A DNA stretch of 40,354 nucleotides, from the NCBI GenBank assembly GCA_001509095.1, contig LGGV01000004.1, positions 1 to 40,354 on the forward strand, read 5' to 3'. Positions 1 to 40,354 of this stretch are shown piece by piece. A model generated the notes under the pieces. It searched no databases, was not told the origin of the DNA, and saw only the letters and a list, made by a program, of their open reading frames with translations. Each line of letters begins with the position of its first letter. The stretch's first letter is position 1. The DNA comes from Synergistales bacterium 58_81. Its GTDB lineage: Bacteria > Synergistota > Synergistia > Synergistales > Thermovirgaceae. The position numbers were made by a program, and so were the translations under genes.

Positions 1-15
1 GGCAAGCCCCTTCTT

Positions 16-1155
16 CTATCTCTCCACCCGAAAAAGGGTCTCCTCACCGAGCCCGGTCACTATCCTTATATAGCCGCATAGTTCAAGGTCCAGCGAAGGG
101 TCCCCGGTATCGACAAGCAGGGCCTTGCCGTAAAGATCTTTCAGCTTCTCGGGGGCACCCGTGACGAGGATCCTCTCCTTGCCGACGACCCTTAGCACCT
201 CCGGGGTAACCTGAAGGTTCCCCCTTCCAAGGATGAAGCCCTGGCCTCCTATGACCGACAGAATAAGCCAGGTCCTTCCCTGCACTGCCAGGTCCAGGAT
301 ATCCTTTCCCGAAAGGTCGATCCCGATAGTCTTCCCGTCCCTGACGGCATCAACACCCAGAAGCGAATATTCACACCCCAGGCGCCTCATGACCGCTGCG
401 GTCGTCGTCCCGGGACCGACAAGGTACAGATCCCCGGGCATCATCCTGGAGATGATCTCCTGGGCTATGCCGTCCAGTTCCACAGCACCGCTCTTTCCTC
501 CCCCCGCCTTCCCTCCCTGGAGGAACCTCCTCTCGAAAGGGACCAGAAGGTAGCCGAAGAGGCTTGCCCTGAGAGTCCCTTCCCTGAAAGCCTCTTCGTC
601 AATGTCCATAACTTCCCGTTCCTCCAGAGCAACCTTCGCTCCGGACATGAACAGTCCGGCCAGTTCTCCGGCCGTGGCCGGGTTGCGCCCGAAAACGGAC
701 GAATGGATCTTGACCCCCGACGGGATGCCAAGTGCGGGCACCCTAGTTCCTACTACTCCCGCTATATCCCTGGCCGTTCCGTCACCCCCGGCAAAGAGGA
801 TCATGTTCACGCCGGAGGCTTCCATCGCTCTTGCTGCCTCCCTTGTGTCCTCGGCAGAGGTTAACGGACCTGCCCCTATTGGGAGGACCTCCGTCGGAAG
901 TCCAGCCCTCTTCGACTCCGAAGCACCCATATCACCGATGCATGTCAGTATCCTGACATCATCTGCTATCCGCTTCAGGGCCGCAAGAGATTCACGCACC
1001 CTCAAAGGGGACCTGGGGAGAGCCCCCATGGAAAGCGCCTTCTCCAGGACCTCTCTACCGTCCGTCCCCTTGAGGCCCACAGACCCTCCCATACCGGCGA
1101 CGGGGTTGACGATGAGGCCGAGGACCTTGCGGCCCCTGCTGCTTTTTTCTGTCAT
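16..1155 (-). CDS. ATP-NAD kinase / AcoX-like family protein
   Basis: A 379-residue protein of the NAD-kinase fold, closest to the AcoX / predicted polyphosphate- or ATP-dependent NAD kinase group (COG3199). The N-terminus reads LGLIVNPVAGMGG, and the nucleotide-binding signature FAGGDGTARD lies near residues 120-130, followed by a conserved PSGVKIHSSVF stretch. The C-terminal half has the VGPGTT element seen in this family. The start codon overlaps the gcvPB-like stop by 4 bp (ATGA), so the two are probably translationally coupled. It is the last visible gene of the SDR/P-protein operon, and its stop lies 15 bp from the window edge. Canonical NadK is shorter (about 290 aa). The family is often found beside catabolic dehydrogenase genes, and a true NAD kinase activity is not proven. 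A role in supplying NADP to the upstream dehydrogenases is inference. Confidence 0.85.
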   Translation of the reverse strand: MTEKSSRGRKVLGLIVNPVAGMGGSVGLKGTDGREVLEKALSMGALPRSPLRVRESLAALKRIADDVRILTCIGDMGASESKRAGLPTEVLPIGAGPLTSAEDTREAARAMEASGVNMILFAGGDGTARDIAGVVGTRVPALGIPSGVKIHSSVFGRNPATAGELAGLFMSGAKVALEEREVMDIDEEAFREGTLRASLFGYLLVPFERRFLQGGKAGGGKSGAVELDGIAQEIISRMMPGDLYLVGPGTTTAAVMRRLGCEYSLLGVDAVRDGKTIGIDLSGKDILDLAVQGRTWLILSVIGGQGFILGRGNLQVTPEVLRVVGKERILVTGAPEKLKDLYGKALLVDTGDPSLDLELCGYIRIVTGLGEETLFRVER

Positions 1156-2717
1156 CTCTCCTGGAAATAACCGGTGTATTTTTTACTGTACTCCCGCCAC
1201 GTAATTGCCCATTTCCCGGGATCGTCAAGGTATTCGTGGTCGATATGATGGACCGTGCTGTTATGGGGGGCATGCCTTATTACCTCGGGCTCCTCGTAGC
1301 ACTCCCGGGAGATCTGCTCCATGATCTCAAGGTACTCGTCGATGTCGTCCTTTGAATAGGATTCGCTGGGTTCTATGGTAAAGGGTTCGGGGATCACCCA
1401 GGGTTCATGGCTGGTCCAGTAATGGGTCCCGAAGTCAGCTATCCTCCTCTGCACGTCACCAGTTCCGAAACCGGTCTCCTCCTTCAGTTTCTCCCAGCTG
1501 TAGCGTACCTGCTCTACCCTGGCCGGGTGCCTGGGGAAGCTGATGGAGCAGCCCCTTACCTTCAGCATCTTTTTCATAAAGTAGTTGTTGTTGAGTACGG
1601 CTATCCTCGAGGCCTCTTCCAGCCCATCAGCACCGAGGGACATTATCCAGGCGTAAGCCCTGAGAACTACCGGAGCCACCCCAAAGAAGGCCTTCACCTT
1701 GCCGCAGCTTTTTGGGAGATCGAAGTCCAGGAAGTATCTGCCGGTCCTCTCGTTCCTCCTGACCACCGGTACCGGGAGGTAATTCTCCAGCTTCCTGTCC
1801 ACCATGAGAAGGCCTGTGGCCGGGCCTCCACATCCATGAGGAGAGGAGAAGGTCTTGTGCAGATTGAAGAAGGACATGTCGAAACCTGCCTCCCGGGCTC
1901 TTGCGATCCCCAGGAGCCCATTGGCGTTGGCCTGATCGTAGCAGCAGAGTGCCCCCTTCTGGTGTGCGAGTTCGGTGAACTCCTGGATCCTGGAGTTGAA
2001 GATACCCGTGTCCTCGGGGTTGGTGAAGAATATGGCGGCAATCTTTTCAGAAAGGGCGTTCCTGTAGGCTTCGAGATCAGGAAGTCCCTCCTCGTCGGGC
2101 GGAAGGATCACCACCTTGTACCCCTTTGCCTTGGGAACAGCCGCATCGGCGGGGTGAGAGAAGAGGGTGGTTATGATCTCGTCGCGCTGCTGGTCCTCGC
2201 CCCTGTCCCTGTGCCATGCCCTGACCATTGATGCCATGGCTAACACTCCGTGGGTCCCGCCGCCGGGCTGAACGCTGCAGCAGTCTAGTCCGGAGATCTC
2301 CCTGAACAGCTCCTCGGTGCGGTAGAAGATCTCCAGGATCCCCTGCACTGTGGAGAAGTCCTGGTAGGGGTGAAGGTCGGTGATCTTATGGGACCTGGCA
2401 AAGACCTCGTTTATCTTTGGACTGTGCTTCATCGTACATGTACCCTGACCTATGTCGATGTTGGAATCGGCGCCGAGGTTCTCCTGGGAAAGATGGTTGA
2501 AGTGCCTTACCACCTGGGGCTGGGCCATCTCAGGCAGGTTCGGCGGATCGCTCCGTCTCATGTTGTCTGGGATGGACGAGAGGCCGTCCCCGACGACCTG
2601 CTCTATCTCCTCTTCGGCTTCAGGCACCAGGATCCCTCGCTGCCCCTCGACGCTCAACTGGTAGATTATGGGTTCGTTCCATCTCATGTGATGGAAAGGC
2701 CTTATTCGACTGGTCAT
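1152..2717 (-). CDS. gcvPB: Glycine dehydrogenase subunit 2-like PLP enzyme (GcvPB-like)
   Basis: A 521-residue PLP-dependent fold-type I protein resembling the catalytic C-terminal half of glycine dehydrogenase (P-protein). The PLP lysine is K288 in FFNLHKTFSSPHG. The family blocks GTCTMKHSPKIN, LHPYQ and PVPVV are present. The block usually written DSAHGTNPASA in P-protein is replaced at about residues 184-194 by TLFSHPADAAV, so the substrate or cofactor pocket has changed. Canonical GcvPB decarboxylates glycine and passes the aminomethyl group to lipoylated GcvH, but neither gcvH nor gcvT is in this operon. The gene lies 32 bp after the GcvPA-like gene, with AGGAG upstream of the ATG. Family membership is secure; the substrate is not. 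Confidence 0.85.
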   Translation of the reverse strand: MTSRIRPFHHMRWNEPIIYQLSVEGQRGILVPEAEEEIEQVVGDGLSSIPDNMRRSDPPNLPEMAQPQVVRHFNHLSQENLGADSNIDIGQGTCTMKHSPKINEVFARSHKITDLHPYQDFSTVQGILEIFYRTEELFREISGLDCCSVQPGGGTHGVLAMASMVRAWHRDRGEDQQRDEIITTLFSHPADAAVPKAKGYKVVILPPDEEGLPDLEAYRNALSEKIAAIFFTNPEDTGIFNSRIQEFTELAHQKGALCCYDQANANGLLGIARAREAGFDMSFFNLHKTFSSPHGCGGPATGLLMVDRKLENYLPVPVVRRNERTGRYFLDFDLPKSCGKVKAFFGVAPVVLRAYAWIMSLGADGLEEASRIAVLNNNYFMKKMLKVRGCSISFPRHPARVEQVRYSWEKLKEETGFGTGDVQRRIADFGTHYWTSHEPWVIPEPFTIEPSESYSKDDIDEYLEIMEQISRECYEEPEVIRHAPHNSTVHHIDHEYLDDPGKWAITWREYSKKYTGYFQER

Positions 2718-2749
2718 ATGATGTTCACTCCTTTCTTCGGTCCCCGCGC

Positions 2750-4141
2750 TCAGCGGAGGATATCCCCGAGAACCTCGACAAGCCTGTCGATATCCCTCAT
2801 GGTTATCTTCTCGGTGATGCAGAAGAGGGCGCTTTGTCCGAGCTCCGGGAAGTCCTCCGAAAGGTCCTTACCCCCAAAAATGCCTCTGGAAAGGAGTTTT
2901 CCGTTTATCTCCCGAACCTTCCTGCCGGTTTTGGTAAGATCGACCACGAACTCCTTGAAACAGACCGCCGAAGGGGTGCTGGTGGACACGCCGGGTATCT
3001 CGCCAATTACCTTCCTCGCGTAAAGGGAGCGCTGCATGATAACTTTCCCCAGGTCGGCCATCCCCTTAGGGCCCATGGAGGCCAGATAGACCGCCGCGGC
3101 TATTCCCCAGAGGGCCGCGTGGGTACCCACGAACTCCTTGGCGGTCTCTCTGTTGGCGAAGGATGTCCTCTCCCAGGCAACATCCCCGAAACCCCACTCT
3201 TTCCCGCTCGTAGGGGCTATTCCGAAGAGACGGGAGGGGTACTCTTCAACGTATTCCCTGTCGCTTTTGGTGCATATGAACCCTCCGACCCCTCCGCCAT
3301 AGTTCATGTGTATCCCAAGGGGCTGGATATCCCCGCAGGCGATATCTGCGCCGTACCTTGAGGGGGGCTGTATCACACCAAGAGAGGAGGGGTCTACGAA
3401 GACGACCATCAGGGCCCCCGCTTCATGGGCCATTTGTGCTGTCTTTTCGCCCTGGTCCTCTATTGCACCAAGGTAGGAGGGATTCTCGAAATAGACGGCT
3501 GCAACGTCGGGTGCAAGTCTGGATCCCAGGTCCTCAAGGTCCAGGAGCCCCGAGTCCCTGTCCCAGCCGATGATCTCGACTGACATAACGGGGTCGAGGT
3601 AGGTCTGGATAACCCGGAGCCTGTCGGGATTCATGTTGCCCGCCAGCAGCGCCTTTTTGCGTCCAGTTATCCTGGATGCCATCCTGAGGGATGTGCCGGC
3701 AGCCTGGGCACCGTCATAGGTGGGGACGTTGCAGACATCAAAGTCGAGAAGCTCGGCCATCATGCTCTGGTACTCGAAGAGGGCCTGGAAGCGCCCGTGA
3801 TCTTCGTAGGGCTCGCCCGCGTAGGCGGTGAGGAACTCCGACCTTCCGATGATCTCATCGACGACCGCCGGAACGTGGTGGTCGTAACATCCGGCTCCGA
3901 GAAAACCGAGATATTCCCCGGAGGTGATGTTCCTTGACAGGATCCCTTCCACGTGCCTTTTGAGGTCCGCCTCGGCGGAGAACGGCTCGGGAAGGTTCAT
4001 CTTGCCCTTCATTCTGAGCTCGTCGGGGATGTCTCTCAGAAGTTCGTCCACACTTTCCACACCTATTTCCCTAAGCATCGCCTCCCGGATCCGGGGTTCC
4101 GAATTCGGGATATAGGGATAGACCCTTTTCTTTTCAGCCAT
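2750..4141 (-). CDS. gcvPA: Glycine dehydrogenase subunit 1-like protein (GcvPA-like)
   Basis: A 463-residue homologue of the N-terminal half of P-protein, which pairs with the GcvPB-like subunit downstream. The N-terminus YPYIPNSEPRIREAMLREIG, the FLGAGCYDHHVPAVVD block (about 80-95) and ALFEYQSMMAELL (about 120-132) are characteristic of GcvPA. The block usually reading close to RREKATSNICTNQAL is replaced at about 331-345 by RETAKEFVGTHAALW. The usual GEGQSLG is GDIQPLG, and the PE-SQG element before the FEYQ block is altered. The start at 4141 is chosen because an AGGAGG site sits about 10 bp upstream; the reading frame stays open further upstream without family similarity. It probably forms a heterotetramer with its partner. 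Whether glycine is the substrate is doubtful. Confidence 0.85.
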   Translation of the reverse strand: MAEKKRVYPYIPNSEPRIREAMLREIGVESVDELLRDIPDELRMKGKMNLPEPFSAEADLKRHVEGILSRNITSGEYLGFLGAGCYDHHVPAVVDEIIGRSEFLTAYAGEPYEDHGRFQALFEYQSMMAELLDFDVCNVPTYDGAQAAGTSLRMASRITGRKKALLAGNMNPDRLRVIQTYLDPVMSVEIIGWDRDSGLLDLEDLGSRLAPDVAAVYFENPSYLGAIEDQGEKTAQMAHEAGALMVVFVDPSSLGVIQPPSRYGADIACGDIQPLGIHMNYGGGVGGFICTKSDREYVEEYPSRLFGIAPTSGKEWGFGDVAWERTSFANRETAKEFVGTHAALWGIAAAVYLASMGPKGMADLGKVIMQRSLYARKVIGEIPGVSTSTPSAVCFKEFVVDLTKTGRKVREINGKLLSRGIFGGKDLSEDFPELGQSALFCITEKITMRDIDRLVEVLGDILR

Positions 4142-4167
4142 ATCCAATGACCTCCTGACCTTGTCGT

Positions 4168-4956
4168 TTAGGCCGTCCCGCCGCCGTCGACGACGAGGTT
4201 GGCGCCGGTGATCCATGGAGAGAGGTCGCTGGCAAGGAAATAGACCGCCATAGCAATGTCTTGGGGAGTACCCAGTCTTTTCAGCGGCCTTTCAGCGCTC
4301 TCCCTGAGCCACTTCGTCTCGTCTATTCCCAGCTGTCGGGCCTCGTCCCGGAGAAGAGGAGTATCGGTATCACCGGGAGAGACGGAATTGACACGAATAT
4401 TCTGGGGGCCGTGATCGATGGCCATGGCCCTTGTCATATTTATCACACCGCCCTTGGCAGCGCAGTAAGAAACGGCCTTCGGCCCCCCCTTGATCCCCCA
4501 GCCGGAGGCTATGTTGACTATGCTCCCGCCTCCCCCCCTTGCCATGAAGGGGATAAGGTGCCGGGAGACCAGATATATACCCTTGAGGGTGATATCTATG
4601 GAAAGGTCCCACTCTTTTTCTGTGAGCTGCACCACGTCCTTTCTCTTGATCACCCCGGCACAGTTGACCAGAATGTCAACCCGGCCGAAGCGGGCTATCA
4701 CCGCGGAGGCCATATTCCTGCAGTCTTCGTCACTGGAGACGTCGCACCTTACAAAAAGGCTTCCCCTGCCGATACCTGCCTCGGCGGAACGCCCGCCAGC
4801 CTCGTCGATATCGGCAAGGACCACGGATGAGCCCATTTCGGAAAGGAACCCGGCACACCCCAGTCCTATGCCCGAACTGCCTCCTGTAACCACGGCAACC
4901 TTTCCGTCTAGCCTGAACAACTTTTCATCGATCAACTGTTCTTCCTCCTTTTCCAT
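4168..4956 (-). CDS. Short-chain dehydrogenase/reductase (SDR), copy 2
   Basis: A classical SDR of about 262 residues that oxidises or reduces an alcohol/ketone with NAD(P). It has the Rossmann motif VTGGSSGIG near the N-terminus, the NCAG motif, a serine in NIASGWG, the catalytic YCAAK pair and a C-terminal VDGGGTA. An aspartate follows the second beta strand (VVLADID), which usually favours NAD(H). Two starts compete: ATG at 4956 (weak AGGA, 8 bp after the upstream stop) and an in-frame TTG at 4935 preceded by AAGGAGG at ideal spacing. The open frame upstream to 5394 overlaps the other SDR and is not coding. It lies 8 bp after the first SDR and 26 bp before gcvPA, so all are probably one transcript. 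The substrate is unknown. Confidence 0.9.
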   Translation of the reverse strand: MEKEEEQLIDEKLFRLDGKVAVVTGGSSGIGLGCAGFLSEMGSSVVLADIDEAGGRSAEAGIGRGSLFVRCDVSSDEDCRNMASAVIARFGRVDILVNCAGVIKRKDVVQLTEKEWDLSIDITLKGIYLVSRHLIPFMARGGGGSIVNIASGWGIKGGPKAVSYCAAKGGVINMTRAMAIDHGPQNIRVNSVSPGDTDTPLLRDEARQLGIDETKWLRESAERPLKRLGTPQDIAMAVYFLASDLSPWITGANLVVDGGGTA

Positions 4957-4964
4957 CTGTGATC

Positions 4965-5705
4965 CTATTGGAGTCCCGCGGTCTCGCCACCGTCTATTGG
5001 AATGTTGGCACCGGTTATATAGGATGCCTGTTCGGATGCGAGGAATGCGAAGAGGGCAGCTACCTCCGAGGGATCCGCATGTCTTCTGAAGGGGATCCTT
5101 TCGTTCACCTTGTCCAGCATCTCTGGGGTATATTCGGCTTTCTGCATGGGCGTAAGAACGTAGCCAGGACTGACCGAGTTGACCCTTATAAGGGGGGCGA
5201 ACTCCAGCGCCATGGTCTTGGCCAGCAGGATGACACCGGCCTTGGAAGCGTTGTAGTCGGCATAGTAAGGGTGTCCCTCCATCCCGTTGGTAGAGGCCGT
5301 CATCAGTATCACGCCCCCTGATCTCATACGCACTGAAGCCTCCCTGGCGCAGAGGAACATCCCGGCCAGGTTGACCCTGAGGACCTTCTCCCACTGCTCA
5401 AAGGTGATATCGGCAAAATTGTTCCTGACGCTGACACCGGCATTGGATATCAGGATATCGATCCCACCGAGACTGGAGTCCAACTCGTTGAAGGCTGAGG
5501 CGACCGATAGGGGGTCGGAGACATCCGTTCCCACCAGCAGCTCGACAGCAGGCAGTTCAAGTCGTACCCGCTCGAGAGCAGCCCTGTCCAGGTCAAATAT
5601 GGCAACCCTGGAACCCTCCTGGACAAACCTTAAGGCGGTGGCAAAACCTATCCCGCTCGCGCCTCCGGTGACTACAACCCTTTTCCCCGCAAGATCCGGA
5701 TACAT
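4965..5705 (-). CDS. Short-chain dehydrogenase/reductase (SDR), copy 1
   Basis: A classical SDR of 246 residues and the first gene of the minus-strand operon. Visible motifs are VTGGASGIG (cofactor loop), ISNAG (the usual NAG motif), the catalytic YNASK pair and a C-terminal PIDGGETAG. FDLD after beta-2 suggests NAD(H) preference. An AAGGAGG site lies about 8 bp upstream of the ATG, immediately next to the palindromic operator at 5725-5750, so its expression is probably controlled by the divergent GntR regulator. Two consecutive SDRs of similar size but clearly different sequence suggest either a heteromeric enzyme or two successive oxidation steps. Substrate cannot be read from the sequence. 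Confidence 0.92.
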   Translation of the reverse strand: MYPDLAGKRVVVTGGASGIGFATALRFVQEGSRVAIFDLDRAALERVRLELPAVELLVGTDVSDPLSVASAFNELDSSLGGIDILISNAGVSVRNNFADITFEQWEKVLRVNLAGMFLCAREASVRMRSGGVILMTASTNGMEGHPYYADYNASKAGVILLAKTMALEFAPLIRVNSVSPGYVLTPMQKAEYTPEMLDKVNERIPFRRHADPSEVAALFAFLASEQASYITGANIPIDGGETAGLQ

Positions 5706-5724
5706 GCAAAGGTCCTCCTTTCAT

Positions 5725-5750
5725 AGTATACGTGGTATACTACGTATACT
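5725..5750. promoter_or_regulatory. Palindromic operator with three GTATAC units
   Basis: A 26-bp dyad in the SDR/gntR divergent spacer pairs at 12 of 13 positions; its arms are AGTATACG and CGTATACT. GTATAC occurs at 5726-5731, 5735-5740 and 5744-5749, exactly 9 bp apart. GTATAC-centred sites are typical of FCD-type GntR regulators, so this is the probable binding site of the adjacent regulator. It lies just downstream of the predicted -10 for the SDR operon and just upstream of its ribosome binding site, which fits repression. Confidence 0.75.
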
Positions 5751-5757
5751 GTATCCT

Positions 5758-5786
5758 TTTGTACCTCTTTTGAGATTTTTAGTCAA
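5758..5786 (-). promoter_or_regulatory. Predicted sigma-70-type promoter of the SDR/P-protein operon
   Basis: On the minus strand, TTGACT (5781-5786) and TACAAA (5758-5763) are separated by 17 bp, a good -35 and a fair -10. Transcription would start near 5751, at the edge of the operator, so a regulator bound there would block initiation. Confidence 0.55.
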
Positions 5787-5818
5787 CAGCATACAAGATC
5801 TCCCATGGAGGGACGACA

Positions 5819-6478
5819 ATGGGACCCAACGGAGCCGGACGTGACTCAACTGCGACTGAACAGGTCTACCGGGAGCTCAGGAGAAGGATCTTTCTCAAGG
5901 AACTGAAACCAGGGCAGAGACTTCCGGAGGCGGCTCTCGCCTCAAGGCTTTCCGTGAGCAGGACTCCCGTAAGGGAGGCTCTCAGGATACTGGCCAATGA
6001 GGGTCTGGTGGACCTGGTACCAAATTCGGGGGCCAGGCTCGCTTCACCATCTCTCGATGAGGTCAGGGAGAGCTACGAGGTGAGGGAGCATCTGGAGGTC
6101 CTTGCCGCAGCGAAGGCCACCCGGAATATCACCCCTGTTCAGCTCTGCCTCCTTGAAGAGGCCATTGACGAGGAGGAGGGGATCTTTGCTTCAAGGGACC
6201 TTGAAAGGTACCTCGAGGTCAACATCAGGTTCCACAGGATCATAGCCGAAGCCTCAAGAAACCGCACTCTCTCCGAATATGTCGTAAACATTCTGGCCAG
6301 GACCTATGTCTACATGGTCTTTTTTGAATCATTCTTCGACTTCGACACCAACCCCAGCCTTGATGAACACCGCGAGATCGTAAAGGCCTTGAGGCAGAGA
6401 GACGAAAGCCTGACCGTCGAACTGATGAGAAAGCACGTTCATCTCTCCATGGAAGGTCTGAAAAAGCCTCTTGGATAG
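5819..6478 (+). CDS. GntR-family transcriptional regulator, FCD subfamily
   Basis: A 219-residue DNA-binding regulator. The N-terminal winged helix-turn-helix (about 12-75) contains LKPGQRLPEAALASRLSVSR and TPVREALRILANEGLV, the classical GntR signature. The C-terminal all-helical FCD ligand domain carries the histidines expected for its metal/ligand site (FHRII, EHREIV, KHVHLSM). GGAGGG lies 6 bp upstream of the ATG. The gene is divergent from the SDR/P-protein operon across a 113-bp spacer holding the GTATAC palindrome, so it most likely represses that operon and perhaps itself until a metabolite such as a carboxylate or sugar acid binds. The effector is unknown. A further GTATAC follows its own stop codon, before the glutamine synthetase gene. 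Confidence 0.92.
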   Translation: MGPNGAGRDSTATEQVYRELRRRIFLKELKPGQRLPEAALASRLSVSRTPVREALRILANEGLVDLVPNSGARLASPSLDEVRESYEVREHLEVLAAAKATRNITPVQLCLLEEAIDEEEGIFASRDLERYLEVNIRFHRIIAEASRNRTLSEYVVNILARTYVYMVFFESFFDFDTNPSLDEHREIVKALRQRDESLTVELMRKHVHLSMEGLKKPLG

Positions 6479-6479
6479 C

Positions 6480-6485
6480 GTATAC
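6480..6485. promoter_or_regulatory. Isolated GTATAC half-operator
   Basis: One further GTATAC, in the context gCGTATACa, directly follows the regulator's stop codon and lies upstream of the glutamine synthetase promoter region. It matches the unit repeated in the operator at 5725-5750. A single hexamer can occur by chance. Confidence 0.25.
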
Positions 6486-6548
6486 ACTTATTTTCCTATT
6501 TTTTAGAAGTCAGATTAGCATTAATTTGCATCATATTTGCTTTTTGCA

Positions 6549-6577
6549 TTGCAAGATCGTCCCCTTTCTGATATATA
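6549..6577 (+). promoter_or_regulatory. Candidate promoter of type III glutamine synthetase
   Basis: TTGCAA (6549-6554) and TATATA (6572-6577) are 17 bp apart on the plus strand, each matching four of six consensus positions. The AT-rich upstream stretch contains three TTTGC units (6525, 6536, 6543). The predicted transcript would have a leader of about 25 nt before the chosen TTG start. Confidence 0.4.
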
Positions 6578-6600
6578 CAGTGATTATTATCCGAAAGGGG
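6561..6600. repeat. Inverted repeat next to the glnN ribosome binding site
   Basis: CCCCTTTC (6561-6568) and GAAAGGGG (6593-6600) are perfect 8-bp inverted copies separated by 24 bp. The right arm includes the purine-rich ribosome binding site. As DNA this could be an operator straddling the -10. As RNA it could mask translation, but only if transcription starts further upstream than predicted. Confidence 0.45.
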
Positions 6601-6608
6601 TGTCCTAT

Positions 6609-8720
6609 TTGAAAAAGAAGCCTTCTGAGGTCTTCGGTATCAACGTTTTCAACGACCGGGCAATGAGGGAGAGACTCCCGAAACAGATCTACCAGAAGCT
6701 CCAGGAGGCTGTCTCCGGCGGCGAGAAGCTCGACTTCAACGTGGCAGAGATCGTTGCCACCGCCATGAAGGAGTGGGCCATCTCCAGGGGCGCAAGCCAC
6801 TACACTCACTGGTTCCACCCCAGGACGGACCTCACCGCTGAGAAACATAACGCCTTTCTCACGGTGGACGAATTCGGGCTGCCCCTGGACTCCTTCGGAG
6901 GCGGAGACCTGATCCAGAGTGAGCCCGACGCATCCTCCCTGCCTTCAGGGGGTATGAGGTCCACCTTCGAGGCCAGGGGTTACACGGCCTGGGACCCGAC
7001 GAGCCCAGCCTTCGTCGTAAGCGGCGAGCATGGCGGTACGCTCTGTATCCCTTCGGTCTTCATCAGCAACGACGGAACGCCTCTTGACATGAAAACCCCT
7101 CTCCTTAAATCCCTTTCCCGGATAGAAACGGTTACCCTTAGGATCCTTAAGCTCTTCGGGAACAGGAACGTCCGGTGGACCCGCGCGACCATGGGCGCCG
7201 AACAGGAGTTCTTCCTGGTGGACGAGAGGAAAGCCTCGGAAAGGCCTGACCTGCAGTACTGCGGAAGGACGATAATGGGGGCGCCCACACCAAAGGGACA
7301 ACAGATGGAAGACCATTACTTCGGCTCTATTCCCCCGAAAGTCCTGGCTTTCATGCAGGAAGTTGACCACCACATGAGCGCCCTTGGGATCGTTCTCAAG
7401 ACCAGACACAACGAGGTGGCTCCCTGCCAGTTCGAGTTCGCGCCCCAGTTCACCGAGGCCAACCTGGCAGTGGACCAGAACCAGATACTTATGGAGCAGA
7501 TGCGTCAGATAGCTTCCCGCCACGGGTTCCGCCTCCTCCTCCACGAGAAACCCTTCGCCCTGATCAACGGGAGCGGTAAGCACCTTAATTTCTCGATGAT
7601 GGACAGCGAGGGTCGCAACCTTCTGAAACCGTCTTCAAGTCAGAGGAAGAACATCCAGTTTCTAACCCTGGTATCGGGTCTGCTCCTGGGAATATCCCGT
7701 TATGGAGGACTTCTGAGGGCGTCCATCGCCAACCCCGGAAACATGCAGAGGCTCGGAGGGAACGAAGCACCCCCCGCCATTATGAGCGTTTTCCTGGGGG
7801 ATGTGCTGACAGGCATCTTCGACCGCATCGAAGAAGGGCTGCCCGAAAACCTACCCTCGAAGGCCTTTATCAACCTGGGGCTCAACCGCCTCCCTGACGT
7901 CCTTATGGACAATACCGACAGGAACCGAACAGCTCCCATAGCCTTCACCGGCAACAAGTTCGAGTTCCGGGCACCCGGTGCATCGCAGTCACCGGCCGGT
8001 CCCATGACAATGATCCTGTCCCTCTGGGCCTGGGGACTTGAGCAGATGGCGCAGATGATAGAATCCAGGGCCGGAGAGACCGATGTGGCCGACGCGGCCC
8101 TTGATGCGATCCGTAATGCAGTACTCCAGAGCAGCAACATCAGGTTCGAGGGCAACTGTTACTCCCAGGAGTGGCACGAGGAGGCATCCAGAAGGGGCCT
8201 GCCGATAGCGCACAGCACCAACGAGGCCCTGGCTCTCTTCCTGGTCCCCGAGAACAGGGGGCTTCTTTCCGGCCTGGGCATCTTCTCTGATCGCGAGATC
8301 CAGTGCTACTACGAGACAAGGCTGGAGCAGTACGTGAAGACCCTGGAGATAGAGATGAACGTAATGGAGGATATGATCCGGACAGGCGTCCTGCCTGCGA
8401 TCACTAGGCAGATAGGGTCGGAGGCCTCGGCCTTCGAAAAGATCGCGGGCTCTTTCCGGAAAGGCGGGACCCCCCTCTGGGAGAAGCAGATCGATGAACT
8501 TGTCACCCTCAAGGAGGGACTCCTGGAGGGGATCAACAGGATGACCTCCCTGAGGGACAGAATTGGCAGGCTCGATCTTGAGAAGAGAGCAGAAATTCTT
8601 ACCGAAAAGGGGGTTCCTGTCCTGGAGGGCGTAAGGGGAATGTGTGATGCGGCAGAGAGGACGGTTTCCCGGGATTTCTGGCCCTACCCGCGTTACAGCG
8701 AGATCCTTCTCTCTAACTGA
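6609..8720 (+). CDS. glnN: Type III glutamine synthetase
   Basis: A 703-residue enzyme catalysing ATP-dependent amidation of glutamate by ammonia. It is of the large type III (GlnN) class, about 700 residues against about 450 for type I. Diagnostic blocks are GAEQEFFLVD (metal-binding glutamates), HNEVAPCQFEFAP, GSGKHLNFSM, RLGGNEAPPAIMSVFLGD and NKFEFRAPGASQSPAGP. The start is placed at TTG 6609 because AAGGGGTG lies about 6 bp upstream and the protein then begins KKKPSEVFGINVFND, as in the family. The frame is open to 6537 but without family similarity. It is the only metabolic gene on the plus strand and has its own upstream region. It converges on the Wzy-like gene across a hairpin-rich spacer. 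Confidence 0.95.
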   Translation: MKKKPSEVFGINVFNDRAMRERLPKQIYQKLQEAVSGGEKLDFNVAEIVATAMKEWAISRGASHYTHWFHPRTDLTAEKHNAFLTVDEFGLPLDSFGGGDLIQSEPDASSLPSGGMRSTFEARGYTAWDPTSPAFVVSGEHGGTLCIPSVFISNDGTPLDMKTPLLKSLSRIETVTLRILKLFGNRNVRWTRATMGAEQEFFLVDERKASERPDLQYCGRTIMGAPTPKGQQMEDHYFGSIPPKVLAFMQEVDHHMSALGIVLKTRHNEVAPCQFEFAPQFTEANLAVDQNQILMEQMRQIASRHGFRLLLHEKPFALINGSGKHLNFSMMDSEGRNLLKPSSSQRKNIQFLTLVSGLLLGISRYGGLLRASIANPGNMQRLGGNEAPPAIMSVFLGDVLTGIFDRIEEGLPENLPSKAFINLGLNRLPDVLMDNTDRNRTAPIAFTGNKFEFRAPGASQSPAGPMTMILSLWAWGLEQMAQMIESRAGETDVADAALDAIRNAVLQSSNIRFEGNCYSQEWHEEASRRGLPIAHSTNEALALFLVPENRGLLSGLGIFSDREIQCYYETRLEQYVKTLEIEMNVMEDMIRTGVLPAITRQIGSEASAFEKIAGSFRKGGTPLWEKQIDELVTLKEGLLEGINRMTSLRDRIGRLDLEKRAEILTEKGVPVLEGVRGMCDAAERTVSRDFWPYPRYSEILLSN

Positions 8721-8814
8721 GCCGCAGCCGACGATGGTCCTTTACTCGACGGGGGCGACCTGCTCAAGGCGCCCCCGTCCTCCATCGATCGATGTGGGGA
8801 GATCTCAGTTAGAG
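8711..8814. repeat. 11-bp inverted repeat spanning both convergent stop codons
   Basis: CTCTAACTGAG (8711-8721) and CTCAGTTAGAG (8804-8814) are perfect inverted copies. Each contains the TGA stop of one convergent gene, so both genes end in the same codons (Ser-Asn-stop). A second perfect hairpin is nested between them. Confidence 0.7.
8748..8779. terminator. Bidirectional terminator-like hairpin between convergent genes
   Basis: A perfect 10-bp stem, GACGGGGGCG (8748-8757) with CGCCCCCGTC (8770-8779), and a 12-nt loop lie midway between the convergent glutamine synthetase and ligase genes. Neither side has a clear T tract, so it may act with Rho or as a 3'-end stabiliser. A 12-bp palindrome CATCGATCGATG follows at 8783-8794. 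Confidence 0.6.
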
Positions 8815-10652
8815 CCGAAGAAGAACCCGAGATCCTCCGAGGACAGCAGCAGCTGTCCATCCCTGATGCTGTAACTGCCAGGTCTCAGGTACCTGGCTAC
8901 ACTCTCCAGCAGATATGGTTCCCTGACATCCGAGTACCAGGCCATCAGACGTACCAGTTCCCTTGAGTGGGGCTGCTGACGGAAATGCTGATGGAGCCTC
9001 ATGAGCCCTTCGGCCAGCAACTCTCCCTTCTTCTGCTCCCTTGCGGTCCTGATATAGTGATAGGCCAGTTCCCTCTGTGCGATATCCCTGACCATCAGGC
9101 GGCCTTCGGCCTTCTCAATGAGCTGCCTCTGCTCCGCAGCATTGGCGGTCGTGTGGGCCCTCCTCAGAAGCCTGTCGCCTCCCATCCCCCTGGCGAAGAA
9201 CAGCAGCCCCGCAACAGCAACGGCGCACATGGTTAACCCCAGGCCCCTGAGGATCCAGTCCTTTCTGATCTCCGTCCATGAGAACCCGGAGGGAAGGACC
9301 TCCCTGTTTGCCAGACCGAAGGCCAGCACCATCCACAGGGCATCCTCGGCCCTGTGGAAGGGGCGGGTCCAGAGGGCGTTGAACCAGATCAGGAACAGAA
9401 AAGACGATGCCCATATACCTTCCGGGGAGAGGGGGTCACCCCTCTTTAGCCTCGAAAAGAGACATTTGAGCCACCAAGCACCCAGGGCAGCGAGGATCAG
9501 GCCGCCGAAGACCCCTGTCTCGCAGAACCACTGGAAGACCTCACTATGGGCCCAGTAGGTATACTGCCACTTCATCCCCGGATGTTTCTCCAGCATCCTC
9601 CTCTGGGCCTCCAGGTAGTTCCACTTGTAGTGCCCCAGCCCAACCCCGCTCACGGGGTGCATCCTGAACATCTCCGCGGTAGTGAGCCAGATACTGTCCC
9701 GTTTTCCCAAGGTCTGGAAGTTCTCCACCATCTGGACGGTCTTCATGACGAAGGCGTTGCCCCGGCCGAAGAGAAGGGTAGCGGAAAAGGTCACGACGAG
9801 AATGGCGATAATAACCGCCAGGCGTACCAAGACCCTCCTTGCGCCTATCGACCTGACCAGGAGAAGTGAAAGGACGAAGAGCCCGAGGGCATAAGAGAGA
9901 ACGGCTGACCTGCTGGTGGAATTCCAGATACCCCAGGCGTTTACGGTGAACAGGAGAAGGTTGGCGGCCACGGCGGCCCCTTTTTTCTCTCCTCCCTCTT
10001 CGTCGGTGCCGACTCTCATGAATAGCCAGGAGGATCCCAGCATTGCTATGGCGACCCAGAGCCCGAACATGTTCTGCTGCCCCGTGTTCCCGATGTATTT
10101 CCCTGGCGTCGGGTAGATGAATGGGAAGAGATGGTGCATTTCACGGATCTGCAGCTCGGCAAAGAGAACATTGACGGCCCCCGCCAACGCCGCAAGCCAG
10201 AGAAGTAGATACAGCCTCCTGCTGTCGAACCCGTTATAAATTACTGTATAGAAACCCCAGAGGGAAGCGAAGAAGAACCATTCCCTGGTGAAGGTCGGCA
10301 TGGACGTAACAGGGGCCCAGAGGGGCTGTAGGACAAGGAACAGCACAAGGAAGAGCCAGACCGCACCGAAGGGGTCCAGCACAAAACTGTTCCGGACATC
10401 CTCTATGAAAGCTATCCTGGCGCCGGCCACGGCAACCAGCACACCCGCAGGCACAAATACAGTAGCCCACTTCATAAGGTGCAGGGTCTCGAACCAGAAG
10501 GCGCCTGAGAAGACCAGGTTGGGGGCGGACAGCATGAACAGGATAAGGACCGTGGCCACAGGCTCTGGAACAATGCAGCCGCCTTCGGGCCGGAAGTGAC
10601 AGGTGTCTTTCTGGGGTACCTTGCCGCCGGCGATCTCGCTCAATCGACTCAC
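8805..10652 (-). CDS. O-antigen ligase / Wzy polymerase-like membrane protein
   Basis: A 615-residue multi-pass inner-membrane protein with roughly ten or more hydrophobic segments between residues 28 and 500. The Wzy_C/O-antigen-ligase signature lies in the middle, with HPVSGVGLGHYKWNYLEA and, in the large periplasmic loop, WAHSEVFQWFCETGVFGG. These proteins join undecaprenyl-linked glycans to lipid A core or to protein, or polymerise O-units. The last 120 residues are soluble, helical and rich in charged residues, suggesting a TPR-like tail as in PglL-type oligosaccharyltransferases. Start is GTG at 10652; an in-frame TTG 9 bp on, after GGGGTG, is an alternative. It lies 17 bp after dnaB and may be the last gene of that transcript. 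Ligase versus polymerase cannot be decided from sequence alone. Confidence 0.8.
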   Translation of the reverse strand: MSRLSEIAGGKVPQKDTCHFRPEGGCIVPEPVATVLILFMLSAPNLVFSGAFWFETLHLMKWATVFVPAGVLVAVAGARIAFIEDVRNSFVLDPFGAVWLFLVLFLVLQPLWAPVTSMPTFTREWFFFASLWGFYTVIYNGFDSRRLYLLLWLAALAGAVNVLFAELQIREMHHLFPFIYPTPGKYIGNTGQQNMFGLWVAIAMLGSSWLFMRVGTDEEGGEKKGAAVAANLLLFTVNAWGIWNSTSRSAVLSYALGLFVLSLLLVRSIGARRVLVRLAVIIAILVVTFSATLLFGRGNAFVMKTVQMVENFQTLGKRDSIWLTTAEMFRMHPVSGVGLGHYKWNYLEAQRRMLEKHPGMKWQYTYWAHSEVFQWFCETGVFGGLILAALGAWWLKCLFSRLKRGDPLSPEGIWASSFLFLIWFNALWTRPFHRAEDALWMVLAFGLANREVLPSGFSWTEIRKDWILRGLGLTMCAVAVAGLLFFARGMGGDRLLRRAHTTANAAEQRQLIEKAEGRLMVRDIAQRELAYHYIRTAREQKKGELLAEGLMRLHQHFRQQPHSRELVRLMAWYSDVREPYLLESVARYLRPGSYSIRDGQLLLSSEDLGFFFGSN

Positions 10653-10669
10653 CCCGTTACCTTAAGACC

Positions 10670-12019
10670 CTAGGGCATCCAGGCCTGGCTTGCAAAACGG
10701 GCATGCTCCTTGAAGAAGGTCAGCCTGACAGTGCCGGTGGGGCCGTTCCTGTGCTTGGCTATGATGACATCGGCGGTGTTGTCGCTCTCCTCCGAGGGGG
10801 CATCGTAGTACCCGGGACGATAGAGCAGGATGACCAGGTCGGCGTCCTGCTCGATGGCGCCGCTGTCACGCAGGTCCGACAGCTGCGGCCTCTTTTCGGT
10901 CCTGGATTCGACTGCCCTTGAGAGCTGGGAGAGGGCGATCACGGGGACCTCGAGCTCCCTGGCGATCGCCTTGAGGGACCGTGAGATCTCGGCGACCTCC
11001 TGCTGTTTGCTCTCCGTCCTCTTGGTAAGCTGCATCAGCTGGAGGTAATCGACCACTATAAGGCCATTGGTTGCTTTCATGACCTGGGACCTGAACCGCC
11101 TGGATCTGGCCCGAAGTTCCAGCGTAGTGAGCACGGAGCTGTCGTCGATGAAGAAGGGCGCCCTTGAAAGATCACCGGCGGCCGAGGCAAGCTTCTCCCA
11201 GGCGCTTTCATGGAACATCCCCGTTCGGAGGTCGTGGACATTGACCCTGGCCCTTGACCCCAGCATCCTCTGAACAAGCTGTTCCGCACCCATCTCGAGG
11301 CTGAACATCAGCACCGGGATCCCTCTTTCAACGGAGGCGTGCATGGCAATGTCGAGCGCCAGGGCGGTCTTCCCCATGGATGGCCTGGCGGCGATTATGT
11401 TAAGGCTGCCCGGCTGGAACCCCCCGGTAAGCCGCTCGAAATCGTCGAATCCGCTGGGCACTCCGGTGACGGAACTGTCGGGGGAGTGAAATTTCTCCTC
11501 AATGTCACGGAAGGTGGGGCCAAGGACGTCCCCTACCCTTCGGAAAGGGGTCTGGGTACCTCTCTGGGTGATCTCGAAGACGGCCCTCTCGGCCTGGTCC
11601 ATCACGTCCTCGATCTCCCTGTCCTCAGTGTAGCCCAGCCGGGCTACCTCGGCCCCGACCTGGATCAGCCTTCGGTGAATGGACTTCTCCCTTACTATTC
11701 TTGCGTGATATTCGGCGTTGGCAGTCGTGGGAACTGAATCCACGAAACCCGCGATGAAAGCCTGCCCTCCCAGGGTAGCCGCAAGCCCCCTTCTCGACAG
11801 CTCGTCGAGGAAGGTCAGGGGGTCCACGGGCTTACCCTTCTCGGCCATCTCCCTCATTACCTGGAAGGCCTGACGGTGGCTCCCGTCATAAAAATCCTCG
11901 GGCAGAAGCGAGTCCAGACATATGGTAAGGGCATCGCTGTCGAGGAGACAGGCTCCTACTACCGCCCTTTCGGCTTCGATGCTATGGGGCGGTATCCTCT
12001 CGAAGAGCTGGTCATTCAA
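10670..12019 (-). CDS. dnaB: Replicative DNA helicase DnaB
   Basis: A 449-residue hexameric 5'-3' helicase of the replication fork. The N-terminal primase-interacting domain starts IPPHSIEAERAVVGACLLD. The RecA-like C-domain has Walker A ARPSMGKT at 211-218, a Walker B region ending IVVDYLQLM, and the C-terminal DLRDSGAIEQDADLVILLYR block. Start is TTG at 12019, with GGAGG about 9 bp upstream and an 8-bp overlap with the end of rplI, so translation is probably coupled. The rplI-dnaB order is common in bacteria. No intein is present. Confidence 0.97.
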   Translation of the reverse strand: MNDQLFERIPPHSIEAERAVVGACLLDSDALTICLDSLLPEDFYDGSHRQAFQVMREMAEKGKPVDPLTFLDELSRRGLAATLGGQAFIAGFVDSVPTTANAEYHARIVREKSIHRRLIQVGAEVARLGYTEDREIEDVMDQAERAVFEITQRGTQTPFRRVGDVLGPTFRDIEEKFHSPDSSVTGVPSGFDDFERLTGGFQPGSLNIIAARPSMGKTALALDIAMHASVERGIPVLMFSLEMGAEQLVQRMLGSRARVNVHDLRTGMFHESAWEKLASAAGDLSRAPFFIDDSSVLTTLELRARSRRFRSQVMKATNGLIVVDYLQLMQLTKRTESKQQEVAEISRSLKAIARELEVPVIALSQLSRAVESRTEKRPQLSDLRDSGAIEQDADLVILLYRPGYYDAPSEESDNTADVIIAKHRNGPTGTVRLTFFKEHARFASQAWMP

Positions 12020-12467
12020 CCCTTTCGTCCTCCACCTGAAGGGTCATCTCAGCTTCAACTCCCTGGAAAAGCCTTACGGTAAAGGGGTAGGAGCCCAACT
12101 CCTTCACAGGCGAGGGGAGCTTGACGTCCTTCTTGTCGACCGGGATCCTGTACTTTTCCTGGATGCTGTTCGCCACCTGGGCTGCCGTTACACTTCCGAA
12201 GAGCTTCCCTTTCTCTCCCGCTGTAGCTCTCAGGACCACCTGCTTCCCCTGGAGAAGGGCCCTATGGCTCCTGGCCTCTTCTTCCTGGCGTCTGGCCTTG
12301 ACCTCCTTCGTTCTCTGGCGCTGGTTCCACTCTTCGAGCTTCTCCCTGGTCGCCTCTTCGGCCATCTTCCTGGGAAGGAGGTAGTTCCTTCCGTAGCCTT
12401 CAGCCACATCGATGAGGTCGCCCTTTTTCCCCAGCTTGGGAACATCTGTAAGCAGGATCACCTTCAT
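12012..12467 (-). CDS. rplI: 50S ribosomal protein L9
   Basis: A 151-residue L9, which binds 23S rRNA domain V at the base of the L1 stalk. The N-terminal domain begins MKVILLTDVPKLGKKGDLIDVAEGYGRNYLLP, typical of the family. A long connecting helix follows (about 43-80), then the C-terminal domain with GKLFGSVT. The start at 12467 follows GGGGGGAAG and overlaps the DUF2232 stop by 4 bp (ATGA). The frame is open a little further upstream, but L9 always starts MKVIL. It lies between DUF2232 and dnaB. Confidence 0.97.
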   Translation of the reverse strand: MKVILLTDVPKLGKKGDLIDVAEGYGRNYLLPRKMAEEATREKLEEWNQRQRTKEVKARRQEEEARSHRALLQGKQVVLRATAGEKGKLFGSVTAAQVANSIQEKYRIPVDKKDVKLPSPVKELGSYPFTVRLFQGVEAEMTLQVEDERVE

Positions 12468-13423
12468 GCTCTTCCCCCCCGAAACCTGGAACGTAGATCG
12501 AACCACATGTCAATAATACCTAAAACAAGGACTATCTGTGCAAGGAATGAAACGACAAATACGAGCACCGTCAGTGCGATCCGGAGAAAACGGCCCAGGC
12601 CCCTTGCCTGCATGAAGAACCATACTACGGCCAGGCCCTGAAAGAAGAAAAGGGCTGTAACCAGAAGGCGCAGGTTCAGAGCCGTCCTCTGCAGGAATGC
12701 CATTGAAGGGTAATAGGCCCCCGCCAGGTGGAGCGCTATGGAGGCGATAAGGGCCCAGAAGATGCTCTTCGGGAAACGCCACCGGCTGAACTCGGGGAGT
12801 CGAGGGAGCGTCTCCCTGCCCAGCCTTTTCAGGACCGCGGCACTTACTATATAGCTCAGGAAACAGTCGACCGTCGCAGCCATTACCAGGAGAGCGGGAA
12901 AGATCACGGGGATCAGCGACAGAGTGGCGCGCATCTGCTCTTTCGCCAGAGAAAGCGCCTCCTCAGACATGCCAAGACCCGAGTATATCGAGGCGATCCT
13001 CTCGATCATCGGCATTATCTCCGCCTCCTCGAGGCCGAAGGGGTTGATGCCGGTCAGCTTGACGGCTATTAACATGAGGAGGAGTTTGCTCCCTATGGAG
13101 ACGAGGATCCCGTAAAGAACTATGTCAACGGCCTTGTCGTAACGTCTCCCCAGAGCCCCAAGGGCGATCCCGAGGAAACCGAACCCGAAACAGAAGAAAA
13201 GAGCCCCCACAGCCCCTGTGAAGGCAGCCGTAATGACCGTAGCCACCGCAACGCCAAGAACTGCCCTCCCCAGGCTGTGTCTGAGACCAAGAACGACAAG
13301 GGGGGCAGGACATACGAGCGAGAAGGCCATCCCGACTATGGGCAGGAAGTGACCCGCCAGAAAAAGCACTGCGGAGAGGGCAACGAGCAGCGAAGATTCG
13401 ACCATAGCCCTGGTCCTGTCCAT
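12464..13423 (-). CDS. DUF2232 (YybS-like) membrane protein
   Basis: A 319-residue integral membrane protein with about eight hydrophobic segments. The N-terminal SLLVALSAVLFLAGHFLP and VVLGLRHSLGRAVLGVAVA resemble the YybS/DUF2232 family, whose gene in Firmicutes likewise lies between the rpsF-ssb-rpsR and rplI genes. Its function is not established; the fold recalls the S components of ECF transporters, which is family knowledge rather than something visible here. The stop overlaps the rplI ATG. The gene follows a GC-rich hairpin at 13447-13476, so it may be expressed below rpsR. Confidence 0.8.
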   Translation of the reverse strand: MDRTRAMVESSLLVALSAVLFLAGHFLPIVGMAFSLVCPAPLVVLGLRHSLGRAVLGVAVATVITAAFTGAVGALFFCFGFGFLGIALGALGRRYDKAVDIVLYGILVSIGSKLLLMLIAVKLTGINPFGLEEAEIMPMIERIASIYSGLGMSEEALSLAKEQMRATLSLIPVIFPALLVMAATVDCFLSYIVSAAVLKRLGRETLPRLPEFSRWRFPKSIFWALIASIALHLAGAYYPSMAFLQRTALNLRLLVTALFFFQGLAVVWFFMQARGLGRFLRIALTVLVFVVSFLAQIVLVLGIIDMWFDLRSRFRGGRA

Positions 13424-13446
13424 TACTTACAACCTCCCTAACAGAA

Positions 13447-13476
13447 CGGGGGGAGAAGCCTCGGCTCCTCCCCCCG
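13447..13476 (-). terminator. Attenuator-like hairpin between rpsR and the DUF2232 gene
   Basis: CGGGGGGAG (13447-13455) pairs with CTCCCCCCG (13468-13476). An inner AGC/GCT extension closes a CTCG tetraloop after one mismatch. On the minus strand it is followed by TTCTGTT only, so termination may be partial and would separate ribosomal from downstream gene expression. Confidence 0.55.
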
Positions 13477-13498
13477 CGAGGAACACGGGTTATCGCCT

Positions 13499-13750
13499 CT
13501 ACTCGGCGCTGTACGGAAGGAGCGCAAGGTAACGCACCCTTTTGATCGCTTCCGTGAGCTGCCTCTGGTGTTTTGCGCAGTTTCCCGTCACCCTTCTGGG
13601 GACTATCTTACCGCGCTCGCTTATGTACTTCCTGAGTTTTTCAACATCCTTGTAATCTATGTGCTCGATCTTGTCCACACAGAACATGCAGACCTTGGGT
13701 TTCCTTCTCTTGTTCCTTTTGTTGCCGGTGTTCCTTGGTGAAAAGGCCAT
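13499..13750 (-). CDS. rpsR: 30S ribosomal protein S18
   Basis: An 83-residue S18, the partner of S6 on the small-subunit platform. The body shows [22 protein letters not shown] and [10 protein letters not shown] followed by [12 protein letters not shown], all diagnostic. The N-terminal part has CMFCVDK, and together with the cysteine in GNCAKH this may form a zinc-binding C+ type S18. The ATG at 13750 is preferred over the GTG one codon earlier because AAGGAGG then sits at normal spacing. It is the third gene of rpsF-ssb-rpsR. Confidence 0.97.
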
Positions 13751-13785
13751 CACGATCCTCCTTTCCTTCAGCTGTTCACTAAACG

Positions 13786-14271
13786 TCAGAAGGGGATATC
13801 TGCGTCCTCCCCATCGTCTTTGATGTCGTCCATCTCGGAAATATCCATGACGAAATCCTCACCGAAGCCCTTCTCACGGAGACTTCCACTCCTTGAACCC
13901 TGGTCCGGGTCGGGGGAGAGCCCTTCACCGCTCTCCCTGCGGGTCCCCAGGAATGTGACCCCCTGGGCTATGACCTCTGTCACCCAGCGCCTCTCTCCCG
14001 TTCCAGCCTCGTAGTTGCGGACCTGGATCCTTCCCTCCACGAGAACGGGGCTCCCCTTCCGGAGATATCTCTCGCAGTTCTCTGCCTGGGATCCCCATAC
14101 AACTACAGGGATGAAGTCCGCCTGATCCTGGACTTCCCCGTCCCTGTTCTTCCACTGCCGATTGACGGCCACCGTGAGCCTGGCAACGGCCTGCTTGGAA
14201 GTGGTATAGCGCACTTCCGGGTCCCTAGCCAGATTCCCCATTAAGATCGCCTTGTTGAAACCTCTGGCCAT
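13786..14271 (-). CDS. ssb: Single-stranded DNA-binding protein
   Basis: A 161-residue SSB with an N-terminal OB fold (about 1-108) starting [22 protein letters not shown], then [19 protein letters not shown] and [17 protein letters not shown] disordered acidic linker leads to the terminal DADIPF, the protein-interaction tip that recruits replication and repair enzymes. The tip is one residue variant of the common DDDIPF. A GGGAG site precedes the ATG. It lies 13 bp after rpsF. Confidence 0.97.
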
Positions 14272-14284
14272 CGGTAATCACTCC

Positions 14285-14569
14285 CTAGGCTTCATCCAGA
14301 GCTATCACCAGGTGCCTCAGTACCTGGGTCTTGAGCTTCAGCAATCGTTCCAGTTCGCTGACCTGCGAAGGTTCGAGACTGAAGGAGAGGACCGCGTAAA
14401 ACCCGTCGGTCTGTTTCTGGATGGGATAGGCAAAACGCCTCTTCCCCCAGGAACTGCTCTTTTCGATCTCGCCTCCCAGGTTGCGCACGACCCCCTCGAT
14501 CTCCTCCACGGCCGCCTTATGGTCCTCAAGGTCTGCCTGGAAGATCGTAACCATTTCATATAGTCGCAC
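14285..14569 (-). CDS. rpsF: 30S ribosomal protein S6
   Basis: A 94-residue S6 beginning RLYEMVTIFQADLE, with SSWGKRRFAYPIQKQTDGFYAVLSF in the middle and LRHLVIAL at the end. The GTG at 14569 is chosen over one three codons earlier: AGGAGGT lies 9 bp before it but directly abuts the upstream GTG, and S6 proteins normally start at the RxYE motif. It is the first gene of rpsF-ssb-rpsR, with its own promoter and a leader hairpin that may be the S6:S18 autoregulatory site. Confidence 0.95.
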   Translation of the reverse strand: MRLYEMVTIFQADLEDHKAAVEEIEGVVRNLGGEIEKSSSWGKRRFAYPIQKQTDGFYAVLSFSLEPSQVSELERLLKLKTQVLRHLVIALDEA

Positions 14570-14597
14570 GTCATTCACCTCCTCCCTTTGGCCTATG

Positions 14598-14619
14598 GTC
14601 TCCCCGGTTCCGGAGAGAC
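14598..14619 (-). promoter_or_regulatory. Candidate S6:S18 leader hairpin in the rpsF 5' UTR
   Basis: In the minus-strand transcript, GUCUC and GAGAC close an 8-bp stem (with a U-G pair) around a GGAACC loop. The strand contains CCG followed closely by ACC. CCG and ACC trinucleotides in a bulged hairpin upstream of rpsF are the recognised features of the S6:S18 feedback motif. The exact bulge geometry is not certain here. Confidence 0.45.
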
Positions 14620-14637
14620 AGGGACATACGGCAAAGC

Positions 14638-14666
14638 ATTATACGCTACGGAGTGTCTTCCGGCAA
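14638..14666 (-). promoter_or_regulatory. Promoter of rpsF-ssb-rpsR
   Basis: On the minus strand, TTGCCG (14661-14666) is 17 bp from a perfect TATAAT (14638-14643). It lies within the 3' end of the FtsB-like gene and would give a leader of about 60 nt carrying the candidate S6:S18 hairpin. Confidence 0.75.
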
Positions 14667-14951
14667 GGAGTCCTCCGATACCAGCTCGATCCTGAAGATC
14701 TGCTCACCGGGGTAGGTCAGGTTGAACTGCTCCCTGGCGAGGCGGGCTACACCCTCCGGGGTCCTGTAGAAAATGATCTTCTCCCTGAGAACCTGGACAT
14801 CCCTAGTAACGGCGACAAGACGTTCCATCCTTTCATCGACGAGGGACCCAAGCCTGCTTATCTTCTTCAGCTCCAGGATATAAGCCGTTCCAACGATCGC
14901 CAGGAAGCAGAGACCTGCCGTTATCAGGGCCACCCAGCGCAGTCGGATCAT
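14646..14951 (-). CDS. Septum formation initiator (FtsB/DivIC-like) protein
   Basis: A 101-residue bitopic membrane protein: a short cytoplasmic start, one transmembrane helix (about 6-26), a coiled coil (about 28-60), and the family-typical end YRTPEGVARLAREQFNLTYPGEQIFRI. FtsB and DivIC join FtsL and FtsQ/DivIB in the divisome. The position right after argS (2-bp gap) means it is probably made from the secA-argS transcript. The rpsF promoter lies inside its 3' end. FtsB versus DivIC naming is arbitrary at this distance. Confidence 0.85.
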   Translation of the reverse strand: MIRLRWVALITAGLCFLAIVGTAYILELKKISRLGSLVDERMERLVAVTRDVQVLREKIIFYRTPEGVARLAREQFNLTYPGEQIFRIELVSEDSLPEDTP

Positions 14952-14953
14952 AC

Positions 14954-16633
14954 CTACATCTGCTCCGGTGCGCTGATCCCCAGCAGTGAAAGAGCGTTGG
15001 CCAAAACCGTCCGTGATGCTTCAGCCAGAAGCAGCCTCGCTCCCTCCAGCTCTGCCCCCACCCCCAGTACCCGGTGGGCATTGTAGAAGGTATGGAAGTC
15101 ACCTGCCAGATCGTAGGCATAGAAGACTATCCTGTGGGGCGCAAGGTCGTTCGCGGCTTTCTCCACTTCCTCGGGAAAGGCAGAGAGCCTCTTTACAAGG
15201 GCTATCTCCTCCGGTTCGACCAGGACGGAAAGGTCTGCTCCGGAGGGATCGGGGACTGTGATCCCCCTGGCCGCCGCCTCCCTGAAGATGCTGTGTATCC
15301 TCGCGTGGGCGTACTGGACGTAGTAGACAGGATTGTCCGCGGAAGCGCTCTTGGCCAGATCCAGGTCGAAGTCAAGGTGACTGTCGGAGCGTCTCATGGC
15401 AAAGAAATACCTGGTGGCGTTCACTCCCACTTCGTCGATGACCTCCCTGAGGGTTACGAACTCACCCGACCTGGTCGACATGGGAACCTGCTCTCCACCC
15501 CTGAGGAGGTTCACGAACTGGATAAGGAGGACCTGGAGATCCTCCTCCTTTCTCCCCAAAGCCTGCACTGCGGCCTTCATCCTAGGGATGTAGCCGTGGT
15601 GGTCGGCACCCCACACGTCAATTACCATGTCGAAACCCCGGTCGAACTTGTCCTTGTGATAGGCTATGTCGGAGGCAAAGTAGGTGGGGGCACCGTTGCT
15701 CCTGATGAGGACCCTGTCCTTGTCGTCAGAGAAGGCAGTGGCCTTGAACCAGGTAGCTCCGTCCGCATCAAAGGCGAAACCGTTCTTCCTGAGGGTCTCC
15801 AGCATCCTCGGGACCCTTACGCCGTCGTAGAGGGACTTCTCCGAGAACCAGACGTTGAATGTTACCCCGAAATCTTCGAGGTCCTTTTTGATACCCTCCA
15901 GGATGACCCTTCCTGCGTACTCCGTAAAAAAGGGCAGGGACTCCTCAAGGGGTATCGCAAGGAAGCGCTCCCCCTCGGAATCCAGGATCTCCCGTGCAAG
16001 ATCGTAGATGTACCCGCCCTTGTAGCCATCCTCGGGGAAGGGGGCCTCTTCGGGACAACCGCATATCTCGAAGTACCTTGACTGGGTCGATCTCCCCAGG
16101 AGCTCCATCTGGAGTCCGGCGTCATTGATGTAGTACTCTCTCTCAACTTCCCACCCTGCAAAGGAGAGGATCCTCGCGCATATGTCGCCTACGGCCGCCC
16201 CTCTGCCGTGACCGACATGGAGAGGCCCAGTAGGATTGGCGCTGACGAATTCGACCTGGACCCTGCGCCCCCCTCCGCTGTTTACCCTGCCGAAGTCAGG
16301 ACCGCATTCGAGAATGTGCTCTACTGTCCCGGTGATCCAGGACCTGGAAAGAAAGAAGTTGATAAAGCCCGGTCCCGCCACTTCGACCCTTTCCACGAGG
16401 GGGTTCTCCGGAAGAAGGGATACTATCCTGCGGGCCACATCCAAGGGTTTCTCCCCGAAGGTCCTCGCCCACTGCATCGCGGCGTTGGTGGCCCAGTCTC
16501 CCTGGCCCTCCCTCCTTCCCCTCTCTAACTCTACGAGGGGTCTTGCCTCAAGGGGGACCCCCTTTTCGCAGGCGATCTTCCTTATGGATTCCTCCAGCAT
16601 TTCCGTAATGACAGCAACAATATCCTTTTTCAT
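14954..16633 (-). CDS. argS: Arginyl-tRNA synthetase
   Basis: A 559-residue class I aminoacyl-tRNA synthetase charging tRNA-Arg. The N-terminal additional domain (about 1-115) is followed by the HIGH-type motif PTGPLHVGHGRGAAVGD near 134-150. The DVWGADHHGYIPRMKAA block and the KMSKS-equivalent VPMSTRSGEFVTL come next, and the C-terminal anticodon-binding helices end LLGISAPEQM. Length is normal for bacterial ArgRS. It begins 19 bp after the DUF3857-like gene. Confidence 0.97.
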   Translation of the reverse strand: MKKDIVAVITEMLEESIRKIACEKGVPLEARPLVELERGRREGQGDWATNAAMQWARTFGEKPLDVARRIVSLLPENPLVERVEVAGPGFINFFLSRSWITGTVEHILECGPDFGRVNSGGGRRVQVEFVSANPTGPLHVGHGRGAAVGDICARILSFAGWEVEREYYINDAGLQMELLGRSTQSRYFEICGCPEEAPFPEDGYKGGYIYDLAREILDSEGERFLAIPLEESLPFFTEYAGRVILEGIKKDLEDFGVTFNVWFSEKSLYDGVRVPRMLETLRKNGFAFDADGATWFKATAFSDDKDRVLIRSNGAPTYFASDIAYHKDKFDRGFDMVIDVWGADHHGYIPRMKAAVQALGRKEEDLQVLLIQFVNLLRGGEQVPMSTRSGEFVTLREVIDEVGVNATRYFFAMRRSDSHLDFDLDLAKSASADNPVYYVQYAHARIHSIFREAAARGITVPDPSGADLSVLVEPEEIALVKRLSAFPEEVEKAANDLAPHRIVFYAYDLAGDFHTFYNAHRVLGVGAELEGARLLLAEASRTVLANALSLLGISAPEQM

Positions 16634-16652
16634 GGCCTCTCCCCGCTTTCGG

Positions 16653-18482
16653 TCACCTTTTCTTCATGGGTACAGTGGTCCCGGTCCAACCCAGACCCTG
16701 TCTAACGGCATTCACCAGGGCTTGCCTCCCCTGTTCATCCAGTCTCGCTGTTGAGACGACGGTCTTCTGTTCCGCCATCAGTGTCCGTCCTCTCCTGACC
16801 CTGATGGACTCCTCCAGTTTGACCGTTCCTGCGTCATAGGGTCGGGTCTCCGGAAGGACCATCACATCGAATCCTTCAGGGATACCTATACTGACTGACT
16901 GCTCGTAGACGAAGGGGAACCGGATACCACCCCCTGCTCCCCTCTCTGCAATGGAACTCTGCCAGGGCATCACCACTGAGGGCATCCTGATAAGAAGTCC
17001 CTCTCCACCGGGTATGGCGATCCGGGCGTTAACGGGGACCTTGATCCTGAAACCTGTCCCTGCCGGTTCCATAAGGGCCCCTTCAAAGGAGAATCCAGGG
17101 ATGGAGGGCCATGTAAAAGAGCCCAGGATAGCTGTGACCTGGTCCTTGTCGATGGGCCCTTTTACCTGTAACGTATCGACCCATGCGCCCCTGACGGTGA
17201 TCACCATTTCTCCTGTGGCCATTCCGTCTGAAGAGACATCAACGGCCCAGTCGAATGAAAGCCTGTGATCTCCCGGGCCGCCGGCGGGCAGTACCCTTCG
17301 CGAGGGGGAGCTTCCCTCCAGGGAGTAGACGGTCCTTCCCCATAATCTGGGAGGCGTCGAGCCCGGTCTGACGGCTTGTCCTATCTCGAACATGAAGGGT
17401 TTTCCCGTAGGCGGCGTCAGCGAAAGGACCGGTCTTTCCCAGGCCCTTACCGTGGCAGGCGACTGATCCCCGAGGGGAACACGGGCATCCCAGAGGATCT
17501 CCACGCCCCATCCGACCTTTCTCAGCCATTCCCCCAGAAGGAACGATGCTTCCCATTCTGTCCATGGGCCTTCGATTGGGATGCTTCCCAGGGTTCTGAC
17601 GAGATCCGATGGAAGTGTCCTGTTCAGGCGGTCAGGATCGTTCATAAATTCCATGATCCGGATCCCCCCCCTTGTCCTGTCCTGGTCTCCCATCATGGAG
17701 GCAACAGGGGGAGGGGGATCCACTTTCAGGGAAGCGGCGATAGAATCTGCTTCAGATAGAGAGTATCTTAGACCCTTCCTCAGACTGAAAAGTATCCAGC
17801 GTCCCCTGTCGGGGGAGAGAGAAGAGTCCTCAAAGGCCGGAGTATTGATCACGCTCCATGTGTATATGTCCTCGGCCCCTCCCTTGTTTACCTGCGGGTC
17901 GGGAAGCTTCTCGCTGAGCCAGACCGGCTCAGCACCGGACGGGACCGTCAGGGAGATCCTCTGCTCCCATTGGGGAAGATCCAGATCGATTGGGACAGCG
18001 TCCTCGAGGTTCATTCTCGTAGGGAAGACCTGGCGGTAGGACAGTGCAAGGATATTGCCCTCAAAGTTGTTGGGGAGCCTCACCTCTATCATTTCTACGC
18101 CGTCCCTCTCTGTCTCCCTCGGGATCAGCGGGTACTGGATCCGGCGACTGGTGGGGTCGTAGAGAGCGGCCTCGGTGACTGAAGCCTCCCCTCCCCTGGG
18201 GACGACGATCTCCCAGTTCCTCCATCGGTCCGGGAGACCTCCTCCTTCATGGAGGAAGATGATGGTGTGCCTCTCGGTACTCCCATCGGCGAGAAGACGG
18301 TAGCTGATGTCTCTCAGTACCACGAAACCTTTACCGGATCCAAAGACCTCCAGGGACGGAGCTTCATTCAGGGACCTGGAGAGAAGGGCCGGAATATCCT
18401 GACCGTGGACATTGCCGCAAAGGACTAGCGTTATGGTCAGTACCAGTGCAGGGAACAAGGATCTCGGTCTCAAAAGGATCAC
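16653..18482 (-). CDS. Secreted DUF3857 / degenerate transglutaminase-like protein
   Basis: A 609-residue predicted exported protein. Residues 4-28 form a Sec signal peptide (RSLFPALVLTITLVLCGNVHGQ). The N-terminal half resembles DUF3857: an ISYRLLADGSTERH strand, a WRNWEIVVPRGG block, and IEVRLPNNFEGNILALSYR. In this family a papain-like transglutaminase core usually follows. Here the matching stretch (about 310-400, with SFLLGEWLRKVGWGVEILW and LWGRTVYSLEG) has no cysteine and no obvious catalytic Cys-His-Asp. A beta-rich C-terminal region ends the protein. Start is GTG at 18482; an in-frame TTG at 18473 with GGAG 8 bp upstream is at least as good. Family assignment is by pattern and moderately sure. 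Function is unknown. Confidence 0.65.
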   Translation of the reverse strand: MILLRPRSLFPALVLTITLVLCGNVHGQDIPALLSRSLNEAPSLEVFGSGKGFVVLRDISYRLLADGSTERHTIIFLHEGGGLPDRWRNWEIVVPRGGEASVTEAALYDPTSRRIQYPLIPRETERDGVEMIEVRLPNNFEGNILALSYRQVFPTRMNLEDAVPIDLDLPQWEQRISLTVPSGAEPVWLSEKLPDPQVNKGGAEDIYTWSVINTPAFEDSSLSPDRGRWILFSLRKGLRYSLSEADSIAASLKVDPPPPVASMMGDQDRTRGGIRIMEFMNDPDRLNRTLPSDLVRTLGSIPIEGPWTEWEASFLLGEWLRKVGWGVEILWDARVPLGDQSPATVRAWERPVLSLTPPTGKPFMFEIGQAVRPGSTPPRLWGRTVYSLEGSSPSRRVLPAGGPGDHRLSFDWAVDVSSDGMATGEMVITVRGAWVDTLQVKGPIDKDQVTAILGSFTWPSIPGFSFEGALMEPAGTGFRIKVPVNARIAIPGGEGLLIRMPSVVMPWQSSIAERGAGGGIRFPFVYEQSVSIGIPEGFDVMVLPETRPYDAGTVKLEESIRVRRGRTLMAEQKTVVSTARLDEQGRQALVNAVRQGLGWTGTTVPMKKR

Positions 18483-18520
18483 TCCATTGCGTCCGGGGGG
18501 CAGGACGGTCGATTCGATTC

Positions 18521-21184
18521 TCAGACGTTCTTTCCGCAGCAGTGCTTGTATTTTCTCCCGCTGCCGCAGGGGCAGGGCTTGTTCCTCCCTATCTTGCCGC
18601 CGCTCCTGACAGGCTGGGGCCTGGCTGAACCTGTGCCCTGAACGGCGGGAACAGGCAGGGCAATATCTCTGGTCTCTTTCAGGGCGTCCTGGTGTCTGGC
18701 AGGGGCCGACCCTTCGGACATCACGGTAACTCTGAAAAAGTATTGTGCGAAGGAGAGGCGTACCCTCTCCATCATCTCCTGGAAAAGATTATAGGATTCG
18801 AACTGATATTCAAGAAGGGGATCTTTCTGCCCTATTGCCCTCAGCCCTATCCCCCTCCTCAGTTCGTCCATGGCCAGAAGGTGCTCCTTCCAGGCCGAAT
18901 CAAGAACGTTGAGGAGCAGGAACCTTATCATCTCGGTGGCATTGATGGCACCCATTTCTTCCAGCTTCTGGTCTATTCTCCGGGAGACCTCCTCCATAAT
19001 GGCCGCCCGGGAGACCTCCAGGTCCTCAGGGGTCTGGACCCCTTCAAGGTGTCTTTCTAGTCCCGGCCAGAAGACACCCTTAAGGGATACAGCTACAGCC
19101 TGGGGCTGAGGTTCCTCCCCTTCGGGGAAAAAGCGCTCGATAATGCTTTCAAGGGCATCTTCAACCAGTTGACGGCCATGCCCTGAAAGATCCGGTTCGG
19201 AAAGGATCTTCCTGCGCTCCTGGTAAATGGCCTCCCTCTGCTGGTTCATCACGTTGTCGTACATAAGAAGCTGGCGCCGGATATCATAGTGGAACTCCTC
19301 CACCCGCTTCTGGGCCGTCTCTATGGCTTTGGTGAGAAGACCATGCTCTATGTATTCACCCTCCTCGAGCCCCAGCTTTTCCATGAACCCGCTTATCTTG
19401 TCAGAGCCGAAGAGGCGGAGGAGGTCATCCTCAAGAGAAAGATAGAAGGTGCTGCACCCGGGGTCCCCCTGACGGCCGCTCCTCCCCCGGAGCTGATTGT
19501 CTATCCTTCTAGACTCGTGTCGTTCGGTACCGATGATCTTGAGACCTCCAAGCCTTACCACCTCGGCGTGCTCCCTTGAACATTCCTCCCTCTTTTCGGC
19601 AAGGATCTTCTCGAAGGTATCCCTGTCGGAACCAGGGTCCACTCCTCTCTTCTGGGCCTCCTCGCGAGCGAGGAAGAGGGGGTTGCCGCCGAGGACTATG
19701 TCCGTTCCGCGGCCTGCCATGTTGGTCGCGACGGTGACCGCCCCAAGCCTTCCGGCCTGGGCAACGATTTGAGCTTCCATTTCGTGATACTTGGCGTTCA
19801 GGATCCTGTGTTCGATCCTTCTTGCCTTCAGAATCTTTCCAAGGGTCTCGGAACTCTCAATGGAGGTGGTCCCTATCAGGACCGGCTGCCCCGTCCGGTG
19901 AGTCTCTTCCACGTCATCGGCCACGGCAGCGAACTTCTCCTGCCTGGTCCGGAATATCACATCGGGATTGTCCTTCCTGATCATGGGCATATGGGTGGGT
20001 ATTACGACAACCTCCAGCCCGTATATATCCTTGAACTCCTCCTCCTCGGTGGCAGCGGTACCCGTCATCCCTGCCACTTTCCTGTACATCCTGACGTAAT
20101 TCTGAAGGGTTATGGTGGCCAGGGTCTGGTTCTCCCTCCCGACGCTGACCCTCTCCTTGGCCTCTATCGCCTGATGAAGTCCGTCGGAGTACCTTCTTCC
20201 GAACATCAGCCTTCCGGTGAACTCGTCGACTATTACGATCTCGCCGTCCTTGTTGACGTAGTGGACATCCCTCTGGAACAGGTGGTGGGCCTTGAGTGCC
20301 TGAACTATTCTGTGCCCCAGTTCGGATCTCTGGTAGTCGGTGAACAGGTCCGGCAGACCGAGGATCTTCTCGCACCTGGCGATCCCCGCCTCTGTGAGGG
20401 CTACGTTCCTCTCCTTCTCTTCGAGTTCGAAATCCTCTCCCTTGCGAAGCTTCCTGGCAACTTCGTCAGCCTTTCTGTAGACCTCCACGTTGTCCTCGGA
20501 GGGGCCTGAAATGATCAGGGGGGTCCTTGCCTCATCGATAAGGATAGAGTCCACCTCGTCGAGGATTATGAAAGAGTGCTCACGCTGGACAAGCTGGGAG
20601 GCGCTTACGGCCATGTTGTCCCTGAGGTAGTCGAAACCGAACTCGCTGTTGGTACCGTATGTGACATCCGCCTTGTAGGCCGCCACTCTCTCGGCCTGGT
20701 CCATGAAAGCGTAGACCACTCCCACGGAGAGTCCCAGGAATTTATATATGGGCCCCATCCACTCTGCGTCCCTTTGGGCCAGGTAGTCGTTGACGGTCAC
20801 CAGGTGCACCCCTTCGCCCTTCAGCGCGTTAAGGACCACTGCAAGGGTCGCCACCAGGGTCTTGCCCTCGCCGGTCTTCATCTCGGCGATCTTGCCCTCG
20901 TGGAGCGCCATTCCCCCCATGAGCTGGACATCGAAGTGCCGGAGTCCCAGGGTCCTCCCTGACACTTCACGGACAGCGGCAAACACTTCGGGTAGCAGTT
21001 CGTCCAGAGACTCGCCGCCAATGGCTCGCTCCCTGAAAAGGGGTCCCAGATTGGCAAGTTCGTCATCCGAGAGGGACTGCATTGACGGTTCAAGGGCGTT
21101 GATCCTCGAAACCACAGAAGCGTAGCGTTTCAGGGTCCTTTCGTTCCGGTCGAGCCCCAGGGACTTTTTCAGTGCTTCTAGCAT
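18521..21184 (-). CDS. secA: Protein translocase subunit SecA
   Basis: An 887-residue ATPase that drives preproteins through SecYEG. Walker A EMKTGEGKT is at 101-109, preceded by the QLMGGMALHEG block. The DEAD-type box ILDEVDSILIDEARTPLIISG comes near 210. The second nucleotide-binding fold carries TNMAGRGTDIVLGG and GRSGRQGDPG. The wing/scaffold with MDELRRGIGLRAIGQKDPLLEYQ follows. The extreme C-terminus is the zinc-binding SEC-C tail with CPCGSGRKYKHCCG, which contacts SecB or ribosomes. It is the first gene after a strong promoter at 21237-21265, with AGGTG before the ATG. Confidence 0.98.
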   Translation of the reverse strand: MLEALKKSLGLDRNERTLKRYASVVSRINALEPSMQSLSDDELANLGPLFRERAIGGESLDELLPEVFAAVREVSGRTLGLRHFDVQLMGGMALHEGKIAEMKTGEGKTLVATLAVVLNALKGEGVHLVTVNDYLAQRDAEWMGPIYKFLGLSVGVVYAFMDQAERVAAYKADVTYGTNSEFGFDYLRDNMAVSASQLVQREHSFIILDEVDSILIDEARTPLIISGPSEDNVEVYRKADEVARKLRKGEDFELEEKERNVALTEAGIARCEKILGLPDLFTDYQRSELGHRIVQALKAHHLFQRDVHYVNKDGEIVIVDEFTGRLMFGRRYSDGLHQAIEAKERVSVGRENQTLATITLQNYVRMYRKVAGMTGTAATEEEEFKDIYGLEVVVIPTHMPMIRKDNPDVIFRTRQEKFAAVADDVEETHRTGQPVLIGTTSIESSETLGKILKARRIEHRILNAKYHEMEAQIVAQAGRLGAVTVATNMAGRGTDIVLGGNPLFLAREEAQKRGVDPGSDRDTFEKILAEKREECSREHAEVVRLGGLKIIGTERHESRRIDNQLRGRSGRQGDPGCSTFYLSLEDDLLRLFGSDKISGFMEKLGLEEGEYIEHGLLTKAIETAQKRVEEFHYDIRRQLLMYDNVMNQQREAIYQERRKILSEPDLSGHGRQLVEDALESIIERFFPEGEEPQPQAVAVSLKGVFWPGLERHLEGVQTPEDLEVSRAAIMEEVSRRIDQKLEEMGAINATEMIRFLLLNVLDSAWKEHLLAMDELRRGIGLRAIGQKDPLLEYQFESYNLFQEMMERVRLSFAQYFFRVTVMSEGSAPARHQDALKETRDIALPVPAVQGTGSARPQPVRSGGKIGRNKPCPCGSGRKYKHCCGKNV

Positions 21185-21236
21185 TCAGTTCACCTCAATC
21201 GGCATTAGGGACGGGGAGTTTTCCTTCCAGAGTGAC

Positions 21237-21265
21237 ATTATATTCCCCGCAGGAAGGAGCGTCAA
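21237..21265 (-). promoter_or_regulatory. Promoter of secA
   Basis: On the minus strand, TTGACG (21260-21265) is 17 bp from a perfect TATAAT (21237-21242). The first two T of the -35 are the last T of the tryptophanase terminator tract. The leader to the secA ATG is about 45 nt. Confidence 0.8.
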
Positions 21266-21293
21266 AAAAGGGGGGCGGCCAGGCCGTCCCCCC
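21264..21293 (-). terminator. Rho-independent terminator of tnaA
   Basis: A GC-rich hairpin (21270-21293: GGGGGG/CCCCCC plus CGGC/GCCG with a one-base bulge) begins about 8 bp after the tryptophanase stop. On the minus strand it is followed by six T (21264-21269). Confidence 0.88.
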
Positions 21294-21301
21294 GAGGGGT
21301 T

Positions 21302-22699
21302 TCACTTCAGATCGAAAGGCTCAAGGTGGGCCAGGAAGTGGTGAAGTCCCTTGACAGGCGGTGCGTAGGTGACCTTCAGGCCGTAGCGTATGCTGTCTTT
21401 GCGCTTGAAGACATTCACAACGGACTCGCCTACGTACTCGATATGGCTGTTGGTATAGGTCCTCCTGTTGATGGCCAGGCGGAAGAGCTCAAGCCTGGGA
21501 AGCATCATCTCTCCGCTCTTCTCGTCCTCTGTGGCAAAGGCCAGGGCTCCGAGCCCGATCCCTCTTATGGCCGCCTCACGGTATATCTCGATGCCCAGCA
21601 CATCGGCCGGGTAGTGCTTCTGTGGGATGTGGGGGAGGAATGCCGCGGCATCGATAAAGATGGCGTGCCCCCCTGCCGGTTTAACGTAGGGGACCCCGCC
21701 CTCCTCCAGGATATCGCCGAGGTAGGCCACCTGGGCCACACGGTGTGCCAGGTACTGCTCGTCGGTCATCTCCCGAAGACCTAGGGCCAGGGCCTCCAGG
21801 TCCCTTCCCGCCAGCCCGCCGTAGGTGACGAAACCTTCGTAGAGGATGACCCGGGGGAGGAGTTTCTGGTACATATCCTCGGTCCTGCAGCATATCATCC
21901 CTCCAATGTTGACGAGGGGGTCCTTCTTGCAGGATACGGTTATGGCGTCGACGCAGTCCATCATGGCCCTCAGGATCTGCGCTACGGACATACCGGCGCA
22001 CTCCTTCTCCCTTGCCTTGATAAAGTATGCATTCTCCGCCATTCTTGCAGCATCGAGGAAGAAGGGGATCCCCTCCCTCTTCGCAACGGCCGAAACTGAT
22101 CTCAGGTTACCCAGGCTTACCGGCTGGCCTCCACCGGAGTTGTTGGTGACGGTCACCATTATCAGGGGGATCCTGTCCTTGCCGTAATTTCTGATGGTAT
22201 CCTCAAGCTTTCCGATGTCCACATCACCCTTGAAGGGGTGGTCGGAGGAAGGATCGAAGGCGTCGTCAACGACGCAGTCGACGGGATCGGCACCCATGTT
22301 GAAGATGTGAGCCCGGGTAGTGTCGAAGGGCATGTTAAAGGGTACGATGTCGCCTTTCTTCAGGAGGGTCCCGAAGACGATGTTCTCGGCAGCTCTCCCC
22401 TGGTGGGTCGGAATTACGTATTCGAAGCCCAGCACTTCACGGACGGAATCCTTCAGGGCAAAGAAGCTGTCGGCCCCTGCATAGGCCTCATCACCTCTCA
22501 TCAGGGCCGCCCACTGCTGCTTGCTCATTGCCCCTGTGCCAGAGTCCGTCAGCAGATCGATGTAGATGTCACGGGAGGTAAGGCCGAACATATTGAAATG
22601 GCCCTTCCTGAGGGCATCCTCCCGCTGTGCCTGGTCCGGTACCGTGACAGGTTCCACCATCTTGATCCGGAAAGGTTCAGGCTGTATCTTCCTAACCAT
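21302..22699 (-). CDS. tnaA: Tryptophanase (beta-eliminating PLP lyase)
   Basis: A 465-residue PLP enzyme of the tryptophanase / tyrosine phenol-lyase family, which splits the aromatic amino acid to indole (or phenol), pyruvate and ammonia. DIYIDLLTDSGTGAMS, GDEAYAG, PTHQGRAAEN and GGQPVS are family signatures. The PLP lysine is K259 in SCKKD. Specificity residues favour tryptophanase: Asp126 in PFDTT (Thr in tyrosine phenol-lyase), His454 in HHF near the end (Phe in tyrosine phenol-lyase), and no Arg in the GIGLG stretch where tyrosine phenol-lyase has one. AGGAGG lies 9 bp before the ATG. It is a single-gene unit with its own promoter and terminator, consistent with amino acid fermentation. 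Confidence 0.9.
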   Translation of the reverse strand: MVRKIQPEPFRIKMVEPVTVPDQAQREDALRKGHFNMFGLTSRDIYIDLLTDSGTGAMSKQQWAALMRGDEAYAGADSFFALKDSVREVLGFEYVIPTHQGRAAENIVFGTLLKKGDIVPFNMPFDTTRAHIFNMGADPVDCVVDDAFDPSSDHPFKGDVDIGKLEDTIRNYGKDRIPLIMVTVTNNSGGGQPVSLGNLRSVSAVAKREGIPFFLDAARMAENAYFIKAREKECAGMSVAQILRAMMDCVDAITVSCKKDPLVNIGGMICCRTEDMYQKLLPRVILYEGFVTYGGLAGRDLEALALGLREMTDEQYLAHRVAQVAYLGDILEEGGVPYVKPAGGHAIFIDAAAFLPHIPQKHYPADVLGIEIYREAAIRGIGLGALAFATEDEKSGEMMLPRLELFRLAINRRTYTNSHIEYVGESVVNVFKRKDSIRYGLKVTYAPPVKGLHHFLAHLEPFDLK

Positions 22700-22780
22700 C
22701 CAACAAGACCTCCTACTGCTTTTCTTCGGCTCGGCTGGAGGTGCCTCTCGTGGTGCCAGGCTCGTCTTTCGCTTCGGTTA

Positions 22781-22789
22781 ATTATAGCA
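22781..22789 (-). promoter_or_regulatory. Extended -10 promoter of tnaA
   Basis: On the minus strand, TGC directly precedes a perfect TATAAT (22781-22786), with no convincing -35. The leader is about 75 nt. I see no TnaC-like leader peptide with a tryptophan codon. Confidence 0.6.
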
Positions 22790-22846
22790 CCCTTCATCCG
22801 GCCCTCTTGACCCGGGAGGAGGGGGTCCATTGCCCGGTACAGGGTT

Positions 22847-23389
22847 TCAGGTAAGGAGTTTTTTACCCTCGACCAGGTAGTCCATACCCGACCAGAGGGT
22901 GGCTATCATGGCGACCCACATGGCGGCCAGTCCGCCTGGAAAGTTGAAGATCACCAAGAGGATCGCCACGATCTGGGTAACGGTCTTCACCTTGCCTCCC
23001 CTGGATGCGGCGATGACAACCCCTTCCGTGGCGGCAACCATGCGAAGACCGGTGACGAAGAACTCCCTGGAGATGATGACCACAACGATCCAGGCCGGCA
23101 GTCGCTGAAGCTGCACTAGAGATATAAGGGCTGCGATAACCAGGATCTTGTCGGCGAGAGGGTCGATGAGCTTGCCGAGATTGGTTACCATTCCGTGTTT
23201 TCGGGCAAAGTACCCGTCAAATGTATCGGTGAGAGCAGCAATGGTGAAGACCAGTCCCGCGAGAATGTCTCCGAAGGGAAGTCCAAGAATGTTCCCAAAC
23301 TGCCCCCTCAGGGTAAGGAATACCATGACGAGGGGGGCAAGAAACACCCTTGAGAGGCTCAGGATGTTGGGAAGGTTCCAGATGGTCAA
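22847..23389 (-). CDS. pgsA: CDP-diacylglycerol-glycerol-3-phosphate 3-phosphatidyltransferase
   Basis: A 180-residue membrane enzyme making phosphatidylglycerol phosphate from CDP-diacylglycerol and glycerol-3-phosphate. It carries the complete CDP-alcohol phosphotransferase motif D58-G59-x2-A62-R63-x8-G72-x3-D76-x3-D80. NLPNILSLSRVFLAPL at the N-terminus and SREFFVTGLR near 108 are typical of PgsA. About five transmembrane segments are visible. Start is TTG at 23389 with GGAGGTG about 8 bp upstream. It lies 60 bp after livF on the same strand, separated by an imperfect hairpin, so partial read-through from the transporter operon is likely. Confidence 0.95.
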   Translation of the reverse strand: MTIWNLPNILSLSRVFLAPLVMVFLTLRGQFGNILGLPFGDILAGLVFTIAALTDTFDGYFARKHGMVTNLGKLIDPLADKILVIAALISLVQLQRLPAWIVVVIISREFFVTGLRMVAATEGVVIAASRGGKVKTVTQIVAILLVIFNFPGGLAAMWVAMIATLWSGMDYLVEGKKLLT

Positions 23390-23416
23390 GGCTAATACAC
23401 CTCCAGTACCGCGTAA

Positions 23417-23442
23417 GGAGCCCTGTCTTATTTCAGGGCCCC
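23417..23442 (-). terminator. Imperfect hairpin between livF and pgsA
   Basis: GGAGCCCTG (23417-23425) pairs with CAGGGCCCC (23434-23442) with one mismatch and an 8-nt AT-rich loop. It is followed on the minus strand by only a short T stretch. It could be a weak terminator ending the liv operon or an RNA processing site. Confidence 0.4.
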
Positions 23443-23449
23443 TGTCTCC

Positions 23450-24154
23450 CTAGCCCCCCAGGTAGGCTTCCCGGACCTTTGGATCATCAAGCAGCTCTTT
23501 TCCTGTCCCGGAGAGAACTATCCTGCCCACCTCCAGGACGTATGCCGCGTCGGCTATCTTCAGGGCGGCATAGGCGTTCTGTTCCACCAGGAGAACCGTC
23601 TTGCCCTCGCTGTTGATGGTCTGGATGATATCGAAGACCTCCTTGACGAGGAGGGGCGCCAGACCCAGGGAGGGTTCATCCAGCATCAAAAGACGGGGAG
23701 ACCCCATAAGGGCTCTGCCGACTGCCAGCATCTGCTGCTCCCCTCCGGAGAGGGTGCCCCCCTTCTGCCACGCCCTCTCCTTAAGCCTAGGGAAGAGCTC
23801 GTAGACCCAGTCAAGATCCCTGGCTATCCCGTCGGAGTCGCTCCTGCTGAAGGCGCCCAGCATCAGGTTCTCCAGGACTGTCAGATGGGGTAGGATCTTC
23901 CTCCCCTCGGGGGCCATCATTATCCCTGACTTGACGATCTCCTCCGGGGCAGACCCCGATATCTCCCTCCCATCGAGCTGAATGGAGCCCTTGCTTTTCT
24001 TCACGATACCCGCAATGGCCCGGAGGGTGGAGCTCTTGCCGGCACCGTTGGCCCCTATCAGGGTGACTATCTTTCCCTGGGGTACCTCGAGGGAGATGCC
24101 CTTGATGGCGTGGATGCCGCCGTAATGTACATTGAGGTCGCTGATACTAAGCAT
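23450..24154 (-). CDS. livF: Branched-chain amino acid ABC transporter ATPase LivF
   Basis: A 234-residue ATPase subunit of the HAAT-family importer. Walker A is GANGAGKSS, the ABC signature is LSGGEQQMLAVGRAL, and Walker B is LLMLDEPSLGLAP. The length and the C-terminal end (KVREAYLGG) are typical of LivF. The start overlaps the end of livG by 8 bp. It works as a heterodimer with LivG on the cytoplasmic face of LivH/LivM. Confidence 0.96.
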   Translation of the reverse strand: MLSISDLNVHYGGIHAIKGISLEVPQGKIVTLIGANGAGKSSTLRAIAGIVKKSKGSIQLDGREISGSAPEEIVKSGIMMAPEGRKILPHLTVLENLMLGAFSRSDSDGIARDLDWVYELFPRLKERAWQKGGTLSGGEQQMLAVGRALMGSPRLLMLDEPSLGLAPLLVKEVFDIIQTINSEGKTVLLVEQNAYAALKIADAAYVLEVGRIVLSGTGKELLDDPKVREAYLGG

Positions 24155-24935
24155 CTTGGATGAACTCCTCTCCCAGGTAGGCCTCGATGACCCTGGGGTT
24201 GGACTGGATCTCCTCGGGCCTGCCCTCGGCTATGGTCACCCCGTAATCGAGGACCCAGATATGCTCACAGATGCCCATTACCACCTTCATATCGTGCTCT
24301 ATAAGCAGCACCGTAAGGTCGAACCGGGACCGGATGTCCTTGACGAAGCCCATCAGCTCCTGGGTCTCGTTAGGGTTCATCCCGGCAGCGGGCTCGTCGA
24401 GAAGCAGGAAGGACGGGTCAGTGGCAAGGGCCCTTGCTATCTCCAGCCTCCGCTGTGCCCCATAGGGCAGGCCTCCGGACTCTTCGCCGGCGAGTTTCTG
24501 AAGCCCCACGGCCTCGAGGAGGAACATGGCCTTGTCCCTTACCTCCCTCTCCTCCTTCCAGTAGGATGGAAGACTTAGAAGGGCGTGCCACCAGGAAGTG
24601 CTCTGGCGGACCCTTGCCCCTACCATTACGTTCTCCAGAACGCTGGCAGTGCTGAAGAGCCTTATGTTCTGGAAGGTCCTTGCCATGCCTGCCGCGCACA
24701 CCCTGTGGGGAGGCCAGCCCGTTACGTCCTCCCCCCTGAAGAGTATCCTTCCTTCAGTGGGTTTGTAAAAACCCGTCACCATATTGAAGCAGGTCGTCTT
24801 TCCCGCCCCATTGGGCCCGATAAGCCCGACAATACTCCCCCTGGGTACACGGACTGAAAAATCCCTGACCGCGACAAGACCGCCGAAGCGCATCGTGAGC
24901 GCCTCAGTCTCGAGAATGAAATCATTGCCCGGCAT
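24147..24935 (-). CDS. livG: Branched-chain amino acid ABC transporter ATPase LivG
   Basis: A 262-residue ATPase with Walker A GPNGAGKTT, the LivG-type insert after it (RTFQNIRLFSTASVLENVMVG), a divergent ABC signature GGLPYGAQRRLEIARAL, and Walker B LLLDEPAAGMNPNE. The end NPRVIEAYLGEE is characteristic. Its ATG overlaps the livM stop by one base and its stop region overlaps livF by 8 bp, so all three are translationally coupled. Confidence 0.96.
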   Translation of the reverse strand: MPGNDFILETEALTMRFGGLVAVRDFSVRVPRGSIVGLIGPNGAGKTTCFNMVTGFYKPTEGRILFRGEDVTGWPPHRVCAAGMARTFQNIRLFSTASVLENVMVGARVRQSTSWWHALLSLPSYWKEEREVRDKAMFLLEAVGLQKLAGEESGGLPYGAQRRLEIARALATDPSFLLLDEPAAGMNPNETQELMGFVKDIRSRFDLTVLLIEHDMKVVMGICEHIWVLDYGVTIAEGRPEEIQSNPRVIEAYLGEEFIQDA

Positions 24936-25984
24936 CAGGCCTCACCCCTCTTCCGGAAGAGGCCGAAGAGCCAGTCCCAGCTGAACTCTCGCCTTCCCAT
25001 GATACCCTGGTGCCTGAAAAGGATTATGAAGAGAAGGGCCAGGGAGAATACCACCATTCGCATCCCGGGAATACCGGGTATGGTCATGTTTCCCAGTGAA
25101 ATGGGGTTCTCGACGAACCTCAGCCACTCAAGGAGCACCGTGATAACGACCCCGGCGAGGATCGTCCCTGTTATTGAACCAAGGCCGCCCGCAACAACTA
25201 TCATGAGAACATTGAAAGTGAGAATGAACAGGAACATCTTCGGATCTATTGTCGTCAGAAGACTGGCCAGAAGGGCCCCCCCGACCCCGGCGAAGAATGC
25301 CCCGATGGTAAAGGAGGTCAGCCGATAGCGGAAGGTGTTTATCCCCATGGCCCTGGCAGCAACTTCATCGTCCCTTATGGCCTTGAGGGTATTCCCGAAG
25401 TTGCTCCTTACAAGGCGGATGATCACGAACAGCGTCAGCAGACACCATCCGTAATTCCACCAAAGGTTGGAGTATGACGGTATTCCCTTCAGCCCGAGCG
25501 CACCGTTGGTAACCCGGGGCATGTTGTTGGCCAGCACTCTTATGATCTCTGCAAAGCCAAGGGTAGCTATCCCCAGATAATCCCCCCCGAGCCTCAATAC
25601 GGGCAGACCTATCAGTATCCCGAAGAAGGCCGCTACCATCCCGGCGATCACCACTGCCACCAGGAAGGGAGCATGCACGACCGAGAAGGGCCACATCGGG
25701 GCCTGGAGGATGAACATGGCCTGCTTCTGTGCGGCAGGCAGTATGAGAAGAGAGCAGGTATAGGCCCCGATGGCCATGAAACCGGCATGTCCCAGCGAAA
25801 ATAACCCGGTGAAACCGTAGATGAGGTTAAGGCTGAGTGCCAGAATGATATTGACGGCGACCAGGTTCATTATCTGGATCTTGTAGCCGTCAAGGTTGCC
25901 GCCGGCCCAGTAGAGGATGCCGGCCAGGAGAAGTACCGCAACACCGTTGAGCGTGTAATTTCTCTTGAGTTTAGGGTCGATCAT
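24935..25984 (-). CDS. livM: Branched-chain amino acid ABC transporter permease LivM
   Basis: A 349-residue permease with about ten hydrophobic segments. ALSLNLIYGFTGLFSLGHAGFMAIGAY and the cytoplasmic loop with TLGFAEIIRVLANN and IRDDEVAARAMGIN, which contacts the ATPases, are typical of LivM. Its ATG overlaps the livH stop (ATGA). It forms the channel together with LivH. Confidence 0.96.
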   Translation of the reverse strand: MIDPKLKRNYTLNGVAVLLLAGILYWAGGNLDGYKIQIMNLVAVNIILALSLNLIYGFTGLFSLGHAGFMAIGAYTCSLLILPAAQKQAMFILQAPMWPFSVVHAPFLVAVVIAGMVAAFFGILIGLPVLRLGGDYLGIATLGFAEIIRVLANNMPRVTNGALGLKGIPSYSNLWWNYGWCLLTLFVIIRLVRSNFGNTLKAIRDDEVAARAMGINTFRYRLTSFTIGAFFAGVGGALLASLLTTIDPKMFLFILTFNVLMIVVAGGLGSITGTILAGVVITVLLEWLRFVENPISLGNMTIPGIPGMRMVVFSLALLFIILFRHQGIMGRREFSWDWLFGLFRKRGEA

Positions 25985-26874
25985 ACTTTATCCTCCAGCT
26001 TCTCACCCATCAATCCGGTAGGCATGATGAGAAGAATGATGATCAGAAGAACGAAGGCGAAAGCATCCCTGAAACCGGCCAAGGCGGGCATAAAGGCTAC
26101 GATCATTATCTCCATGAATCCCAGGATGAGCCCCCCTATAACAGCGCCCTGAATTGACCCTATCCCGCCGAAGACAGCAGCTATAAATGCCTTGAAACCC
26201 GGGATCACTCCCATTACCGGCTGCAGCTGGGGATACCTGAGCGCCCACATTATCCCCGAGGCGGCAGCCAGTGCCGAGCCTATCCCGAAAGTGAGGGCAA
26301 TGATCCTGTTGACGGGAACACCCATAAGACGGCTTGTCTCGATGTCCTTGGATATGGCCCTCATGCCCAGTCCCGGTTTGGTCTTGTAGACGATATACAG
26401 CAATCCCATCATCAGAACAAAAGAAAGGAGAGGGACCACGATGGTCAGCGGAAGGATCCGGACCTTCCCCACTACTATCACCTTCACCAGCCAGTCGGGC
26501 CTCTGGACCTGGCGAGGGATCGCCGAGAAGACGACAATGGCGAAGTTCTGGAGAAAGAAAGATACGCCTATGGAACTTATAAGGGCCGATATCCTTGGTG
26601 CGTTGCGGAGGGGCCTGTAGGCAACCCGGTCAACCATTATCCCCGCGAAGGAGGTGACTATGATAGCTCCGATCACTGCGATGAACCAGGGCAGGCGGAA
26701 CAGAGTCACACCCCAGAATACGAAATAGGCCCCCATCATGAATATCTCACCGTGAGCGAAGTTGATAAGCCTCAGGATACCGTAGACCATGGTATAACCG
26801 ATAGCGATGAGGGCATAGAGGCTTCCCAGGGTGAGTCCGTTAAAAAAATGCTGAATGAACATTGCCAAGCTCAT
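25981..26874 (-). CDS. livH: Branched-chain amino acid ABC transporter permease LivH
   Basis: A 297-residue permease with about eight hydrophobic segments. The N-terminus LTLGSLYALIAIGYTMVYG and INFAHGEIFMMGAY, the loop MRAISKDIETSRLMGVPVNRI and the late FGGIGSIQGAVIGG are signatures of LivH. GGGGGAG precedes the ATG. It lies about 100 bp after livK, across a stable hairpin that may lower permease expression relative to the binding protein. Confidence 0.96.
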   Translation of the reverse strand: MSLAMFIQHFFNGLTLGSLYALIAIGYTMVYGILRLINFAHGEIFMMGAYFVFWGVTLFRLPWFIAVIGAIIVTSFAGIMVDRVAYRPLRNAPRISALISSIGVSFFLQNFAIVVFSAIPRQVQRPDWLVKVIVVGKVRILPLTIVVPLLSFVLMMGLLYIVYKTKPGLGMRAISKDIETSRLMGVPVNRIIALTFGIGSALAAASGIMWALRYPQLQPVMGVIPGFKAFIAAVFGGIGSIQGAVIGGLILGFMEIMIVAFMPALAGFRDAFAFVLLIIILLIMPTGLMGEKLEDKV

Positions 26875-26902
26875 ATGAGCTCCCCCTTGTAATCACGTAA
26901 AG

Positions 26903-26931
26903 GCGGGGGAGGAAAAGGTACCCTCCCCCGC
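26903..26931 (-). terminator. Intercistronic hairpin between livK and livH
   Basis: A perfect 10-bp stem, GCGGGGGAGG (26903-26912) with CCTCCCCCGC (26922-26931), has a 9-nt loop. No strong T tract follows on the minus strand. Such structures commonly protect the 3' end of the binding-protein message and attenuate the permease genes. Confidence 0.6.
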
Positions 26932-26974
26932 ACAAACTCCGTTGACTCTCCCGTGGAGGGTGGCTCCGAAAAGC

Positions 26975-28213
26975 CTAAAGCTCAGGAGTGATAGTCGCTA
27001 TGTACTGTTTCTTGCCATCCTTGATCTGCACGATCCCGATGGGTTTCTCTGCGTCGTGGGTCTCGTTGATGGTGGTAAGGCCCGTCACACCCTCGAAGTC
27101 CTTGGTGGCTGCCAGGGCAGCGGTGATGGCCTCGGGGTCGGCGCTTCCGGCCCGCTCTATGGCATCGATAAGGATCATGTAGGAGTCATAGCCGAGAGCT
27201 GCGTTGACGTTCGGGTCGTCGGAACGCTTGGCCATCCAGTTGTCTGTGAATCTCCTGGCGACTGGGTTCATATCCTCCATCGAAGGATCATAGGGGAAGG
27301 TGGTGTGTACGAACCCCTCGACTGCATCGCCGCCGATCTCGACTATCTGGGGGTTGTCCATTGCGTCGCCGCCCATTATCTGGAACTCGACACCGAGCTC
27401 CTGGGCCTGCTTCATGATAATGGCACCCTCGGCGAAGTAGGCCGGAATGAACAGGATGTCAGGTTCTTTGCTGATGATCTCGGTAAGCTGGGCAGTGAAG
27501 TCCTGGTCACCGGAGTTGTAGTTCAGCTTGGCAACGATCTCGCCGCCCAGTTTCAGGAAGGATCTCTCGAAGAAGCCGGCAAGCCCCACAGCGTAGTCGT
27601 TGGCGACGTCTGTCAGAAGGGCAGCCTTCTGGGCTCCTATGACCTTGTGGGCATAGGTGGCGGCACCTGCGCCCTGGAGGGGATCGATGAAACAGACGCG
27701 GAAGATATACTTCTTGCCCTGGGTAACAAGGGGGTTGGTGCACGATGTCCCGACCATGGGGATCCCTGCACTCTCCGCCACCTCACCGCCGGCCATGGCA
27801 AGGGAAGATCCGTAGGTGCCGATAACGGCGACAACTTTCTCCCTTTCGATCAGGCGTTTGACGGCGTTAGCGGACTCGACCTTGTCGGACTTGTTGTCCA
27901 CAACGAACAGTTCCACCTTGCGGCCGAGAACTTCGGGCTTCTCTTCGTGGGCCATCCTGACCCCGTCGAGCTCAAGCTGTCCGCCGAATGCGTTCTGACC
28001 TGTCAGCGGGAGATATACGCCGATACGGATCGGGCCTGCATCCGCAACAGGTTCCTCTGCCGCCTCCTCCGCCGGTTCCTCGGCGGGCTCGGGAGCTGGA
28101 GCCTCGGCAGCCGGCTCCGGGGCTGGTGCCTCGGGGGCCTTCTGCCCCTGCATCATCATGAACCCTATGACCGCGATTACCACGATCAAACCTAACAAGA
28201 GACCTTTCTTCAC
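26975..28213 (-). CDS. livK: Branched-chain amino acid ABC transporter substrate-binding protein
   Basis: A 412-residue periplasmic binding protein (type I fold, Peripla_BP_6). The mature domain starts near residue 60 with GPIRIGVYLPLTGQNAFGGQLELDG, followed by VIGTYGSS and PMVGTSCTNPLV, which line the amino acid pocket. The N-terminus is unusual: a hydrophobic segment (about 4-21) with no lipobox cysteine and no clear cleavage site, then about 35 residues made almost only of Pro, Ala and Glu. This suggests an uncleaved membrane anchor with a flexible linker. Start is GTG with GGAGGTG upstream. It heads livKHMGF. Ligand is inferred from family; leucine/isoleucine/valine is most likely but not proven. 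Confidence 0.92.
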   Translation of the reverse strand: MKKGLLLGLIVVIAVIGFMMMQGQKAPEAPAPEPAAEAPAPEPAEEPAEEAAEEPVADAGPIRIGVYLPLTGQNAFGGQLELDGVRMAHEEKPEVLGRKVELFVVDNKSDKVESANAVKRLIEREKVVAVIGTYGSSLAMAGGEVAESAGIPMVGTSCTNPLVTQGKKYIFRVCFIDPLQGAGAATYAHKVIGAQKAALLTDVANDYAVGLAGFFERSFLKLGGEIVAKLNYNSGDQDFTAQLTEIISKEPDILFIPAYFAEGAIIMKQAQELGVEFQIMGGDAMDNPQIVEIGGDAVEGFVHTTFPYDPSMEDMNPVARRFTDNWMAKRSDDPNVNAALGYDSYMILIDAIERAGSADPEAITAALAATKDFEGVTGLTTINETHDAEKPIGIVQIKDGKKQYIATITPEL

Positions 28214-28326
28214 TTATGCTCACCTCCAGATGATTGTTCACCGCACATCAGATTCTACACGATCCTGCCTTGTTCAGGACATCAAGGAATACCCGGTACC
28301 AAAGAGGCTACCACCTCTCTTCCCAC

Positions 28327-28375
28327 AAAAGGCCGCCACCGGGAGAACAGTCAGCGTTCGACACCGGCAGCGGGC
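28327..28375 (-). terminator. Terminator-like hairpin (possible attenuator) in the livK leader
   Basis: In the minus-strand transcript, GCCCGCUGCCGG pairs with CCGGUGGCGGCC at 11 of 12 positions (two G-U pairs), with a 21-nt loop. UUUU follows (28327-28330). A downstream ACCGGG could compete for CCCGGU of the right arm. Smaller stems (AGAGG/CCUCU, CCUUG/CAAGG) follow before the start codon. The 210-bp spacer holds no gene. Confidence 0.45.
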
Positions 28376-28411
28376 ATGGCCTTGAGAGTTACATCTTTAC
28401 TACACGCGATA

Positions 28412-28417
28412 ATTATA
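28412..28417 (-). promoter_or_regulatory. Possible -10 element of the livK promoter
   Basis: A perfect TATAAT on the minus strand just before the end of nrdG, without a recognisable -35 (GATGCA at 17 bp). If used, it gives a leader of about 190 nt that includes the terminator-like hairpin. Confidence 0.4.
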
Positions 28418-28422
28418 CTCTA

Positions 28423-29097
28423 TCAGCGGATTATTGCATCCGGAAAGTTGAACTTCAATCCTTCCCTGTCGGGAAGGGCACCTTTCTCCAGCGATGGGTC
28501 AAGGGTCTTGCCGCCCCGAAAGGTCTGTATTATCCAGGGTACCCCCAACGGGATCTGTTCTCTGACCATTTCCAGGTCCTCCAGGGTCATCAGGTCAGGA
28601 ACGAAGGTGGTCCTGGCCTCATGGGGTATCCCCGACCGGGACAGTATCTCCAGGGATTCCCTGACTGGCTCGCCGTCATGTCCGGTGATCCTGGGGTACC
28701 TGTCCCATGGGGCCTTGACGTCCATGGATATGGAATCCACTAGCCCTTCTGTCACCAGGGACCCCAACATCCGGGGACGGCTCCCGTTCGTATCCAGCTT
28801 GATCCTGAGACCTGTCCGGTTTTTGAGGGCTGATAGGAACTCCGGGAGCCGGTCATGGACCGTGGGCTCCCCGCCGCTGACTACAACGCCGTCGAGAAAA
28901 CCCGACCTCTGCCTTATGTCCTCCAATACTTCAAGGACAGGCAGTCTTCCTGCGGAGAGGGTCACCAGTTCCGGGTTATGGCAGTAGGGACACCGGTAGT
29001 TGCATCCGCAAAGGAAAAGGACCGGCGCCACATGACCGGTCCAGTCGATGAAGGAGATCCTGAGGTATCCGCCCAGCGGGACGAGGAAACCTGTCAT
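28423..29097 (-). CDS. nrdG: Anaerobic ribonucleotide reductase activating protein
   Basis: A 224-residue radical SAM enzyme that generates the glycyl radical on NrdD. The [4Fe-4S] motif is C32-x3-C36-x2-C39 in GCNYRCPYCHNP. VVSGGEPTVH and the later DTNGSRP and MDVKAPWDRY are typical of the longer NrdG type (TIGR02495-like). The ATG at 29097 overlaps the nrdD stop by 4 bp (ATGA), which decides the start; the open frame upstream lies inside nrdD. It is the last gene of nrdR-nrdD-nrdG. Confidence 0.93.
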   Translation of the reverse strand: MTGFLVPLGGYLRISFIDWTGHVAPVLFLCGCNYRCPYCHNPELVTLSAGRLPVLEVLEDIRQRSGFLDGVVVSGGEPTVHDRLPEFLSALKNRTGLRIKLDTNGSRPRMLGSLVTEGLVDSISMDVKAPWDRYPRITGHDGEPVRESLEILSRSGIPHEARTTFVPDLMTLEDLEMVREQIPLGVPWIIQTFRGGKTLDPSLEKGALPDREGLKFNFPDAIIR

Positions 29098-31241
29098 CCG
29101 ATGCCAACCCTCTTCCTGTCCCGAAGCTCCCCCCTCTTTCCGGGATTCCATGATGATGTCCTGGTGAAATACCCGGTGATTCGGGTGATCCCGTCCACAT
29201 CGCTGCTCCCGCAGACCGGACAGACATCGAGAAGTCCCCGGTCCACCCTGCCGCAGTCGTTGCATATGGTGAATTCCGGGCTGAAGGCGATCTGGGCGCT
29301 AGCGGTCCCCTCGAAGACCTTTTTGACGAAAGAGGCAAGCGCCCCGGGATCGGGCCTGCGCTCTCCCATCCATACATGGGTTATGGCCCCGGCGTTTATC
29401 ATAGGGTGGAAACGCCCCTCCTCGAAGACCCTGGTTGCAGGGTCGAGGTCGGCATCATAGGCGAAGTGGGTGCTGTTGGTATAGTAGACCTCCCCTCTGT
29501 CGGGGTCTCCCTTAACGAACATTGAGGCCTGGTCCGGGAAGAACTTGAGGTCCAGCCGGGCAAGCCGGTAGGCGGTACTCTCCGCCGGGGTCTGCTCCAG
29601 AACGATCTTGAGGCCCAGCCGTTCCGTCAGCTCCCGGCACTTCAGGTCCATGTACCTGGTCACGGCAAGTCCGAGATCCATGGCCTCGCGGTCTTCGTGC
29701 ATTCTCTTCCCGGTAACGCAGTGGACCATCTCCTCCAGCCCGATGAGCCCTATCAGGTGGCTGCTCTTGTTCAACCTGATATAGGTCTCGCCGTCGTGAT
29801 CCACACAGAGGACCGCCAGGGGCCCCTTGGATCCCAAAGAAAGCATCTCCGAGAGGAACTCCCTCTTCCTGACATGGGCAAGGGCGGCAACCTCCATCAT
29901 CCTGTCGAGGATCTCGAAGAGGCTCTCCCTGTCACCACCGGCCCGATAGGCGATCCTTGGAAGGTTTATCGTGACGTTCTGCAGGGCACAGTAACGCATC
30001 TTCCAGGGCGTGGCCGCCTCCCTCAGGTCCTCCTCGGAGAGTTCGAAGCTGAGCCTGCAGCACTCGCTCAGCTTTGCTACACCCCCCCGGTCGAAAACGA
30101 AATAGGTACTCCCCTTCTCCGATGCTACCAGGCAGGCAAAACGAAGGAATTCTTCCCACCCTGGCTCCTGGAAGAAGCGGTCAGTTATGTGGAGAAGGGG
30201 CTTGGGGAAGAAAAAGGGCTGTCCGCGGCTGTCACCCTCCAGGTAGACCTCGAAAAGGGCTCTCAGGAAAAGTTTCGATTCCTCGGAGTACTGGCCGTAG
30301 GTCCTGCCCGTCGGCAACCCGCCGGGCCCCAGCGCCTGTACTTCCATGAAATGATCGGGTATCTCGTAGTAGAGGTTGATATCGGTAAAGGCGACCTGCC
30401 CCCCCCTGCCCCCGGCGAGCTGATTGAACTCGAAGATGAGCATCTGGGCAAGCTGCCTGACCTTTTCGTAGGGAAGCCCCGTCAGGAAGGGGGCAAAGAA
30501 TACGTTAACAGCATCCCATCCGATGGCTCCTGCGAAGTTGTTCTGCAGCACCGATGTCATCTTGAGAATATGGGCGAGAAGAACATCGGGATGCCTTGCA
30601 GGGGCGGAGACGCTTGTGATGGAGGGTAGGTCAAGCCCGTACCTGATGACGTAGGCCATGCTCTGTCCTGAACAGTAGGGTCTGTTCACCATCCCGAGAT
30701 CGTGAAGATGTATATCCCCCGCGAGGTGGGCGCGGGCCACCTCGCCGGGGAAGACCTTCTTGAGGGCGTACTCCTTGAGGATCATCTCCGCGATGGAGAG
30801 GTTGATCGACTCGGGGTTGTGGGATGTGTTGCTGTTCTCCCGGTTAGGGCTTAGCATCATCGATTCCAGGTCATAGACAGGCAGCCCGAGCCGCGAATGG
30901 TCCGCGAGTTTTGCATCGAGGCCACGGAAGAAGAGCTTGACGTTGACCAGTTCCCGTATAGTAGAGGTGGTGACCCTCTCCTTACCGTGCCGGAGGATAT
31001 CTGCCTCGACCTCGAGGGCTATCTCCTCCGCGGAGGCCGGGTCGACCCCTGCCTCTCTGATCAGGGCATCGCGTATGCGGGAAGCGTTCCAGGGCGAACG
31101 ATCCTCCTGGGCGAGAGCCTCGACCATGAGGGCCAGGTCCGTGGTCTCCCCCCTGCCTGAGAAGATAAGCATCTGCCTTCCAGCTGACAGTTCCCCCTGG
31201 CTGCCACCTTCCACTTGAGCGACGTTTTCGGGAGTCTTCAC
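29094..31241 (-). CDS. nrdD: Anaerobic (class III) ribonucleoside-triphosphate reductase
   Basis: A 715-residue glycyl-radical enzyme reducing ribonucleotides to deoxyribonucleotides without oxygen. An N-terminal ATP-cone (about 28-115) is followed by the barrel with GDIHLHDLGM. The C-terminus has a four-cysteine zinc site (C660, C663, C674, C677), then RITGYF with the radical glycine near G690. Start is GTG at 31241, overlapping the nrdR stop by 4 bp. The gene places this organism among anaerobes. It is probably repressed by NrdR, whose gene lies first in the operon behind two NrdR-like boxes. Confidence 0.96.
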   Translation of the reverse strand: MKTPENVAQVEGGSQGELSAGRQMLIFSGRGETTDLALMVEALAQEDRSPWNASRIRDALIREAGVDPASAEEIALEVEADILRHGKERVTTSTIRELVNVKLFFRGLDAKLADHSRLGLPVYDLESMMLSPNRENSNTSHNPESINLSIAEMILKEYALKKVFPGEVARAHLAGDIHLHDLGMVNRPYCSGQSMAYVIRYGLDLPSITSVSAPARHPDVLLAHILKMTSVLQNNFAGAIGWDAVNVFFAPFLTGLPYEKVRQLAQMLIFEFNQLAGGRGGQVAFTDINLYYEIPDHFMEVQALGPGGLPTGRTYGQYSEESKLFLRALFEVYLEGDSRGQPFFFPKPLLHITDRFFQEPGWEEFLRFACLVASEKGSTYFVFDRGGVAKLSECCRLSFELSEEDLREAATPWKMRYCALQNVTINLPRIAYRAGGDRESLFEILDRMMEVAALAHVRKREFLSEMLSLGSKGPLAVLCVDHDGETYIRLNKSSHLIGLIGLEEMVHCVTGKRMHEDREAMDLGLAVTRYMDLKCRELTERLGLKIVLEQTPAESTAYRLARLDLKFFPDQASMFVKGDPDRGEVYYTNSTHFAYDADLDPATRVFEEGRFHPMINAGAITHVWMGERRPDPGALASFVKKVFEGTASAQIAFSPEFTICNDCGRVDRGLLDVCPVCGSSDVDGITRITGYFTRTSSWNPGKRGELRDRKRVGIG

Positions 31242-31708
31242 CTGTGACCATTCCTTTCATCGCGGAGTCTTGATATCTCCTCTACGAAACTGGAGACGTC
31301 CGTAAATTCCCTGTAGACCGATGCGAACCTCACGTAGGCGACCTTGTGGATATCCCTAAGTTCCTTCATGGCAAGGGAACCTACGGCCATGCTCGAGACT
31401 TCGCCCTGGCCTGTCTCTCTCAGGGTCTCCTCTATCCGGGATACAGCCTCCTCTATCTGCTCCAGCGGGACGGGAAGCTTTTCACAGGCCTTGGCAAGAC
31501 CCTTGAGAAGCTTCTCCCTGTCAAAAGCCTCTCTCTGTCCGCTTTTCTTGACGATCCACAGCACGGGACGATCCTCGAGCCTTTCGTAGGTGGTGAAGCG
31601 GTTCATGCATCCGGGGCACTCTCTGCGCCTGCGGATCACTCTCCCCTCGCCGGCGGTCCTTGTCTCGAGAACCCTGGTCTCCATGAGGCCGCACCTGGGA
31701 CATCGCAT
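31238..31708 (-). CDS. nrdR: Transcriptional repressor NrdR
   Basis: A 156-residue nucleotide-sensing repressor of ribonucleotide reductase genes. The N-terminal zinc ribbon (CPRCG at 3-7 and CPGC) includes RRRRECPGCMNRFTTYER. An ATP-cone follows (about 48-138) with VVKKSGQREAF-like and VRFASVYREF blocks; here the first reads IVKKSGQREAF. GGGAG lies about 9 bp before the ATG. It shares a transcript with nrdD and nrdG, and two palindromes in its promoter indicate autorepression. Confidence 0.97.
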   Translation of the reverse strand: MRCPRCGLMETRVLETRTAGEGRVIRRRRECPGCMNRFTTYERLEDRPVLWIVKKSGQREAFDREKLLKGLAKACEKLPVPLEQIEEAVSRIEETLRETGQGEVSSMAVGSLAMKELRDIHKVAYVRFASVYREFTDVSSFVEEISRLRDERNGHR

Positions 31709-31720
31709 GATATTTAACTC

Positions 31721-31763
31721 CCTATATCTAGGATGTTTTTGATATTATACCACTATATTTTGG
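31721..31763. promoter_or_regulatory. Tandem NrdR-box-like palindromes
   Basis: CCTATATCTAGG (31721-31732) and CCACTATATTTTGG (31750-31763) are AT-centred imperfect palindromes resembling NrdR boxes. Their centres are exactly 30 bp apart, close to three helical turns, as is usual for NrdR boxes. One covers the promoter spacer and the other the first transcribed bases. Confidence 0.7.
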
Positions 31764-31770
31764 GTATCAA
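31744..31770 (-). promoter_or_regulatory. Promoter of nrdR-nrdD-nrdG
   Basis: On the minus strand, an extended -10 TGG-TATAAT (31744-31752) is perfect. TTGATA (31765-31770) is only 15 bp upstream, so the extended -10 probably carries the activity. The leader to the nrdR ATG is about 30 nt. Confidence 0.65.
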
Positions 31771-31775
31771 CCCGT

Positions 31776-31806
31776 AAAAAAAGGGCCCCGCCTTGAGCGT
31801 GACCCC
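31776..31806 (-). terminator. Rho-independent terminator after yqeY
   Basis: On the minus strand, GGGGTC pairs with GGCCCT (two G-T pairs), with an inner CGC/GCG stem and TCAAG loop, followed by a run of seven T (31776-31782). It ends the HIT-rpsU-yqeY unit just before the nrdR promoter. Confidence 0.75.
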
Positions 31807-31835
31807 GTTCTTCATTTACAAAGACCTGTTTCTGG

Positions 31836-32297
31836 TCAGAGCGTGTCCAGGAACCTGGCGGCAAGATCGCGTATCCTTTCGCCCTCGGCCTTACCCTTGA
31901 GTTGGCTCATCGCCCTGCCCATGACCCTTCCCAGGTCAGATGGTCCTTTAGCGCCCGCCTCGGTTGCAACGGAGCGGATCACAACGAGAATGTCCTCGTC
32001 TCCCAGGGAGGGCGGGAGGAAAGAGGAGAGAAGATCCGCCTCCCGCCTCTCTTCCTCTGCGCGCGCGGAGGCCCCGACGGCCGCGAACTGCTCGGCGGCG
32101 TCCTTGCGCTGCTTCACAAGCCTTCTGACGACAGTAACGATCTCCTCTTCCGAGAGAGGAACTCCGCCGCGACCCTTCTCGACCCTGGCGTTATCCAGGG
32201 CTGTCTTAAGCATCCTCAGCGGCACAAGGGAATTCTGTTCCCTTGCTTTCATGGCCTTTAATATCTCGAGGTGGATCCTTTCCTCCAGCCCGGTCAT
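31836..32297 (-). CDS. GatB/YqeY domain protein
   Basis: A 153-residue YqeY-family protein, homologous to the tail domain of the GatB amidotransferase subunit. GLEERIHLEILKAMKAREQNSLVPLRMLKTAL opens the protein, then LSEEEIVTVVRRLVKQRKDAAEQF, and LGRVMGRAMSQLKGKAEG near the end; all are typical. The start at 32297 lies 7 bp after rpsU; the frame is open upstream but runs through rpsU. Function is not established, although a tRNA-related role is often suggested. The rpsU-yqeY pair is common. Confidence 0.93.
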   Translation of the reverse strand: MTGLEERIHLEILKAMKAREQNSLVPLRMLKTALDNARVEKGRGGVPLSEEEIVTVVRRLVKQRKDAAEQFAAVGASARAEEERREADLLSSFLPPSLGDEDILVVIRSVATEAGAKGPSDLGRVMGRAMSQLKGKAEGERIRDLAARFLDTL

Positions 32298-32304
32298 ATA
32301 CCTG

Positions 32305-32484
32305 CTACTTCCCCCTGCGTTTTCTCGAAGCGTCCTCTCTCTTCCTCTTCTTCGCCTCGCTTGGTTTCTCGTAATGCTTGCGCCTGCGCGCCTCGCGCAG
32401 GATGCCTCCCTTGGATACCTCTCGCTTGAAGCGCTTGAGAGCATCTTCGAGGGATTCGTTATCGCGTCGAACGACCTGTGTCAT
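32305..32484 (-). CDS. rpsU: 30S ribosomal protein S21
   Basis: A 59-residue basic protein read by direct translation: it starts [20 protein letters not shown], continues with [20 protein letters not shown] and ends in a Lys/Arg-rich tail. This is the full S21 pattern, and S21 helps base-pair mRNA near the ribosomal anti-Shine-Dalgarno. GGGGGG lies 7 bp before the ATG. It lies 31 bp after the HIT gene and 7 bp before yqeY. Confidence 0.97.
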
Positions 32485-32515
32485 TTGCGTTCCCCCCCTT
32501 CTCTCTCACTCAGGG

Positions 32516-32857
32516 TTATCCCGGCGGCCACTGGAATATCCGTCCGGCGAGCAGGTGGACATGAAGATGGTACACTGTCTGTCCGGCTCCTGCTCCACAG
32601 TTGACCACCAGACGATACCCGCCTGCGCAAAGGCCCATATCGCGGGCGACCCTGACGGCCGCGTTCATTACCGAGGACCATACCGAAGGATCTTCGACCT
32701 CATCGGCGGATCCGAGGTGCTGCCTGGGTATCACCAGAAGATGTACCGGTGCTCTGGGGTGGATATCGCGTATTACGATAACATCGGGATCGCTGTAAAC
32801 GATATCCGCCCTTTCGCTCCCTTCGGCGATCCTGCAGAAAAGACAGTCGCGGCTCAA
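32516..32857 (-). CDS. HIT-family nucleotide-binding protein (HinT-like)
   Basis: A 113-residue histidine-triad hydrolase. CLFCRIAEG at the start has the CxxC typical of HinT-like members. VHLLVIPRQHLGSADEV follows, and the catalytic triad is HLHVHLLAG near residues 97-105. These proteins hydrolyse nucleoside phosphoramidates or acyl-adenylates. Start is TTG at 32857 with GGGGAG 8 bp upstream; no ATG is available. It leads rpsU-yqeY from its own extended -10 promoter. Confidence 0.93.
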   Translation of the reverse strand: MSRDCLFCRIAEGSERADIVYSDPDVIVIRDIHPRAPVHLLVIPRQHLGSADEVEDPSVWSSVMNAAVRVARDMGLCAGGYRLVVNCGAGAGQTVYHLHVHLLAGRIFQWPPG

Positions 32858-32965
32858 ATGATCAGCTCCCCGCTTACAGAGCGTCCGTCACCTTGATGCC
32901 AAACGGCCGGGCCCAGGGGCTTCCGCCCCACCTTGCGAAAGGGACACGGCAATATCTGGTAGGGA

Positions 32966-32974
32966 ATTATATCA
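32966..32974 (-). promoter_or_regulatory. Extended -10 promoter of HIT-rpsU-yqeY
   Basis: On the minus strand, TGA-TATAAT (TATAAT at 32966-32971) overlaps the mtaB stop codon. No good -35 is seen. The roughly 100-nt leader contains a GGGGC/GCCCC stem capped by a GGAA loop (32916-32929). Confidence 0.6.
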
Positions 32975-34285
32975 CACCATTCCGAGTAGGACCCCTTTTT
33001 TCGAATCATCGGGAACCACCATGGTGATCTCCCCCGGGAGAGCCCCTCCAGAGGCCCTGACACGCAGAAAGTGACCGGAGTGACCTTCGATCACTCCTCC
33101 CTGGCTCTTCTCCACCAGGATCTCCACTGCCTTCCCCACCCATCGGCCGGAATAACGTTCCAGCAGCTCTGAAGCCAATGACAGTGCCTGATCCATCCTT
33201 GAGCGCACCACACCGGCGGGAACAGGACCATCGATAAGTGAGGCAGGTGTGCCCTCCCGCGGGGAGAAAGGAAATACATGGACCTTGCCGGCACTTATCC
33301 TCTCGAGCATCTCCATAGTGGAACGGAAGGCCTTATCGGTCTCACCCGGGAAACCCACTATGATATCTGTGCTCAGGTGAAGGTCCTCTCCAAGGAAATT
33401 CCTTGCCCGTTCAACCAGTGCCTCGAACTCTCCCGGTGTGTATCCACGGCCCATTCTGTCCAGAATGTCCGTATCGCCGCTCTGGAGCGGGATGTGAAGG
33501 TGGGGGCAGAATTGAGGAGTATCGGCCAGAGCTTCAAGGAGATCTTCGGTCAGCCAGAAGGGCTCCAGGGATCCGAACCGGACTCTCTCGATCCCTTCCA
33601 CTTGCCCGGTACGCCTGACGATCTCACCTAGTGGGAACCCTGAGACCCTGCCGAACATACCCAGGTTGGTCCCCGTGAAGACGACTTCCCTGCACCCCGA
33701 AGATGCGAGCATGCTCACCTCCTGGAGGATCTCCCCTGGATCCCTCTCGACCGGCATTCCCCTCAGCTCCGGGATGAGGCAGTAGGTACATCTATGATCG
33801 CAGCCATCCTGGATCTTTACGAAGGCCCTGGTCCGGTTCCTCCGTTCAGATAGACTAAGATGGTCCCACTCGTGGTTCTTCTGCACATCGACCCTTTCGA
33901 GGCGGATTCCCCCCCGGGGCCTCCCATGTTCCATCATCTCTGCCACTATCCCCGGGATCCTGGACTTGAGCCTGTTCCCTACCAGGCAGTCCACCCCAAG
34001 GTCCCGGGCCTCCTCCGGAGAGATCCTCTGGGCCCAGCAACCGGCGGCAATGATCATACCATCGGGGTTCTGCCTTCGAAGCCTTCTCAGGATCTGTCTG
34101 CACTTCCTGTCCGCCTCGGAGGTAACGGAACAGGTAACGACGACGGCTGCATCGAACACTTCCTCCTCCGAGAGGATGGCGCCAGCCTCCGTGAAGTAAC
34201 AGCCCAGGGCTTCAGATTCGAACAGGTTGGTGCGGCAGCCCATGGGAAGTATCCGTACCCTTATTCCCCTGAGGCGGTCATACAT
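32972..34285 (-). CDS. mtaB: tRNA t6A37 methylthiotransferase MtaB
   Basis: A 437-residue radical SAM enzyme converting t6A to ms2t6A at tRNA position 37. The N-terminal UPF0004 domain holds the auxiliary cluster cysteines C17 (MGCRTN), C52 (TCSVTSEAD) and C83 (AGCWAQ). The radical SAM motif is C161-x3-C165-x2-C168. HLHIPLQSGDTDILDRMGRGYT is typical, and a C-terminal TRAM domain follows (about 365-425). The ATG at 34285 is preferred to one two codons earlier, because GGAG lies 6 bp before it and abuts the earlier one. It overlaps the end of rsmE. MCRTNxxES near the start favours MtaB over MiaB or RimO. Confidence 0.94.
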   Translation of the reverse strand: MYDRLRGIRVRILPMGCRTNLFESEALGCYFTEAGAILSEEEVFDAAVVVTCSVTSEADRKCRQILRRLRRQNPDGMIIAAGCWAQRISPEEARDLGVDCLVGNRLKSRIPGIVAEMMEHGRPRGGIRLERVDVQKNHEWDHLSLSERRNRTRAFVKIQDGCDHRCTYCLIPELRGMPVERDPGEILQEVSMLASSGCREVVFTGTNLGMFGRVSGFPLGEIVRRTGQVEGIERVRFGSLEPFWLTEDLLEALADTPQFCPHLHIPLQSGDTDILDRMGRGYTPGEFEALVERARNFLGEDLHLSTDIIVGFPGETDKAFRSTMEMLERISAGKVHVFPFSPREGTPASLIDGPVPAGVVRSRMDQALSLASELLERYSGRWVGKAVEILVEKSQGGVIEGHSGHFLRVRASGGALPGEITMVVPDDSKKGVLLGMV

Positions 34286-35003
34286 TGACATCTCCGTCCA
34301 ACATCATTGTCAGCACGCCCACTGCAACGACCCCGGCTGTGTGGGACCTCATCACCCTGGGACCCAGGCTGACCCTGCTGAAGCCATCTCTCTCCAGTTC
34401 GTCCAGCTCTTCTCCGGTCCAGTCCCCTTCGGGTCCGACGGCCACCGCCGCCCCGAAACGGGGTCGTGATGTCAGAATGGTCGGGGCCGGGCCCGTGACT
34501 GCCACGAATCTGTAAGAAGGCAATTCAAGAGAGGGGATGGACGATACGGGGATCGGATCGAGGATCTCCGGGGGATCGGCGCGACCGCACTGCTTGGTGG
34601 CCTCCATGGCTATTTTTCTCCAACGCTCCATTCTGGAGCGGATCTTTCCAGGAGGTATGTTCACCACCGACCTGATACACAACAGGGGGACCAGGACCGA
34701 GACGCCTGTCTCCACGGACTGTGCCACGAGCCTGTCAAAGGGATCACCTTTAAGAAGTCCCGCCAGTAACCATATCTCATTTCCCGAGCCCTCAGGACTC
34801 TCCGAGACAACTACCCCTCTTGCACCTTCCGACGAAAGATCCAGTCTCATCAGGATCTTTCTTCCAGGGAGCAGCCCCTCGAACAGGTCCCCATCGCGGC
34901 AACGCCTTACCGAGATGAGATGGTGACCCTCTCCGGGATCGAGGATCCAGGCGCTGTCACTCTCCTGAATCGACGACTCCAGCCTTACGCGAGGAAGCGA
35001 CAC
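34278..35003 (-). CDS. rsmE: 16S rRNA m3U1498 methyltransferase RsmE
   Basis: A 241-residue SPOUT-class methyltransferase. A PUA-like N-terminal domain with GEGHHLISVRRCRDGDLFEG is followed by the knotted domain with AMEATKQCGRADPPEI, AVGPEGDWTGEELDEL and VSLGPRVMRSHTAGVVA. The last block usually reads LRTETA, so the SHTA form is a small variation. The start is placed at GTG 35003, giving normal length; the frame is open to 35048 inside prmA. It overlaps prmA by 47 bp and mtaB by 8 bp, in the usual prmA-rsmE-mtaB order. Confidence 0.92.
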   Translation of the reverse strand: MSLPRVRLESSIQESDSAWILDPGEGHHLISVRRCRDGDLFEGLLPGRKILMRLDLSSEGARGVVVSESPEGSGNEIWLLAGLLKGDPFDRLVAQSVETGVSVLVPLLCIRSVVNIPPGKIRSRMERWRKIAMEATKQCGRADPPEILDPIPVSSIPSLELPSYRFVAVTGPAPTILTSRPRFGAAVAVGPEGDWTGEELDELERDGFSRVSLGPRVMRSHTAGVVAVGVLTMMLDGDVNV

Positions 35004-35844
35004 CCCACCAATCCCCCTTCCTGATCTCCCTTGTCGGCGTGAGACCACCCAAGGGCAACATCTCCAGGAATCTGTCCCTTTCCTTCAGGGTAAGACCGGA
35101 GAAGACAGCCAGGCCCTCCTCTGTCAGAAGTACCGGTATCTCCGGTATCATCGATACCAGGGGGTCGAAAACGATATTTGCGCAGACGAGGTCCGCCTTT
35201 CCATGGATCCCTTCAAGGAGGTCTCCCGTACGGATATCCACCGCCCCTTCAGGTATGCCGTTCAGACGCAGGTTCTCCCTGATCTCGGGGATGATGGCCG
35301 GATCGTTGTCCGTGGCGATGACGCCGGATGCCCCCATCCTTATTGAGGCCACGGCAAGGATCCCCGACCCGGTACCGACATCTATGACCTTCATGCCCGG
35401 TTTGACAGTATGCTCCAGTAGTTCAAGGGCTATCTGGGTACTCTCGTGGTAGCCAGTTCCGAAAGCGCTTCCTGGATAGATGTAAAGAGGTGTTCTGCCT
35501 TCAGGCTCCTTCCCCTTATGCCAGGGAGCCATCACAACGAACCTGCCGCCAACCCCCAGGGGGGGGAAGGCATCCTTCCATGCGGTGTGCCATTGGCGGT
35601 TCTCTATCCGCCCCATATCAACGATCCTGACACCCGGCCAGGGAGTAATTACGTCCTGGACCCTTCCGATCCAGAACCCCAGGTCCCTGGTGCTACGGAA
35701 ATAGGCTTTAAGTGCTATCCCGCCCGGGAGTTCCATGATCTCAGAGCCGATACTTCCCGAGAGATCGGCCAGAGCGGACAGATCCTCTTCGTTGCCGTCC
35801 TGACCTTCGAGCGTTATATACCACCAGAACCCTTCTTCGCTCAT
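34957..35844 (-). CDS. prmA: Ribosomal protein L11 methyltransferase
   Basis: A 295-residue SAM-dependent methyltransferase modifying ribosomal protein L11. After an N-terminal substrate-recognition domain, the catalytic domain shows PGSAFGTGYHESTQ (family: FGTGTH), VIDVGTGSGILAVAS (motif I), ATDNDP and NIVFDPLVSMIPE. The ATG at 35844 overlaps the dnaJ stop (ATGA), with GGAGGT about 10 bp upstream; this fits better than the GTG four codons earlier, which abuts that site. It follows dnaJ directly, as in many Gram-positive and related genomes. Confidence 0.94.
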   Translation of the reverse strand: MSEEGFWWYITLEGQDGNEEDLSALADLSGSIGSEIMELPGGIALKAYFRSTRDLGFWIGRVQDVITPWPGVRIVDMGRIENRQWHTAWKDAFPPLGVGGRFVVMAPWHKGKEPEGRTPLYIYPGSAFGTGYHESTQIALELLEHTVKPGMKVIDVGTGSGILAVASIRMGASGVIATDNDPAIIPEIRENLRLNGIPEGAVDIRTGDLLEGIHGKADLVCANIVFDPLVSMIPEIPVLLTEEGLAVFSGLTLKERDRFLEMLPLGGLTPTREIRKGDWWGVASSRKAGVVDSGE

Positions 35845-36899
35845 GACCTTGAACACCTCCGGTTTTTCGGCTCTAAAAGAAAAGGGAGGCCGCCCGCCTC
35901 CCTAACAACATGGACGAAAAGGTCTCCCCTTCCTGAACCCCTGAGGCGAGGCATGCCTTTGCCCTTTACTCTGAAGGTCTTTCCCCCCGGGGTACCCGGG
36001 GGGATCTCGATCCTGTCTGTCCCATCAAGAGTCGGGATCTCAACTGAAGCTCCGAGCACGACCTGGGGGTACTTGAGATCAAGCCTGGTGTGCAGATCGT
36101 CCCTGTCCCTTTCGAAGAGGGGGTGGCTTTCGACCTTTATGGAGATGAAAAGATCCCCCGGAGGACCTCCCTGGGATCCCTCCATGCCCTCCCCAGCCAC
36201 ACGGAGCCTGGTCCCGGAATCCACTCCCGGCGGTATCCTGACCTCAACGGTGTGCCTGGTCCTGACCCGGCCGGATCCACCGCAGTTGGCGCAACGGACA
36301 TCTATCTTCTTCCCTGAGCCATTGCAGTCCCGGCATTGGGAGACACTTACGAAGGTCCCGAAGGGTGTTCTCTGCTGGACCTCCACCTGACCTGATCCAC
36401 GGCAGCTGGGGCAGGTCCTGACCTCCGAACCCGGTTCGTTACCTGATCCTCCGCAACGTCCGCAGGTCTCCTGCCTGGGTACAGACACCTCCCTTGTCAC
36501 CCCACTGAAGGCATCTTCAAGGGATATTGACAGGGGCACCTCTATGTTCTCGCCCCTGACAGGCCCCCTGGAGGGGTTGCCTGCGCCGCCAAAAAAGCTG
36601 TCGAAAATATCCCCGAAAATATCCCCGAAGGGTCCGAACCCTCCGAAGGGAGTCCCTCCGTGAGGTGCCTCACCCAGGGTCCCGTACTGGTCATAGGCAG
36701 CTCTCTTCTGGGGATCCTGGAGTATCTCGTAAGCAAGATTGATCTTCTTGAACCTCTCCGCAGCCTCGGCGTCGCCGGGATTGGCATCGGGGTGATACTT
36801 CCTGACCAGTTTCCTGTAGGCCTTCCTGATCTCCTCCTGTGTGGCCTCCCGGGAGATCCCGAGGGTCGCGTACAGGTCCCGGCTATCCTCAGAGGGCAC
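35841..36899 (-). CDS. dnaJ: Chaperone protein DnaJ (short C-terminus)
   Basis: A 352-residue type I J-protein, cochaperone of DnaK. The J domain (about 7-73) has the HPD motif in RKYHPDANPGD. A Gly/Phe-rich linker follows (about 78-108). Four zinc-binding repeats are intact: CGRCGGSG, CPSCRGSG, CRDCNGSG and CANCGGSG. The substrate-binding C-domains reach GDLFVHVV, but the usual last strand and helix (around VPKKLS) are missing. They are replaced by a short tail ending RRCSRS, making the protein about 20-30 residues shorter than usual. Start is GTG with GGGAG upstream, 13 bp after dnaK. Confidence 0.95.
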   Translation of the reverse strand: MPSEDSRDLYATLGISREATQEEIRKAYRKLVRKYHPDANPGDAEAAERFKKINLAYEILQDPQKRAAYDQYGTLGEAPHGGTPFGGFGPFGDIFGDIFDSFFGGAGNPSRGPVRGENIEVPLSISLEDAFSGVTREVSVPRQETCGRCGGSGNEPGSEVRTCPSCRGSGQVEVQQRTPFGTFVSVSQCRDCNGSGKKIDVRCANCGGSGRVRTRHTVEVRIPPGVDSGTRLRVAGEGMEGSQGGPPGDLFISIKVESHPLFERDRDDLHTRLDLKYPQVVLGASVEIPTLDGTDRIEIPPGTPGGKTFRVKGKGMPRLRGSGRGDLFVHVVREAGGLPFLLEPKNRRCSRS

Positions 36900-36912
36900 T
36901 GGGCTTCACTCC

Positions 36913-38739
36913 CTAGGACTTCCCGTTCTCTTCGAACTCAGCATCAACGGTTTCGCCGTCTGCGTTCTCCGCTGGCTTTTCCGGACCGGCCCCCGGTTGA
37001 CCGGCATCTTGTCCGTAAAGCCGGGAGGACATTTCGTGGAGGCTTTTGGTCAGCTTTCCACAGACTTTGCGGATCTCTCCAGGATCCTCCCCTGCCAGGG
37101 CACTGCGGACTTCCTCGATCTCACCCTGTATAGTGGCCCTCTCGGTGTCGGTTACCTTTTCGCCAAGATCCACCAACATCTTCTCGGTGCTGTAGATCAG
37201 GGAGTCTGCTTCGTTCCTGGCATCGACCAGTTCTTTCTTCTTCCTGTCGCTCTCCAGGTTTTCCTCGGCCGCACGGCGCATCTTTTCGATCTCCGCCTCG
37301 GTGAGCCTGGAGGACTGGATGGTCACATGCTGCTCCCTGGAAGTCCCCTTGTCCTTGGCTCTCACATTGAGGATGCCATTGACATCTATGTCGAAGGTGA
37401 CCTCAATCTGAGGCACCCCCCTGGGCGCAGGGGGGATCCCGTCGAGGAAGAATTTCCCCAGGGTAACGTTGTCCGCCGCCATGGCCCGTTCCCCCTGAAG
37501 GACATGGATCTCCACCTGGGGCTGATTGTCCGAAGCGGTCGAGAAGATCTGGCTCTTGGACACCGGGATAGCTGTATTACGGTCTATGATCTTGGTGAAG
37601 ACACCGCCCAGGGTCTCTATTCCAAGCGACAGGGGCGTTACGTCCACCAGTATTATGTCCTTGTGCTCCCCGGTGAGTATTGCGCCCTGGATCGCCGCTC
37701 CTACGGCAACGCACTCGTCGGGGTTGATCCCCTTTGTGGGCTCCTTACCGAGGAGCTCCACTATCTTCCTCTGGACCATAGGCATCCTGGTGGCACCGCC
37801 GACTAGGAGGACCTTGTCGATCTCCTCCCTGGTAAGCCCCGAATCGTTCAACGCCCTTCTGGTAGGCTCCACCACCCTCTCAAGCAGAGGACGGGTTATC
37901 TCCTCGAAACGCGCCCTGGTAAGGGACATCTCAAGGTGCTTGGGCCCGCTGCTGTCAGCGGTAATGAAAGGAAGCGATATGGATGTCTCCGACAAGGTAG
38001 AGAGCTCGATCTTCGCCTTTTCGGCGGCCTCGCGAAGGCGCTGAAGGGCCATCCTGTCCCTTGAGAGGTCGATCCCCTCGTTCTTCTGGAATTCGGACAC
38101 CATAAGGTCTACTATCTTCTGGTCCCAGTCGTCCCCACCAAGAAGGTTGTCCCCCGAGGTGGCAAGTACCTCGATAACTCCGTCCTCGATCCCGACGTCA
38201 AGGACCGATACGTCGAAGGTCCCTCCTCCCAGGTCGAAGACGAGTATCTTGTTCTCACCGCCCTTGTCCATCCCGTAGGCCAGGGCCGCAGCGGTAGGTT
38301 CGTTGATTATCCTGAGGACCTCCAGGCCTGCGATCTTTCCGGCATCCTTGGTAGCCTGCCGCTGGGCATCGGTGAAATAGGCAGGTACGGTTATTACCGC
38401 CTGTCCGACCTTCTCACCCAGGTATTCCTCGGCATCACGCCTGAGCTTCTGCAGGATCATCGCCGATATCTGCTGCGGGCTCTGTGAGACTCCGTCGATA
38501 TCTATCCTGTAGTCGGAGCCCATCTTCCTTTTGATAGAGGAGATGGTCCTCTCCGGGTTGACGATGGCCTGCCTCTTGGCAAGCTGGCCGACCAGCCTGT
38601 CCTTGTCCTTTGTGAATGCCACCACCGATGGGGTCGTCCTTGAACCCTCGGCGTTGGTAATGACCGTAATATGGTCGCCCTCCTTGACAGCCACACAGCT
38701 GTTGGTCGTTCCAAGATCGATGCCTATTACCTTCCCCAT
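36913..38739 (-). CDS. dnaK: Chaperone protein DnaK (Hsp70)
   Basis: A 608-residue Hsp70. The ATPase domain begins [17 protein letters not shown] and includes [32 protein letters not shown] and [14 protein letters not shown]. The interdomain linker and substrate-binding domain contain [16 protein letters not shown] and [19 protein letters not shown]. The helical lid ends in the acidic tail [11 protein letters not shown]. It works with DnaJ and GrpE encoded on either side. The 57-bp gap to grpE holds no clear promoter or terminator, so transcription probably runs from the CIRCE-controlled promoter. Confidence 0.98.
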
Positions 38740-38796
38740 TAACTATTCACCCCGCATGGATTTTATAGTGAAGCCCCCTTGATGAACGTTGACGCC

Positions 38797-39432
38797 TCAG
38801 GCGGTTCTCCTGGCAACCCTTACCCTGGCGGCCCTGAGGACCTTACCGGCAATTGTGTACCCCGGCTGGATCTCCTCGGTCACAGTCCCGTCCTCTATCC
38901 CCTCTGCGGCCTCCTCCACTGCCACAGCCTCATGTACAGTCGGATCGAAGGGTTTGCCGACGGTCTCTATGGCGGCGACGCCAAGATCCTCAAGGACCGA
39001 AAAGAACTGGTTCCTGACCATCTCGACGCCCCTGAAGAAGGAGACCGTGTCAGACCTGTCGGCCGAAAGAGCCCTGTCCAGGTTGTCGAGGACAGGAATA
39101 AGGGCTGCAGCGGCGCTCTCTCCAGCCACGGTCCTGAGTTTTTCCTGCTCGCGTTCGACCCGCTGGCGAAAGTTGAAGAAGTCGGCCCTGGCTCTCGCTA
39201 TCGCCTCGCGCAGCTCCCTGTTCTCTTCATTCAGACGTTCCGCAAGGGCCTTTGCATCCTCCAGCTCCGAAAGGAGCTCTTCATTATCGGCTGGGGCGCT
39301 CTCTTTTGCCTCTTCCTCAAGGAGCTCATCCAGATCATTATCCCCGCAGTTATCCTCTGGGGACACCCCGGCCTCCCCGCATTTCTTTTCAAAGGGAGCC
39401 CCGGGATCCTTTTTCTCCCCGGATCCGAACAT
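38797..39432 (-). CDS. grpE: Nucleotide exchange factor GrpE
   Basis: A 211-residue GrpE that releases ADP from DnaK. An acidic, low-complexity N-terminus (about 1-45) leads into a long coiled coil (about 50-100, with DFFNFRQRVEREQEK). The beta-rich head includes LIPVLDNLDRAL, GVEMVRNQFFSVLEDLGV, GKPFDPTVHEAV and EIQPGYTIAGKVLRAARVRVA. The ATG directly follows the TAA of the hrcA remnant, so it may depend on translation through that region. Confidence 0.97.
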   Translation of the reverse strand: MFGSGEKKDPGAPFEKKCGEAGVSPEDNCGDNDLDELLEEEAKESAPADNEELLSELEDAKALAERLNEENRELREAIARARADFFNFRQRVEREQEKLRTVAGESAAAALIPVLDNLDRALSADRSDTVSFFRGVEMVRNQFFSVLEDLGVAAIETVGKPFDPTVHEAVAVEEAAEGIEDGTVTEEIQPGYTIAGKVLRAARVRVARRTA

Positions 39433-40294
39433 TTAATGTACCTCCTCTTCGTCGTTCATATTCCCGTTCTTTTCTGCCAGGGTCCCCAGAACCCCTTCAA
39501 GGACCGAGATGGACCTCTCGTAATCCATTCTTACCGGCCCAATGAGACCGACGACCGCCCTCCGGCCGCCGGTGACGGTGGAAGCCATCACTATCGAGCA
39601 GTCCGGCATCTTCAGCTCGGGGTTCTCGTCACCTATGGTCACAGAGAGACCCCTTTCGGTGGAGCAGTTTCGGACCAGCCTTTCTATTGACTCATCCTCC
39701 TCGAGGAGAGCCATGATCGTCTGGAGGCGGCCCAGGTCATTGAAGTCGGGTAGACCGAGGACATTATGTGTTCCGCCTGTGAAGAACTGGAAAGGCTGCT
39801 CCGTTAGCAGGCCGTCCATCTCCTTCAGGGCGGACCGACAACTCTCGAACAAGGATCGTGCCGTGTCCCATGCGCAGGAACTCCACCCGCTGAAGGACCG
39901 TCTCCTGGGCAGGCCCGAGAGCAGCGACCCCAATGTAGCGGGTGATCCTTCCCAGGAGCCTGGTGGCGTAGACCAGGGCTTCCTCAACGTCCCTCCTTCG
40001 TTCACGGAGTTCCCTTATCCAGCCTTCGCTCCCCGAGGGGAAGGGCCTCTGTCTTCTCAGGATCGCATCCACATATACCCGGTATGCTTTTGGAGTCGGG
40101 ATCCTCCCGGCGGAGGTATGGGGCTGGTAGAGATACTCCATCTCCTCCAGGTCGGCCATCTCGTTCCTGATGGTGGCTGCGCTACGGTCTCTCAGGAACT
40201 TTCTTGCGATGGTCCTTGAACCTATGGGTTCACCGGTCCTGATGTACTCGTAGACCACGGCCAAGACCACTTCAAGATGTCTTTCGCTCAACAC
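39433..40294 (-). pseudogene. hrcA: Heat-inducible repressor HrcA, frameshifted with internal deletion
   Basis: HrcA represses CIRCE-controlled chaperone genes. The N-terminal part (GTG 40294, GGGAG about 10 bp upstream) encodes the winged helix: RTGEPIGSRTIARKF, SAATIRNEMADLEEM and SAGRIPTPKAYRVYVD. It runs to GHGTILV and then loses similarity, ending at 39764. The C-terminal part, in the +1 frame, picks up from SLFESCRSALKEM and continues with FTGGTHNVLGLPDFND, IGDENPELKMPDCSIV and GPVRMDYERSISVLE to the stop at 39433. The join is at about 39848-39855. About 55-60 residues of the middle found in other HrcA proteins are absent from both frames. This is either a true pseudogene or an assembly/sequence deletion. 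The open frame upstream to 40336 runs into CIRCE and is not the start. Confidence 0.85.
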
Positions 40295-40323
40295 TTGGAA
40301 GCAACTCCCTGTTTTTTGATTTA

Positions 40324-40350
40324 TTAGCACTCCCATTCATAGAGTGCTAA
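40324..40350. promoter_or_regulatory. CIRCE operator of the hrcA-grpE-dnaK-dnaJ operon
   Basis: TTAGCACTC (40324-40332), a 9-bp spacer and GAGTGCTAA (40342-40350) match the CIRCE consensus exactly. It lies 30 bp upstream of the hrcA start, where HrcA would bind. The promoter itself probably lies partly beyond the window end. Confidence 0.98.
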
Positions 40351-40354
40351 AGGG

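Follow-up and report, generated by a model that had tools for sequence, protein, structure and literature searches.

HrcA (TIGR00331; PF03444 and PF01628) is a heat-inducible transcription repressor with an N-terminal winged helix and a C-terminal domain, and in known HrcA systems it is found together with the CIRCE operator and the gene order hrcA-grpE-dnaK-dnaJ. The winged helix, the ends of the C-terminal domain, the operator and the gene order were likewise found in the draft genome studied here, which is of the Thermovirgaceae type (Synergistota). However, 179 bp of the middle of hrcA are gone and its halves do not share a reading frame, most likely as a result of the assembly. In G001, a genome of the same genus, the gene order is the same but hrcA forms one full-length frame of 360 codons that includes the 179 bp.

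The analysed window is the complete contig C23 (40354 bp) of a draft genome of 1.33 Mb in 148 contigs. The operon lies on the minus strand in the final 4.5 kb of this contig and is collinear with G001. A pattern search of the genome placed a CIRCE operator (TTAGCACTC-N9-GAGTGCTAA, 0 mismatches) at 40324..40350 on the minus strand ahead of hrcA, with only 4 bp between the operator and the contig end. Downstream of the split hrcA (39433-40336) follow, all on the minus strand, an intact grpE (38797..39432), identified from its translation and its position in the operon, an intact dnaK of 608 aa (36913..38739), taken from the ORF list and from tblastn against relatives, and dnaJ (35841..36899), for which the ORF list, NCBIfam and the alignment with G001 show that the C-terminal end is gone and replaced by out-of-frame sequence. 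The nearest named records of DnaK are Synergistota drafts, several of them labelled Synergistaceae or Thermovirgaceae. The same pattern search gave a second perfect CIRCE at 1512-1538 of contig C99 (L127), so that the operator is present upstream of both hrcA and groESL. This site follows a tsaD-like gene and immediately precedes the groES and groEL ORFs. The first-pass annotation was right in describing an intact CIRCE operon around hrcA.

The break in hrcA is confirmed in the deposited sequence by the ORFs, the family models and the alignment with G001. Two minus-strand ORFs of 190 aa each were found, 39764-40336 in the frame of the N-terminal half and 39433-40005 in the frame of the C-terminal half. 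They overlap by 242 bases (39764..40005, minus strand), and this interval, for which the break was originally reported, arises from the frame change and is no feature of its own. TIGR00331 (338 positions) is covered at 1-147 by the first ORF and at about 222-336 by the second, and neither half reaches the cut-off of the model. The winged-helix DNA-binding domain PF03444 was matched by residues 16-87 with 23.2 bits (cut-off 21). Of PF01628 (215 positions) only 1-46 and 107-215 were matched, split over two frames, and no complete PF01628 in a single frame was obtained for this hrcA. About 60 codons are thus absent from the middle of the gene.

In the alignment with G001 the N-terminal part (39847..40336, minus strand), which comprises the winged helix and PF01628 positions 1-46, is collinear over 163 codons and shows 91.9% DNA identity without gaps over 508 bp. 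The C-terminal part (39433..39846, minus strand), compared over 137 codons in the other frame, shows 87.6% DNA identity over 412 bp, again gap-free. Between the regions matching the two halves G001 has exactly 179 bp (3n+2), which are cleanly missing at the junction 39846..39847 (minus strand). This segment is present in every relative compared, namely also in G002, G003 and two relatives of the same family, and it was not found anywhere else in the assembly, which contains one HrcA locus only. When 61 genomes were searched with PF01628, 60 had a match, and all of the other 59 match essentially the whole domain. The identity of the gene, the change of frame and the estimated loss of about 170 bp (3n+2), all claimed from the letters of the contig, were borne out by these comparisons. 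The junction, 508 bp away from the contig end, was also looked for in IMG/VR, and no match was obtained.

The proposal that the segment was deleted between short direct repeats did not hold. At the join at most one base (C) is common to both ends, i.e., the homology is 0-1 bp. In the relatives, including G001, the left end is T(A/G/T/C)CTTGTT or a similar sequence, which is a near-match to the proposed repeat TCCTTGTT. At the right end they have TATGCAGA or TACGCCGA, and in five relatives no match of at least 6 of 8 bases to the repeat was found there. The repeat that had been expected at both ends of the deletion thus has a near-match at the left end only, and a deletion between two copies of it was rejected. 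The S-L-F of the right frame, which had been taken as plausible HrcA sequence, is not, as the relatives have Y-A-(D/E)-S-C-R at this position. A chimera in which a second strain contributed the middle segment was rejected as well, since the identity to G001 along the contig shows no step beyond its normal spread.

A second clean junction was found in dnaJ at 35902..35903 (minus strand), on the same contig and 4 kb from the loss in hrcA. Here 160 bp (3n+1) are gone relative to G001 and about 164 bp relative to G003, and the remaining ORF matches DnaJ only up to residue 332-334. This join is located exactly at the end of a terminator-like inverted repeat (GGGAGGC..GCCTCCC), with a 1-bp indel at a distance of 12 bp.

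Clean losses of this kind are not restricted to the heat-shock operon. When 336 kb of the genome (18 contigs or parts of contigs) were compared with 1.14 Mb of G001, alignments were obtained for about 183 kb, and 11 clean losses were detected on five contigs, about one per 17 kb. This sample represents roughly one quarter of the genome and a single reference relative, and the losses in hrcA and dnaJ alone were polarised with further relatives. Besides the two losses on C23, 55 bp are missing on C1, 167, 87, 151, 741 and 178 bp on C123, 133 bp on C126, and 174 and 68 bp on C60 (loci L136, L140, L141 and L153 for these nine). The sizes are mostly 55-180 bp, with the single exception of 741 bp, and seven of the 11 fall in the narrow range of 133-179 bp. 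The reading frame is ignored, as eight of the 11 lengths are not multiples of three, a proportion as expected by chance. In addition to dnaJ and hrcA, the affected genes encode a YfcC-like transporter, an amidohydrolase, 2,4-diaminopentanoate dehydrogenase and RlmD; a tex-like gene, a pirin-like gene and the small subunit of a TRAP-type transporter were assigned by sequence only. Clean losses recur in unrelated genes and on other contigs.

In the opposite direction no comparable clean losses of G001 relative to this genome were seen in the approximately 183 kb aligned, and the few gains relative to G001 are divergent stretches that were replaced, or repeats. A gene-by-gene check, in which hits with internal stops were mostly antisense or shadow ORFs and were left out of the count, showed that several ORFs of this genome are split between frames. 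In the reverse check all the split cases are explained by this genome, which has additional losses or repeat-like differences there. For 10 joins, with the flanks taken from the relative, the mean microhomology was 0.2 bp compared to 0.69 bp expected by chance, and for 10 joins the losses lie closer to contig ends than expected (P about 0.02), both on small numbers. One of the losses on C123 (L140:2376) starts precisely where a perfect hairpin, CGGGGAGGGGCTGAGCCCCTCCCCG, ends, and sequencing or assembly may be halted by strong hairpins. As a common cause they were nevertheless discarded, because they fit two junctions (the end of dnaJ and C123:2376) and over the 10 junctions the association is not significant (p 0.06).

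As clean losses of the same kind recur about every 17 kb, an assembly artefact is the most likely explanation, and we put the probability that the loss in hrcA is a collapsed assembly gap in an ordinary CIRCE-hrcA-grpE-dnaK-dnaJ operon at about 85%. Two correctly assembled pieces would have been joined directly, with omission of the 179 bp between them, for example when gaps were closed or Ns were stripped after scaffolding, or by amplification chimeras. The organism itself very probably has an ordinary full-length hrcA that heads a standard operon. What counts against an artefact is the size of the genome, which with 1.33 Mb is smaller than the 1.5-1.9 Mb of its same-genus relatives, so that a genuine erosion of genes can be imagined. 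If the lineage were streamlining its genome, the losses would be real and hrcA and dnaJ would be two of many decaying genes; the high number of small losses relative to G001, against few gains, would agree with this. However, tex, rlmD and dnaJ, which are usually kept in small genomes, are among the affected genes, single-base indels are few over 40 kb, unlike in decaying genes, and the narrow size range together with the closeness to contig ends points to technique. The remaining parts of hrcA and dnaJ also show normal purifying selection. In pairwise comparison with G001, the N-terminal part of hrcA has a dN/dS of about 0.09 (dN 0.028, dS 0.308) and the C-terminal part one of about 0.10 (dN 0.050, dS 0.499), similar to the adjacent genes dnaJ (0.08) and prmA (0.12). 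Both halves of hrcA are thus still under purifying selection, and erosion of the whole genome is very improbable.

The same values bear on a real deletion of 179 bp in the hrcA of this population. The C-terminal part is still conserved, although a real deletion would leave it untranslated or in the wrong frame; together with the two perfect CIRCE sites this means that any real loss would need to be very recent. A very recent event would fit the selection on both halves and the intact operators, the deposited contig does read so, and both halves are clean apart from the break, as is the operon. The truncated HrcA would consist of about 163 native residues and an out-of-frame tail. Since it would lack most of the dimerisation region, the CIRCE regulon (hrcA-grpE-dnaK-dnaJ and groESL) would be expressed constitutively, and the population of this anaerobe would live without CIRCE repression and without the C-terminus of DnaJ, its operators being intact. 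Cells can tolerate the loss of CIRCE repression or be selected for it: in Lactococcus lactis a point mutation in CIRCE led to a more than twofold increase in groESL expression and to better thermal tolerance (PMC4585701). However, ten similar-sized clean losses in unrelated genes of the sampled quarter need the same explanation, the ends carry neither repeat nor microhomology, and dnaJ of the same operon is affected as well. A real deletion is therefore unlikely, though less so than erosion. Constitutive CIRCE genes or a repressing truncated HrcA, as the first-pass annotation proposed, are unlikely because losses of the same kind recur through the assembly, one of them in dnaJ of C23; the evidence points instead, by inference, to the assembly artefact that it had named as its own refutation. 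Taken as a whole, that earlier interpretation is partly supported. The two overlapping ORFs could suggest that the split gene yields two polypeptides that overlap or relies on programmed frameshifting, but a 3n+2 loss produces just such an overlap, and no relative in the PF01628 search is built in this way. Moreover, the conserved codons of the middle are gone, so frameshifting cannot restore HrcA, and this possibility is close to negligible.

The finding in hrcA is an ordinary one: the operon is of the standard CIRCE type, and the draft that contains it most likely has collapsed gaps. A genuine loss would provide a naturally occurring example of something already understood through laboratory mutants, namely the absence of CIRCE repression. 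The clean losses serve as a warning, as they are blind to the reading frame, measure some 55-180 bp and occur about once per 17 kb of the compared part. At this frequency single broken genes of this draft should not be read as biology, and gene calls from the assembly need care. In the same-genus genome G002 a second 3' end of hrcA, 77% identical to the hrcA of the window, is found at the start of another contig (L035 on G002:C236, L033 on G002:C81), which may be due to contamination or to a second strain in the bin.
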